Made by a program: the position numbers and the translations under genes. From a virus, in the IMG/VR virus record IMGVR_UViG_3300025168_000132, positions 1 through 49,853 of that record: a stretch of 49,853 nucleotides of DNA; one strand, given 5' to 3'. Position 1 is the stretch's first letter, and each line of letters opens with the position of its first letter. The notes beneath the pieces were generated by a model, which worked only from the letters and a program-made list of their open reading frames with translations, was not told the DNA's origin and searched no databases. Below, piece after piece: positions 1 through 49,853 of the stretch.

Positions 1-61
1 TGTGTTTGTGGGGTGGGGTTGTCAGGGGTTTGACTTGTGATGTTCTTTAGCGAGCGGATCA

Positions 62-448
62 TTAATGCATCATTATGTTTTCTAAAAGACCAGCCGGTTG
101 TCTTTCTCCGCGCCGTACCCCGTACGGGTAACGACGAGCAAACTCAGCCATCCCAATGTCGCCAGGACTTATTACTTCGCCGCCTTCTGCTATTCTAGCT
201 TGTCGCTCTTCTTCTTTGAGGCGTTCCTTATAAGCCGCATGCCGCTTAAGTTGGTAAGTCGTTGTGCCTATCGCGGCGGCAGCAGGTAGGGTAGGCCAGG
301 CAAGTGCTTTAGCTATTTCCATGTCGCCCGCTAAATCAATGTCAAGCTTGTCTAAAGGGACCGCTTCAGCCATAGACCTTGGAGGTGGAGTTATAACACT
401 GGGAGCAGGAACTATAGACTTCGCTAATTTTCTTAACAATTTACTCAT
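62..448 (-). CDS. hypothetical protein, one hydrophobic segment (128 aa)
   Basis: I do not recognise this family. The N-terminus is basic and amphipathic (MSKLLRKLAKS), followed by a Pro-rich stretch. A short hydrophobic segment around residues 50-63 contains LPAAAA, and a Lys/Glu/Arg-rich helical tail follows. The gene immediately upstream (457-1056) has the same layout: an MSK start, a basic helix and an LPAAAA segment. They may be diverged paralogues, possibly small internal virion or membrane proteins. The start is an ATG preceded by AGGA at 7-base spacing. It is the last gene of the leftward cluster, with only a short GT-rich stretch beyond it. Function is unknown. Confidence 0.6.
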   Translation of the reverse strand: MSKLLRKLAKSIVPAPSVITPPPRSMAEAVPLDKLDIDLAGDMEIAKALAWPTLPAAAAIGTTTYQLKRHAAYKERLKEEERQARIAEGGEVISPGDIGMAEFARRYPYGVRRGERQPAGLLENIMMH

Positions 449-456
449 TTTAAATC

Positions 457-1056
457 CTAATTGCTTGCGATTTCGTCTTCACCTGGGTATCCAGTAACCA
501 TGTTTCGCTGAAGCTCGCGATGAGATATCGGCCTGATACGAGGAGCGTCAACGGCTTCAATTGGCATTACTGCGGGCCTTGGTCTTGCAGCAATGACTTC
601 TGGCCTTTGCTGCCTGCTTTTCGCTGCCACGCGAAAGGCCATCTTTTCATCCTGCGACAGACTGGCCCACCATTTGTCTTCCGGGGATGCTTCCGCAATC
701 GCTTGCGTTGGTCCATCTTCTGTAATTGTGTCTGAAATTAAATTAAACAATCCACTTTTAGTGCCGCCTCCGTATCTTTGTGCCATTGCCCCCAGCTCCG
801 CTCCCCCGTAGGTAAGCGCAGCTGCTGCAGGCAGCCTTCTTACCATGTTGCCGCCTATATAAGCGGCATTCTGTGCGTGGGGACCAAAACCTAAATCCTT
901 TGCCATGTTTCTTCCAGCATATGGAAGGAGGTCGTCTGTCTTCTTGAGCAATGTTGCAGGTGCAAGGAGATGGTCTGCACCCCTGGCCGCACTAGAAAGT
1001 AGTTGTGGGTCAGCAACCGATATTGATCGCACGAGGTCGGCTAAAAACTTTGACAT
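457..1056 (-). CDS. hypothetical protein, probable virion or membrane-associated (199 aa)
   Basis: No family is recognised. The protein begins MSKFLADLVRS, has a helical first half with a hydrophobic Ala/Gly-rich segment near residues 73-95 (RLPAAAALTYGGAELGAMA), and ends in an Arg/Pro-rich, probably disordered tail. The start and the LPAAAA segment resemble the downstream gene at 62-448, and the start also resembles the protein at 17986-18516. It is an ATG start with AAGGA at 7 bases. It lies between the QQAGP-repeat protein gene and the 128-residue gene, only 8 bases from the latter, so co-transcription is likely. A role as a small virion component is an inference from the neighbours. Confidence 0.65.
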   Translation of the reverse strand: MSKFLADLVRSISVADPQLLSSAARGADHLLAPATLLKKTDDLLPYAGRNMAKDLGFGPHAQNAAYIGGNMVRRLPAAAALTYGGAELGAMAQRYGGGTKSGLFNLISDTITEDGPTQAIAEASPEDKWWASLSQDEKMAFRVAAKSRQQRPEVIAARPRPAVMPIEAVDAPRIRPISHRELQRNMVTGYPGEDEIASN

Positions 1057-1072
1057 ATTGTTATCCTTTAAT

Positions 1073-1094
1073 GATCGGATCTTGCGATCCGCTC
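1073..1094 (-). repeat. imperfect inverted repeat in intergenic gap
   Basis: In the 42-base gap between two leftward genes, GATCGGATC and GATCCGCTC flank the tetraloop-like TTGC. They give a 9-base stem with one mismatch. There is no T-run on the minus-strand side, so it is not a canonical terminator. It may be an mRNA-stabilising or attenuating hairpin. A half-copy of the right arm (GATCCGCTC on the minus strand) recurs just after the stop of the 62-448 gene, near position 52-60. Confidence 0.45.
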
Positions 1095-1098
1095 ATGT

Positions 1099-2499
1099 TT
1101 ATTTAACCATCCAGTGAAACTGACGGGGAAGATTGTTTGTGACGTAATCTGACCACTCGGATTTAAATTGATTCGGGTCGTTTTGGAACCGTCTTTGCAT
1201 TTTTCCATAGACTTGCCGAAGACCTGTTGGCGGTATCCCGCTTCTTCCCCCGGTAGACATCCATTGCTTTACGTGCGGGTGAAGTGCTCGATTCCCCATA
1301 GGCGAGTTCCCCGGCGCTTGCCCAGTTGCAGCTGGCTGCATCATTGAGTTTCTCTGACTTGGCCCCATGCCAGTCCACCATCGGTTTTGACCACCTCGGG
1401 CCTTTGTGTTCGCAAGTTTATCCCATGCCGCATCCCTAGCACTCATTGGATCGGTCGAGGGTATATTTTCCCCGATGTCTTGCCCCAGACGAGCAAAAGC
1501 CTGTATTCGCTGTCCAGCTGGACCCCTTAACTCCGTTGCCCCCTGTCCAGGAAACGGATTTACTGGTTGGTCTTGAGGGGAAACTGTTCTTGAGGTGACT
1601 GTGTGCATAGGCCCCCATGAACTTTCAACTTTTTGCTCAGCAGCCCGCTTTGCCTGATCGTTCGGGGGAGGACCAGCCTGCTGCGGAGGACCAGCCTGCT
1701 GCGGAGGACCAGCCTGCTGCGGAGGACCAGCCTGCTGCGGAGGACCAGCCTGCTGCGGAGGACCGCCAATAGTTGGTCCTCCCAAATCGACCCATTGACC
1801 TAGCTTTCTTTTTTCTTCCTCTGAAAGCGGAGCCTGCTGAGGACCAGCAAGCCCCATCCCCTGAGGGCCAGCCTGCTGTTGAGGGCCAGCCTGCTGTTGA
1901 GGGCCAGCCTGCTGTTGAGGGCCAGCCTGTTGCTGAGGGCCAGCCTGTTGCTGAGGGCCAGCCTGTTGCTGACCAACTACGCCCTTTAAAGTTAGTTGGT
2001 TTTGTGCCATTTGCTCAGCTTCTCGCCTACGCTGCAATGCCTCTTGGCCTTTTGCGTATTTCAATGCGTCTTCAGTCCCTTGCATTGAAAGGGGAAGCAT
2101 TCCTTGCTCGGCTCTTTGTGCATTTAATGCATCAAGCCCTATTGGCTCTGTTTGTCTCCAAGTTGTAGTTCCTTTTGGGTTTGCTTCAGAAGGTGGACCA
2201 ACAACCTTGGACCTGCTTCCACTAATTGCGCCCTGAACAGCATCATATTCTTCTTGTGCTCGTGAAAGCCTAGAGTCAATTTTTTCCCGCCTAGTCTGTG
2301 CATTAGGCTCTGGGGCACTTATGGCTTTAGTAGCAGGCGACCCTTCGACTGTTCCATAACCAGCATCCACTTTGGCTTTGTAAGTACTTTGGGCTTCTGC
2401 GTTTTGCCTGCCTGCTGCCGCTTGCCCAATAGGGTCTGGACCAATAGCACCGGGGCCAAGCTTTAAAAGTTCTCTTAAATATTCCATCATGTTATCCAT
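1099..2499 (-). CDS. QQAGP-repeat low-complexity protein, probable virion component (466 aa)
   Basis: This is a glutamine-, proline-, alanine- and glycine-rich protein with no recognisable enzymatic fold. Two blocks of tandem six-residue repeats sit in the middle: six QQAGPQ-type units and then five QQAGPP-type units, separated by about 33 residues. The N-terminal 150 residues are charged and helical. The C-terminal 60 residues (with VKQWMSTGGRSG) look more ordered and end in an aromatic/basic tail. Composition matches the Q-rich internal proteins at 27359-30788, so a structural role is plausible although it is on the opposite strand. ATG start after a purine-rich AAAGAAAG leader. Function is inferred, not shown. 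Confidence 0.75.
   Translation of the reverse strand: MDNMMEYLRELLKLGPGAIGPDPIGQAAAGRQNAEAQSTYKAKVDAGYGTVEGSPATKAISAPEPNAQTRREKIDSRLSRAQEEYDAVQGAISGSRSKVVGPPSEANPKGTTTWRQTEPIGLDALNAQRAEQGMLPLSMQGTEDALKYAKGQEALQRRREAEQMAQNQLTLKGVVGQQQAGPQQQAGPQQQAGPQQQAGPQQQAGPQQQAGPQGMGLAGPQQAPLSEEEKRKLGQWVDLGGPTIGGPPQQAGPPQQAGPPQQAGPPQQAGPPQQAGPPPNDQAKRAAEQKVESSWGPMHTVTSRTVSPQDQPVNPFPGQGATELRGPAGQRIQAFARLGQDIGENIPSTDPMSARDAAWDKLANTKARGGQNRWWTGMGPSQRNSMMQPAATGQAPGNSPMGNRALHPHVKQWMSTGGRSGIPPTGLRQVYGKMQRRFQNDPNQFKSEWSDYVTNNLPRQFHWMVK
1671..1760 (-). repeat. five perfect 18-bp tandem repeats (coding)
   Basis: Five consecutive copies of an 18-base unit (GACCAGCCTGCTGCGGAG on the plus strand) encode QQAGPP units in the 1099-2499 protein. 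The near-identity of the copies at the DNA level implies recent slippage or unequal recombination. Confidence 0.9.
1863..1970 (-). repeat. six 18-bp tandem repeats (coding)
   Basis: Six copies of an 18-base unit encode QQAGPQ-type units of the 1099-2499 protein. Copies 1-3 carry CTGCTGTT and copies 4-6 carry CTGTTGCT, so two sub-families each expanded locally by triplication. Confidence 0.9.
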
Positions 2500-2524
2500 G
2501 AATGTCTTTCTTTTATAAAAGTGC

Positions 2525-3622
2525 TTACGAATCGCTATAGGGCGGACTAACCGGCACTGTACTCATCCACTGACCAAAAGTTTGCTCTGGAGTGTTTTCG
2601 TATTGTGACCAGTCTTCCATTGTTCCCTGAACACCCTGCTCTGACCACAACCGGTCACCGTATTCGCTGCCATAATGGCCTGCAGTGTCCGATCCCGAGC
2701 GGTATGTTGCAGCTATTGAATCAATAAGTGAAGGGGAAGCTCCTTTAAGTGGGCCTCCGGCTAGGTATTCTTTCCATGATCGGCTTGCAGCAAGCGCGTT
2801 TTTCGATTCATCCATGTGGTGCCTTTGCACCCCATACAGCCCCCGCGATTCATCGCCTGGGATAATTGTTTCGTATAATGCTTCAACTCCAGGCTGACCT
2901 AGTCGGTGATACTTTTGTTCAGGATACGGGCCTTCAAACAAATACTCGGGGCCATGACTATAAGTAAAACGAGGAAGATTATGTTCATCGGTATAATCGT
3001 GGTAAGCATCATAGTCATACCCACCGCCTTCACTTCCTCCGCGATCAAAGCTTTGCAAAGCCATAAGAGATTTTGCTAGATTTTTATTGTCATAAAAACC
3101 TGGGGGCATTGAGGGTGGGTCAGGGCTGGCCAGATTATCCGACAAGTCATCGTCGTACCACCACTGGCCTGTCGGGTCCGTTGCATAGCTAATCCCAGAG
3201 GGATTTGGATTTTGCCCCCAGTTAGCAGCGTGGGACTCCTCCAGGTATCCGTCTGGAACATCCTTATAGGATTCTGGAACGGTATAATTTAAGTACGGCG
3301 TGCCGTGGCCGCCGCCGGGGCCTGCGGAAGTAAGGTTCACTCCCATCCATGGAGAACCACCTGGGTTGTTGGAATTTTCTGATGTCCCAAACGCAGATAT
3401 GTAGCCAAGGTTGGGATTGTCGGCAGAGTGGTACCAGTCCATGCCGCTTGAGTCAGTGGCGACCTCAAACCCAGTGTAATTAGGATTAGTCCACCCTTCT
3501 GGGGTCAGTGATGCCTGGAGCCCATAATCGTTGTAGCCTTCCTGTTCCCAGTGCAGGGTATTTCGACCAGGAAGGCTACTAGACGACATATTGCTTCCAA
3601 GGTCGCTGTTAAGATTCGCCAC
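2525..3622 (-). CDS. Tyr/Gly/Pro/Ser-rich hypothetical virion-like protein (365 aa)
   Basis: The family is not recognised. The protein is rich in Tyr, Trp, Gly, Pro, Asn and Ser, with almost no predicted helix in the first 190 residues. Motifs such as WYHSADNPNLGY, WWYDDD and several GG/PP turns suggest an extended, possibly intrinsically disordered or beta-turn-rich structural protein. The last third (from about residue 250) is more ordered and helical. The start is taken as GTG at 3622, with AAAGG about 8 bases upstream. An in-frame ATG 11 codons later is an alternative. A hairpin terminator lies directly upstream, so this gene and the three after it probably have their own promoter or depend on read-through. 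Confidence 0.7.
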   Translation of the reverse strand: MANLNSDLGSNMSSSSLPGRNTLHWEQEGYNDYGLQASLTPEGWTNPNYTGFEVATDSSGMDWYHSADNPNLGYISAFGTSENSNNPGGSPWMGVNLTSAGPGGGHGTPYLNYTVPESYKDVPDGYLEESHAANWGQNPNPSGISYATDPTGQWWYDDDLSDNLASPDPPSMPPGFYDNKNLAKSLMALQSFDRGGSEGGGYDYDAYHDYTDEHNLPRFTYSHGPEYLFEGPYPEQKYHRLGQPGVEALYETIIPGDESRGLYGVQRHHMDESKNALAASRSWKEYLAGGPLKGASPSLIDSIAATYRSGSDTAGHYGSEYGDRLWSEQGVQGTMEDWSQYENTPEQTFGQWMSTVPVSPPYSDS

Positions 3623-3632
3623 AGGAACTGCC

Positions 3633-3672
3633 TTTAAAAATGGCAGCGCGGCTCAAAGCGAACCGCGCCGCC
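3633..3672 (-). terminator. rho-independent terminator (minus strand)
   Basis: On the minus strand a 13-pair stem with two G:U pairs (arms GGCGGCGCGGTTC and GAGCCGCGCTGCC, loop GCTTT) is followed by ATTTTTAAA. It lies in the 105-base gap just after the stop of the nuclease-like gene, so it should end the transcript that starts at the divergent region. The short T-run makes it moderate in strength. Confidence 0.7.
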
Positions 3673-3727
3673 GGAGAACGAGCTTGAGCGTATTCAGTTT
3701 ATCACAGAGAATTAGATAGTCAAAACC

Positions 3728-4477
3728 CTATTCGTCTTCAATTAATTGAGGTTCTCGGCTATATCCGTAAAACCTCCCGCACTTCTTGCAGTACAATGCG
3801 TCCCATTGGCTTTTTATAGATGCGCGTTTTTCAAATGGGCCGTGAGGGAAGCAATGCTTTTTCTCTAAAGGCTTTTTTCTGTCGCACTCTGGAAGAGTAA
3901 TCACGGTACCTGTGTGTATTTTTTGTGCCGCACTTCTCTGTTCGGCTATCCTTGGCTCCGTTGAAACAGAAGGCACAAGTGGAGGAATGGTGTCTTGTTT
4001 AAGTTCCTTCATTTCGCTCTCAAGTACACTCAGCCTGTCTCCATTACTGAAATCCCTTTTCTGGGAATGCCGCATCTGCTTCTTCGTTGCATAGCCAATA
4101 ATCCTGGCTTCCCAGTCTTTTATTCTCACTAACACATAAACGTGAGGGATGAGCTTTTTGTCTGGCATCTCAAGAAGCGCCGGATTACTTCCCTGGTGGA
4201 GCGTCGTTTTTACGTCATAAAGAATGCCTTCGTAGTCAAAATCAGCACCAGAGTCTCCGTGTGCATTTAAAGATAAGTCTATCGGCAATCCGGTGCAAAG
4301 GTGAAATGCGTACTCGCCTTTTAAACCAGTGAGATTAGTAGATTGCTTAGACCACTGACGGCTAGTTTTATAGCCTTTTTTCTGAGACTCCCGCTTTCTG
4401 GCTGAATCTGCTATTTCCTTCTTGTAAGGAGATAAGTCTATTTTCTCTCGCCAGTCATGTAATCTTTTGCATTTCAT
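3728..4477 (-). CDS. PD-(D/E)XK-like nuclease with C-terminal zinc ribbon
   Basis: The core reads as a PD-(D/E)XK nuclease. A helix carries Glu in GLKGEYAF, then comes GADFDYEG (Asp), and eight residues later the DVKTT strand supplies the D-x-K triad. The motif order and spacing fit the superfamily. A charged linker follows. The C-terminus has a C-x-x-H (CFPH) and a C-x-x-C (YCKKCG) pair 25 residues apart, which should form one zinc ribbon and could bind DNA. The start is chosen at ATG 4477, because CGGAG sits 7 bases upstream and the ORF then clears the upstream gene. ATGs at 4516 and 4573 would lengthen it by 13 or 32 residues. It is downstream of a DUF1580-like protein and ends before a terminator. 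It could serve in recombination, host-DNA degradation or defence. The substrate is unknown. Confidence 0.75.
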   Translation of the reverse strand: MKCKRLHDWREKIDLSPYKKEIADSARKRESQKKGYKTSRQWSKQSTNLTGLKGEYAFHLCTGLPIDLSLNAHGDSGADFDYEGILYDVKTTLHQGSNPALLEMPDKKLIPHVYVLVRIKDWEARIIGYATKKQMRHSQKRDFSNGDRLSVLESEMKELKQDTIPPLVPSVSTEPRIAEQRSAAQKIHTGTVITLPECDRKKPLEKKHCFPHGPFEKRASIKSQWDALYCKKCGRFYGYSREPQLIEDE

Positions 4478-4539
4478 CCCCAAACTCCGTTTTGGGAGGG
4501 TCTTCAAAACATTCATCTTCCCACCAAATCCAACACATT

Positions 4540-4764
4540 TTAAAGAAACTCTTCCGTGAGTCTTTCTGACCATCTCTGGTATGCTTCAAAACTTGTGTAC
4601 ATGGTGGATCCAATGTATCTAATTTCCAGCTTGTGTACCTGGCCGCTCTTCTTTCCTTTGACGCCTCTCCTGGCCCATCTTCTTACCGTGCTTTCTGATG
4701 GACCACCCGGAAGCTTTGTTTTAGATTGAGCAACTGGAACAAGGTGTTCTTTTAATATATCCAT
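4540..4764 (-). CDS. DUF1580-like small HTH-type protein (74 aa)
   Basis: The sequence pattern is LVPVAQ..LP, then STVRRWARRGVKG, then IRYIGSTMYTSFEAYQRW near the C-terminus. It matches my knowledge of the DUF1580 family: about 75-85 residues, HTH/excisionase-like, found mainly in Planctomycetota such as Rhodopirellula. The first part reads as a winged-HTH recognition region and the second as the wing strand (GSTMYTS). The preferred start is ATG 4764. A longer TTG-initiated reading to 4800 adds 12 residues that do not fit the family. It is the first leftward gene at the divergent junction, so a regulatory role on one or both arms is plausible. This is the strongest host-lineage signal in the window. 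Confidence 0.75.
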   Translation of the reverse strand: MDILKEHLVPVAQSKTKLPGGPSESTVRRWARRGVKGKKSGQVHKLEIRYIGSTMYTSFEAYQRWSERLTEEFL

Positions 4765-4905
4765 GTAAAATATTTTAATGGCACATTCACCCTTTTGCAA
4801 TGTCAGTCAATTGAGTGCATAAATAGTCAATGCTGTACTGTTATTAACAAATTCATGGTATTAAGAAATTGACCCTAAGCGTAAACCCCAACGGAGAATC
4901 AAATT
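4765..4905. promoter_or_regulatory. divergent intergenic region, probable promoters for both arms
   Basis: This 141-base AT-rich gap separates the leftward DUF1580-like gene from the rightward scaffold gene, the only divergent junction in the window. A loose sigma70-like pair on the plus strand (TTGAGT, 17 bases, TGTACT) starts near 4813, but it matches consensus only 4/6 at each box. The element GTACTGTTATTAAC (about 4836-4849) resembles GTACTCTTGTTAAA upstream of the 8004 gene. ACGGAG at 4891 is the ribosome site for the scaffold gene. The promoter call rests on position more than on motif quality. Confidence 0.45.
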
Positions 4906-6051
4906 ATGGACGACAATGAATATCCAACAATCTCGGAGTCCGCACAGCAAAACGGTGCAGTAAATATAGACCCCAACGATTTTAACGAAACTCCCGAATA
5001 TCGTATGGCCGAGGATTCTCCTAATGGCCCTCCCGCTGAAGAGCAACATCAGCATACCCCTGAAACACAAGAGCAAGTATCGACAAGCGTCCTGCATAGC
5101 CTGCAAAGCAAAGGATATGATGTATCTGGATACGAAAATGATGAACAGCTTATCGCTGACACTGAAGCCAGGTACGCTGCAGCAGAACAATCGATGGGGC
5201 AAGCAGAAGAATACCGAAATCAAATTGAACGCAATGCTGCAATGCAGCAGCAAAATAACGCTCATTTGGAAAATTATCAATCTTCTGGGGATCACGAAGA
5301 AGCGGGAAAGCCAGAATTTGATCCTTCCTGGGCAAATCTTGTCGAGCAAGACGAAACAGGCAGCTATAAAATAAGAGATGAATACATCGGGACAGTTGAC
5401 CCGTCAGTTGCTCAAAACGTAAATAAATATATTGAATGGAGACAAGAGAGAAGCAATAAGCTGATAAATGACCCTGTAAGCACCATGCTTGAAGAGGGAC
5501 TTGAAGATGCAATTAATCAACGAGTAAATACAGCAATTAATAGCGCAATGTCCCAAACAAAATTGCAAGGGGACGCGCAAGGCTTTATTTCGCAAAATGC
5601 AGAAGTTTTGTATGTTTCTGATCCTTCCACTGGACAGGTCCAACTTGATGCTGCTGGTGCTCCAGTCTTGTCTCCTGTTGGGAATGCACTAAATGACGCA
5701 CATGTCATGCTTAGAAACCAAGGCATGAATGATCCCGCCACTAGGCATCAAGTTGCTATGCAAATGGTCCAAAATCATTTTACTCAACAGCATATTGGCA
5801 TGTCCCAGCAGCAAGCCCAAATGCAACAGCAGCAAGTCCCAATGCAACAACAGCCTATGAGTTATAAGGATCAATACACTGATCAACCGTTTGCAGAGCC
5901 AACGAATCCAATGCCCCAAGGCTACATGCCAAACACCCCAGTACAACCAGACGCGAACGCGATAGGAGCATATGGAATGCCAGAGCATACATCCCTTGGC
6001 TCATTGGCTACAGCACTAGCTGTTCATAAAGGGTATTTACAAGGTAAGTAA
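4906..6051 (+). CDS. probable capsid scaffolding protein (381 aa)
   Basis: This is an acidic, glutamine-rich, mostly helical protein immediately upstream of the coat protein, the usual place for a scaffold. The N-terminal 60 residues are acidic and disordered. Residues 80-125 form a charged coiled-coil-like helix, and residues 270-320 are helical with MQQQ/QQQ runs. The C-terminus ends in a short hydrophobic/basic helix (SLATALAVHKGYLQGK) of the kind scaffolds use to bind coat subunits. ATG start with GGAG at about 9 bases. It leads the rightward arm. Assignment rests on position, composition and length (P22-type scaffolds are about 300 residues), not on a recognised motif. Confidence 0.7.
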   Translation: MDDNEYPTISESAQQNGAVNIDPNDFNETPEYRMAEDSPNGPPAEEQHQHTPETQEQVSTSVLHSLQSKGYDVSGYENDEQLIADTEARYAAAEQSMGQAEEYRNQIERNAAMQQQNNAHLENYQSSGDHEEAGKPEFDPSWANLVEQDETGSYKIRDEYIGTVDPSVAQNVNKYIEWRQERSNKLINDPVSTMLEEGLEDAINQRVNTAINSAMSQTKLQGDAQGFISQNAEVLYVSDPSTGQVQLDAAGAPVLSPVGNALNDAHVMLRNQGMNDPATRHQVAMQMVQNHFTQQHIGMSQQQAQMQQQQVPMQQQPMSYKDQYTDQPFAEPTNPMPQGYMPNTPVQPDANAIGAYGMPEHTSLGSLATALAVHKGYLQGK

Positions 6052-6074
6052 TTTTACTAGAGAGGTGATTTGAA

Positions 6075-7178
6075 ATGGCTGAATTTGCTGCCGTACTCAA
6101 AGAAGCCGCGCCAGCTTATTTGAAAGGGCGCGCAGATAACACCATTCGCAACCGCCTTTTGCTGATGCTTTTGGCTAAGAATGGACGGATCAAGTACAAT
6201 GCGGGGTCGCATAAGTTGTACTGGGACGTAAAGGCTGGACAGCGTGTAATCGAAGCTTATGGCGACGATGGCGTAATCAACTTCCAGCGATCAGACCTTC
6301 ACGAGCAGTTGAATATCGACTGGCGTGGATACAAGATGTCTGATCGGATGACAGAGAAGCAACGACTCATGCTTGGCGACCTGACTTCGATTATTGATCG
6401 TTATTCAGGTATTGCCGAAGATATGATGGACGATTTGCAAGACGGGTTCTGTGGAGAACTTTTTGTTGACGGTTACGCAACCGGAAATGAAAATCGACTT
6501 CACGGACTTGATTCCTTTTTAGGTTATGCAACGGCGGGCGCTGCTGACCGTATTGCTCAGCCTAATGATACTTACGGTGGACATAGCACTGCTGTGGCTA
6601 CTCGCGGTGGAACTTGGTCAAGCAACCTTTCTACTAAGCCTAACGCAACTATTGCAACAGACTGGCCGAATGGAAGCGGAACCGCCGATTACGATTGGAA
6701 TAGCCCGAAGCTAGTAAACTTTGCTAGCTCAAACTGGGGAACTGGTTCGACAACGTGGGCTGACAACTGCGAGCGTGTTCTTGCCCAGACAACTATCTGG
6801 TCAACCCTTACGGGTGGTAAGAAAGGTCGTCCGACTCTTTACTTGCTTTCTAGTGATTTGTTCTATGATTATCAGAACAAAATGAGAGCCAAGTATCGCA
6901 TCCAGGTTCCGCACAGTGAAGCTAATGACCTTGGCTTCTCTGACACGCTTAACCAAGACGGCGTTATGATCCAGCCTGACTTTGATGTTCCTGCCGGAGT
7001 TGGTTATGGTTTGAACATTAACCAAATGTGTTTAGAGTCTCTTGACAACGTACTGTTCAGCAGTCGCGGTCCTGAGTACGATATTAACACGGACGGCTAC
7101 TTGTGGCTGATCGGATTTTTTGGTAACGCAAGATATTCGCCGAAATCCTTCAGTAAAATCAAAGATTTTACCAGTTAA
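6075..7178 (+). CDS. major capsid protein (367 aa)
   Basis: This is a mixed alpha/beta protein of typical coat length, flanked by a scaffold-like and a decoration-like gene. Features fitting an HK97-fold coat are the N-terminal helix, a segment with strands and a GSHKLYWDVKAGQ turn, a long spine-like helix (around residues 95-135, DLTSIIDRYSGIAEDMMDDLQDG), and a C-terminal half with SSDLFYDYQNKM and a final strand ending in SPKSFSKIKDF. Cysteines are few. A good GAGAGGTGA ribosome site precedes the ATG. Codon use looks more optimised than in its neighbours, as expected for an abundant protein. I call the fold from overall pattern and context rather than from a specific signature. Confidence 0.8.
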   Translation: MAEFAAVLKEAAPAYLKGRADNTIRNRLLLMLLAKNGRIKYNAGSHKLYWDVKAGQRVIEAYGDDGVINFQRSDLHEQLNIDWRGYKMSDRMTEKQRLMLGDLTSIIDRYSGIAEDMMDDLQDGFCGELFVDGYATGNENRLHGLDSFLGYATAGAADRIAQPNDTYGGHSTAVATRGGTWSSNLSTKPNATIATDWPNGSGTADYDWNSPKLVNFASSNWGTGSTTWADNCERVLAQTTIWSTLTGGKKGRPTLYLLSSDLFYDYQNKMRAKYRIQVPHSEANDLGFSDTLNQDGVMIQPDFDVPAGVGYGLNINQMCLESLDNVLFSSRGPEYDINTDGYLWLIGFFGNARYSPKSFSKIKDFTS

Positions 7179-7213
7179 ATCCGTTAACCCTTTTCAAGAA
7201 GGAAATTTGAATT

Positions 7214-7876
7214 ATGAGTCGAAGTAACAAACTTCCGTTTGCCCAGGGTAAAACGGCATTTGGCGCTGAAGCCACTAGTGTCGATAACCTTACGCGATCC
7301 CAACAGCTCGTTGGGCAGACTGTTTACTTGCCGGATATTGATTCGACAGGTGACAGGAAATCTCGTCGGTCTGGTGGCGATGTGACTGCTGTAATTATCC
7401 GCAACGTGGAACCGAATGTTGATGGAAGCACTACACTTGCTGCTGGCGATGCTGTGCAGTGGGCGGCGGGCTACCACGGAAGTCGCGTTGAAAAAGCCGA
7501 TGGTGGTGCAGACCATCAAGTTGCAGGCTTTGTAGACGAACATTCTTCTGGCGTCAAAACCAACGACCTTTTTTACATGGTTGTTAAAGGCCCGTCTTTG
7601 GTTAATGCCAAGAATGACGGAGTAAAAAGTGCCACTGCGGACTTAGGGGCTGCCTATGGTAGCCACGGAAGCCAGAAAATCTTTAAAGAAGGCTGGTTTG
7701 CTGTTTTGTCCTCTACTTCCGGTGCAGTCGAAACCGACCTTGACGGTACTACTGGAGATGGTACTGCCGTCGACACTGCCTCTGGCAACGTAGTCGGTCG
7801 TTTCAAGAAAAGTGCCTACACCGAAGTTGCTTACAACGCAACTAATAAAGTTTTGTTAAGTGTAGACATTCGTTGA
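7214..7876 (+). CDS. probable capsid decoration or head-stabilising protein (220 aa)
   Basis: A Gly/Ser/Thr/Ala-rich, beta-strand-dominated protein directly follows the coat gene and is followed at once by a strong terminator. Long alternating strands (DVTAVIIRNVEPN, AGDAVQWAAGYHG, NDLFYMVVKGPSLV, GWFAVLSSTSGA) suggest a beta-barrel. The C-terminal strand ends TNKVLLSVDIR. Position just after the coat protein and composition match decoration or cement proteins. AAGGAAATT before the ATG provides the ribosome site. No signature motif was found, so the role is inferred from position. Confidence 0.6.
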   Translation: MSRSNKLPFAQGKTAFGAEATSVDNLTRSQQLVGQTVYLPDIDSTGDRKSRRSGGDVTAVIIRNVEPNVDGSTTLAAGDAVQWAAGYHGSRVEKADGGADHQVAGFVDEHSSGVKTNDLFYMVVKGPSLVNAKNDGVKSATADLGAAYGSHGSQKIFKEGWFAVLSSTSGAVETDLDGTTGDGTAVDTASGNVVGRFKKSAYTEVAYNATNKVLLSVDIR

Positions 7877-7910
7877 TATTGGGGTTGGCTTGGTGCTAGC
7901 ACTAAAGCTT

Positions 7911-7946
7911 GGGCGTGGCTCTTTCGGGGGTCACGCCCTTTTTTTT
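7911..7946 (+). terminator. strong rho-independent terminator
   Basis: A perfect 7-pair GC stem (GGGCGTG at 7911-7917 with CACGCCC at 7932-7938) is followed by eight Ts. It sits 35 bases after the decoration-like gene and closes the scaffold-coat-decoration unit, so abundant head transcripts are separated from the terminase/portal genes. Confidence 0.92.
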
Positions 7947-8003
7947 GTTTTTCTGGTAAGATAAAAACGGTACTCTTGTTAAACCCCAAACTGAGAGGCT
8001 GAC

Positions 8004-8672
8004 ATGGATTCTAAGAAAAGAGAGAATCTTCTCCAAGCAATGTTTCTTATTCAGGAAGCGCTTAAGACGCCGGAGCCATCCCCGAATGGACTTCCTGAAA
8101 AGCAGGAAAGAAGAATTGAATCTGACAGTATGTCGTCTACTCCTATAAGCGATGAAATAATTATAGATTTAAGTGGCTGCGCTAGGTCTAGGGTTGTTGA
8201 GTGCGGAGGAGAGGTTAACTGTGTGGTTATTGGCGAACGCACGGGATTGATGGCTTCGGTTATTTCGGATCAGTTTTCTGGTGCCGGAGGCAGGGTTATC
8301 TGTATAGGAGATTGCGTTGATTCGGATGGAAATATTATTAAAGATTGGCTTGAACACGTTGGTGACCGATGGGCCAAGACTGTGTTCCCAGCGGTTGGGG
8401 ACACGTTTGAAAGTTTTCGAGATTTTGAAAATCCGTTCGATTTAGTTTTATTAAACACTTGCGGGAAGTATTCAGAGATGGCTTCTTTAATAAGTAGATG
8501 GTATGGTCTTTTAAATCCAGGTGGAGTTATTTGCGGTACGCAACATGATTACGAAAATTATGCTGCAAGCCTTAATGCCGTGCATGAAGTCATCGGTAAG
8601 GACAGGGTCAACTCCACCGGGAGCGAATTCTGGTGGGCCACCACAAACAAGCAGGTGGAGGCTTCAAGTTGA
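8004..8672 (+). CDS. class I SAM methyltransferase-like protein (222 aa)
   Basis: After a disordered N-terminal 45 residues, the protein has a Rossmann-like order: strand NCVVIGERTG with a glycine loop, helix, strand GGRVICIGDCVD, then FDLVLLNT (motif IV position), and LLNPGGVICGTQ (the post-motif strand typical of class I methyltransferases). Motif I is degenerate, with G-x-x-x-G instead of G-x-G-x-G. The enzyme may therefore be an O-methyltransferase of the Methyltransf_24 type or a non-catalytic relative. It is the first gene after the terminator and must be transcribed from the 7947-8003 gap. Its position next to the small terminase gene is unusual. The substrate cannot be read from the sequence. 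Confidence 0.65.
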   Translation: MDSKKRENLLQAMFLIQEALKTPEPSPNGLPEKQERRIESDSMSSTPISDEIIIDLSGCARSRVVECGGEVNCVVIGERTGLMASVISDQFSGAGGRVICIGDCVDSDGNIIKDWLEHVGDRWAKTVFPAVGDTFESFRDFENPFDLVLLNTCGKYSEMASLISRWYGLLNPGGVICGTQHDYENYAASLNAVHEVIGKDRVNSTGSEFWWATTNKQVEASS

Positions 8673-9256
8673 GTTCTGATATTTCAATTGCAAAGAGGCA
8701 CAAGATATGCGCTAAGTGCGGGATGGAGAAATCTCGCAATAGTTTTGGGAAAGGGCCTAATAAAACTTGGTGTAATAAATGCAATAAAGAAATTTCAAAA
8801 ATTAAAAGGTCGGAGTCTAAGAAGAAAAGATTGCAGTCGGCTTTGTCTGAGTTTACAGCGATGCTCAGGGGGACTCAGGTAGATGCTCCTCATGTTGCGG
8901 AATATTGTGCAAAGCTTATTGAAAAGTTCGGGAGTCTTGACAAGATAGTTGATATGCACCACAAGGTTCTTACGTCATTAGTTGACGATAACCCTGGAAG
9001 CAAAACGTCAATTGATGCGATGAATGGACTTGTCCGGTTAATGGAGCTTTCTACAAAGTATCGAGACAGTGCTCCTGACATTGAAGACCTAGACGATAAA
9101 GAAATAGAAGAAGAGCTTTCTCGGCTTATGTTGGCGAGGCTTTCCAGTGAGCCTCAGTTACTCAATCAACTCGTTGATGCTTCTGGGCTAAGGGTGGTGG
9201 ACATGGACGATCCGTCAGAGGAATTCAAGGAAATGAAAAATGGCGCAACTGGGTGA
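8669..9256 (+). CDS. probable terminase small subunit with N-terminal zinc ribbon
   Basis: Directly upstream of the large terminase and overlapping it by 17 bases, this 195-residue protein starts with a four-cysteine ribbon (ICAKCG ... TWCNKC), then Lys/Arg-rich helices and an all-helical, acidic C-terminal half. It fits a DNA-recognition small subunit by position and size. The start is taken as TTG 8669, because GGTGGAGG lies exactly 7 bases upstream and the TTGA overlap with the methyltransferase stop gives coupled translation. A GTG at 8633 in the same frame is a poorer choice. Small terminases usually bind DNA through an HTH, so a zinc ribbon here is uncommon. Confidence 0.65.
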   Translation: MSSDISIAKRHKICAKCGMEKSRNSFGKGPNKTWCNKCNKEISKIKRSESKKKRLQSALSEFTAMLRGTQVDAPHVAEYCAKLIEKFGSLDKIVDMHHKVLTSLVDDNPGSKTSIDAMNGLVRLMELSTKYRDSAPDIEDLDDKEIEEELSRLMLARLSSEPQLLNQLVDASGLRVVDMDDPSEEFKEMKNGATG

Positions 9257-10979
9257 CATCGACGAAAGAATTAAAGCTTTGTCTGTGGAAAGAGCGCAGA
9301 GAAAGAAGGACGCTCTTCGTATCTATCGCCCGAGAAGCGATAAAATCGAGGCATTCCATCAATCGCTGGCTAGTGAAAAGATACTTCGCGGCGGTGCAGG
9401 TTCAGGTAAATCGTGTGCTGGGTTTGCGGAACTTGCATCAGCCGCAACGGGCATTCCTGTTATTGGAAGGAATGGCGATGAGCTTCCTTGTAAATATCCT
9501 AAAGGCTCACTTTTAATATGGGTTATTGGGTTTGGGTGGGATCATGTTGGTGAAACAATCCACAGATATTTGTTTACTGACATGTCAGGCATGAAAATGA
9601 TTAAGGATAAGAAGACAAAACAATACAGGATATTTCAACCATGGAACGAGGAAGACATTGCTCGGTCAGATGAAATGGAGTCAGTTCCGCAGTTAATTCC
9701 TCACAGGCTAATAGACCACACTCAGTGGGCGTGGGAGAATAAAGGGGCAAAACAATTTAAAAGATGCGTATTGAAAAACGGAACCGTTATCCGTGCGTTC
9801 TCCAGTACCTCTGTTGCTGCAAAGCGTGGTGACGAACCAAACATTATTTGCATTGACGAAGACATCGAGAACCCGGACCATGTTGAAGAGTGGCAGTCTC
9901 GTCTCCGTAAGGGTGGAATTCTTCTTTGGCTTGCCCAGCCATACAGCCACAACCATGCGTTGATGATGCTGTCTAAGCGGGCAGAAAACGAAAAAGAACT
10001 GAAAAAGCCAGATATAGAAGAGTTTCAGATAAGGTTTTCCGAGAACCAGTTTATTCACCGCCGCGAAAAAGAAAAGATGATTAAGCGGTGGCAATCGCAC
10101 GGTGAAGATGTTTTGGCGGCAAGGGATCGCGGTGATTACGTTGTTGGTCACATACTTATGTATCCAGGGTTTTCTAAGAATGTTCACGGAATAAACCTGC
10201 AGGGCTCTGGCTCAAATGAGTCTAATTCTAAGATAAGGAAAATAGCGTCTGCTTTTAGAGCAAATAACGGTCGTCCTCCGGCTAACTGGAGGAAAGATTT
10301 AGTTCTTGATCCGGGCCATGCAACTACTGCTGTTCTTTTCGGCGCAACCCCGCCAGACAGTGAGTATTCTGGTAAGTTTTACGTTGTGTATGATGAGCTT
10401 TATTTGCATAGGCATAGCGCAGATGAAGCAGCGAAGGCAATTGTCCGTAAGGCTGGATCGCAAGTTTTTCAGTCTTATGTAATTGACCAGCGTGCCGCCA
10501 GGCAAACCGGCTGGGGACGTGGGGCAGGGGAGACGACGCACCACATATACAGCGAAGCATTTGCCAGACACGGATTAAGGTCGGTGGAGACAGGTAGTGC
10601 ATTTTCTTTTGGTGCCGATAATGTCGAGGCAGGTTGCACTCGTGTTCGAGAGTCAATGAATGTTCGCGGAGATGGCACTACAGAGCTTATGGTAGTCATG
10701 GATACTACCCCAAATTTCTTTATGGAAATAAGCGACTACAAGAAAAGCGGTGGAATTAGAAGGCAAGAAGTTGCCGAAAAGCCTGCCCCGAGGCAAAAGG
10801 ATCACTTGATGGACTGTTTGCGCTACTACATATCTACAGAACCAGAGTATATTGAACCAGACAGGGCTTTATCCATGCCGTCACCTGCGTGGAAAGAGTT
10901 CCAGAAATTTAAAAAAGACAGAGACGGATCCGACAAAGATGATGCCGTCATGAAGCTTGGCCCCGGTGCCGCCCGTTAA
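9240..10979 (+). CDS. terL: terminase large subunit
   Basis: This is the ATP-driven DNA packaging motor with nuclease. The Walker A loop GGAGSGKS is at residues 51-58, and Walker B NIICIDED is near 201-208. The C-terminal RNase H-like nuclease shows VLDPGHATTAV (about 353-363), VIDQRAARQ (about 413) and KDHLMDCLRYY (about 520) as the acidic-residue motifs. At 579 residues it is a normal full-length TerL. A long insertion between the Walker motifs (residues 80-160) contains a WxxEDIARSDEM segment. It follows the putative small subunit with a short overlap and precedes an accessory gene and the portal, so the packaging genes form a block. Confidence 0.93.
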   Translation: MAQLGDIDERIKALSVERAQRKKDALRIYRPRSDKIEAFHQSLASEKILRGGAGSGKSCAGFAELASAATGIPVIGRNGDELPCKYPKGSLLIWVIGFGWDHVGETIHRYLFTDMSGMKMIKDKKTKQYRIFQPWNEEDIARSDEMESVPQLIPHRLIDHTQWAWENKGAKQFKRCVLKNGTVIRAFSSTSVAAKRGDEPNIICIDEDIENPDHVEEWQSRLRKGGILLWLAQPYSHNHALMMLSKRAENEKELKKPDIEEFQIRFSENQFIHRREKEKMIKRWQSHGEDVLAARDRGDYVVGHILMYPGFSKNVHGINLQGSGSNESNSKIRKIASAFRANNGRPPANWRKDLVLDPGHATTAVLFGATPPDSEYSGKFYVVYDELYLHRHSADEAAKAIVRKAGSQVFQSYVIDQRAARQTGWGRGAGETTHHIYSEAFARHGLRSVETGSAFSFGADNVEAGCTRVRESMNVRGDGTTELMVVMDTTPNFFMEISDYKKSGGIRRQEVAEKPAPRQKDHLMDCLRYYISTEPEYIEPDRALSMPSPAWKEFQKFKKDRDGSDKDDAVMKLGPGAAR

Positions 10980-10994
10980 CCCCAAGGAGTTGCT

Positions 10995-11540
10995 ATGAAT
11001 AATCTTCCGAAAGCGCCGTGTGTCGGAGAAAACCTTGTTTGGTATCCCCATGGAGACACAAATCAGTCTCCGTTTGCTGCTACGGTTGTCCAGCGTTTTA
11101 GCGATCAATCTGTTACCATTTGCACTCTTAGCCCTACGGGGAAAAGAGATGTCTGGCTTAACGTAAAGCATGTAAATCATCCTGATCATGAAACTGCGCC
11201 GGAGGGTGTTCGTAGGTGGGGCGCGTGGGATTTAATCGGGCAGTATGAAGAAAAGATTTCAATAGAAGAGCATGATCGAGAAGTGAAAAGGGAACTCGCC
11301 AGGGTTGAAGCAGAAAAAAGTATGTCAATTGATACTGACGTTATTTCTGACCCAGATGAAGATGAGATGAGAATCATTAAGTTTTCCAGGGAGATGGGGG
11401 ATGTCCCTGGTAGAGCGCAATTAGTAGCAGGCAAAATAGGTGCTGAAATGACGCACCAGAGGGTTAATGCTGTGTTAAGGAGATTTCCCCATCTATTAAA
11501 CGGAGAACTTCCAGAAGAATTGCTTGGAGCAGGTAAATGA
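10995..11540 (+). CDS. hypothetical protein between terminase and portal (181 aa)
   Basis: No family is recognised. The first 75 residues look like a small beta-barrel (ENLVWYPHG, FAATVVQRFSDQSVTICTL, RDVWLNVKHV). An acidic helical middle follows, and the C-terminal 50 residues are helical with a possible HTH-like arrangement (GRAQLVAGKIGAEMTHQRVNA). Good AAGGAG site before the ATG, and the stop overlaps the portal start as ATGA, so translation is coupled. It might be a packaging accessory or small head protein. Confidence 0.7.
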   Translation: MNNLPKAPCVGENLVWYPHGDTNQSPFAATVVQRFSDQSVTICTLSPTGKRDVWLNVKHVNHPDHETAPEGVRRWGAWDLIGQYEEKISIEEHDREVKRELARVEAEKSMSIDTDVISDPDEDEMRIIKFSREMGDVPGRAQLVAGKIGAEMTHQRVNAVLRRFPHLLNGELPEELLGAGK

Positions 11541-14416
11541 TTAGCGCTACTGAAAAAGAAAATCCGGTTTCAAAAGAAAAACTTGGCGATGCTCTTCGTC
11601 AAATTACTTCTGGATGGCTTTCTAAAATAGAGTTAGCAAAGCAGGCTAAAAGTCAATTTAACGAAGTTGCTGAACAGTGTACCGCTTTTTTCCAGGCATC
11701 CGTGTCTTTTATGTGGGAGCCTGGTTTTCGTAAGAAATTTCTTGGTACTGATGTATCACCCAATTTTCACGTAACTCTCAATAAAGCTTTTGAGCTTGTA
11801 TCTATATATGGTCCGACCTTGTATTGGCAGAATCCCGAAAGGCTTCTTACACCAAGGAAGCATGTACCTATAGTGCCTGACCTTTATGGGATTGACCCTA
11901 CTCTCCAGAACCATCTGCAACAACAAATGCAGCAAATCCAAGGTCAGCTGCAGCAGGCTCAGCAGGCAGCTCAGCAGGCAATGGCCCCTATGCAGCAGCA
12001 GATGCAGCAAGCCCAGCAACAAGGGATTCCACCAGAGCAAGTTCAGCAAATGTTTATGGCACAGAATCCGCAGGCTCAGCAAGCGCAAGCTCAGGTTCAG
12101 CAGCTAAATAATCAGATGCAGCAAATCCAACAGCAGCAGCAGCAGCAGCAGCAAGCGCAGATGGCTTTTGAGTCTGCTTCTCAGCAAGAACAATTCAAAA
12201 ACAACGAAAGGTCTATACGAGCGTCTCTTATGCAGGAGTGGTTGAATTACACTCCCAAGGAGCAGCCCGGCGGCGGGCTTGAAACTGCTGCGATGAAAGC
12301 AATTACTGAATCTCTCGTTAAAGGTCGCGGTTGCTTAATGCCGGAAGCTTACACGATGCCGGGCAGTAAAGTTAAACTCTCTGGGTGCAGTTACATTTCT
12401 GTGGATGACTTATTCCTTGACCCCGACGCAACGGGGCTTGGTCCTAATGAATGTTGGTGGATGGCGGTAAGGAGAACTCAGCCTGTATGGTATGTCGAAA
12501 GAAAGTTTGATTTAAAAGGCAAGCTTCATTCTGCGGCAACTTACGAAAGGAGAAGCAGTTTTGGGGAAAGAAGTGGACGCGACCTTGGAAGCAATGATCG
12601 TGCAATGGGTAAAACGCATGACACCATTACTTATTACGAGATATGGTCTAAGGCTGGGGCTGGTCACAGGCTTGCCGGTTTAAGAAGTGAGTATCATGAT
12701 TCGTTTGAAAAAGTTGGTGATTACGTTCGTATGGTTATTGCTCCAGGCATAGATTACCCGCTAAATGCACCGCCCAAAAAAGTAGGCAAGGCATCTTCTG
12801 AAGAAATTAAGAAGTTATTGGAATGGGAATATCCTTTTTGGAAAGATGACAGATGGCCTGTCGTCTGTCTTGATTATTGGCATCGAGTTCCTGGCAAAGA
12901 CCCTCAAGGTTCTGCTTGGCCTATTGCACCGCTAGAGCCCGGCCTTGGAGAGCTAATTACACTAAACGTAATCGTTTCTCATATCGTAAATAGAACTTGG
13001 TCATCTAGCCGCGATTTCATTGCGGTTCTCCAAAGCGCACAGAAAGATGTAGAAAAATGGCTAAAGAAGGGTCAAGACATGACCGTTTTCCCGGTCAAGG
13101 AAATATATGGGGACATAAACAAAGTTGTTCAATGGGTGCAGCAGCCGCAAATGAAAGCGGATATGTGGCAGGTCGTAACGATGCTTACGGAACTGTTCGA
13201 GAAGCGGGTTGGCCTGTCGGAGCTTTTATATGGCATGACAGCTCAACAAAGCCGAAGCGCCGCTGACGCTGAAACGAAGCGGTCGCAAATGAATATTCGT
13301 CCAGACCACATGGCTAAACAAGTGGAGCACTGGATGGAGCAATGCGCTCGTCAGGAAAAAATGGTTGCTAGGTGGTCAATTGAGCCAAAAGATGTTGCAG
13401 TTGTTTTAGGGGATACTGAATCGAAACTTTGGGAAAAGTTTATAACGAACTCTTCGGTTGAAGAAACTGTCAGGGAGGTTGAATGCCATGTTACAGCTAA
13501 CAGTGTCCGTAAACCAAACAAGGAGAGAGAATCCGCAAACATGGCTCAGGTGATGAGCGTGGCTATGCCCGAATTTAGTAAACATGCTGACGCCACATCT
13601 GACACTGGGCCACTTAATAAGCTTCTGGAAAAATGGGGTAAATCGATTGATCAAGAAATGGACGATTTCCAAATTGGTCCAAGGACACCTCCTCAGCCAG
13701 GACCGGAAGCAGCGCAAGCCGCCCAGGCTCAGCAGCAAGCCCAAGAGAAGCAGTTTGAACTTCAGATGCAAATGCTCCAGGCAAAAGCTCAGAATGAGCA
13801 AATGAAGACTCAGTCGCAAATGGCCCTTGAGCAAGCCAAGCTTCAGGGATTATCAATCAAGGCTCAGTCAGATATGGCTAAAGCTCAAACTACGCAGCAG
13901 CAGGCAGCGGCTAAGGCCCAGCTGGATCAAGCTAAGATTGCTCTTACTCAGCTTCAGCACCAGATACGAAGAAGCGAAGCGGAGCTACTTGCTCAGACAA
14001 GAGCGTCACAGCACCAACTTGAAATGCAGATACGAGATGAGCATAGGCAGCAAAGCGAAGCGGAGTTTATGTCTAAGCTTAAGAGGGATAATGCCGCACT
14101 TGAACATGGAATTAAGCTAGACCAAGAGCAGCATGATTCTGAAATGCAACAGGATGCAGAGAAGCACATTCTTGATATCGAAACCTCTGGAAGTCGATTA
14201 CAGCAAGAGTCTGTTCTTCAAATGGCTAAAGCTGAGTTAGATGAAGATGTGGATTTAGCAAAAGCCAGAAGCGCAATTGCAATAGAGCAGGCTCAATCCG
14301 AGGAAAAGGCTCGGGTCCACAGGCAGGAAATAGCAAGAAAAGCCCGTGATCAAAGAGAAAACGAAAAAATGAGGGCTGCTCACCAAGGTGGTCAAGGAAG
14401 GAATCCGCAGGAATGA
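11537..14416 (+). CDS. portal protein with polyQ insertion and long C-terminal helix (959 aa)
   Basis: This is the probable dodecameric portal through which DNA is packaged. The core reads like P22-type portals: an N-terminal helix with W-L-S-K-I, FMWEPGFRKKFL, a wing region and SYISVDDLFLDPDATG. Next come DYWHRVPGKDP, then GLSELLYGMTAQQSRSAADA and a clip/stem region. Residues 116-230 are an almost pure Gln/Met/Ala insertion with a run of eight or more glutamines. Residues 700-940 are Q/A/E/K-rich, coiled-coil-like heptads comparable in place to the P22 portal barrel but much longer. Length exceeds the usual 500-725 residues because of these two regions. Coupled to genes on both sides by ATGA overlaps. 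Confidence 0.85.
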   Translation: MISATEKENPVSKEKLGDALRQITSGWLSKIELAKQAKSQFNEVAEQCTAFFQASVSFMWEPGFRKKFLGTDVSPNFHVTLNKAFELVSIYGPTLYWQNPERLLTPRKHVPIVPDLYGIDPTLQNHLQQQMQQIQGQLQQAQQAAQQAMAPMQQQMQQAQQQGIPPEQVQQMFMAQNPQAQQAQAQVQQLNNQMQQIQQQQQQQQQAQMAFESASQQEQFKNNERSIRASLMQEWLNYTPKEQPGGGLETAAMKAITESLVKGRGCLMPEAYTMPGSKVKLSGCSYISVDDLFLDPDATGLGPNECWWMAVRRTQPVWYVERKFDLKGKLHSAATYERRSSFGERSGRDLGSNDRAMGKTHDTITYYEIWSKAGAGHRLAGLRSEYHDSFEKVGDYVRMVIAPGIDYPLNAPPKKVGKASSEEIKKLLEWEYPFWKDDRWPVVCLDYWHRVPGKDPQGSAWPIAPLEPGLGELITLNVIVSHIVNRTWSSSRDFIAVLQSAQKDVEKWLKKGQDMTVFPVKEIYGDINKVVQWVQQPQMKADMWQVVTMLTELFEKRVGLSELLYGMTAQQSRSAADAETKRSQMNIRPDHMAKQVEHWMEQCARQEKMVARWSIEPKDVAVVLGDTESKLWEKFITNSSVEETVREVECHVTANSVRKPNKERESANMAQVMSVAMPEFSKHADATSDTGPLNKLLEKWGKSIDQEMDDFQIGPRTPPQPGPEAAQAAQAQQQAQEKQFELQMQMLQAKAQNEQMKTQSQMALEQAKLQGLSIKAQSDMAKAQTTQQQAAAKAQLDQAKIALTQLQHQIRRSEAELLAQTRASQHQLEMQIRDEHRQQSEAEFMSKLKRDNAALEHGIKLDQEQHDSEMQQDAEKHILDIETSGSRLQQESVLQMAKAELDEDVDLAKARSAIAIEQAQSEEKARVHRQEIARKARDQRENEKMRAAHQGGQGRNPQE

Positions 14417-14955
14417 AGTATAAAACTATAGGGAAAATAGTAGACGGCAAGTACATAAGCTGCGATGACAATCCACCACCTGATTCGAGAATGCAAGATG
14501 TATTATTAAGCAGGAAAATGCCATCAATTAGGACTGATTCACAGTTTTTGGCTAATCATGGTACACTAGAGAAACAGTTCGAGGGCGACCAAAGGCAGTT
14601 AAAAGCGGTTACTGATAAAGCAAAATCTTTAGGTTATACCCCCAGTGTAAATGATACATATATTCCCACTTTGGCTAGATTTCCGGGCGATCCATTGGCC
14701 TTCGTGCCAGCGGGAAGTCCAAAAAACCATATCAAGAAGGTCTGCGAGGCCACTGACCGTGCCTGCAAAGGCGATGTTGAGGTACAGAGGGAAAGAAAGA
14801 AGCCGAAAGAAACTATAAGGCTCGGAGAAGATTTAGTTCAGGAAGAGGCCGGGCAATTAATTATGGGGAACCCCGAAGAAGCGTTGAAGCCTAAAGAACA
14901 ATTGCGTAACGAAATTTTGGACAAGCATGGCGCAAAGCCATACGACAAACAATAA
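14413..14955 (+). CDS. hypothetical protein downstream of portal (180 aa)
   Basis: The family is not recognised. The N-terminus has a short beta-hairpin-like segment (YKTIGKIVDGKYISCDDNPP). A charged helical section follows, and the acidic C-terminus has Glu/Lys repeats. There is no signal peptide or membrane helix. It starts at an ATG that overlaps the portal stop (ATGA), with AAGGA upstream, and ends 15 bases before the next gene. Consistent position after the portal suggests a head-completion or internal role, but nothing specific is visible. Confidence 0.65.
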   Translation: MKYKTIGKIVDGKYISCDDNPPPDSRMQDVLLSRKMPSIRTDSQFLANHGTLEKQFEGDQRQLKAVTDKAKSLGYTPSVNDTYIPTLARFPGDPLAFVPAGSPKNHIKKVCEATDRACKGDVEVQRERKKPKETIRLGEDLVQEEAGQLIMGNPEEALKPKEQLRNEILDKHGAKPYDKQ

Positions 14956-14970
14956 GGAGGGTCATTAACA

Positions 14971-15606
14971 ATGGCACTGACACCTGTATCGAGAATGGCA
15001 CTTGAATCTGCTCTTACGGAGCCTAGTGCTAACACGGAAATCAAGGACATCCTTGAAATCAACGACAATACCGCTGGTACTGTTGCTGCAAGCAAAACTG
15101 TTATTTACGGAAGTGACAGCAGCATTAAAGCCACTGGTATACTGGACACTAATGTTGTTGCGCAAAGCGGAACTGCCGCAGAGGATTTGACCTCTACTAC
15201 CAAGAACCTTGTCTGGTATGCGTCAACTACTCAAGCTGGGGCTATTACCTTACCGCAGGCTACAGCCGCAAATGCAGGAATGGTAATTACAGTAATTGCA
15301 GCCGCAAATTGGAGTGGTACTGAATTTAAGTTAGGGTTCCTGAATACTGGCTCTACGGTATTGGTGGGCTATTTAAATGTAGCAACACTTGATGCTAATA
15401 GTGCAGCAGTTGGATTTGCAGTAACAGCTAATGCGAAATGTCTCAAGATTGATTCGGCTGACGTAGCAAAAGCTGGTGGCGCACAAGGCTCCACTTATGT
15501 ATTTACATATTTGGGCGCAAACTTAGTTCACGTTGCTGCAAATGCTTACATCACTACTGGTACAGTTGCGACTACTGCTGCTGCATCGTTGACTGCTGGA
15601 ATCTAA
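14971..15606 (+). CDS. beta-rich virion surface protein candidate (211 aa)
   Basis: Ala/Thr/Gly/Val make up most of the protein, with short alternating strands from about residue 20 to the end. There are no charged clusters and few aromatic residues. Segments such as AGAITLPQATAANAGMVITVIAA are typical of jelly-roll or fibre-like head decorations. A strong GGAGGG site precedes the ATG. It opens a run of three small beta-rich genes (14971-16410), and a related composition is seen at 37653-38108. The role as a surface or fibre component is inferred from composition and neighbours. Confidence 0.65.
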   Translation: MALTPVSRMALESALTEPSANTEIKDILEINDNTAGTVAASKTVIYGSDSSIKATGILDTNVVAQSGTAAEDLTSTTKNLVWYASTTQAGAITLPQATAANAGMVITVIAAANWSGTEFKLGFLNTGSTVLVGYLNVATLDANSAAVGFAVTANAKCLKIDSADVAKAGGAQGSTYVFTYLGANLVHVAANAYITTGTVATTAAASLTAGI

Positions 15607-15627
15607 GCCCATTAAAGGAGACTTATT

Positions 15628-15990
15628 ATGGGCGCAGGATTGCGTGACATAGCACCGAAAGAGGTCTATTCTGCCAAAATAGATGCGGCGGCAGCTACGG
15701 GTGATGTAACCGTGTTGGATTTTTCTGTACTTCATCCAAACGATTCCAGTAAAAAAATTGTTGTCATTAACTTTCTTTATACTTGCACTACTACCAACCC
15801 GACTGCCTTCTGGTCAGGTTCATCAAGTGGTACGCAACTGACTGGAGACATGCGTGTTATTGCAAATGGTTGGGTTAAGGGGGGCTACAATCCAGACGGA
15901 CACTTCAAGGCTGCTGTTGGAGCAGATTTAGTTATAGAGCGAGCCTCAAGTGTTGGTGTTGGTGGGTGGATCAACTATTACTTGGAGTAA
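15628..15990 (+). CDS. small beta-sandwich virion protein, paralogue A (120 aa)
   Basis: This is a short beta-rich protein whose core is KKIVVINFLYTC, TAFWSGSSSGTQLTGD, PDGHF and the closing strand GGWINYYLE. The next gene repeats the same layout (KKIVVTNLN, ALTGK, PDGHFW, YGYINYYEE), so the two are tandem paralogues. The fold is probably a jelly roll. A strong AAAGGAGA ribosome site gives the ATG. Likely a surface decoration or small fibre. Function is not shown by the sequence. Confidence 0.7.
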   Translation: MGAGLRDIAPKEVYSAKIDAAAATGDVTVLDFSVLHPNDSSKKIVVINFLYTCTTTNPTAFWSGSSSGTQLTGDMRVIANGWVKGGYNPDGHFKAAVGADLVIERASSVGVGGWINYYLE

Positions 15991-15993
15991 CTG

Positions 15994-16410
15994 ATGGTTG
16001 CCGAAGCAATTTCAGATAAAACTGCCAAAGAAACAAAGACTGCGATTGTGCAGTTCAGCGCAGACCTGGACGATACGGGAACTCTTTTTGATGCGACAGC
16101 AACGATTGAATTAGTAGCGGCAATTCCAGGTAAAAAAATTGTTGTTACAAACCTCAACCACTGGCACATAACTTTTGCCGGAACAACAGATGGAGTCGCA
16201 GTTGAGTTTAAGTCAGGAAGCACGGCCTTAACAGGTAAGATATTGTTTTCAAACTTTGGGGCCAAGAACACAACAAGCACTTCATACATGCCTGATGGTC
16301 ATTTCTGGACATCAAAAGGCGAAGCGTTAAACATGACAGTCACTGATACTACAGCAGGCGGTGCCCAGACAATCTGGGTTTACGGCTACATAAACTACTA
16401 CGAAGAATAA
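15994..16410 (+). CDS. small beta-sandwich virion protein, paralogue B (138 aa)
   Basis: This is the paralogue of the preceding gene. It shares the order of strands, a conserved PDGHF motif near residue 100 and a C-terminal [G]xINYYxE motif. It has an extra N-terminal 20 residues rich in Lys/Thr. The start ATG follows the preceding stop by 3 bases and uses TTGGAG inside the upstream gene's last codons, so it is translationally coupled. A virion surface role is inferred. Confidence 0.7.
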   Translation: MVAEAISDKTAKETKTAIVQFSADLDDTGTLFDATATIELVAAIPGKKIVVTNLNHWHITFAGTTDGVAVEFKSGSTALTGKILFSNFGAKNTTSTSYMPDGHFWTSKGEALNMTVTDTTAGGAQTIWVYGYINYYEE

Positions 16411-16412
16411 CC

Positions 16413-16640
16413 ATGAAATGGCACTACCACTTGAACGGTGAAACTGTGGGATTCTTAATAACCATTGCGTTCGTGCTAGCGTCGATTAGTGCTAGCTATG
16501 GTGTGAGTCAACACCAGCTAGATAAACACGAAGAAGATATAAAGATTATCAAAAGGGATGTTGATAGCAACGAGGACATCCTAATTGAAATACGCAATGA
16601 CGTAAAATGGCTGCGGCACAAGATGGCTTCGCCAGAGTGA
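16413..16640 (+). CDS. single-TM protein with coiled-coil tail (75 aa)
   Basis: Residues 10-30 are a hydrophobic membrane helix (VGFLITIAFVLASISASYGV). It is followed by a charged heptad helix (residues 33-70, HEEDIKIIKRDVDSNEDILIEI) predicted to face the cytoplasm or periplasm. A single N-terminal TM plus coiled coil is seen in small phage holin-like proteins and in inner-membrane spanin-like proteins, but no lipobox partner is present beside it. It lies 2 bases after a virion-protein stop within the structural arm. I favour a membrane-interacting lysis or ejection accessory, with low certainty. Confidence 0.65.
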   Translation: MKWHYHLNGETVGFLITIAFVLASISASYGVSQHQLDKHEEDIKIIKRDVDSNEDILIEIRNDVKWLRHKMASPE

Positions 16641-16667
16641 GCAGCCCTAACATAAAGGGATGCCCTT

Positions 16668-17981
16668 GTGGCCGAATACACACGGTTATATCAAGCCGCT
16701 ACGCCTGACCTGTTCACGTATCAGGATGCGTTAGAGCATTTAGAAGCAACTACTCTTGGCGGCGCAATGGATTCCGAGCGCCGCGATTTTCGCTCCGCAG
16801 TTCTTGGGGCGTATCCTGATTTAGCCAGCCGATACGATTGGCTGTATTTCCACACCGAACATGACATTCGGCTGGAGCCACAGTATTCAACTGGGACTAT
16901 TTCCTATGACCACACTGGAGGGACGCATGATCGAATGGTAACGCTTTATGCACCGGACGCATACGAAGCAGATGGAGTGACCGCTCAAACAGCCTCATGG
17001 CCGAGCAGCGTCAAAGATGGTCGCATCAAAATAAATGACGTTCGCTATCCTGTTGAGTTTGTAGAAAACCCCGACGCTCATGGAAACCAGATTATAACTT
17101 TGCCGGAATCGGCTAACCCTGGTGTAGATATTTCTTCACCTACAACATACTCGACGGTATCCGCTAGGCTGGGTAACCCAAGGGGTACGACTACATACAC
17201 ATGGCTCCGGTCACGATATACCCTGCCCGCTGACTTTAAAGACATGGACCCTCCGCATACGGAGAATAGTTATTTTAATCAGCGGCCTGTTTCTCTTGAC
17301 AGCATCATGGCGTTCGAGCGTCATGTCCGGGCATCGTCTAACCCGCCGCGATGGTATGCTGTAGGACCAGACCCCAATCGTTACGGACAGATGGCAATGT
17401 ACGTCCAGTACGAACCGAATACTGCTGAAGGTCTTCGGTTCTTCTATCGCCGGTTTCCACGGCGACTAAAATACAGCGATATCTCTACAGGGACAGTAAG
17501 CACTAGCGGTACTACGGTCACTCTTACAGGGCCGGGCTCTCCTTCGGAAGCTTCTTCGGCCAGCTTTAGCAGCGACATGGTTGGTTCTGTCATTCGTTTT
17601 GGGACTTCGTCTACAAAGCCATCGGGAGTTCGTGGCTTAAACCCTTGGGTAGAGCAGCGAATCATTACCGCTTACACAGACGCCAACACGGTTACTGTTG
17701 ACTCTGCGCCATCGGCTACGTTTTCAAATGTAAAGTATGTCGTATCTGATCCAGTTGACCTGCGACCTACTATGATTGAAGCGTTTCTTCGCGGCTGTGA
17801 ATGGAAGCTTTCTCTCTCGCGCCGCAATGCGGAGTCTCCACCAACTGAATTGCATCAATGGTATATGGAGGCGATACGCATCGCGGGCGAAGTGGAAGCA
17901 ACAGTTGAGCCTTCATGGACGCCGCCAGCTATGTATAATCGTGGAATTCAAGCAATCGTAACTCCTAGCGTGAGTGGTTAA
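16668..17981 (+). CDS. probable head-tail adaptor protein (437 aa)
   Basis: The N-terminal helices (residues 10-62, with DLFTYQDALEHLE and RYDWLYFHTEHD) and the C-terminal helical region (about 370-420, PTMIEAFLRGCEWKLSLSRRN) resemble portal-binding adaptors of short-tailed phages (gp4/gp11-type). Between them are beta-rich inserts. Residues 270-363 form a module (GTVSTSGTTVTLTG ... GSVIRFG ... TVTVDSAP) that also occurs in the hub protein at 22030-22260. GTG start with AAGGGA upstream. It lies between the portal block and the hub, the right place for an adaptor. The call is from context plus the module seen in similar podoviral proteins. Confidence 0.65.
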   Translation: MAEYTRLYQAATPDLFTYQDALEHLEATTLGGAMDSERRDFRSAVLGAYPDLASRYDWLYFHTEHDIRLEPQYSTGTISYDHTGGTHDRMVTLYAPDAYEADGVTAQTASWPSSVKDGRIKINDVRYPVEFVENPDAHGNQIITLPESANPGVDISSPTTYSTVSARLGNPRGTTTYTWLRSRYTLPADFKDMDPPHTENSYFNQRPVSLDSIMAFERHVRASSNPPRWYAVGPDPNRYGQMAMYVQYEPNTAEGLRFFYRRFPRRLKYSDISTGTVSTSGTTVTLTGPGSPSEASSASFSSDMVGSVIRFGTSSTKPSGVRGLNPWVEQRIITAYTDANTVTVDSAPSATFSNVKYVVSDPVDLRPTMIEAFLRGCEWKLSLSRRNAESPPTELHQWYMEAIRIAGEVEATVEPSWTPPAMYNRGIQAIVTPSVSG

Positions 17982-17985
17982 TAAA

Positions 17986-18516
17986 ATGTCAAAAGCACTA
18001 CACAAATTTCTAAAGCCTTTGTTTGAAATTCCAAAAGAAGCCGCAGGCATAGCCAATCTAAAAAAGCACGCGAAGGCTGGGAATAAAGAAGCAGTAGACC
18101 TTCTTAAAACAATGACTGCAGGGAAACCGGCTAGAAAATCAAAAGACAAGGTTCCTGCCAATTTAGTAAAACCACTAAATCCAGAAGCACAAATGAAGGG
18201 CGATGCCGCCAGAAAGCTTACTGGTCCTAAAGGTGGACCTCCGACTAAAGGGCAAATTAAAAAGCTGGGTGAAATGCGGCAAGACTATTCTGGCAGCGAT
18301 TCGTTCCCTGACCTCAACTTAAAAGAGCATCCGCAAGAAGTGGAGTATTTCAAAAATTGGATGGAGCACACGCTGGGTAAATCTCATCCATCATCTGTTC
18401 GCTCTGAGTGGGATTTATGGCAAAGATTTCCAGGGCAGCAGGGGCGAGATGGATGGGAGCCGATGTCGTTTGAAGACTGGTTCCAATTTAGAAAAACAGG
18501 GATTCTACCTGAGTAG
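17986..18516 (+). CDS. hypothetical basic virion-associated protein (176 aa)
   Basis: The family is not recognised. It starts MSKALHKFLKPLFE, a basic amphipathic helix like those opening the proteins at 62-448 and 457-1056. A Lys-rich helical region and a Gly/Pro-rich hinge follow. The C-terminus is rich in Trp and Phe (EWDLWQRFPGQQ, SFEDWFQFRKTG). ATG 17986 is preferred over an in-frame GTG at 17974 that lies inside the upstream gene. Possibly an internal or ejection protein. Nothing enzymatic is visible. Confidence 0.65.
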   Translation: MSKALHKFLKPLFEIPKEAAGIANLKKHAKAGNKEAVDLLKTMTAGKPARKSKDKVPANLVKPLNPEAQMKGDAARKLTGPKGGPPTKGQIKKLGEMRQDYSGSDSFPDLNLKEHPQEVEYFKNWMEHTLGKSHPSSVRSEWDLWQRFPGQQGRDGWEPMSFEDWFQFRKTGILPE

Positions 18517-18528
18517 AAGGATATAGCT

Positions 18529-20004
18529 ATGGGACTACTAGGAACCGGATTAAGAAGCACAACGGAGTTGGCTGTTCCTGCTGCTGCCGCCAGTCTTTCT
18601 TTTTACGACATGGATAAAGGCGAGTATGATTTTCGCTATATTACCCCCAAAGATATGACGGGTGAAGAAGGCACTTTGGGTCCAGCGATGACATCAATGG
18701 ATGTAAAGGAGTTTGGAGAGCTGGCGGGGAGGCACGGGCTTACGGGGGGGAAATACCTTTACGACCCCAAGGGCTTTAAACTAGAAAGAGAGGCGCTTGA
18801 AAAACTGGTTAAAACCGGAAAAGCAACTCCATTGCAACAGATTAAATATCTAGCTGGCGATGCCGGGATGTTCGGCCCTAAAGCATGGAACAAGCGTGTA
18901 TCAGACACGTTAGTAGACTTGCCTCGTTTTTTAGCGGGGACTTCTTCTAAAGTAGCTCCTAAAACTTCGGGGTTTCTTTCCAAGACATTCGCGCCAGCAA
19001 TTCGTAGCCTTGGCAAGCAGGGAGCAAAGATAGGTGCGAGAACTGCAACTCAGGCACTGGGCGGTGCAAGCGGTCCATTCGTTCAGCCACTCATGGGATT
19101 CATGGAATTATTAGATGCTGGTGGCGTGCGCCCATCTTGGATGGGAAGCTACACGGGGGCTTTTTGGGAAAACGAAGACTGGAAAGATTCTTTAGGATGG
19201 GGCGACAAAACACACTGGTTGAGGGACACTTCTTATAACTCAGATAATCCGACTATGTTAGGTGGCATGCCATTGAAGGCAGGTGACGAATATCTGTCAG
19301 ATATAATGGACAAGGAAATTGATCCCATTAATCATCCAGGTGTAACGGTCGCCACCGCCACCGCTATGCAACAGAAAAAGAAAGCTCAAGACTGGGGCGC
19401 AGAAAAAGAAAAAAAGATTGCTGGCCAAGACTGGGGGTACTCCATCAGGAACCCCTTTGAGACTGGCTGGGATAAACTTTCAGGAGCGATAGCTAGAAGC
19501 GATATTGGCTCTAATGTATTCGGCAACTTGGGGCCAGCCTTGTTGAGCACCTTTGGTCGCCCAGGCGTTGCGGAGGCGATGGATTACACGGGTGCTGCAA
19601 TGAATGCAAATACAACTCCGCTTAGGATGTATACGCATTACGCTACAATGCCTGGCGAAATTATATCTGAATCAATGACTGCAAGGGGCAATAAGGTATC
19701 AGAGGATTCGCCAATTAGGACAGAAGAAGATATCCAGAGGAAATATCATCAGCAATATTACCAAGTGGATGAAGACAATCCATTGAGCAGGAAAAGCGCG
19801 ATGGAAAATATGGGTAAAGGTTATGGATACGGCCAGATGCCGGGTGAAGGCAGGCGTCCCGAAAATGATCCTCTTAACCTAAGAGATTATTACTTTTTGC
19901 ACAAAAATAAACAGGTAACCGACGACCAATTGAAACAGAAGGCCGCAGAGTATCTTGCTGAACGAAGAGCGTTTGCCGCACAAAGAAAGCTTGCCGGAAA
20001 TTAA
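18529..20004 (+). CDS. hypothetical virion protein (491 aa)
   Basis: No domain is recognised. The N-terminal 20 residues are hydrophobic (MGLLGTGLRSTTELAVPAAAA). A Gly/Ser/Ala-rich centre around residues 150-190 alternates basic and hydrophobic patches (RSLGKQGAKIGARTATQALG), as in phage internal membrane-active proteins. The rest is Asp/Trp/Gly-rich with DWG motifs and a Glu/Arg/Tyr-rich C-terminus ending in a helix (LKQKAAEYLAERRAFAAQ). AAGGAT ribosome site. Position between the adaptor and the hub suggests an ejection-type virion protein. This is an inference. Confidence 0.65.
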   Translation: MGLLGTGLRSTTELAVPAAAASLSFYDMDKGEYDFRYITPKDMTGEEGTLGPAMTSMDVKEFGELAGRHGLTGGKYLYDPKGFKLEREALEKLVKTGKATPLQQIKYLAGDAGMFGPKAWNKRVSDTLVDLPRFLAGTSSKVAPKTSGFLSKTFAPAIRSLGKQGAKIGARTATQALGGASGPFVQPLMGFMELLDAGGVRPSWMGSYTGAFWENEDWKDSLGWGDKTHWLRDTSYNSDNPTMLGGMPLKAGDEYLSDIMDKEIDPINHPGVTVATATAMQQKKKAQDWGAEKEKKIAGQDWGYSIRNPFETGWDKLSGAIARSDIGSNVFGNLGPALLSTFGRPGVAEAMDYTGAAMNANTTPLRMYTHYATMPGEIISESMTARGNKVSEDSPIRTEEDIQRKYHQQYYQVDEDNPLSRKSAMENMGKGYGYGQMPGEGRRPENDPLNLRDYYFLHKNKQVTDDQLKQKAAEYLAERRAFAAQRKLAGN

Positions 20005-20009
20005 TAGCC

Positions 20010-20294
20010 ATGTCAGACAAGCCAGCTGGCGTAAAGCCAATTCCGCAGTTCCCTGGATATTCAACCAACAGGGATCCTCACGATACACCTGAGTTGGCTA
20101 TTGATGTAACAAACATGGTGTTCCATGAGCCTGGAAAGTTATCTTGCAGGAAGGGGCACACTTTACTTGAGTTTGCAAACGATGGTGCTGATGCTTCGGG
20201 CACGGTCATTTCTGCGTTTCCTTATAAACGAGCAGGCAGTTCGTATATTGTTCACCAAGACTCAAATGGAAATGTAAGGGTAGGGAGGTTGTAG
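20010..20294 (+). CDS. N-terminal part of tail hub protein, separate ORF (94 aa)
   Basis: This short ORF carries the opening segment typical of podoviral tail hub/stabilisation proteins: a Pro-rich start, an ELAIDVTNMVF strand, GKLSCRKGHTLLE, then the first blade (SYIVHQDSNGNVRVG). In related phages, in my knowledge, this segment is fused to the propeller that follows. Here it ends in TAG, and the next ORF begins at the GTG sharing the last G (TAGTG), with AGGGAGG just upstream. The two parts are therefore likely produced as coupled polypeptides. The start is the ATG at 20010, 5 bases after the preceding stop. Confidence 0.6.
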   Translation: MSDKPAGVKPIPQFPGYSTNRDPHDTPELAIDVTNMVFHEPGKLSCRKGHTLLEFANDGADASGTVISAFPYKRAGSSYIVHQDSNGNVRVGRL

Positions 20295-23281
20295 TGGCAG
20301 CGCCCACAATTAAAACGGGACTGGACACAACCAATCCCATGGTTTTTGCTAAGACCCGTCATGGCTATCTTATCGGAGTCAACGGTGTCAATCGCGGGAT
20401 ATTCTGGGACGGTCGCTCTGCGTCTGCCGATGCACTGGGCATTGATCCCCCGTCTACACCCCCGGTCATGTCTACCCCGCAGGTCCAGAAGTACGCTGCA
20501 GGGGCACTTCAAATCACAACTGACACTGCATCTCACTTAGATGGCGAATACATTACCATTACAGACGGGTTTGGGAAAACTGTTAAATATATCTTCCGAG
20601 ACAATTCAGATAACACTGGAACCCCGGTAGGTGTTTTTAAGTCAACGTATATTGAGTCTGACGCAAATTACCCTGGTGGTGAAGTATATGTTGATTTGTA
20701 TGGAATAACCGCCGCTAGAGCTACATTTGCAACATATCTAATGACGGCCATTCAAGGGCCATACGGACACGATGGATCAATAATTGCATCACTGGGTTCC
20801 CCGGCAATCGTAGGATTAACTCAGGTGCAAGGTGGTGTTGCAGGAAACACTACAGTAACAACTGATGTTGATGCTGCCCATTTAACCATAGTTCAATTTG
20901 CGGGTGGCGTAGATACGGGCCGAAAGGCTTATGCGGATATCACCGTGGCTGACGGTGATGCTGCGAGTGGAATGTCAGAGAACGAGTATATAAATATTAT
21001 ATCAACTGATGGTACTTCAATTAATTACATTATAGTTGACGATAACGCATCCACTGTTGCAACAGGAGATGCAGTTACGAGCGGGGCAACTGACGTTGGA
21101 AGCACTACTGCGACAAGAAGCGGCTGTGCCGTAACTATTGACCTGACTGGAAGCGCAGAGACTCAAAATGAATTTCTGGTTCAATTAGCGGCGGCAATAC
21201 AATCTTCTAATGGGCATAACGCTGGAAGCTCAAACAGTAAAATAACCGTCAGTTCTGTTCCTGGTGCTGCCAACGGCGCTCAAACAATAACTCTTACTCA
21301 AGTTACTGCCGGGCCGGAAGGCAACACCGCGATTACTACGGATATTAGCCAGATAACTGAAGCCGATTTCACTGGTGGAACAAACATTTCTGGGGCGACA
21401 GGTGGAGACTATACCTGCTTTTATCGGTACGTCGATGAAAGAGAAGGTGCCAGGTTTTACAGCAACCTTTCCCCGTTCCAAGTAACAACCGCTGCAGCCG
21501 ACGACAAGTTTGAATGGAAGCATCTTTCAGCATCATCGCAAGACGGGCGTGTAACACATGTAGAACTTTTAAGGACTACGTTTAATCAAGCAACAACCGC
21601 TTATGTAGTTGCTCGTTTACCAAATAACGGAACGCTAACAAGTATTGCTTTAACGGGTTCTGGTGTTGCTGTTGTTACCATCCCGAAGGGGCATGGGTTG
21701 ATAGCGGGGGCAAGGATATCAGTTCTTGGAAGCACCAATGCGGCGCATAACAAGACGCACGTTGTTGATGAGATAGTAAGCGGAACTTCTTTTAAAATTA
21801 AAGGCGAACTGGGTGCGGCTAGCGGTGGCGGTGATTCCCTAGTATGGTCAATTGACGGCTACGTTGAAGATGGTTTGACTGACGGCCAAATTGTTTTGTT
21901 TCGAGGAAGTTATCGGCAAAAGCTTTTACAGACAGATGGAAGACCTGCAGCAAACCGCCACGCAATCCCGCCATTTTTTAAATCAGTGTGTTGTGCGTTT
22001 CAAGACCGTATGACGTATCTTGTTGACCCCGTATATTCCACGGGAACTATATCTGCCAGTAGTGGTGCATCTACGATCACTGGGGTGAGCACGGCATGGA
22101 CATCAGATTTAGAAGGGCGGTTGCTGTGCCCTGATCCTTCAGTGGATTCATCGACTTATGTTATTGACACGGTTGATTCGGCTACTCAATTAACAATAGC
22201 AAAACCGGCAAACTCTGCAATTGCTTCAGGAAGTTCTTACACAATTATTAACCCGCCCGAAGAAAGAAACACAGTCTATATATCTGAGCAGGATTTGCCA
22301 GAGTCAGTTATTACCCAGGTCGCAATTCAGGAAAACGTGCGTGACGAAGACGAGCTTGTTGGTGCTATTGTCATGGGCGCTCAGTATTACGCATTAAAAG
22401 AACATAGCATTTATCGGATTACCTGGGCAAAGAATCCTTTACTTGACGCTCAGCCGCAGCTGGCAGCGATGCGAGGCACGATTAATCACAATTGTGCAGA
22501 CCAACACGAAAACATTCTATACCTTATGGACGAAGAAGGCCCGTATGCTTTTCAGGGGAATGGTGTTCAGCCAATTGGAACTCCTGTTGCGGATCAGTGG
22601 AGCGACCAGCTTTTAGATTTCAGTAAGAAAAGCACATGGAGTGTCAGGGTGGATCCCCTGGAAGAACTTGTTTATTTCTTTGTCACGGGCATTGGTGACT
22701 CAGGTGACAGACCGAGGCGGTCTTTAGTGTACGACATCAGAAGTAAAACTTGGACAAAGTGGACGTACTCTTGGGACATCGGAGACAGTGTTAAGCTGAC
22801 GTATAATAATCAACGCAGGCTTTTAATGGGAGTGACGAACGATTCGTTTTACGTTTGCAATGAAGGCTTGAAAGACGGAGATTCTAACGTAGCCTACAAC
22901 TGGAAGTCAGGCATGTTTGCCTGGATGGAATCGGACCAAAACACAAAAAGATATTTTAGGGTTACGTTTAACCCGACTATTAATGATGCCACTTTAAGCA
23001 TGAAGAAGTACGACAACCACTCTAGCACCCCAGCGGTACTAAACGAATGGGATGGTGGAGATGGGGTGTCTATTATGCAAGGAGCCACCGAAGCGGTGGC
23101 AAACCTAAAGCTGACGCAACACGAGGACGGCGACGAACCCGGCAGCAAATCCCTCCCTTGGTCGGGTAAGTTGCCGTTCCTTAGAGGCAGGCCGATTCGA
23201 TGGGTTACTTGCGAGATAACAGGCGAGCAAAGCGACGACCGCATTATTATCTATGAAATAGAAATTGGTGGGGTGAAGTAA
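20294..23281 (+). CDS. large tail hub / DNA-stabilisation beta-propeller-like protein (995 aa)
   Basis: The C-terminal half reads like the gp10/gp12-type hub of short-tailed phages: repeated blades such as HSIYRITWAKNP, YLMDEEGPYAFQGNG, SLVYDIRSKTWTKW and LLMGVTNDSFYVCNEG, and a final strand IIIYEIEIGG. Inserted near the N-terminus are two tandem copies of an about 150-residue module (about residues 60-205 and 210-365), each ending in a G-x-x-GNT-x-ITTD and F-x-GG signature. A further GTIS...TGVSTAW module around residues 580-655 matches one in the adaptor protein. It starts at GTG 20294, coupled to the 94-residue ORF, and its stop overlaps the next gene (TAATG). It is longer than the usual 470-800 residues because of the inserts. 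Confidence 0.75.
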   Translation: MAAPTIKTGLDTTNPMVFAKTRHGYLIGVNGVNRGIFWDGRSASADALGIDPPSTPPVMSTPQVQKYAAGALQITTDTASHLDGEYITITDGFGKTVKYIFRDNSDNTGTPVGVFKSTYIESDANYPGGEVYVDLYGITAARATFATYLMTAIQGPYGHDGSIIASLGSPAIVGLTQVQGGVAGNTTVTTDVDAAHLTIVQFAGGVDTGRKAYADITVADGDAASGMSENEYINIISTDGTSINYIIVDDNASTVATGDAVTSGATDVGSTTATRSGCAVTIDLTGSAETQNEFLVQLAAAIQSSNGHNAGSSNSKITVSSVPGAANGAQTITLTQVTAGPEGNTAITTDISQITEADFTGGTNISGATGGDYTCFYRYVDEREGARFYSNLSPFQVTTAAADDKFEWKHLSASSQDGRVTHVELLRTTFNQATTAYVVARLPNNGTLTSIALTGSGVAVVTIPKGHGLIAGARISVLGSTNAAHNKTHVVDEIVSGTSFKIKGELGAASGGGDSLVWSIDGYVEDGLTDGQIVLFRGSYRQKLLQTDGRPAANRHAIPPFFKSVCCAFQDRMTYLVDPVYSTGTISASSGASTITGVSTAWTSDLEGRLLCPDPSVDSSTYVIDTVDSATQLTIAKPANSAIASGSSYTIINPPEERNTVYISEQDLPESVITQVAIQENVRDEDELVGAIVMGAQYYALKEHSIYRITWAKNPLLDAQPQLAAMRGTINHNCADQHENILYLMDEEGPYAFQGNGVQPIGTPVADQWSDQLLDFSKKSTWSVRVDPLEELVYFFVTGIGDSGDRPRRSLVYDIRSKTWTKWTYSWDIGDSVKLTYNNQRRLLMGVTNDSFYVCNEGLKDGDSNVAYNWKSGMFAWMESDQNTKRYFRVTFNPTINDATLSMKKYDNHSSTPAVLNEWDGGDGVSIMQGATEAVANLKLTQHEDGDEPGSKSLPWSGKLPFLRGRPIRWVTCEITGEQSDDRIIIYEIEIGGVK

Positions 23282-23985
23282 TGGCGCAAGCATACGGCGA
23301 AAATGAAAGGCTTTCAAAGCTTCTGAAGCCAGCTCCCCCTCGCCAGGAATCCTTCAGGGATTACACTAGAGAGCAGTACCGTCGACTAAAAGCCCAGGAT
23401 CAGGGAATTAACCCTACTGGCGATGAAGCCCTTCCGATTATGTACGGGCCGCTACTTGCCAACATTGCCAGAGCGGGGCTGTCCCGCACCATTGCTACCC
23501 GTCCTCCTTCGCCGGGAACCAAGCGACTTTGGAGAGGTGAGGGAAAGCCAAGCCACCAAAAAAACGTAAAGACCCTCAGCGTAGAAAACGCAAGAAAAAA
23601 GCCCCCTCAGTTTAGGTCTGGACAAGAAGAAGAATGGATAAATAAAGCTGATGCGGCAAATCGGTGGTACGGCGGCCCAACCAAAAAAGAAGTAAAGCTC
23701 TATTTAGACGACGCTTACGATCCGCGTCTAAGATATACCGACGTACCTAAATCCATAGCCGATAAGTACCACCTCCCAAACATGACGTTAAAACCTGGGG
23801 GAAGAATGACCCCGCACAACCCAAGAGCTTGGTCAGGAAACCCTACCCAAGAATGGTATTTCCCTCCAGAGGCAGACGCAATCTTACGAAGCTCTAAGCT
23901 GTATCGCCCCCCGCTTGCCCCATTTCAACCATCTAGTACAGCACCCGCCTTAATGGAATCAATGATTTTAAGAGAGGATGAGTAA
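23281..23985 (+). CDS. ADP-ribosyltransferase-like virion protein candidate (234 aa)
   Basis: From residue 80 the order of motifs resembles phage ART-like/toxin-fold proteins: an arginine in KRLWRGEG (first strand), then WINKADAANRWYG (the Thr/Ser-x-aromatic/Ala-x-x-Tyr position), and a final strand EWYFPPEADAIL with an acidic residue. The N-terminal 80 residues are basic and helical, perhaps a virion-targeting segment. The exact R-S-E triad cannot be assigned with confidence, because the usual STS motif is not clear. Start and stop overlap both neighbours by one base (TAATG), so it is translationally locked to the hub and to the metallopeptidase-like gene. It may alternatively be a purely structural protein. 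Confidence 0.5.
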   Translation: MAQAYGENERLSKLLKPAPPRQESFRDYTREQYRRLKAQDQGINPTGDEALPIMYGPLLANIARAGLSRTIATRPPSPGTKRLWRGEGKPSHQKNVKTLSVENARKKPPQFRSGQEEEWINKADAANRWYGGPTKKEVKLYLDDAYDPRLRYTDVPKSIADKYHLPNMTLKPGGRMTPHNPRAWSGNPTQEWYFPPEADAILRSSKLYRPPLAPFQPSSTAPALMESMILREDE

Positions 23986-25163
23986 TGGCCGACGAATTTA
24001 ACAGGCCAGAATGGTGGGAGCAATCTAGACTGTTTCAAGAAATGATGAAACGGGAAAGAACACCAGAAAGAAAGCGCCAGCGAGGGGAATTTTCCCCAAA
24101 AGAACTTAAATGGACGATGTTTGGTGGAAGCCATAATCCTGGCGGGTTTAATTCCTTTCCACGTAGTTTAGAGAGCTATATAACCAGCGGATACGATCCG
24201 TTAATGGCTCCGTGGGATGAACCACTGTTTTTTGATGAAGGACAGACAGAACTTAGTCCATTGCTTGGGCACAATATGAAAACAGGGGAAACAACAGAAC
24301 ACGTGCGACGAAGCACAGTGGGCAACAGCGGTGGCCAAGGACGTTTTAATTACTTAGGTCATCAATTGCATCATGGGTTTGCTGGCCCAAGAAAGAATTT
24401 CTTACAAGATGTGGCTGAAGAAAACAAGCTGCATAATATGTTTGGAGAATTTGTAGACCAGCGAAATCAGTGGAACGACGAAACAGCAAAGAGACTTTTT
24501 CTTGAACGGCGATCACAAGAGGATTGGGATAACATAAGAGAATATACACGTGACAACTTTGGCCGTCGCAGAGCGGTCAATAGCCCTGCTTATTATTCTC
24601 CATCGGAAGACGTAGTGGTTGTTCCCGAAAAAGAACCAAGGAACGCCGGGGATAAGGGGTGGAGCAGGGGGGGCATGGCCCAGCATGAATACGAGCATTA
24701 TGACCAGCGGCATCAAGGGTTTAATCCTCGTCAAAATAATGCTAATCAAACCATGAACGAAATTAGCGAGGCTGCAAAAGAAATTCCGGCTACTATAGGA
24801 GACATCATTAACGCAGCCTCAGTTCGGAGAGCGCAGGGAGAGCCGGTAGATATTAGGACTGCACCCGTAGAGTTCCCTGGGGCAACCCAGGACGCTGACA
24901 TGATGTCTCGGTGGGCCTATGAGCATGGGTATAATCAGCCAGAAGGCCCTTCATTGACGGAGCTTATTTACGGCACTCCTGAAGGAAGAAAGTGGCTGAA
25001 GACAATGGCTGGCCCAGGCGAACCATACCCCGAAGAAATTGATTACGGGGATCGCGCGTATCAGCTTTATCCACCGAAACCAAAACGTCCTGATGGCTAT
25101 GTTGAACCAGGGCGGAGTGGTTGGGGCGGCATCCCAAGGAAACCTTGGCGGGAGATTCAATAA
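23985..25163 (+). CDS. HExxH zincin-like metallopeptidase candidate, virion-associated (392 aa)
   Basis: A zinc-peptidase motif HEYEH is at residues 234-238. It is preceded by a strand typical of zincins (SPAYYSPSEDVVVVPE, about 200-215) and followed 28 residues later by a glutamate in KEIPATIGD (E266), a credible third ligand. The N-terminus is Trp/Arg/Glu-rich and the C-terminus is Pro/Tyr-rich, probably disordered. There is no signal peptide. It is translationally coupled to both neighbours, so it is expressed with the virion set and may be packaged and ejected. Substrate and activity are unknown. The motif is seen directly, and the enzymatic role is inferred. Confidence 0.6.
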   Translation: MADEFNRPEWWEQSRLFQEMMKRERTPERKRQRGEFSPKELKWTMFGGSHNPGGFNSFPRSLESYITSGYDPLMAPWDEPLFFDEGQTELSPLLGHNMKTGETTEHVRRSTVGNSGGQGRFNYLGHQLHHGFAGPRKNFLQDVAEENKLHNMFGEFVDQRNQWNDETAKRLFLERRSQEDWDNIREYTRDNFGRRRAVNSPAYYSPSEDVVVVPEKEPRNAGDKGWSRGGMAQHEYEHYDQRHQGFNPRQNNANQTMNEISEAAKEIPATIGDIINAASVRRAQGEPVDIRTAPVEFPGATQDADMMSRWAYEHGYNQPEGPSLTELIYGTPEGRKWLKTMAGPGEPYPEEIDYGDRAYQLYPPKPKRPDGYVEPGRSGWGGIPRKPWREIQ

Positions 25164-25624
25164 TGTCATTTAGGCAAAACATAAATCAGCAGCTTCGTGA
25201 CGCAGGCTACGATGAGTTGGCTGATCGCATTCAGTTATTATTAAGCGACACCATTCCTTCTAACAGGAATGCTCCATTAAGCATTACGGTAAACGAATCT
25301 GTTGTTGATTACCCTTTAAGCGGTTATGGTGCTGACGAAGCTGCGCCTACGTCTGAGTTCAGAGAAAACTCTGATCCAATTCCAGACCCAGGAAATTTTC
25401 CACCTATTCATAAATTTGGAACCGACCGATCACTTACGGTAACAGATGGATTTAATTCCGACATTTCAACTTATTACAATATCCCAGCCCAGGAACATAA
25501 GGTATTTGGCGGCAAGCCTGGAAGACAAGCTAGGTACGACATTTCTTCTTTGCAAGTTTCCCAGTACGCAACTAGGAGGGGGTACGACAATGATGTTCAG
25601 TTGTCACCCCCCAGGTCGTTATGA
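25163..25624 (+). CDS. hypothetical protein, fibre-adjacent (153 aa)
   Basis: The family is not recognised. A helical N-terminus (FRQNINQQLRDAGYDELADRIQLLL) is followed by a strand-rich, Pro/Asn/Ser-rich region with YNIPAQEHKVFGGKPG. Start at ATG 25163 (GGGAG 8 bases upstream, TAATG overlap) is preferred over an upstream in-frame start at 25121. Its stop overlaps the fibre gene start as ATGA. A short protein just before the LamG fibre could be a fibre connector or chaperone. The sequence does not decide. Confidence 0.65.
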   Translation: MSFRQNINQQLRDAGYDELADRIQLLLSDTIPSNRNAPLSITVNESVVDYPLSGYGADEAAPTSEFRENSDPIPDPGNFPPIHKFGTDRSLTVTDGFNSDISTYYNIPAQEHKVFGGKPGRQARYDISSLQVSQYATRRGYDNDVQLSPPRSL

Positions 25625-27297
25625 GGTATGCAATAGCAACTGCTAGTATTTCAGCGGCTAGCGGTACAACTCCAGCATCTGGCACTGCGGTGTTAGCAGA
25701 AAGGATTAACGGTGTCGTTACTCCGATTAGCTCGGACTACAGAACCGAAGTGTCTGTTTCTCAGGCTGGTCAAGCGCCTGGCACTGGATCAAGCGGAGGC
25801 AAGCCTGGATCGACTAGAAATACTGGGAGTTCTGATGGTGGTGATGATATCGGTAAACGTGATGCTGTTTGGACGGTTACTCCTGTTGGTTCTATATTTG
25901 GCAATAATCGCCCTCAGTCGGCATCTTCGCTGACTACCATTCCCGCCAGCCAGATATTCCCGTACTACAACTTTGAAGACGATGGCACCGATTGGTCGGG
26001 CCGTGGCTTAGACTTAACAGTTACTAATGGTTCGTACTCAACTACCAGGGTAGTGGGAAGTAAGAGTGCTAACTTTCAAAACTCTTGTCACTTTAGCCGC
26101 GCACACAACGAATACTTTGCAAGTGACGGGGGAGCTGGGATACGGGTTTCATTTTGGATTTACCCTGTGGCTTTAGGCTCTGGCTCCGGGGCTTCTGACA
26201 TACAGGGAATTATTACCAAAGCGTCTGTTGATAGTTCTTCTGGTTCTGCGGTGTTTGATGGAGACTGGGGTATTTTCTACTCTCAAAATCTAGTTGGATC
26301 AAATGACCTACACGTTGCTACAGGTACTACGAGTGTAGCAACGCAGATTTTGCACGGCATGGAGCTTTCAACTGGAGCGTGGTATTTCATTGATGTTGTG
26401 TTTGACAATTACAATTCGGTGGCTTCTGTTAATGTGCGTGGTGCAGCTACTACTAACAGCGGCAATATAAGCATTGCTGGAAACATGGAGGGTGACACTA
26501 GTTTTCCGTTAAGGATAGGAAACAATTCGGATGGAAATTTATTAGGTGCTAACAGCGCACGGTTTTATCTAGATGCCGTTAGCTTCTCTAATGACTTTAC
26601 GTCACCAACTACTGACGAAATGTATAACTCTGGTTCGGCATACGCTACAGGATACACCGCTCAAGGTGTAGAGTCGTATCTTCCTAGTGCAGCCACATCC
26701 CTTGTTACAGGTACATATCAAGTGCCTGGAGATAAAGATGTTCCTGTTTCTATTACAGGCACTTCGGGTGCGGTAAGACCGGCAATGAAAATAACTAAAC
26801 CAACGTCTACGTCAGCCGATGTGTCTATTGAGGCAGGGACGGCCACTAGCAAATTCGTTGCTGACTTTACCGCCGATCCTTCAGTGGGTACGGTACGGCA
26901 AACTTCTAACCCCAAAGCTGCAGAAGTTGTATGGAAAGGAAAGTATGCCAACCATCCCATCGAGATACACGAATCTGACAACGGAATGATTATTGATAGC
27001 GAAACTGCTAGGGCGTCTGAATGCTCTATAGGTGTCACATCTATTGGTGCTGGCTCTCCATATACGTCACGTTCTAATTCGCCCACAGGGCCTCAAGATA
27101 TGGGTGGCACGGTAGCGTCTGGGGCGGTTGCTAGGGACAAAAGCTACGGTGAATCCTCTGACCCAGAAGCAGCTGCTAAGGCTCTTGGTTATAGCCCTGG
27201 TGCTGCAATTACTGTGCGGAATCCAACTGGGACAAGCTATTCTTCGGGGAATGTTTTAAGAATAGAAAAGGAAGGCAATGGCTGGGTGATATTATAA
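25621..27297 (+). CDS. tail fibre / receptor-binding protein with LamG-type lectin domain (558 aa)
   Basis: Residues about 115-340 show a concanavalin-A-like LamG_3 domain: FEDDGTDWSGRGLDLT, SFWIYPVA, then DGDWGIFYSQ, TGAWYFIDVVFD, FPLRIGNNSDGN and FYLDAVSFSNDFTS near the end. These are the strand pattern and the final YLDAVSFSN signature of such domains. The N-terminal 100 residues are Ser/Gly/Thr-rich and would tether to the virion. The C-terminal 200 residues are beta-rich with GTSGAVRPAMKI and HPIEIHESDNGM. Likely binds glycans or surface protein on the host cell. Overlaps the upstream gene by ATGA, and is followed by the largest gap in the arm (61 bases). Confidence 0.78.
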   Translation: MRYAIATASISAASGTTPASGTAVLAERINGVVTPISSDYRTEVSVSQAGQAPGTGSSGGKPGSTRNTGSSDGGDDIGKRDAVWTVTPVGSIFGNNRPQSASSLTTIPASQIFPYYNFEDDGTDWSGRGLDLTVTNGSYSTTRVVGSKSANFQNSCHFSRAHNEYFASDGGAGIRVSFWIYPVALGSGSGASDIQGIITKASVDSSSGSAVFDGDWGIFYSQNLVGSNDLHVATGTTSVATQILHGMELSTGAWYFIDVVFDNYNSVASVNVRGAATTNSGNISIAGNMEGDTSFPLRIGNNSDGNLLGANSARFYLDAVSFSNDFTSPTTDEMYNSGSAYATGYTAQGVESYLPSAATSLVTGTYQVPGDKDVPVSITGTSGAVRPAMKITKPTSTSADVSIEAGTATSKFVADFTADPSVGTVRQTSNPKAAEVVWKGKYANHPIEIHESDNGMIIDSETARASECSIGVTSIGAGSPYTSRSNSPTGPQDMGGTVASGAVARDKSYGESSDPEAAAKALGYSPGAAITVRNPTGTSYSSGNVLRIEKEGNGWVIL

Positions 27298-27358
27298 GTA
27301 CCACTAAACCGTTTATTGTGGGATAATGACACACTGACTGTACCCAGAAAGTAGCAAA
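27298..27358 (+). promoter_or_regulatory. intergenic gap, possible internal promoter
   Basis: This is the longest gap between plus-strand genes after 8004. GGATAATG (27320-27327) resembles an extended -10 box. No convincing -35 is seen at the usual spacing. It may boost the following Q-rich virion genes. No terminator is visible. Confidence 0.25.
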
Positions 27359-29086
27359 ATGGCTAAAAAAGACGAAGAAGAACTTCAGAAATTGATTGAA
27401 GTTGTTACTGGCGCAGCCAATCAGCAGCAAGCGCCCAGGAATCCCCAAGAGGAATTACAGGCCATGACTGGAACTGGCCCGGCCCAGCAAGCCGGAACAG
27501 CAAGTATTCCTTCTTGGATGTATAATTCCACCGCGAAACCTTGGGAACAACTTGGGCAAGATTATTACACCCAGCAAGGTACTGGGGCAGGGATGTCTGG
27601 GGTTGTGAATCCTGGTGCCTGGAATGCTGCAATGTTTGGTGGAGTTGGCGCAAGCCCCACTAATCCGTATGGGCAGTATGCAATTAACCCGTATTCTGAT
27701 GGCGCAGTCAATCCAGAATGGATTGCTTCTGGAGGAAGGTCATTTGCCACCGAGACTCCTGATGGCGCATTTGGCGTGCAATCTGCGTATGCTCCGAGTT
27801 CTTGGAGTTTTGGTGCAAATCCAGCTGGTGGACTGCCGAACATGGAACCTGACATATGGACGGAAAATTTTAACACTGTTGGTTTTGCCCCTGGGCAATT
27901 GGATCCGGGCGGCGGTGGCGGCGGAACCACCCCGATTGGACCAGAGCCGCACTATAATGATCCCGATAAAGATTTTCTAGGAGGCGGGATAGGTGGATGG
28001 AAATTACCGGATTATATGAATCCGGGTCAATCTGGCGAAACTCCCGACTGGACTGAGATTTTTGGGAATAAACCTGCGAATTACGGAGAAGGGTTTGGGT
28101 CGGCAGAGGCTTCTAGGCTGCAAGCAATATCTAGGCTACTTGCTGAGCCGCATGCCGCTTATATACGAGAAACATTGGGCGGTAAGTTTGCGATAGACAG
28201 GACGAAAGAAGAAGGGTTCCAGAAAAGACTTGGTGAGCTTGGGCATCTGGGAATAACTGAAGACAACCCGTATGGTTCAGGTACTATCGCGGCTCAAATT
28301 TATGGCGAGCTTGCTAAGCAAGAAAAAGAAGCCGGTTTAAAAACGGGAACATATGACTCAACAACCGGAAAGTTTACGGGTGGAGTTCTTGATGCCGAAA
28401 CTCAAGCGGCTAAGGATATTGATAGAAATAAATCTACCTTAGCTGAAGAGAGAATGGTTGAGCATGCAAGGCTTCTTGATTTGCAGGCCGGTAAGATAAT
28501 GAGCAACTTAGGGAGCGTTCAATCTCCATTTGCAAGCATGTTTGGCCTTGGTGGTCAGCAGGGTGGTCAGCAGGGTGGTCAGCAGGGTGGTCAGCAGGGT
28601 GGTCAGCAGGGTGGTGAGCAGCAGATGCAGCAGCAGCAGATGCAGCAGCAGCAGATGCAGCAGGGAAGTGCTTCTCCGATTCAGAACCTGTTCAATCTTG
28701 CAGGTCAAGGCCAGATGCAATCGACTGCGCATAAACTTCTTGAAGGCCCGGCGCATGGTGGTCAATACAATCCGTTTGCTGCGTCTACTGCTGCTGTACC
28801 TGGAATGGTTGGCGGTCCTAACGCTTTCGGGGCAGGTCAAAATTCCTTGCTCGGTTTACAAGGCGCAATGAATACTCAGCAGGCCGCGCAGCTTGGCGCT
28901 AATCAGCAGCTAAGTAAGCTCGGCATGCAGGCAGGCCAAAACCTTATGGGGCAGTTTAATCCTCAGCTTGCCAATCAATTTGCAATACAGGCACCATTTG
29001 CTCAGGCAGCTGGTTCAACTATTGGCGGTCTAGGCCAAGCTGTTGGCGGCGTCTTGGGTGGAATGGGCAACGTAGGAGTAGCTTAA
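27359..29086 (+). CDS. Q/G-rich internal virion protein (575 aa)
   Basis: This is a low-complexity protein rich in Gly, Gln, Asn, Pro and Ala. Residues 1-230 are disordered with NPYGQYAINPY-type motifs. Residues 230-380 are a charged, helical, possibly globular part. Six GGQQ units (28550-28621) are followed by QMQQQ repeats, and the C-terminal 150 residues are Gly/Gln/Ala-rich with a hydrophobic final helix (SAGSTIGGLGQAVGG-like). It matches internal, ejected virion proteins of short-tailed phages by position and composition. No enzyme motif. Ribosome site AGAAAG is weak. Confidence 0.65.
   Translation: MAKKDEEELQKLIEVVTGAANQQQAPRNPQEELQAMTGTGPAQQAGTASIPSWMYNSTAKPWEQLGQDYYTQQGTGAGMSGVVNPGAWNAAMFGGVGASPTNPYGQYAINPYSDGAVNPEWIASGGRSFATETPDGAFGVQSAYAPSSWSFGANPAGGLPNMEPDIWTENFNTVGFAPGQLDPGGGGGGTTPIGPEPHYNDPDKDFLGGGIGGWKLPDYMNPGQSGETPDWTEIFGNKPANYGEGFGSAEASRLQAISRLLAEPHAAYIRETLGGKFAIDRTKEEGFQKRLGELGHLGITEDNPYGSGTIAAQIYGELAKQEKEAGLKTGTYDSTTGKFTGGVLDAETQAAKDIDRNKSTLAEERMVEHARLLDLQAGKIMSNLGSVQSPFASMFGLGGQQGGQQGGQQGGQQGGQQGGEQQMQQQQMQQQQMQQGSASPIQNLFNLAGQGQMQSTAHKLLEGPAHGGQYNPFAASTAAVPGMVGGPNAFGAGQNSLLGLQGAMNTQQAAQLGANQQLSKLGMQAGQNLMGQFNPQLANQFAIQAPFAQAAGSTIGGLGQAVGGVLGGMGNVGVA
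28550..28660 (+). repeat. tandem 12-bp GGTGGTCAGCAG and 15-bp QMQQQ repeats (coding)
   Basis: Six copies of a 12-base unit (the last with GAG in place of CAG) encode GGQQ. They are followed by three 15-base units encoding QMQQQ. The high DNA identity implies recent slippage. Confidence 0.9.
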
Positions 29087-29087
29087 G

Positions 29088-30788
29088 ATGCGTTTTCCCA
29101 GTCAACCGTTTGATCCGAAAAAATTCCAGCAAGCGATGATCGGCAACAAAGCCAGACAGCAAAGCTTGAAGCGTGCAAAGAAAGACCCTGGTAAAGCATT
29201 TGGCGCGTTAGGCAAACTTGCCAAGAAGATGAACCCGCAGCAGTTGCAGCAGTTGCAACAGGGCATGAGCCGAATCATGGGCCAGAATATAGGTGGTCTT
29301 GGTGCCGCTGGTCAAGCAGCTAATGCCTTTGGCAATTTTACTAGCGATCAGCAAATGCAGGATATGTTTAAACAAATGCCCTCAATCGGGCTGGGCGGCG
29401 ATGGGCCTATGTCGGCTGGGGGTCTTACCCCTGGTATGCTGCAAAACAGCCAAGGCGTAAAGGGAATGCAGATACAGCAGTTGCTAGCCAACATGGGCCT
29501 TACTGGCCCTGGCTCTGGCACGCAAGCGCAAGGGGGCTATCGACCCCAGCCAGGAGTGACGGGAGGACCAACACCACCGACCCCAGGGCAAAGCCTGCAG
29601 GACATTGCTAAACAGCAAGCAATGGATCGAATAAGTCGACTTAAAGACAGAGATGTAAAGAAGGGTGGTCCCGACCTCGACGCAAGCCAGTTGAAGGAAT
29701 TAGAAAAACAGGCTTTTAACATGCGGAATGATCCTGAACGCAATCAAAACAAAGAAGAGCTTTTTAGAAAACAGTTTGGTAGACCGACGAATCCGCAGCA
29801 GACTCAGGAAATGAAAAACATTTTCCAGAAAATGTCAGGGATGCCAAAGTCGGAGTTGAAAAATTACATGGAGTCATTGAGGAATGACCCTAGATTTCAA
29901 GGAAATGAACAGGCTTATACTAGAGCAGCGGGTCAGCAAATGCGGGGGGAACAAGCTGGTGCTCAGCAGCCGCTTAACCTTGGCGGCATACAAGGGCCTA
30001 TGGGGATGACTGCGCAACAAGGAAGCGTTCAGCCTATGGGAATGGCTCCACCACAAGGAGGTGCTCAGCCTCCCACGATGAGACAGACAGTACAACAGCA
30101 GCAGTTCGCTAAGCAGCAGCAAGGTGGCGCTTCTGGTGCAGCGGCAGGTGGCGCTCCATCAGCAACTCAAACAGCAGCCCCAAAGGGAGTAAACAATAAC
30201 CTTACTGCAACAGCAAATACAACGCCTGCAACAGCAAGTACAACGCCCCCAGCAACGCCCACGTTTCCTGACGCAAGTGCTGCTTACTCCCCTCCTAATT
30301 ACGGAAGTGGTACTCAGTTCGGTGCAGGGGCAATGACACCGGGTGTTACTACTGATCAGCTGCAAGGTGCTGTTACCGGAAGCCCTCTTCTTAATACTGG
30401 ACCGGCGACTGCAGGTCAGATATCCCAAGCACAATACAACCCTATGATTAACATGCCTGGGCAAGCTGATTTAATGAATCAATTCTCGACTCCGGGCAGG
30501 TCCAATACTATGGGGCAATACGGAACTGGCGGGTTGGCTAACACAGCAAACCAAATGGCTGCAAATCAAGCTGCACAGCAGGGGATACAGGGAGCCCAGG
30601 GGCTGATAGCCGGTAACGTGCAGCAGCAGCTTGGTTCCCAACAGATAGGTTCACAGATGGATATGGCGCAGCGTCAGCAGCAATTGCAGCATATAACTTC
30701 AATGCTTGGGCCAGCAGTTTCCGGCGCTGCTTCAGGGTTTAATCAGGCGATTCAGGGAATGACTGGAATGCCAAGGTTCTTATCGTAA
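29088..30788 (+). CDS. Q-rich internal virion protein, second of pair (566 aa)
   Basis: The N-terminal 60 residues are basic (KKFQQAMIGNKARQQSLKRAKKD). The protein is then dominated by Gln, Gly, Ala, Pro and Met, with a charged helical section at residues 165-260 (SRLKDRDVKKGG, KNKEEL, KSELKNYMESLRN). The C-terminal 100 residues are Q/A/G-rich with a hydrophobic final segment. It shares composition with the preceding gene and with 1099-2499, suggesting a family of low-complexity internal proteins. Starts 1 base after the preceding stop region, with GGAG upstream. Confidence 0.65.
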   Translation: MRFPSQPFDPKKFQQAMIGNKARQQSLKRAKKDPGKAFGALGKLAKKMNPQQLQQLQQGMSRIMGQNIGGLGAAGQAANAFGNFTSDQQMQDMFKQMPSIGLGGDGPMSAGGLTPGMLQNSQGVKGMQIQQLLANMGLTGPGSGTQAQGGYRPQPGVTGGPTPPTPGQSLQDIAKQQAMDRISRLKDRDVKKGGPDLDASQLKELEKQAFNMRNDPERNQNKEELFRKQFGRPTNPQQTQEMKNIFQKMSGMPKSELKNYMESLRNDPRFQGNEQAYTRAAGQQMRGEQAGAQQPLNLGGIQGPMGMTAQQGSVQPMGMAPPQGGAQPPTMRQTVQQQQFAKQQQGGASGAAAGGAPSATQTAAPKGVNNNLTATANTTPATASTTPPATPTFPDASAAYSPPNYGSGTQFGAGAMTPGVTTDQLQGAVTGSPLLNTGPATAGQISQAQYNPMINMPGQADLMNQFSTPGRSNTMGQYGTGGLANTANQMAANQAAQQGIQGAQGLIAGNVQQQLGSQQIGSQMDMAQRQQQLQHITSMLGPAVSGAASGFNQAIQGMTGMPRFLS

Positions 30789-30805
30789 ACAGGATATCTA
30801 AAACG

Positions 30806-33448
30806 ATGGCTACATTTTCAGAACAAGAATTAAAGCAAATCGGAATTATGATTGCTGCGGGAAATCCCCAGAGAGCTGCGGAAGAATATGTTCTTCGTCG
30901 CAGGTCTGAGCGTGCGGAAGAAGTACGGGAAAAAGAAGCAGCCGAAAGAGGTTCTCGCGCTGGAGGGAAGTGGTCGACTTATGTAGAGAACAGCCCAGAG
31001 CAAAATCAAAACTTGCTTTTAAATCTTCTCGGTTTAGGTGAAGATGCACCTGAAGCAAGAGAAGCACCTCCCCGAGAAGCACCTCCCCGAGAAGCACTAG
31101 TTCCCCAGAGGACAGACTTTGATCGCTTGATTGAAGCAGAGTCTCCCGCTCCAAGGGAAGAGGCAGAAATGTTTGAGCAAGACATGGAGCTAGGTGGAGA
31201 CTGGACCGATGAAGAGCGGGCTGAAATTGAAGGCATGGCCGATGAGATTGAAATTGACTCAGCCTCTCTTGAGTTTTCCCCGAGGGAGTCTAGTCCTGAA
31301 ATTCTTGAAGCGGGAATTGGAAGTGGTATCAACAAAGCTATTGTTAAGCCAATTGTAAACGCTGCTCTGGACACTGTTGGACGAGGCCCGAAGGTAAAAA
31401 AGGCAATTAAGGAATTACTTGACTTGCCGGTAGAGGTTGGCCTGCCATCTAAGGTGAGGGTAAAGGACTTAACTACGCAGCAGCTTCGTAATCTTGCCCA
31501 TCAATCAGGCGTAAAGGGTGCCTTTAGCATGAAGAGGGTGGACTTATTTTCAATGCTTTCTGAAAACGAAGCATTAAGGAGCAGTCTTTTCAAGAGATTT
31601 TCTAAGAGGACCAGAGAAGCAGCAGAGTCAACAGTAACCGCAGCAAAAAAACCTTTTACTAAAGGCCCAAGAGCGCATGAAGAATTACTTAATTCAGTCA
31701 TAGTGCTTGCGAATGGAGCTAAAGTTAAGGTAAGAGATTTAGGACAAGCTCCCCTGCGTAAGTTTGCCCATGAGGCAGGAATAACGGGTGCTCATAACAT
31801 GAGCGTAAAAAGGCTCCATGAAATCTTAAGAGAGAATACGCTGATGAGAAACAGTGTTATGCGCCGCGCGGCTAAGGCAACCAAAGAGGGTGCGGTAGCT
31901 ACAGGTGAACATGTCGCGAGAAACCCGAAGAAGTATTCTGCCGCTGCGGGTGCGGGTGTAGGTGGGCTTGCCACCTATATGGCAACTGGTGGCGGCGGCG
32001 CTGACCCTGATGTTGACCCTGATGTTGACCCTGGTGCCGATCCAGTGTCAAGCGAGCACACTGACATGCACGGGTTCCCTAGCTGGGAAGAGTATCGAGA
32101 GGCAAACGTAGGAAAGGGTCGCGAGCCAAGGAACGCAGACGGACAGGTGATCCACGTTGATCACCACGGAAGAACGCAAGAAGAGATGTATAAGAGACAC
32201 AGGGAAAGAGAGGGCAGGGAAATGCTCGCGCAGAACATACACAACACCCACGGAGTTCCTCGCCACATAGCACGGCAGGCTGCTCAATATATGGCACCAG
32301 ACTTTGATGCATACATGCCGGGGATTGACGTTGAGACTGCAGTCGATATTGCGTCTGGGCGAATTACTAAAGCTGAAGCAAGAGAAAAAATAAGGCTTAG
32401 CGGCAGGGACGTTGAGGTTACAAGGGAGTCTGTTGCTGACACCCACAGGGGTTCAGTGGGCATGGGCGACCCGTGGCATTCCGGTAGCTTAGAAAGCGAT
32501 CCTCTTACTATTAATGATCAACCTGCGTTTGAGAAATCCGCAGACTTTAGGCATAAGCGTAAAGAATGGATGAGACTTGTCAAAGGTAAGTACGGAAGCT
32601 ACGACAAGTACTTGTCTCATAAAAAGAGAACTGCAAGGATGGCTACTCCAGAATGGCAGGCGAGGGATAAAGGTAGAAAGAAGAAGCGTCGAGTTAATGA
32701 GCTTCTGAAAAGTGGGAATCGAGTAGCTGCTAACGCTGTAATGCTTGACATAGAAGACCCATCTGACCCAAGGAACATGGTCAACTTCATGTCGCCTCGG
32801 CAGTTCGCTGAATACAAAAAGAACTGGGATGAAAGCAATGAAAAGAAAAATAAGAAGCCAGACTCTTTTGCGAATGCCCGAAACATGGCGAAGAAGGTTC
32901 CCGGGCTTGCTTTAACGGCAAATACACCTGACGAAAAAGAAAAAATTAAAAGACTTATTTCTTGGATAGAAGAAACCTATGCACAAAATGATGAGCCTAG
33001 CCCGTTTGGTGGTGTAGACGTACCAGGGGTAGGATTAATGGGTTCCAATATGGATGACATACTAGGCAGTTCAAGGTCTGATGGCAAGAGATTTGCGCCA
33101 GAAGAAGGGGAGGGGATTGCTCGGTTTGGCGAAGATAAGGGTTATACATACGACACTTACTTTGAGGATGTCGATCCAACCCCTGTTAACTTGGCTCGGT
33201 ATTTACACAAAGCAATGAAGGGCGGGTTAATGGGAGCTGGGACCGATGAGCATGGCATGGCTACGGCAATGCATGTCTTGAACCAGCTGCCTCCTTCCGT
33301 TGCTAGGGAGGTTATTGAAAAATACCGAGAGCTTTATAAACGTGATTTAAAAGAAGACGTTACGGATGAGCTTGGCGGCGTTCCAGTGTTTAGCTATGAA
33401 GAAGATGAAGATTTAAGAGACAGATTCTTAGGCACATTAAACAGGTAG
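30806..33448 (+). CDS. large internal virion protein with SAP-like repeats and annexin-like C-terminus (880 aa)
   Basis: The layout is modular. Residues 1-60 are a helix. An acidic, Pro-rich region follows at 80-180. Two copies of an about 50-residue motif (about 215-265 and 305-355) each read VRVKDL/VKVRDL..LR..A...G..GA..M, a Rho_N/SAP-like helix-extended-loop-helix that might bind nucleic acid. Next is a Gly-rich spacer with an Ala/Gly hydrophobic segment (372-395) and ADPDVDPDVDP. Then comes a long charged region with lysine-rich helices (600-700). Residues 796-858 resemble one annexin repeat: KAMKG, GAGTDE, then YRELYKRDLKEDVTDELGG. Likely an ejected virion protein. The annexin-like segment could touch membranes. 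Function is inferred. Confidence 0.7.
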   Translation: MATFSEQELKQIGIMIAAGNPQRAAEEYVLRRRSERAEEVREKEAAERGSRAGGKWSTYVENSPEQNQNLLLNLLGLGEDAPEAREAPPREAPPREALVPQRTDFDRLIEAESPAPREEAEMFEQDMELGGDWTDEERAEIEGMADEIEIDSASLEFSPRESSPEILEAGIGSGINKAIVKPIVNAALDTVGRGPKVKKAIKELLDLPVEVGLPSKVRVKDLTTQQLRNLAHQSGVKGAFSMKRVDLFSMLSENEALRSSLFKRFSKRTREAAESTVTAAKKPFTKGPRAHEELLNSVIVLANGAKVKVRDLGQAPLRKFAHEAGITGAHNMSVKRLHEILRENTLMRNSVMRRAAKATKEGAVATGEHVARNPKKYSAAAGAGVGGLATYMATGGGGADPDVDPDVDPGADPVSSEHTDMHGFPSWEEYREANVGKGREPRNADGQVIHVDHHGRTQEEMYKRHREREGREMLAQNIHNTHGVPRHIARQAAQYMAPDFDAYMPGIDVETAVDIASGRITKAEAREKIRLSGRDVEVTRESVADTHRGSVGMGDPWHSGSLESDPLTINDQPAFEKSADFRHKRKEWMRLVKGKYGSYDKYLSHKKRTARMATPEWQARDKGRKKKRRVNELLKSGNRVAANAVMLDIEDPSDPRNMVNFMSPRQFAEYKKNWDESNEKKNKKPDSFANARNMAKKVPGLALTANTPDEKEKIKRLISWIEETYAQNDEPSPFGGVDVPGVGLMGSNMDDILGSSRSDGKRFAPEEGEGIARFGEDKGYTYDTYFEDVDPTPVNLARYLHKAMKGGLMGAGTDEHGMATAMHVLNQLPPSVAREVIEKYRELYKRDLKEDVTDELGGVPVFSYEEDEDLRDRFLGTLNR

Positions 33449-33455
33449 TAACCGC

Positions 33456-36400
33456 ATGGCATCTTATTTCGATGATCCATTTGGTGGCGATCCGTTTGGT
33501 GGCGATCCATTTTCTTCAAGTGGACATGGTAGTTCTTTCGGTTCGTCTTCATCTTCTGGTCTTAGCATAGACGATATTGCTGGTGTCCCAAAAGACATAT
33601 CTCCTGAAGACAGAAGGTCGCTTCTCCGCAGGCTGGGAGAAGGAACCCTTGGTGGTGTCGGCGCGTTTGGTAACGTGCTTGATTTGCCCGGCTCTAGCAT
33701 AAGAGACTGGCTTGTCGGTAAGGGTGGCGTTGATCAATGGGGTAGCCCGTTGTCTGGAGAGGACAGGGTTACCGGCAGAGATGTTCTTGCGCACTATGGC
33801 CTTGCCCCCAAGAATAAAGAGACTGGGATTTCCGGCTGGTTCAGCGATCCTATGGAAGCGATTTATGATGTTGGTGGTTTTCTTACTGAAGTGTTTACGG
33901 ACCCGTTGACCTACACCGGGATTGGTCTTTTTGGAAAAGGTCTTGGTGCAATAAGCAAAGCTGGCGGCGTCCTTAAACACGCCGACCTTCTCGATGATGT
34001 AGTTGAAGTTGCCGGTAGGAAGGCTGCAAAGAAAGCAAGGGCTGAAGGGATGGGGTCTATCCCTCGGGTCGGCCCGCGAGAGTCTAGGCGAACCACTACC
34101 ATTAAAGATATTTTAGACGACGATGTACTTCAGGAAAGATTTGGCGGGAGACAACCATTAGAAGAACATCTTCGCTCGTCTTCTATTAAGGCGGGAGTTG
34201 ACGACTTTGCCTCTACGCTAGACGAAGGCATTGGTGGCGCTGCCCGAATGCACATACCTGGGTACGGTCCAGTCGGTCCATCTGTTTCTCCATTTGGTGG
34301 CAAGGTTGGGAAACTAATGGATAGTGGTTTTGGTGCAGTTGGTGAAAGCGCAGTTGGTCAGACAGTCGCTGCTGGGTTTGATGCTGCAGCTGGTGGTAAG
34401 TTTGGTAAGTACGCACAAGTGGTTTCAAGGATTGCCAAAGGGTATAAGACTAGGACTGTGCCCAAAGCAGTAGAGCAAGCGATGGGACTTGGTGATCATT
34501 TCGCAGGCGTCAGGCAAGCGGCAATTGATTCTGGACTTGGCGACATAATACTTTCAAGGTCAATGGTAGGATCCAATCCTGTTGGGGTTGCAGCAAGAGC
34601 TGGTGATATTATTCAAAGCCCATCTCTTATGCGCCCGGCTAAAGTTCTCGGTACAACACCGAACAATGATGTTATCCTTCGCTACCTTGATGATGATGGT
34701 GTCTATCAAACCATAACGACAAGAGCCGAAGACCTTAAGGGTGCGTCCCGTATTAGCGACCTCGGACAGGTTGACCAGATAAACGATGACTTAATCAACG
34801 ATGCCTTAAGTGGGTTTGCTACTTCTGTTAAAGAACTTGGGGATTACGATCAGGCGTTAGACAGCTGGCTCATTACGGACGTTACTCGATCCGGCGAAGC
34901 TGGGGAATCAATGAGAGGTTTGGTTAATAGAATCCCAAATCCAGCGAAAAGAAAACAAGTCGAGCAAGTTCTTCGTAAAACAATAAACCAAATGGATAGT
35001 GTTACGCAGCCTGTTTATTCAAGGCTTGTTCAGAAAGGGCTGAAGATAGGAGAAGTTGAACAATATGCTGTTCGTCATATTACTCCAGAAAGACAGAGAT
35101 TGATTACGGCTGAGCAGCGAACTCCTCAGATGGTCCGAGAGTATATGGGCAAGCCATCAAGTCAGCTTGCAAGAAACGAGGCAATAAGAGACATACCTAC
35201 ACATCTCATTCAAAGAATGCATGACGACCCCAGGTTTCGCAGGGCGATCAAGGAAGTGTCTGAATCCGGTGGTGGCAGCGAAGAAGCAATTGTTTTGATT
35301 TCTGAAATACTTGAACAAGATTCTGTGTATAAGCCGTACCTTCAGAAGTCTTGGAAGGAAGGTTTCAGGATCGACGACAAAGTCCTTGAAGTTCCTGGCA
35401 ACATATTAAAAAGTTTGTCTTCTGACGCTGATGAAGCTGTACGCATGGCACATCATGCCCAAGAGATTGCCCGTTCCCTAGTAGATAATAATGCAGGTGG
35501 CAGGCTATATATCCCTGACGTACTTAAGAACTACGTTAACTACGCAAAAGACATGGCTAATCTTGAGGCGACTATAGATGCCATGCATGCGACTGTCGCC
35601 AGGACAGCTACTAAAGTGATGGGGCCTGGAACGGTTACTGTAAAGGAAATGCTTAAGAGTGTTGGGCACGATACAGCAAAAGGGCTGCAGCAGCTGTCTG
35701 CAGTAATGGGAGACAACGCCGCAGATATTGGAAAGATGTATGTTCCCACGGAATTTCTTAGGCAAATCAAAGCAACCAAGGCTATTCAGAAACCCGGACC
35801 ATTTCTTGAGCAGTTCCAAAAGTTTGTTGACGGTACAACTGGAATGTTTAAAGGTGGGGTCACGCTTCCTTTCCCATCGTTTGCTTTCAGGAATCATATA
35901 TCTGGGCAGATTGTAAACATTACTTCAGGAGACATTAATAGCGTTGCTGACTTAATTGATTACACAAAACTTTGGTGGGCTTCTAGGGGCCTGAGCCGAG
36001 GCCCAAAGTCAACTGCTACTATCAAGGGCATTAAAGATTCTTCAGGCAATTCAATGTCTAATGCTGACATCATGAAAGAGGTAAGGACTCTTGACTTCAT
36101 TGATGACCAGACTCACTTCATGGATATAGCTGGACCAGGAAAACCCAAGAAGGCTTTTGTTGATTTTGATGTTGACGAGCTTACACCTAACTGGAAATTG
36201 CAAGGCCCAATGGACGCAGCTCGTTCTGCAAAAAAAGTTTGGTCTGAAGCCAGCGAAGGAATTGAAAGAGAACCTGGGTTTCTTAGAAGCATAGTAAGTG
36301 CAGAGCAAGTTCCTGGCACAAAGCCAATGAAGGGAACAAAGACAGCGAGGACTGCTGGGCGGTTTGTTATGGAAACAGGCAGCAACCTTAACCGTGCTGT

Positions 36401-37460
36401 TGAATTTCAAAACAGAATGACGATGTATCTTTATCTTCGCAAGAAAGGAATGAGTAAGGTTGGTGCCGCTGAGAGAGTGAAGCAACTTCAGTTTGATTAC
36501 TCAGACTTGACTGGGTTTGAAAAAGGATACATGAAAAGAGCAGTTCCCTTTTACGCATTCACTCGCAAGATGGGTGGACTGTTCACTTCAACTATTGCTG
36601 ATCGACCGGGTGGACCACTTGCACAACTTATACGGCTAACAAATAACGCCTCATCCCGAGAGCATATTCTCCCGAGTTACATTGGAGAGCAGGCTGCATT
36701 TCAATTGTTTGATCCCAAGGAAGAGGGCGCAGCTTCTTATGTTACTGGCCTCGGTCTTGCACATGAAGACCCGCTAAGCTACATGTCTGGCTTGTCGGCG
36801 CTTGGCCGTGGAGATGTAAAACAATTTGCAAGAAGTGGATTCAGAAACGTAATGTCAAGAACAAATCCTTTGTTTAAAGGACCACTTGAATTCTTGACGG
36901 GCCAAAGCTTTTTTCAGTCTGGCCCAGGTGGCATGGGTCGTCCTATTGACGAACAGGATCCACCGCTTGGACGACTTATATCTAACATGCAAGAAAGAAT
37001 TACTGGAAGAAAGCAACGCGGCAGGGCTAAACCTTTTGGTGGCAGTTCATTCGGGCCGCTTATTGAAGCAGGTATTTCTTCTTCTCCAGTAAGCAGGGCA
37101 GTCACTTCACTTAGACAGATGTCTGACCCAAGAAAGAATCTTGCAGAGAAGGCAACAAACTTGTTGACTGGAATCAGGAGCACTACTCTTAGTCCGTATC
37201 AGCTGGATTACGCAGCAAAGCAATCGATGGAAGAGGTGGCGCAATCGCGTGGATATGGGGCTGTATATAAATCTCCTTATATTGATAGGTATACATTGGC
37301 CGAAATGCTTGCCTCTGGTAAAATAACAGAACAAGAGTTTAGGGATGCCCTTATGATGCAGGCTGAATACAAGGCCATGCGTGGCGGGCGAGACAAGACT
37401 GAGCGAGACTTGGATAGGCAAAATCGCCTACGGGAAATAATGGCAAGTGGTGCTTTTTAG
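33456..37460 (+). CDS. giant internal ejection-type virion protein (1334 aa)
   Basis: This is the largest gene in the window. The N-terminus is Gly/Ser-rich with GGDPF repeated three times. A hydrophobic stretch follows (residues 150-170, DPLTYTGIGLFGKGLGAISK). The middle is mostly helical with several helix-rich blocks. A characteristic segment near residues 970-1050 (NRAVEFQNRMTMYLYLRKKGMS..., then FDYSDLTGFEKGYMKRAVPFYAFTRK) matches what I know as a domain shared by giant polyvalent and ejected proteins of phages. The C-terminus is basic with AAKQSMEEV and KTERDLDRQ. No protease or transglycosylase motif is visible. Expected to enter the cell with DNA. Confidence 0.7.
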   Translation: MASYFDDPFGGDPFGGDPFSSSGHGSSFGSSSSSGLSIDDIAGVPKDISPEDRRSLLRRLGEGTLGGVGAFGNVLDLPGSSIRDWLVGKGGVDQWGSPLSGEDRVTGRDVLAHYGLAPKNKETGISGWFSDPMEAIYDVGGFLTEVFTDPLTYTGIGLFGKGLGAISKAGGVLKHADLLDDVVEVAGRKAAKKARAEGMGSIPRVGPRESRRTTTIKDILDDDVLQERFGGRQPLEEHLRSSSIKAGVDDFASTLDEGIGGAARMHIPGYGPVGPSVSPFGGKVGKLMDSGFGAVGESAVGQTVAAGFDAAAGGKFGKYAQVVSRIAKGYKTRTVPKAVEQAMGLGDHFAGVRQAAIDSGLGDIILSRSMVGSNPVGVAARAGDIIQSPSLMRPAKVLGTTPNNDVILRYLDDDGVYQTITTRAEDLKGASRISDLGQVDQINDDLINDALSGFATSVKELGDYDQALDSWLITDVTRSGEAGESMRGLVNRIPNPAKRKQVEQVLRKTINQMDSVTQPVYSRLVQKGLKIGEVEQYAVRHITPERQRLITAEQRTPQMVREYMGKPSSQLARNEAIRDIPTHLIQRMHDDPRFRRAIKEVSESGGGSEEAIVLISEILEQDSVYKPYLQKSWKEGFRIDDKVLEVPGNILKSLSSDADEAVRMAHHAQEIARSLVDNNAGGRLYIPDVLKNYVNYAKDMANLEATIDAMHATVARTATKVMGPGTVTVKEMLKSVGHDTAKGLQQLSAVMGDNAADIGKMYVPTEFLRQIKATKAIQKPGPFLEQFQKFVDGTTGMFKGGVTLPFPSFAFRNHISGQIVNITSGDINSVADLIDYTKLWWASRGLSRGPKSTATIKGIKDSSGNSMSNADIMKEVRTLDFIDDQTHFMDIAGPGKPKKAFVDFDVDELTPNWKLQGPMDAARSAKKVWSEASEGIEREPGFLRSIVSAEQVPGTKPMKGTKTARTAGRFVMETGSNLNRAVEFQNRMTMYLYLRKKGMSKVGAAERVKQLQFDYSDLTGFEKGYMKRAVPFYAFTRKMGGLFTSTIADRPGGPLAQLIRLTNNASSREHILPSYIGEQAAFQLFDPKEEGAASYVTGLGLAHEDPLSYMSGLSALGRGDVKQFARSGFRNVMSRTNPLFKGPLEFLTGQSFFQSGPGGMGRPIDEQDPPLGRLISNMQERITGRKQRGRAKPFGGSSFGPLIEAGISSSPVSRAVTSLRQMSDPRKNLAEKATNLLTGIRSTTLSPYQLDYAAKQSMEEVAQSRGYGAVYKSPYIDRYTLAEMLASGKITEQEFRDALMMQAEYKAMRGGRDKTERDLDRQNRLREIMASGAF

Positions 37461-37473
37461 GAGATAGAAAGAA

Positions 37474-37656
37474 ATGTCTGATAGCAAAAAGTCTGGCCGG
37501 AAGTCGCCGGTTGATCGCAGTAATAACGCAGCGGAAGTTCCGTACAAGCGAGTGCCTAACGTAATTAAACGTGAGCATCTTGAAACTGGCGAGCATCGAG
37601 TCAAGCCCGGCAAGACAAACAAGAAGTCGGGTGCCCAAGACAAAGGCGGCTACTAG
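37474..37656 (+). CDS. small basic protein, end of rightward arm (60 aa)
   Basis: This lysine/arginine/serine-rich, probably disordered 60-residue protein has no motif. A clear AGGAGA site lies before the ATG, which supports it as a real gene. Its stop (TAG at 37654-37656) overlaps the stop of the convergent gene in the palindrome CTAG. Could be a DNA-associated internal protein or a late accessory. Confidence 0.65.
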   Translation: MSDSKKSGRKSPVDRSNNAAEVPYKRVPNVIKREHLETGEHRVKPGKTNKKSGAQDKGGY

Positions 37657-38108
37657 ACGCTGGCTACGAGTACCTCTAAGTCACAGGCTGCACTGTTGGC
37701 AGTTGCATTGATACTCGTAAGGTCTTCAAGCGTAGAGGCTCCGGTGTCTGCGTAGTCAACTCCACCAGTAGCTGAAGTGCTGATGACTAGGTAGCTTGCG
37801 CCTGGGTCTAGCCTTACGCTGAAGTCCGTAGTACCAGCGGCTTCAATGTTAAGGATAATGTAGTTCGTGTCATCTTTATTGGTAAGACGAACGTACCTTA
37901 TATCCCCCACGACAAACTGCCCTGCTTCAATGGCAGCGCCAAAGGTGAGAACAGATTTCTCAGACGCCGGGCAGTTTACAATCCGCTTGTTTACTTCTGC
38001 CACTGAAGCAACAGTAAAAGAGTTCGTAGCCCCCTGGTCTGAACCATTGAGAGTTATGGACTCAGTTATTGTTACCGTCAGTGTAGCTGGTGTTACTGTG
38101 CTTGCCAT
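37653..38108 (-). CDS. beta-rich hypothetical virion-type protein (151 aa)
   Basis: Thr/Ser/Ala/Val-rich, with alternating strands: TLTVTITESITLNGS, VVGDIRYVRLTNKD, NYIILNIEAAG, FSVRLDPGASYLVIS. The jelly-roll-like pattern resembles small phage surface or fibre-type proteins, and it recalls the plus-strand beta proteins at 14971-16410, though without clear motif identity. ATG 38108 is preferred over a TTG one codon upstream. It lies 3 bases after the holin-like gene and is the last gene of the leftward arm, converging on the rightward arm with a 4-base overlap. Confidence 0.65.
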   Translation of the reverse strand: MASTVTPATLTVTITESITLNGSDQGATNSFTVASVAEVNKRIVNCPASEKSVLTFGAAIEAGQFVVGDIRYVRLTNKDDTNYIILNIEAAGTTDFSVRLDPGASYLVISTSATGGVDYADTGASTLEDLTSINATANSAACDLEVLVASV

Positions 38109-38111
38109 CAA

Positions 38112-38285
38112 TCATGCGTCCTTCGAGAACAGAAGGCCCAAGGCCACTGTAATAGCAGCGATGGTTGTTGACCAATCGGGTGTGCCGCCATTGAGAAGTT
38201 CAATAACAGCGTGGGATACAGCAACGATAGCAGTTGCTACTCCCGCGATAGTTGTTTTAATATTACTTCTAAAGACCTTGGGCAT
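38112..38285 (-). CDS. holin-like small membrane protein, two TM segments (57 aa)
   Basis: This gene was found by reading the gap on the minus strand. ATG 38285 follows GGGGGTGA at good distance. The product has a basic N-terminus (MPKVFRSNIK), TM1 (TTIAGVATAIVAVSHAVIELL), a short polar turn (NGGTPDW), TM2 (STTIAAITVALGLLF) and a short charged tail. Two hydrophobic helices joined by a tight turn, in 57 residues, is typical of class II holins and of small phage membrane proteins often annotated so. It neighbours a papain-like peptidase by about 1.4 kb in the same leftward arm, which supports a lysis role. Not proven. Confidence 0.65.
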   Translation of the reverse strand: MPKVFRSNIKTTIAGVATAIVAVSHAVIELLNGGTPDWSTTIAAITVALGLLFSKDA

Positions 38286-38309
38286 AGTAGGATCACCCCC
38301 TCTCTTTGG

Positions 38310-38714
38310 CTAAGAAATCATTGTGTCTAATAAATTTGGCTGTCTTTGGACGGGAAGAATGTTTGGCTGTGATCCAGGCATTTCTTCAAATGGATTGTCT
38401 AGGGGAGCAGCATTTCCCTCCAAGAGCCTTAAGCCACCTGGGGTTCTCATTAACCTTTTTCGCTGAAGTGCATCGCGCTTAGCGGCCTGGATTGCCAGCT
38501 TCTTTGTTTGCTTCAGAAGTTTTTTTTCTTCGTTTGCAGCACGAATGGCTTCTTTGTTTGCAATAATGTGCGGGTTCTGCGCCTTGCGTGCCCTTCGCTG
38601 TGCAGCCTCTCTTCGTATCTCTTCGCTTTGAGCACGATTAATTACATTGGGGTTCACGCCAGAACGCACATTGACTCCACCAATAGGGCCAGCTTTCACT
38701 GCATTCGGATACAT
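38310..38714 (-). CDS. hypothetical basic helical protein (134 aa)
   Basis: The middle (residues 28-92) is a long Arg/Lys/Glu/Ala helix (KEAIRAANEEKKLLKQTKKL), probably a coiled coil. The ends are Pro-rich and disordered. There is no membrane segment. ATG at 38714 follows GGAGA. It sits between a holin-like gene and a secreted zinc-finger-like gene. The family is not recognised. Confidence 0.6.
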   Translation of the reverse strand: MYPNAVKAGPIGGVNVRSGVNPNVINRAQSEEIRREAAQRRARKAQNPHIIANKEAIRAANEEKKLLKQTKKLAIQAAKRDALQRKRLMRTPGGLRLLEGNAAPLDNPFEEMPGSQPNILPVQRQPNLLDTMIS

Positions 38715-38716
38715 TA

Positions 38717-39118
38717 TTATCTCCTGAGAAATCTTCGTTTATATGTGCCCCCGCCACTGGTTGCAGCATCTTGCTTAGCGGCAGGAGCGTCCATCCCTGG
38801 AAGGGTGGGGCTGAACTTTATTGTAGCAGGTGAGGCACAGGAAGCGCAGTCTTGCTGGGAAGAATATACCTTTCCTGGCTGGACTGGCTTCCCTGTGCCA
38901 TCACAGACCGGACATTCCACGCTGACGGTCCCATCGCCGAGGAGTCCTGTACCACTACAGTTTTCACATATATCACTAGACGGCAAATTACGGACCTTAA
39001 GCACCACTGTTCCGGCAGTTGCTTCAACCACTCCCAGCCACTCACTTACTGTCCATGCATAAGAACAGCACGGAAACAATACTGGAAAAAACAACAAGGC
39101 AAAAAGTAATGCTTTCAT
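38717..39118 (-). CDS. secreted CxxCxGxG (DnaJ-type) zinc-finger-like protein (133 aa)
   Basis: The chosen ATG 39118, with TAGGAGA upstream, gives a clear signal peptide: MKALLFALLFFPVLFPCCSYA. The longer reading would bury it. Residues about 48-77 hold two CxxCxGxG repeats (CENCSGTG and CPVCDGTG), the zinc-binding pattern of the DnaJ central domain, and later CASC. A second cysteine pair suits an oxidising or metal-binding site outside the cytoplasm. The C-terminus is Gly/Ala/Lys-rich. Secreted DnaJ-type fingers are odd in a phage. Possibly a host-envelope or lysis-related protein. The signal peptide cleavage site and zinc binding are inferred. Confidence 0.65.
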   Translation of the reverse strand: MKALLFALLFFPVLFPCCSYAWTVSEWLGVVEATAGTVVLKVRNLPSSDICENCSGTGLLGDGTVSVECPVCDGTGKPVQPGKVYSSQQDCASCASPATIKFSPTLPGMDAPAAKQDAATSGGGTYKRRFLRR

Positions 39119-39137
39119 AATCGAACATCTCCTACTC

Positions 39138-39482
39138 CTAGAAAGGAACGTCTTCTTTTCCTTCGTCATCCTGAGTTGCCTCAACAGCATGTGCCATATT
39201 AGCTGTCTCAAAATCTTTCACCTCAAGGCTTAAGAAAAAACGCTCCTCCCCTTCTGGGTTAATCCACTTTCTTCCGCTAAGCCTGTACTCAATCGTGACT
39301 TCCATTCCCATTTCAAGTTGGTCTGCTTCGTCGCACATGTCTTGAATGAACTCAACGGGAATGTAGTTGTCGTACTTCCCTTGGTTCTGCAGAAGAATGA
39401 CTTTCTTTTTACGGAAGTTATTTTTTCCGTACTCCCGAGTATCTTCAATCAAACAGACAGAGCCAGTTACTTTGCCACTCAT
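39138..39482 (-). CDS. single-stranded-DNA-binding OB-fold protein (DUF3127-like)
   Basis: The core strands SGKVTGSVCLIEDT, FRKKKVILLQN, YDNYIPVEFIQDM, MEVTIEYRLSGRKW and RFFLSLEVKDFE match a DUF3127-type OB-fold. The acidic C-terminus ends in DDEGKEDVPF, like the acidic tip used by bacterial SSBs to recruit partners. ATG 39482 with AAGGAG at suitable spacing is preferred over the ATG at 39488 which is too close to it. It probably covers ssDNA during replication or recombination and works with the Sak3-like and exonuclease genes to its right. Confidence 0.75.
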   Translation of the reverse strand: MSGKVTGSVCLIEDTREYGKNNFRKKKVILLQNQGKYDNYIPVEFIQDMCDEADQLEMGMEVTIEYRLSGRKWINPEGEERFFLSLEVKDFETANMAHAVEATQDDEGKEDVPF

Positions 39483-39494
39483 GCTCATCTCTCC

Positions 39495-39632
39495 TTATTT
39501 ACATGCTTTGCATGGAATAATTTTCACCACCTTGCAAGAACCACCCTTGCATGAACGGCGGGCGTTGATACGCCATGCGATGCCACCAAAAATAAAACAT
39601 CCAATCAACAAACTCATCATTGCACTTTTCAT
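39495..39632 (-). CDS. tiny single-TM cysteine-rich protein (45 aa)
   Basis: This gene was read from the minus-strand gap. A membrane helix (MMSLLIGCFIFGGIAW) is followed by a basic tail with four cysteines (SCKGGSC and CKACK). ATG 39632 overlaps the stop of the upstream gene as ATGA. It resembles small phage membrane regulators, but the family is unknown. Cysteine pairing might be redox- or metal-linked. Confidence 0.55.
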   Translation of the reverse strand: MKSAMMSLLIGCFIFGGIAWRINARRSCKGGSCKVVKIIPCKACK

Positions 39633-39727
39633 TTTGCTTCCTCAATTCTAAATTCGGGGCAGCTGCAGGCGGGACACACCCCGACTACTTCATGCTCAAG
39701 GTTACATCTGTTGCATACCTTAGTCAC
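39629..39727 (-). CDS. tiny zinc-ribbon protein (32 aa)
   Basis: Read from the gap on the minus strand. GTG 39727 overlaps the preceding peptidase stop as GTGA, with GGAG about 9 bases upstream. The 32-residue product has VCNRCN and CPACSC, a probable zinc knuckle, and an acidic end. The stop overlaps the next ATG. Translational coupling on both sides supports it as a real gene. No function assigned. Confidence 0.55.
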   Translation of the reverse strand: MTKVCNRCNLEHEVVGVCPACSCPEFRIEEAK

Positions 39728-40761
39728 TTTAATCTGCTCCAGTAGTCTGCGCCCCAGTCGGGCAATTTCCTAGCAGGCCATCCATCGGCTCCACTAAAGG
39801 CAACCATATACCTACGGCGACAGTCGGACCACTTCGCCCAGAAGCTACCAGCAGGTATGTCTATAGTTGTATTAAGTATGCGAGTTCCACCCGAGTTCCA
39901 ATGCCCCCAGCTGTTCATGATCAGAACAAGCGGCTCGCCATATTTCTCTTTGATTATGTCTCTGTCGTCAGCACCAATGCATGCCATGGCGTGACTCCAA
40001 GAACCTCGCCTCTTACTGAAACCATTCTTGTCCCTGGTGCTACTCCATCCCTCACCGCCGCATGTAGATATTCCGTACCCTTGGTAAAGAAAGTCTCTTA
40101 CTTCCTCAAACGAATCAAGCTCAGTAGCCTGACGGATGCGATGCTTCAGTCCGAAATTTTTTATTTCATCGGGAGGAGATGTGCGTCCCCACTTCCCGGC
40201 CAATCTGGACGAGTACTTAGTGAGGTCAAACCCAAACTCGGGATAGTCTTTACGCAACCAGATGCCACTCTCTTGGCAGACAACTCGACCAGCATGTGAA
40301 CAATTCCACCCATCATTTCCGTGACCTCTCCACCAGTACACCGCTTCGGAACTGCACAAACCAGCCTTAACAGCAGCAGGCGATACTTCCGGTGGACCCT
40401 CTATCTTTCCTGTCTCTTCGTCCGGTTCTCCCGACACAATGTCACAACACATTGTTAGTTCAGCAGCGTTAATAGTTGAATGGCTAACGCAATCTCCACG
40501 GCGCTGTGCCGCCCCAGGTTGGGAGCCAGGGTACAGCATGTCGATGTTCTTAAACGGGATTACAAGCTTACCCTTTCCTTCATCCATCCACCCGTTGTCA
40601 GCCGAAGCATCCATTCCAACGGTGTAATCCATGATGTCAAGAAATTTTGCATGTTCTTCCGGGTCAGAATACACGCCAGCAAACCCCCTTGAGTAAGCCC
40701 GGAGGAGCTGTATTCCTGTATGGACCCCCTTGAGTCTTTCTCTTACTGGTTTGTCGCCCAT
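39724..40761 (-). CDS. papain-family (C1A) cysteine peptidase (345 aa)
   Basis: The full catalytic set of a papain-type peptidase can be read: Gln86 (oxyanion hole) and Cys91 in AAQRRGDCVSHST, His257 in GSWSHAMACIGADD, and Asn283 in the classical MNSWG motif. The order and spacing are normal for C1A. The N-terminal 80 residues have no signal peptide. There are several extra cysteines. The gene sits in the leftward arm together with a holin-like protein, so the enzyme could act as a lysis peptidase on a protein-rich envelope, or mature host or virion proteins. ATG 40761 has AAGG upstream and overlaps the previous gene by 19 bases. Family is well supported. The role is inferred. Confidence 0.85.
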   Translation of the reverse strand: MGDKPVRERLKGVHTGIQLLRAYSRGFAGVYSDPEEHAKFLDIMDYTVGMDASADNGWMDEGKGKLVIPFKNIDMLYPGSQPGAAQRRGDCVSHSTINAAELTMCCDIVSGEPDEETGKIEGPPEVSPAAVKAGLCSSEAVYWWRGHGNDGWNCSHAGRVVCQESGIWLRKDYPEFGFDLTKYSSRLAGKWGRTSPPDEIKNFGLKHRIRQATELDSFEEVRDFLYQGYGISTCGGEGWSSTRDKNGFSKRRGSWSHAMACIGADDRDIIKEKYGEPLVLIMNSWGHWNSGGTRILNTTIDIPAGSFWAKWSDCRRRYMVAFSGADGWPARKLPDWGADYWSRLK

Positions 40762-41186
40762 GCCAATGCCTTAAATGTGTCTATGATTTGTTTTCTTTTC
40801 GCTGTATCTAACGGGACATTGTCTCGGCCAACCTCCGATATAATAAAATCGTTAACCGCCTTTGCGTACCCAGGAATCCGAGGTATCTCTCCAGCTTGAA
40901 CAGCCAGAGCCCCTGCGTTTTCGTGAGCCTTGCGAACATCTTCAGTTGTTCTAAGTATTACTTCATCGGAACCGACCACTAACGCCAGCCCAAAATACAA
41001 TCCTCGAAATTGTTCGGATGCTTCAGGGTAATCCTTAAGAGCATTCGATACAAATTCTAGCTGCCCTTTTTGTGAAGGTGTTGGTTCGTACTCGTCGGTA
41101 TCCACGGACTGAACGTGCGGCGCAACCTTTGCGGCAAGATACAGCAAGAGGAGAACCAGCGGGATGAATCTAAGAAGATTACTCAT
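40743..41186 (-). CDS. N-terminally membrane-anchored protein (147 aa)
   Basis: Residues 4-20 are a hydrophobic helix (LLRFIPLVLLLLYLAAKVA). The rest is a soluble, helical domain of unknown family with PEASEQFRGLYFGLALVVG and RIPGYAKAVNDFIISEVG. An ATG at 41195 adds three residues. GGAG is 11 bases upstream of 41186 but only 2 bases from 41195. It overlaps the peptidase gene, which suggests coupling and perhaps a shared job at the envelope. Could be a spanin-type or signal-anchored lysis accessory. Confidence 0.6.
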   Translation of the reverse strand: MSNLLRFIPLVLLLLYLAAKVAPHVQSVDTDEYEPTPSQKGQLEFVSNALKDYPEASEQFRGLYFGLALVVGSDEVILRTTEDVRKAHENAGALAVQAGEIPRIPGYAKAVNDFIISEVGRDNVPLDTAKRKQIIDTFKALAWATNQ

Positions 41187-41424
41187 GGTCTTCATCTCTC
41201 CAATGCTTAGCTATAACATCACCAGCGGCAGACACAGCCTTGGTTTCGGCTTCACATCCTTCGCAAGCTTCCAATAAATCTCTTATCAAATCCATGCGAA
41301 GTTGATGTTCACCTGGGCTTCTCTGTGAATCTGTTTTCAGGAAAAACGAAGCAACCTTCGGCCACATTATTCCTGCCACTGAAAGAAGAACCAGCATAGA
41401 CACTACTATTACTTCATTGCCCAT
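41179..41424 (-). CDS. small single-TM protein (81 aa)
   Basis: Residues 5-28 are a membrane helix (VIVVSMLVLLSVAGIMW). The remainder is a charged, cysteine-containing helical domain (DLLEACEGCEAETK) with a polar C-terminus. ATG 41424 follows GAGGAAAGAG, and the gene overlaps both neighbours. It is one of two adjacent anchored proteins next to the papain-like gene, a possible membrane pair. Confidence 0.6.
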   Translation of the reverse strand: MGNEVIVVSMLVLLSVAGIMWPKVASFFLKTDSQRSPGEHQLRMDLIRDLLEACEGCEAETKAVSAAGDVIAKHWRDEDHE

Positions 41425-41806
41425 CTCTTTCCTCGTCTTCCCTTGATAGTAAAAACATTTTCCTTAAATCGACAAAACAGTTTTCTGCAAGCTTTCCAAA
41501 GACAGGTCGATACCCGCTGCCCTCTAAGCCGAGCTCAATCTTTTTCCTCCTTATTTCTTCTGTCTTACCTTTGACGTACTGGTCAAGGATTGCGTGCTCA
41601 TTACTCGTTGCATTGCCAGAGTCGGCTCTCATGACCATATCATATATGTCGTCTGGCACTGGGTCCATCCCATACAATTTATCTAAATCCTTTCTTTCTC
41701 GTTTTGGCATCTTCCTTGCCGCCGTTATATCCCATCCAAAGGATGTCTGTTGTATACCTTTAGCTTCGCGTAATCCTTTACCGCCTTTTCTAAGCATCCA
41801 TTGCAT
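41414..41806 (-). CDS. hypothetical protein with ambiguous start (130 aa)
   Basis: The family is unknown. The protein is basic in the first half (MLRKGGKGLREAKG) and helical throughout, with AENCFVDLRKMFLLSRE at the C-terminus. Three starts are possible: TTG 41836, ATG 41806 (GCGAGG upstream) and ATG 41710 (AAGGAAG upstream). The first two overlap the 41725-41937 zinc-ribbon gene in another frame by more than 80 bases. The third gives a 98-residue product with no overlap. I keep 41806 but with reservation. Confidence 0.5.
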   Translation of the reverse strand: MQWMLRKGGKGLREAKGIQQTSFGWDITAARKMPKRERKDLDKLYGMDPVPDDIYDMVMRADSGNATSNEHAILDQYVKGKTEEIRRKKIELGLEGSGYRPVFGKLAENCFVDLRKMFLLSREDEERDGQ

Positions 41807-41937
41807 AAAAACCTCGCGTTCTTTTTTCGATCCCAATCCGTAGTTCTTGACTGAAAATCTGTCATCTGGATATACGTGGTAAGTGGAACATTAGCAAGGC
41901 CGCACTTGTCGCACCATTTAAGTTCAACGCTTCCCAT
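41725..41937 (-). CDS. small zinc-ribbon protein (70 aa)
   Basis: CDKCG near residue 9 and CNGC near residue 45 form a probable four-cysteine zinc ribbon separated by about 32 residues. A lysine-rich tail follows. ATG 41937 overlaps the upstream gene's end by 14 bases. Because both cysteine pairs lie before the disputed overlap with the next gene, this ORF looks real. Likely nucleic-acid or protein binding. Confidence 0.6.
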   Translation of the reverse strand: MGSVELKWCDKCGLANVPLTTYIQMTDFQSRTTDWDRKKNARFLCNGCLEKAVKDYAKLKVYNRHPLDGI

Positions 41938-42214
41938 TACGAAGCCTTCGTATTATTTCTTTTTGCTTTAGATACTTAAGCTCCAGCTTTGTCTGTCTTT
42001 TTACAAGCATGGTGTACCTTCGCTCAAGGCACCACCATGTCTCCTTCCATAGCGGGTCAATGGCAGCAGCCCTGCGTCTGCGAGCTTGCACTCTGAACCA
42101 CAAGGACACGTTGAATCCAATGCGATGCATGCGGCCAGCAATGAAGTTCCTTACCTTAAACCCTAGCTTCCTTAGCTTGCTTTCTTCATGCACTTTTTTT
42201 GTTGGGTAGCTCAT
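41924..42214 (-). CDS. hypothetical basic helical protein (96 aa)
   Basis: Very basic (many Arg and Lys), tryptophan-rich and predicted all-helical, with ARRRRAAAID in the middle and a C-terminal coiled-coil-like helix (KLELKYLKQKEIIRRL). ATG 42214 has GGAG at about 10 bases and overlaps the phosphoesterase stop. Could bind nucleic acid. The family is not recognised. Confidence 0.6.
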   Translation of the reverse strand: MSYPTKKVHEESKLRKLGFKVRNFIAGRMHRIGFNVSLWFRVQARRRRAAAIDPLWKETWWCLERRYTMLVKRQTKLELKYLKQKEIIRRLRNGKR

Positions 42215-43206
42215 CTCAATTTCTCCGTGATGCCTACAAAGTGCGACTTACCATCACGTATAGGCACGTTAATGTGCAGGAAATCTCCGTCCGATTTAAC
42301 TAATTGAAGTCCATATCCATGCGACCAGTTGCTAGGATTTTGGTGCATGTATAGTTCTTGGAGTTCGCATAGGCAACCTGGGTTCCATGCCCCAATAACT
42401 CCAGCAGATATAGTTCGTATGTGGTAACTGTCAGCACGGTGACTGTGCGCAAAGACCACATTCCCGCCGAACCTTTCCGCATGAACTTTTGCTGCGTTTA
42501 CGGCAGTCGAAATGCCATGCACGAAATGACACTTGCCCAGCTTGATAGTAGATGGAAGGCCAAGGTCATGGTAATACTTGCCCTGCCTATACAGTTGTAT
42601 GCTTCTGTCACTTAAATGCAGTACATGCTCTGTTCCGTAGAGCATACGCAGGTGTTCAGCTTCAACGGATACATCAGGGGCACCGTTCCTTAGTGCATTG
42701 GTGACGCAGTATTTTTCAATGCGTGCTTCGTGATTGCCTTCAAGAAAATGTATCTCTGCACCTGGGGCAGCCTCTTGAATTTTATCTAACAAATCGTTGC
42801 CCGCTGCTACGTCTTCGTCGAATTTATAGGTGGACTGCTCGACGTACCCTAATGTGTGGTGCTGGGCAAGGAACCCCCCGCAATCCAAGAAGTCTCCCAT
42901 AATTACAATCTCTTTAGGCTTAAGAGATTCGAGGTCTCCAAGCATGGCAGCAACAGCAGGCTTGTGCATCTTGCACCCATGCACATCGGGTATGATGAAC
43001 CTAACGTAGTCAGTCTTGCGAGACTTAGTACGCTTTCCCTTGGGGGCACTAAAGTCAGACGACCTGTAGTCTTTCAGACTTTGCTCTGTTCTCTCTAGCT
43101 TTTCTTCCGTCGACTTGAGTTTTTTCTTAAGAGATTCCAGTTCCCTGATGTGCTTCTCTGTCTGCTCAAGAATATCAGAAGCTTTATTTCCTTTTAAGTG
43201 TGCCAT
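42211..43206 (-). CDS. calcineurin-like metallophosphoesterase (331 aa)
   Basis: Metallophosphoesterase motifs are clear: PDVHG (residues 73-77), GDFLD (104-108), GNHEAR (157-162), then CHFVHG and VVFAHSH in the C-terminal half. These supply the two-metal Asp/His/Asn ligand set. The first 60 residues form a charged coiled coil (LESLKKKLKSTEEKLERTE). Related phage enzymes act as nucleases, phosphatases or nucleotide phosphodiesterases. It is part of the leftward replication/recombination arm, directly upstream of small genes. ATG 43206, GGAG 7 bases upstream. Confidence 0.85.
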   Translation of the reverse strand: MAHLKGNKASDILEQTEKHIRELESLKKKLKSTEEKLERTEQSLKDYRSSDFSAPKGKRTKSRKTDYVRFIIPDVHGCKMHKPAVAAMLGDLESLKPKEIVIMGDFLDCGGFLAQHHTLGYVEQSTYKFDEDVAAGNDLLDKIQEAAPGAEIHFLEGNHEARIEKYCVTNALRNGAPDVSVEAEHLRMLYGTEHVLHLSDRSIQLYRQGKYYHDLGLPSTIKLGKCHFVHGISTAVNAAKVHAERFGGNVVFAHSHRADSYHIRTISAGVIGAWNPGCLCELQELYMHQNPSNWSHGYGLQLVKSDGDFLHINVPIRDGKSHFVGITEKLR

Positions 43207-43453
43207 CTGCCAACTCCATTACGGCTCGTTTTAATGTGGACACGGCCAGCCTTGGCCTTCCAAGCATGGGACCGAATGTATTTGTTACCCTCTGCCACGT
43301 TCTCGTTTTAATTTCTTCTGGGCTATTTATCCAGATGTCTGTAAGGTCATGTACTATTTCTTTTTGTTCACCCGTAAGTGAATCGTAGAACCCTGATTTA
43401 TTGTCATGCTCTATAGACATTAAAGCTTCGGTCGCTTTGTTTTTTTTACTCAA
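43184..43453 (-). CDS. hypothetical helical protein (89 aa)
   Basis: Family not recognised. Predicted helical with a possible HTH region (EIKTRTWQRVTNTFGPMLG). TTG 43453 overlaps the upstream stop (TTGA), so it is a coupled start. A GTG at 43486 lies inside the preceding gene and is less likely. Its 3' end overlaps the phosphoesterase start by 23 bases. Could be a DNA-binding accessory to the phosphoesterase or resolvase. Confidence 0.55.
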   Translation of the reverse strand: MSKKNKATEALMSIEHDNKSGFYDSLTGEQKEIVHDLTDIWINSPEEIKTRTWQRVTNTFGPMLGRPRLAVSTLKRAVMELADGTLKRK

Positions 43454-43713
43454 GACTTGCCCTGCCTTCCCCAGCAAAATTCCCACTCATGTGTCTCAAG
43501 AATACAAACCTTTGGTATCTGAACATAAGGTCCGCAACATGTCACGCCGTCCGTGAGGGTCACAGCAAGAAACTGTGGAGTATCTTTGAGAAGGAAGCCT
43601 GCTGTCACGCAAGGCTCTATAGTTTCTTTTAATTCTTCGAGCGTTTCTTCTAGGTCGCTCCACCTAGACTCTTCGCACTCAGCGTCTATCCATTTAACAA
43701 CAACCAACTTCAT
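43450..43713 (-). CDS. conserved small phage protein (87 aa)
   Basis: A short protein of the type often seen beside replication genes in phages: a strand VVVKWIDAE, an acidic helix (SDLEETLEELKETI), then GFLLKDTPQFLAVTL and a final strand IPKVCIL. The layout resembles small conserved phage proteins of unknown function that I know from many siphoviruses and podoviruses. Strong AAGGAGG site before ATG 43713. No function assigned. Confidence 0.6.
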   Translation of the reverse strand: MKLVVVKWIDAECEESRWSDLEETLEELKETIEPCVTAGFLLKDTPQFLAVTLTDGVTCCGPYVQIPKVCILETHEWEFCWGRQGKS

Positions 43714-43738
43714 CGCATACCTCCTTGCAGCGAGACAG

Positions 43739-44197
43739 TTATTTATTTGTACGTCTACAATACTCCGCGATCAAGAGGGCATCAGCAGTTGCGTGTGTCA
43801 CATCAACAAAATCTGGGAACAAATCCTGTGCTAGCTGCTTATGTCTGTTCTTCCAGTCAGTGTTGGATTCGCCTTTCTCTCTCTTTAGACCAAGTTCTTT
43901 ACACCAAACTGCTGGCCTTACTTTTTCAAAAGGAATGCCGGATGCTGTCATCAGCCCTAATAGCATTCCAAATGACTCTCCAAACTTAAAAGTGCTAGCT
44001 ACTCCTTGTCCCGGCATTGAGTTAACGGACTCAACGACAGCTTCGCAATCATGGATTCCGTACCACAGTAGTTTGTTCCATATTTCCTCGTAAGATTTAT
44101 CTGTCTTTACTACAACGCAAGCATCGCCATTCGAGTTAATGGCACAAATTGCGCCGGACTTTCCTGGGTCAACGCCGATGTAGTACTTGCTGCTCAT
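43739..44197 (-). CDS. RuvC-like Holliday junction resolvase (152 aa)
   Basis: The RuvC/RNase H-type fold is readable: IGVDPGKSGAICAI with Asp10, AVVESV with Glu56, an intermediate helix (MPGQGVASTFKFGESFGMLLG) and VTHATADALLIAEY with Asp139. These are the acidic catalytic residues of the family. About 150 residues is the usual size. It resolves branched DNA made during recombination or packaging. The start overlaps the upstream gene as ATGA. It fits with the SSB-like, Sak3-like and YqaJ genes nearby. Confidence 0.88.
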   Translation of the reverse strand: MSSKYYIGVDPGKSGAICAINSNGDACVVVKTDKSYEEIWNKLLWYGIHDCEAVVESVNSMPGQGVASTFKFGESFGMLLGLMTASGIPFEKVRPAVWCKELGLKREKGESNTDWKNRHKQLAQDLFPDFVDVTHATADALLIAEYCRRTNK

Positions 44198-44421
44198 TCA
44201 AGTTCTTTGGGGTCACCACTAATGCATATCATGTCCGTGTAAGTGCAGAGTCCATGCTGCACTGCCTGGAGCAAACCGATAAGCTTGTGGCTCATGACTT
44301 CATTCCGTTGCGCAAACTGCAACACAAGCTTAGTTAATTCATAATGCAGCAGGACATCCTCCCCACTGATTAGAACGTTACCTAAGTTAATGCCATCTTC
44401 AGGCTTTTCATTTTTAGACAT
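44194..44421 (-). CDS. hypothetical small protein (75 aa)
   Basis: A helical centre (HYELTKLVLQFAQRNEVMSHK) and a polar tail with CTYTDMICISGDP. The family is unknown. An excellent AAGGAGG ribosome site before ATG 44421 supports expression, and its stop overlaps the resolvase start. Possibly a resolvase-associated accessory. Confidence 0.6.
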   Translation of the reverse strand: MSKNEKPEDGINLGNVLISGEDVLLHYELTKLVLQFAQRNEVMSHKLIGLLQAVQHGLCTYTDMICISGDPKELE

Positions 44422-44454
44422 GCGGTCCTCCTTGACCCACGCATATTATACCAA

Positions 44455-44910
44455 TTAGTTTCGGCTAGACCGAAGAGCGGCCCTTAAACTGCTTCTCAAT
44501 GACACGCCATCCTCAGCCATTTCCATCATCTCTTTCCTGCTCTTCTCCCTCTCGCGATCCTTCTCTATCTTCTCCCGCTCTCGCCTCACAGCTGACTCCT
44601 GTCGCATCTTCTCCTTCTCTGCAGCTTCAGCAAAAGGGATAAGGTTCTTGTCCCTGAAGGCATATTCCAGGGCCGTGTACCGCTCCTTGTGCCAATCGCT
44701 CATATGTAGCCCATCAATTGCAAGCTTGCACGTTTCAAGGTCGTTGAATTTAAGAGTCTCAACGATCAGTTCGTACTCCCCTGATCGGTGTCCCTTTGGT
44801 TTAAACCTGTATCGTGAATGATACTTTTGATAATGCTCGACGACCTCTTTGACATCACGCTCTGTTGGTTCGTATTCATCGCCGCCATGCTTATTAAATA
44901 GCTCGCTCAT
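44455..44910 (-). CDS. phage replication-associated protein (151 aa)
   Basis: Residues 20-95 resemble the C-terminal segment of phage replication initiators or helicase loaders: VVEHYQKYHSRYRFKPKG, then YELIVETLKFNDLETCKLAI, an aromatic DW, and AFRDKNLIPFAEAA. The last 50 residues are a highly charged coiled coil with Glu/Arg repeats. GGAGG precedes ATG 44910. It lies just before the resolvase cluster and after the strong terminator. I read it as a stand-alone relative of the domain, and the partner is likely outside the window. Confidence 0.6.
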   Translation of the reverse strand: MSELFNKHGGDEYEPTERDVKEVVEHYQKYHSRYRFKPKGHRSGEYELIVETLKFNDLETCKLAIDGLHMSDWHKERYTALEYAFRDKNLIPFAEAAEKEKMRQESAVRREREKIEKDREREKSRKEMMEMAEDGVSLRSSLRAALRSSRN

Positions 44911-44928
44911 AATAACCTCCGTGAATAT

Positions 44929-44980
44929 AAAAACCGCTCATCCACGCCAAGGATCAGTGAACCCGTGGCGTGATGAGCGG
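44929..44980 (-). terminator. very strong rho-independent terminator (minus strand)
   Basis: The arms CCGCTCATCCACGCCA (44934-44949) and TGGCGTGATGAGCGG (44966-44980) pair over 15 bases with one bulged C. On the minus strand the hairpin ends in a T-run (TTTTTATATT). It sits just after the stop of the Sak3-like gene, so it should end the recombination transcript before the next leftward cluster. Confidence 0.95.
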
Positions 44981-44997
44981 AGAGCAAGATTATACTT

Positions 44998-45798
44998 CTA
45001 AAATTCTTGGTCGGGAACGTCAGAACCTCCTTCTTTTTCCTTTCTCTTATTCTCGATCCGAACTTTTGCGGCCTTCACAGATTCATCAAGCATATTATGA
45101 TGACTGCGAATCCACTTAAAATTCTTACTGGCATCGGCCCGAATCTTATCAACTCCCTTATCTGACCGAGCCTTTTTCATCTTTTCAATGATCGCAAACA
45201 TGACATCATCGTCACCCACCGGACGATTGTCATCGGCGGCAACAGTCACTTGACCGTCAGAATTCGCGGCAATGTCTTTTGCTTTGATCCTGGCAGCAAG
45301 CGTTGCCGTTCGGTTCTCCGGCGCTGTGCTGTTTACTTCTTGTACAGCTGCTGCAGCCCTAGCAGTCGTCACACCACTGTAACCTGACTCCAGAGGATCC
45401 TTAGCCCAAAGCTCATAGGCTAAACCGAAATGCATCGCCAGTGCCATGCAAGCTCCTCGCCGGTGAGTGTCAGTAATGTCGCGAGAAGTAATCTTGTCAA
45501 AAGGAATAGAGTTATTCCGATGATCCATGATTGCCTGCGGCACAGCAGGTGTTCGCATTCCTTCCGAATGTTTAATGCGAATCATCAGGTATCCACCGAC
45601 CGGGGCTTTAAACAAGATGCCACCATCGGGTGCCTCAAGGGTTTCAACAGTCCAGCCCGGTGCATGCTCTCGCATCAGCTGCATCGTCCGAGCCCAGTTT
45701 ATATACGAGGCGCTGAATGACCCTCCTCCCTTTGTCTCTACTAAATTTTTAGTCGCAACTCCGGCCATGTTTGGCAGGCTATCGGAATGTTCGTACAT
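44998..45798 (-). CDS. Sak3-type (DUF1071) single-strand annealing protein (266 aa)
   Basis: The signature of Sak3/DUF1071 recombinases is visible: SYINWARTMQLMREHAPGW, then GGYLMIRIKHSEG, PQAIMDHRNNSIPFDKI, SRDITDTHRRGACMALAMHF and LAYELWAKDPLES. The N-terminus begins MYEHSDSLPNM and the C-terminus is Lys/Arg-rich with a helical tail. ATG 45798 is chosen because AAGGAG lies 9 bases upstream. A longer reading would overlap the exonuclease in another frame and lacks this motif. It anneals ssDNA made by the YqaJ exonuclease upstream, a Red-like pair. It ends just before a strong terminator. Confidence 0.88.
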   Translation of the reverse strand: MYEHSDSLPNMAGVATKNLVETKGGGSFSASYINWARTMQLMREHAPGWTVETLEAPDGGILFKAPVGGYLMIRIKHSEGMRTPAVPQAIMDHRNNSIPFDKITSRDITDTHRRGACMALAMHFGLAYELWAKDPLESGYSGVTTARAAAAVQEVNSTAPENRTATLAARIKAKDIAANSDGQVTVAADDNRPVGDDDVMFAIIEKMKKARSDKGVDKIRADASKNFKWIRSHHNMLDESVKAAKVRIENKRKEKEGGSDVPDQEF

Positions 45799-45817
45799 CT
45801 GCTCAAGCTCCTTATAG

Positions 45818-46765
45818 TTATTTAATTTTCCTGGCCCGCATCGTAATAAATTCACGAGCCGCCACGGTATACTCACTTCGCTTTTGAATCGAGCGAACAA
45901 TCTCTCGTCCATTAGGCATGCGAGCAATGTTCGCATCCCCCATTGCGTATTCAACTTCGGCCTTAAGAATCTTTTCCTTCGACTCAAGACCTCTCTTTTG
46001 CTTCCGAAGGTCTTCGACCTGCATCCATTTTTCAACCAGCTCATCTTCTAGATTAATAACAACACCCTCTCGAACGCTGTGAAGCTTGCTAATAATCTCT
46101 GGTGTTTTGGGATGTTCCCAGTCGACAGGTGGTGGGTTGTCTGCTTCGACTCGCTGCATCATGTCAGCCGAAGCATCGATAATCGCATCGATAATGCTAT
46201 CGTCCCGAGGCACCACATAAACACGATGCTCAAGGCCAACCCAAACCGGAACATCGCATCGCTCGGTTTCGGTGACGGCCATGTGCTGCTGGCACTGGAT
46301 GAGATACTCATTCGGGATTGCATCCGTTCCTTCCTCTCCCCATTCGGCATACATCTCCGAGGTCTTCGCTTCGACAGGAATGTAGTCAAGCGCGAATGAC
46401 CATGGCAACTTCTCTAGATTTACCTCTTCAGAGCACCACAAGGCGTCAGGTGTGCATGAAAGGAAGGTATGTTTCGGATGGATCAGCATCGGGCAATCCA
46501 TATAAAGCGTACCACCCACTCGCTGCTGATACATCGACAAGCAGGCAGGCTCAAGCGCGTGACCTCGACGCATTGCGTCCGTCATTGGATCGTGATCGCT
46601 CGGATCCTTTTTCTTCTCCATGAAAACATCGAGCGCCTGCCCATATCGCGACATGCCCAATACTTTTGACGACTCGCTCGCCCCAATAGTTTTCTTCCTC
46701 GCTTCGTACCATTCTTTTGTGTACGCCATCGGGCCGGTAACAGGAAGCTCTTTTGTCTCAGCCAT
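45818..46765 (-). CDS. YqaJ-type (lambda-exonuclease-like) recombination exonuclease (315 aa)
   Basis: The YqaJ exonuclease core can be read: WYEARKKTIGASESSKVLG (residues 19-37), RRGHALEP with Glu72, HPKHTFLSCTPDALW with Asp107, the PVEAKT motif (E132, K134), and IPNEYLIQCQQHM (150-162) with the Q-x-x residues that bind DNA ends. It degrades one strand from dsDNA ends, giving substrate to the Sak3-like protein. ATG 46765 follows GGAG at 7-8 bases. An upstream start at 46861 adds 32 hydrophobic residues that overlap the adjacent gene and are implausible. C-terminal 90 residues are a charged coiled coil. Confidence 0.9.
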   Translation of the reverse strand: MAETKELPVTGPMAYTKEWYEARKKTIGASESSKVLGMSRYGQALDVFMEKKKDPSDHDPMTDAMRRGHALEPACLSMYQQRVGGTLYMDCPMLIHPKHTFLSCTPDALWCSEEVNLEKLPWSFALDYIPVEAKTSEMYAEWGEEGTDAIPNEYLIQCQQHMAVTETERCDVPVWVGLEHRVYVVPRDDSIIDAIIDASADMMQRVEADNPPPVDWEHPKTPEIISKLHSVREGVVINLEDELVEKWMQVEDLRKQKRGLESKEKILKAEVEYAMGDANIARMPNGREIVRSIQKRSEYTVAAREFITMRARKIK

Positions 46766-46976
46766 TATCGTTCTCCATTTCAATAACATTTTTAACAATG
46801 TGCCGGTCAACAATAACCAAAGCACGGTAATCTTTATTCTCTTCGCTCGGGCCGGTAACAATCACTCGCCCAGTCTTTCGGTATTCAGGATCGAGAGTTG
46901 ATGTCTCGCTGAAGGCAAGCTTACTGCCGACAGCCCCCTTTAACCAGACCACATTTTTATAAGGAACGACCAGCAT
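46758..46976 (-). CDS. hypothetical small protein (72 aa)
   Basis: Beta-rich (MLVVPYKNVVWLKG, RVIVTGPSEEN, YRALVIVDRHIVK), with no recognisable family. ATG 46976 is preferred, because GGGGGGT lies 6 bases upstream. An ATG at 46991 is less good. It overlaps the exonuclease start by 8 bases, so it is co-translated with it and may be an accessory or inhibitor of that enzyme. Confidence 0.55.
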   Translation of the reverse strand: MLVVPYKNVVWLKGAVGSKLAFSETSTLDPEYRKTGRVIVTGPSEENKDYRALVIVDRHIVKNVIEMENDNG

Positions 46977-46977
46977 G

Positions 46978-47793
46978 CTAGCACCCCCCATTCATGTGTT
47001 TGTTCCAGATTTTACGCCGACCACTTGGTTTGCATCTAGGCATCAGTACATCAATCCTCTTCCATATTGTTTGAATCCTACCCTTTTTGAAAGGGCGATC
47101 CTTTGAGAAGTGTTGCTCCGATATATACGCTCTTCTCTCGTGCTTGGCTAAAACTTTTTCCACGGTATCTGCAATTTGTTGAAAGCTCAGACCGCAGTGC
47201 TCGCGGAGAAACCGGATCAGCCTATAGACGGGTCTGTTTTCAGCATCGAAAACATACCGCTGATTCTTTCCGTGACCCACGCTTCGCATCCCAGTCGGAG
47301 CCTTCTGGTTGACAGCCTGCATCCTCCGCTTCTTCTCAGCCAGCCCTTCCTTGATCCTCTGCGAACGAAGCCTGCTTTCAAACTGAGCGAACCCAGCTTG
47401 CATCGTGAAGTTAAGTTCGCCATAAGGTGTAGACATGTCGATGTTATCGCGCACTGAAACAAGCGTGATGTCATCTTTGTGCCATGCTTCCATCTGGCTG
47501 AGTGCGTCCGAGCTTCGCCGGAACGCTCGGTCAAGAGTGCTAATGATAATCACATCTCCAGAGCGGAGCTTTGAGCAGAGCACTTTCGCCGTCTTGCGTT
47601 TCCTGAACTCAATCTTAAACGCTGACTCCCCGCCATCGACAAACACGCCACCCCACTTGAGGCTTTTATATTTGTCGTTGGTGAGTAGCAAATTGTACTG
47701 TTGCTCAACCATCCTCTTCTGTGCATCGAGTGAATAACCGAGCTTCTCCTGCTGATCGGTTGACACTCGGATGTATCCGTAAGCCTTGCTCAT
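46978..47793 (-). CDS. serine recombinase / resolvase (271 aa)
   Basis: The N-terminal catalytic domain has YGYIRVSTD with Ser11, then FVDGGESAFKIEFRKRK, SGDVIIISTLDRAFRR (the R-x-x-x-D-R catalytic area), and TPYGELNFTMQAGFAQFE. The C-terminal part (GFAQFESRLRSQRIKEGL, then LSFQQIADTVEKVLAKH and a basic tail) is a DNA-binding helix-turn-helix. At 271 residues it is a small-to-medium serine recombinase, not a large integrase. It could invert or resolve DNA, or integrate the phage. No attachment site was found beside it. ATG 47793 follows GGAGAATGAGCA, a leader shared with the neighbouring gene. Confidence 0.85.
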   Translation of the reverse strand: MSKAYGYIRVSTDQQEKLGYSLDAQKRMVEQQYNLLLTNDKYKSLKWGGVFVDGGESAFKIEFRKRKTAKVLCSKLRSGDVIIISTLDRAFRRSSDALSQMEAWHKDDITLVSVRDNIDMSTPYGELNFTMQAGFAQFESRLRSQRIKEGLAEKKRRMQAVNQKAPTGMRSVGHGKNQRYVFDAENRPVYRLIRFLREHCGLSFQQIADTVEKVLAKHERRAYISEQHFSKDRPFKKGRIQTIWKRIDVLMPRCKPSGRRKIWNKHMNGGC

Positions 47794-47810
47794 TGCTCAT
47801 TCTCCAAGGG

Positions 47811-48143
47811 CTAGTCGTTGTAGTGGTAGTAAAAATTCCCCTTCCGAATCGTTCGGTCACCGTTGCTGTGCCAATACCTATTGCCACGCTGTCGGGTCCA
47901 GTTTCCATTGCTGTGAATGTAGGTATTAGGTGAAACGCGAAGACTCCGTTCGCCGTTGCTGTTCCAGTACCTATTGCCACGCTGATACGTTCGGTCACCG
48001 TTGCTGTGCCAGTACCTATTGCCCTGGCGATACGTCACCGCATCAGGCTCTCGAACGGTGTAGCTCTTGCCGAAATAGTACCAGTTCTGCGCGAGTGCAT
48101 CACTCGCACCCGCAATAATAATCAACGCAAAAATAAATCTCAT
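47811..48143 (-). CDS. secreted tandem-repeat protein (110 aa)
   Basis: A signal peptide (MRFIFALIIIAGASDALA) is followed by five imperfect copies of a 14-16 residue repeat of the type RQGNRYWHSNGDR. The repeats are rich in Tyr, Trp, Asn, Gly and Arg, suggesting a small beta-repeat. No family recognised. ATG 48143 follows GGGAGAATGAGCA. Being secreted and surface-like, it could be involved in superinfection exclusion or in surface binding, but this is inference. It lies between the serine recombinase and an HTH region. Confidence 0.7.
   Translation of the reverse strand: MRFIFALIIIAGASDALAQNWYYFGKSYTVREPDAVTYRQGNRYWHSNGDRTYQRGNRYWNSNGERSLRVSPNTYIHSNGNWTRQRGNRYWHSNGDRTIRKGNFYYHYND
47816..48084 (-). 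repeat. intragenic repeat units coding for YWHSNGDR-type motifs
   Basis: Short near-identical DNA units (for example TTGCTGTGCCA followed by a variant of GTACCTATTGCCA on the plus strand) recur through the 47811-48143 gene, giving the five protein repeats. The copies are similar enough at DNA level to suggest recent duplication. Confidence 0.7.
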
Positions 48144-48160
48144 TGCTCATTCTCCCTCTA

Positions 48161-48289
48161 TTAAATTGTTTCATCTCCGTGAATTAAAACATTAATCACA
48201 AGCGATATCATCGCATTGTCCACTCGCATTTCAGACATGTGCTCCGACATCTCCGGTGACTCGCTTACCGTCACCAAAAAATCAGGCAC
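48161..48289 (-). CDS. tiny hypothetical protein (42 aa)
   Basis: Read from the minus-strand gap. GTG 48289 overlaps the stop of the HTH gene by 8 bases. The product has PDFLVTVSESPEMSEHM and a hydrophobic end (MISLVINVLIHGDE). The ribosome site is weak, and this is a tentative call. It may be a small accessory of the HTH protein. Confidence 0.4.
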   Translation of the reverse strand: MPDFLVTVSESPEMSEHMSEMRVDNAMISLVINVLIHGDETI

Positions 48290-48515
48290 TCGCGGCAACT
48301 CTCTTCTTTCTTCCACTTTTCTTCTCCGAAACTATTTTCAAACCAAGAGCGTTCATGATCGCTGACAGAGTCTGCCCACAACCATCGCTCTCTCCACGCA
48401 GGTATCGATAAACGGTCTCGGGGCAAAGGTCTGGGCATCCCTTGACGACCGCATAAGCCGACACCCCCAGCTTGTCCTTGCGCTCTTCGATTGCTTCCCT
48501 AATTAGATTATCCAC
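48282..48515 (-). CDS. XRE-type HTH protein (77 aa)
   Basis: A helix-turn-helix region is visible: KLGVSAYAVVKGC, then ETVYRYLRGES, and the following helix LSAIMNALGLKIV, which match the Cro/CI-type HTH order. A basic tail follows. GTG 48515 with AAGGGAGG 8 bases upstream, overlapping the previous stop by 8 bases, is the best start. A longer reading lies in another gene. Likely a transcriptional regulator of the leftward early genes. Confidence 0.68.
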   Translation of the reverse strand: MDNLIREAIEERKDKLGVSAYAVVKGCPDLCPETVYRYLRGESDGCGQTLSAIMNALGLKIVSEKKSGRKKRVAASA

Positions 48516-48870
48516 TGAACGGACCTCCCTTCGGGTCTTCGATTTCGTCCGCAACAAACTCTTCATACCGCAGAATCGCTTCGTTGACTCGGCCCAACGT
48601 CTTGGAGTCCATCTCGCACTTTTCCCTGGCATTCAGCAATGCTTTGAATAGCATGCTACTGATCGTAACGTATTTGCCACATTCTTCGGCCACAAACGCT
48701 TCAGCATTCGCGCATGCTGCGGCAAGTATCTGCTCAATGTCACTGGCAGGTTGGTCATCATCGCCATCAAGAAAATCCTTGTCAAATTCAATGCTCAAAT
48801 CTTCCTCGCTCTCTGGCTCGCGCCATTCTTTCGGTTGCTTGTTCTTCCATCGGTGATTATTATTCTTCAT
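48508..48870 (-). CDS. acidic hypothetical protein (120 aa)
   Basis: No family recognised. The first 50 residues are basic then strongly acidic (SEEDLSIEFDKDFLDGDDD). The rest is helical with VAEECGKYVTISSMLFKALLNA. ATG 48870 is preferred with AAGGA about 8 bases upstream. A start at 48909 gives 13 extra residues with no ribosome site. It overlaps the HTH gene start, so the two are coupled. Acidic small phage proteins next to regulators may be DNA mimics or inhibitors, but this is speculative. Confidence 0.6.
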   Translation of the reverse strand: MKNNNHRWKNKQPKEWREPESEEDLSIEFDKDFLDGDDDQPASDIEQILAAACANAEAFVAEECGKYVTISSMLFKALLNAREKCEMDSKTLGRVNEAILRYEEFVADEIEDPKGGPFSG

Positions 48871-49036
48871 CCTTGAAATCCTTTCCGGCTCGAAGCCGAT
48901 AAAATCCATATGCTTGTATTGCCATTTTATATGTTCTCATGAAATCGTGATTATCTTTACGGGAATCCATTTCAGATTCCATCAATTCGACAACTGCTGC
49001 AAGCGCAACTCCACGGTCTCGCAGAATCCTGTCCAT
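48860..49036 (-). CDS. small hypothetical protein in alternate frame (58 aa)
   Basis: ATG 49036 follows GGGAGG at 8 bases. The product MDRILRDRGVALAAVVELM... is helical, with a charged tail. It overlaps the end of the 48982-49143 gene by 55 bases in a different frame and the start of the 48508-48870 gene by 11. The good ribosome site argues that it is real. Confidence 0.5.
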   Translation of the reverse strand: MDRILRDRGVALAAVVELMESEMDSRKDNHDFMRTYKMAIQAYGFYRLRAGKDFKDEE

Positions 49037-49143
49037 TCCGTCAGCCTCCCTGCCGCCTCTAAATCGTCGAGTAACTGGTGAATCTCCGACAGGTCAAGCA
49101 GTCGGTGTTCGACCGTAGTACTTGTGTTCGTGGGGGAACTCAT
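48982..49143 (-). CDS. small hypothetical protein (53 aa)
   Basis: ATG 49143 follows AAGGAG at about 10 bases. The product begins MSSPTNTSTTVEHRLL and is helical (LDLSEIHQLLDDLEAAG), acidic overall, with a C-terminal VELRLQQLSN. It lies 6 bases after the 49150-49509 stop. No family recognised. Confidence 0.55.
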   Translation of the reverse strand: MSSPTNTSTTVEHRLLDLSEIHQLLDDLEAAGRLTEWTGFCETVELRLQQLSN

Positions 49144-49149
49144 TAACAA

Positions 49150-49509
49150 TCAACTCCTTCGATCAAACTTCAAATCTTCCGGTATGGGTCCGGTCGATTC
49201 GTATACGTCCGAGTCGCCCTTCCACTTTGCCAGGAGTTTCTCGCCGGTCGAGTCGTCGATGTAATAAGTCCACCCGTTCCAGTGAATGTACATGCATCCC
49301 TCTCGGGCATCAATCTGATAATCTTCACCATCGACCTTCTCAAAATGCAGAGAGGTCGTCAATCCCTTCCACTTCTCAAGAGCAGTCTCTACTTCGCAGG
49401 CAACCGTCTCTGCCGCCATGCTCTCGGGCTGATGCTCTGCCGGAATGCTCTTGATTATTTCAACCAAGCTTTCAACGCAACCATACAACTCTTTTACTGC
49501 ATCGATCAT
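49150..49509 (-). CDS. hypothetical protein (119 aa)
   Basis: The first half is helical (AVKELYGCVESLVEIIKSIP, and ALEKWKGLTT). The second half is a mixed alpha/beta region (YQIDAREGCMYIHWNGWTYYIDD). No family recognised. Start chosen at ATG 49509, because GGAG is 7 bases upstream. The ATG at 49515 is only one base after the AGGAGA site. The same GGAGAATGAG leader is found in front of 47793 and 48143. Confidence 0.65.
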   Translation of the reverse strand: MIDAVKELYGCVESLVEIIKSIPAEHQPESMAAETVACEVETALEKWKGLTTSLHFEKVDGEDYQIDAREGCMYIHWNGWTYYIDDSTGEKLLAKWKGDSDVYESTGPIPEDLKFDRRS

Positions 49510-49511
49510 AC

Positions 49512-49595
49512 TCATTCTCCTGAAAATGCTTCGACAAAAGTAATGAAAAGAAAAACGTAAACCGTCCCTGTCAGTGTTGCTAGCAGAAATTCCAT
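49512..49595 (-). CDS. tiny membrane peptide (27 aa)
   Basis: Read from the gap. ATG 49595 lies right after an AAGGGGAGGGGCAGGGA leader, a very strong ribosome site. The product is one hydrophobic helix, LLATLTGTVYVFLFITFVEAF, with a short polar end. The stop overlaps the leader ATG of the next gene. Possibly a membrane regulator or a translational coupling peptide. Confidence 0.5.
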   Translation of the reverse strand: MEFLLATLTGTVYVFLFITFVEAFSGE

Positions 49596-49610
49596 TCCCT
49601 GCCCCTCCCC

Positions 49611-49853
49611 TTATCTGATTGGTTCTAGTTTCAGTGAAGTAAGACCTTCAATCGCGTCTTCAAACCAGTCCAGGTCAACGGTGTTCGTATCAATCTGAAA
49701 GCCGAGTTCATAGTTGTCCGCGAACATCGTCAAGTCTGCATCTTCCTCAATGAAATACAACAATCTCGGTTCGCCATCCCTGTCTTGCTGAGTGAATGGC
49801 AGGTCTACGGTATCGGTCCCGATGAAACCCTTGAAACTGTATGAACTAAAATC
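49611..49853 (-). CDS. partial hypothetical protein, cut by window edge
   Basis: The reading frame runs open from the right edge to TAA 49611, giving at least 80 residues. It is acidic (EDADLTMFADNYELGFQID, WFEDAIEGLTSLKLEPIR) and looks well folded, but the family is not recognised and its start lies outside the window. Confidence 0.55.
   Translation of the reverse strand, partial: DFSSYSFKGFIGTDTVDLPFTQQDRDGEPRLLYFIEEDADLTMFADNYELGFQIDTNTVDLDWFEDAIEGLTSLKLEPIR

Follow-up and report, generated by a model that had tools for sequence, protein, structure and literature searches.

The locus examined here raises the question of whether a small group of genes transcribed away from the capsid operon of an uncultured virus was acquired as an accessory insertion or belongs to the virus lineage, and of what its products are likely to do. 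In a sequence-only reading of the virus record (49,853 bases, hereafter the window), the stretch between 3728 and 4764 had been described as a two-gene unit led by a DUF1580 protein and closed by a terminator. Comparison with related viruses indicates that the unit is genuine and conserved, with an anatomy that has to be corrected and with biochemical roles that are predicted. In the window it consists of three genes on the minus strand, divergent from the capsid operon: a 74-residue DUF1580 (PF07618) winged helix-turn-helix (wHTH) protein (4540-4764), assigned by profile match and structural model; a micro-ORF of 27 codons (4455-4538, MCWIWWEDECFEDPPKTEFGDEMQKIT), recognized by its comparative substitution pattern; and a PD-(D/E)XK-type nuclease-like protein of 249 residues (3728-4477, with ATG 4477 as the likely start), identified by its invariant core residues. 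The DUF1580 gene does come first and the nuclease-like gene follows closely downstream, but the micro-ORF had been overlooked because the list of open reading frames was cut off at 40 amino acids. Likewise, an intrinsic terminator exists (14 base pairs, 10 of them GC), but it is located at 3642-3672 of the minus strand, outside the interval to which it had been assigned.

Scans with capsid proteins recovered nine related contigs. The divergent junction is spanned by four distinct viruses, represented by the window together with the near-identical contig L002, by L003 and L004, by L006 and by L020; the remaining related contigs stop short of it. These relatives establish the gene boundaries of the unit. 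The nuclease most likely starts at ATG 4477 because the frame of the L006 homologue has its first start codon only at the equivalent position, a GGAG is found just upstream of this ATG, and the extension from 4478 to 4573, when read as nuclease frame, displays a dN of 0.24 and a dS of 0, with amino acids that vary freely. The alternative start at 4573 was rejected, both the reading frame of L006 and the pattern of substitutions being at odds with it. The micro-ORF, previously unseen, begins beside the DUF1580 stop codon, overlaps the nuclease start and is present in the window, L003 and L006. Among these three sequences, 11 of the 13 variable columns fall at codon position 3 and none at position 2 (binomial P for the third-position bias, 2e-4), an indel of 3 nt keeps the frame, and dN is 0.019. 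The predicted microprotein of 27 residues is Trp-rich and acidic, and a DNA scan with the micro-ORF gave matches only in the same viruses. In L020, the most distant relative, the micro-ORF is absent, the stretch itself being missing, and the DUF1580 stop directly overlaps the nuclease start region.

The DUF1580/nuclease pair was found at the junction, beside the scaffold-like and capsid genes, in all four distinct viruses. In the three other than the window, identity to the window proteins is 57-84% for the nuclease and 66-81% for the DUF1580 protein. Relative to L003, the nuclease gene shows a dN of 0.11 and a dS of 1.6, and relative to the other viruses dS is saturated. Occupation of the same locus in four of four viruses means that the pair is not sporadic and, as judged from these comparisons, it is part of the lineage core and not an occasional insertion. 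The designation of the unit as a moron, for which sporadic presence is expected, was therefore rejected, and its GC content deviates by only -1.6 sd. The description of the unit as self-contained is supported only in part. In the window, the unit has a sigma-70-like promoter candidate (TTGCAA-17-TAAAAT, 4772-4800, minus strand) that matches at 9 of 12 positions, which by itself is no better than chance, and promoter-like sites are found in a similar place before the DUF1580 gene of L006 (10/12) and L020 (11/12). The 113-nt terminator region of the window folds at -36.2 kcal/mol (z -2.3); however, the terminator scan was positive in only one of three relatives, a similar site being found in L006 and none in L003 or L020.

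A superinfection-exclusion role was also considered for the unit, in which the nuclease would attack competing or host DNA, the DUF1580 protein would autoregulate and the microprotein would restrain the nuclease. The promoter-like site and strong terminator flanking the unit in the window, its slightly low GC content and the overlap of the Trp-rich acidic microprotein with the nuclease start are compatible with such an accessory function. Nevertheless, we consider it unlikely, since the pair is retained at the same locus in every distinct relative, the search for defence systems with PADLOC returned no match, and the microprotein is missing in the more distant L020.

The PD-(D/E)XK-type core proposed for the nuclease-like protein was supported by an alignment of 12 diverse sequences, in which relatives are about 23-84% identical to the window protein. 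Residues E55, D79, D88 and K90 are invariant, with no broken core among the homologues, and they occur in the order E, D, DxK expected for PD-(D/E)XK enzymes. The shared core comprises about residues 10-160 (about 155 amino acids). A zinc ribbon had also been proposed, and a C-terminal CxxH...CxxC zinc-ribbon-like motif (about residues 213-242) is in fact conserved in the four lineage members and, among the sequences aligned, is restricted to the lineage of the window. Sequence searches of Pfam, NCBIfam, PADLOC and the PDB gave no match for this protein. Its structural model has a mean pLDDT of 66, with higher values in the core (fair confidence), and the PDB fold matches are weak (best E 0.013) and mostly to restriction-type PD-(D/E)XK enzymes such as NaeI, HincII and EcoRV, which have the motif order E, D, DxK in common with the window nuclease but no detectable sequence similarity to it. 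At E<=1e-3, 41 viral structure models matched, nearly all of them uncharacterised. The closest family identified is PHROG_18407, of unknown function, whose profile matches the window nuclease with an E-value of 0.0018 and is matched by 11 of the 12 members (best 2.3e-11). This family and its relatives, for example gp09 of the Methylophilales phage MEP301, share the E/D/DxK core of about 155 residues, whereas the window protein carries in addition the zinc-ribbon-like extension and is encoded outside the recombination module. It appears to represent a branch, marked by its zinc-ribbon tail, of a phage nuclease family that is uncharacterised and otherwise located in recombination modules. The relative in the Mycobacterium phage Antsirabe adjoins RecB-like and RecT-like genes, and those of MEP301 and L014 adjoin YqaJ and ERF genes; no DUF1580 partner was found beside distant relatives of the nuclease. 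Antsirabe gene 41 (L051:4007-4501) is annotated as an HNH endonuclease, a label that looks doubtful given that its product belongs to the PD-(D/E)XK-type family described here.

The identification of the first protein as a member of DUF1580 was confirmed by profile search, with 26.1 bits for the protein encoded at 4540-4764 against a Pfam gathering cut-off of 24.4, and 25.1 bits in a six-frame search; the homologues in L020 and L007 likewise exceed the cut-off. The function of this family is not known, and our literature search found no paper naming DUF1580. The AlphaFold2 model (pLDDT 90.2) displays a helix-turn-helix followed by a two-strand wing and a helix. Its nearest fold in the PDB is the excisionase RdfS (E 0.57), with TorI and lambda Xis ranking lower and all E-values above 0.5. 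The model supports the prediction that the DUF1580 protein is an excisionase-type wHTH DNA-binding protein. The locus supplies this family with a genomic context, at the head of a nuclease unit beside capsid genes, and with a predicted function. Two tandem DUF1580-like genes, one of them over the Pfam cut-off, are located immediately ahead of a RecB/YqaJ-like gene in L007:1297-2958. MEP301 gp10 was evaluated as an equivalent of the DUF1580 protein and rejected, its alignment being no better than noise.

The resemblance to RdfS, TorI and Xis in predicted fold and size, and the presence of a serine recombinase gene in the window, would be in agreement with the DUF1580 protein being the recombination directionality factor of the phage integration system and the nuclease a bystander. 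We find this very unlikely, as no integrase adjoins the DUF1580 gene, the serine recombinase (46978-47793, minus strand) being encoded near the opposite end of the window, and characterised wHTH directionality factors act with tyrosine recombinases (PMC11963761), unlike the serine enzyme of the window. Furthermore, excisionase-type direct repeats one helical turn apart (spacing 10 or 11) were not significant in any of the four junctions scanned (p 0.125-0.99). The DUF1580 protein differs from the excisionases in its fold E-values and in having no sequence match to them, no adjacent tyrosine integrase and no significant direct-repeat operators. Another excisionase-type wHTH protein, Apl of phage 186, also represses the phage early promoters in the switch region, using direct repeats spaced 10-11 bp (PMC7498355). 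Apl works between the early promoters of its phage and offers a precedent for regulation by a protein of this type. Since repeats at Apl-type spacings are not above chance in the junctions, we infer only that the DUF1580 protein might regulate this region, including the divergent promoter that it had been suggested to control.

Given that distant relatives of the nuclease adjoin RecB/YqaJ and RecT/ERF genes, we favor, tentatively and at slightly under an even chance, an endonuclease associated with recombination and partnered by a DNA-binding protein, in a conserved unit of one uncultured virus lineage. The unit would probably be expressed early, divergently from the capsid operon, and the DUF1580 wHTH protein would regulate transcription around its own promoter. 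The nuclease would most likely cut branched or recombination-intermediate DNA, its C-terminal zinc ribbon helping in binding or positioning, and the micro-ORF, where present, would couple translation of the DUF1580 and nuclease genes and may modulate the nuclease. This proposal draws on the DUF1580 score above cut-off, the excisionase folds at the top of the structural matches, the invariant nuclease core, the pair in four of four viruses and the recombination genes that neighbor the relatives. Against it, the virus already encodes a RuvC-like resolvase (43739-44197, minus strand), and the nuclease lies far from the YqaJ/Sak module of its own genome (44998-46861), formed on the minus strand by a Sak annealing protein (44998-46044) and a YqaJ/RecE-like exonuclease (45818-46861). 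With these genes and the serine recombinase all located at 43.7-47.8 kb, the window nuclease stands apart from the recombination genes. The junction without excisionase-type repeats, the weak PDB folds and the low mean pLDDT of the nuclease model also count against the proposal. The recombination module as a whole occupies 38-49.8 kb of the minus strand and also contains a metallophosphoesterase gene (42211-43206, minus strand); several such gene kinds are found together in MEP301 too.

A functional link between the DUF1580 protein and the nuclease is putative, because the distant nuclease relatives are not accompanied by DUF1580. Together with the L007 DUF1580-like genes, which have a different setting, next to a RecB/YqaJ-like gene, this would fit two neighbors without a functional relationship that are transcribed together and stably placed. 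The tight coupling observed in four of four viruses, with a stop/start overlap in L020 and overlapping cistrons in the window, argues against mere neighborhood, which we consider improbable.

The junction carries a candidate extended -10 of the rightward transcript (TGGTATTAA, 4856-4864, plus strand), recognized by eye in the four aligned junctions, in all of which similar sequences occupy the same alignment columns. The motif AACCCCA is also found at the same junction position in the four viruses. An AACCCCAA box is located on the plus strand at 4884-4891, 22 nt before the scaffold-like gene starting at 4906, and further plus-strand boxes are found at 7982-7989 and 10978-10985, so that the three lie 17-22 nt before the genes at 4906, 8004 and 10995, all of them late genes. 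Three of the four plus-strand occurrences of AACCCCAA lie before gene starts (P ~1e-5, for a motif chosen post hoc), it is the only 8-mer found in at least three of 24 leaders, and the boxes are found again in leaders of the relatives.

Complementary to these boxes is UUGGGGUU, contained in a 72-nt noncoding element (7874-7945, plus strand) that was recognized by its conservation, is placed directly after the gene stop at 7876 and ends in an intrinsic terminator. Mean identity over five relatives is ~98.7% (98-99%) against a background of 75-80%, and no other 60-mer from 4.5 to 15.1 kb is as strongly conserved as the one within the element. Eight viruses share, unchanged, the 16 nt at its start (TGATATTGGGGTTGGC), which contain TTGGGGTT; the terminator stem that follows varies, in L020 and L022, in an apparently compensatory manner. 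On this comparative evidence, the element may be a 3'-UTR-derived phage sRNA. An RNA role is favored over a promoter operator because the end of the terminase gene and one AACCCCAA box overlap in the middle of a transcript. By predicted duplex energy, the box leaders take ranks 1, 3 and 6 of 43; random 51-mers, however, equal these energies 1-15% of the time, and the case for an sRNA thus relies on conservation and not on energy. If this were true, UUGGGGUU/AACCCCAA pairing would reach the scaffold-like gene and two other late genes through their leaders, exposing a possible phage sRNA network. A two-level control of the junction, with the DUF1580 protein acting on DNA, the 3'-UTR sRNA pairing through UUGGGGUU with the AACCCCAA leaders and the microprotein gating the nuclease, could be envisaged, and we regard this combination as rather doubtful.

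The DUF1580 protein had also been taken as a clue to the host, this being a family that we presume to be linked to planctomycetes. It was not found in 14 control genomes, two genome scans aimed at the host confirmed no relative, and plasmid searches gave matches at chance level only. A circular permutation joining the ends of the window was rejected, as there is no terminal repeat and L002 extends past the left end with sequence that is not part of the window. To the left of the unit, an ORF of 466 amino acids (1099-2499, minus strand) contains short in-frame tandem repeats (QQAGP units) at 1667-1969, whose copies cross-match, and L002 is slightly shorter over this repeat region.
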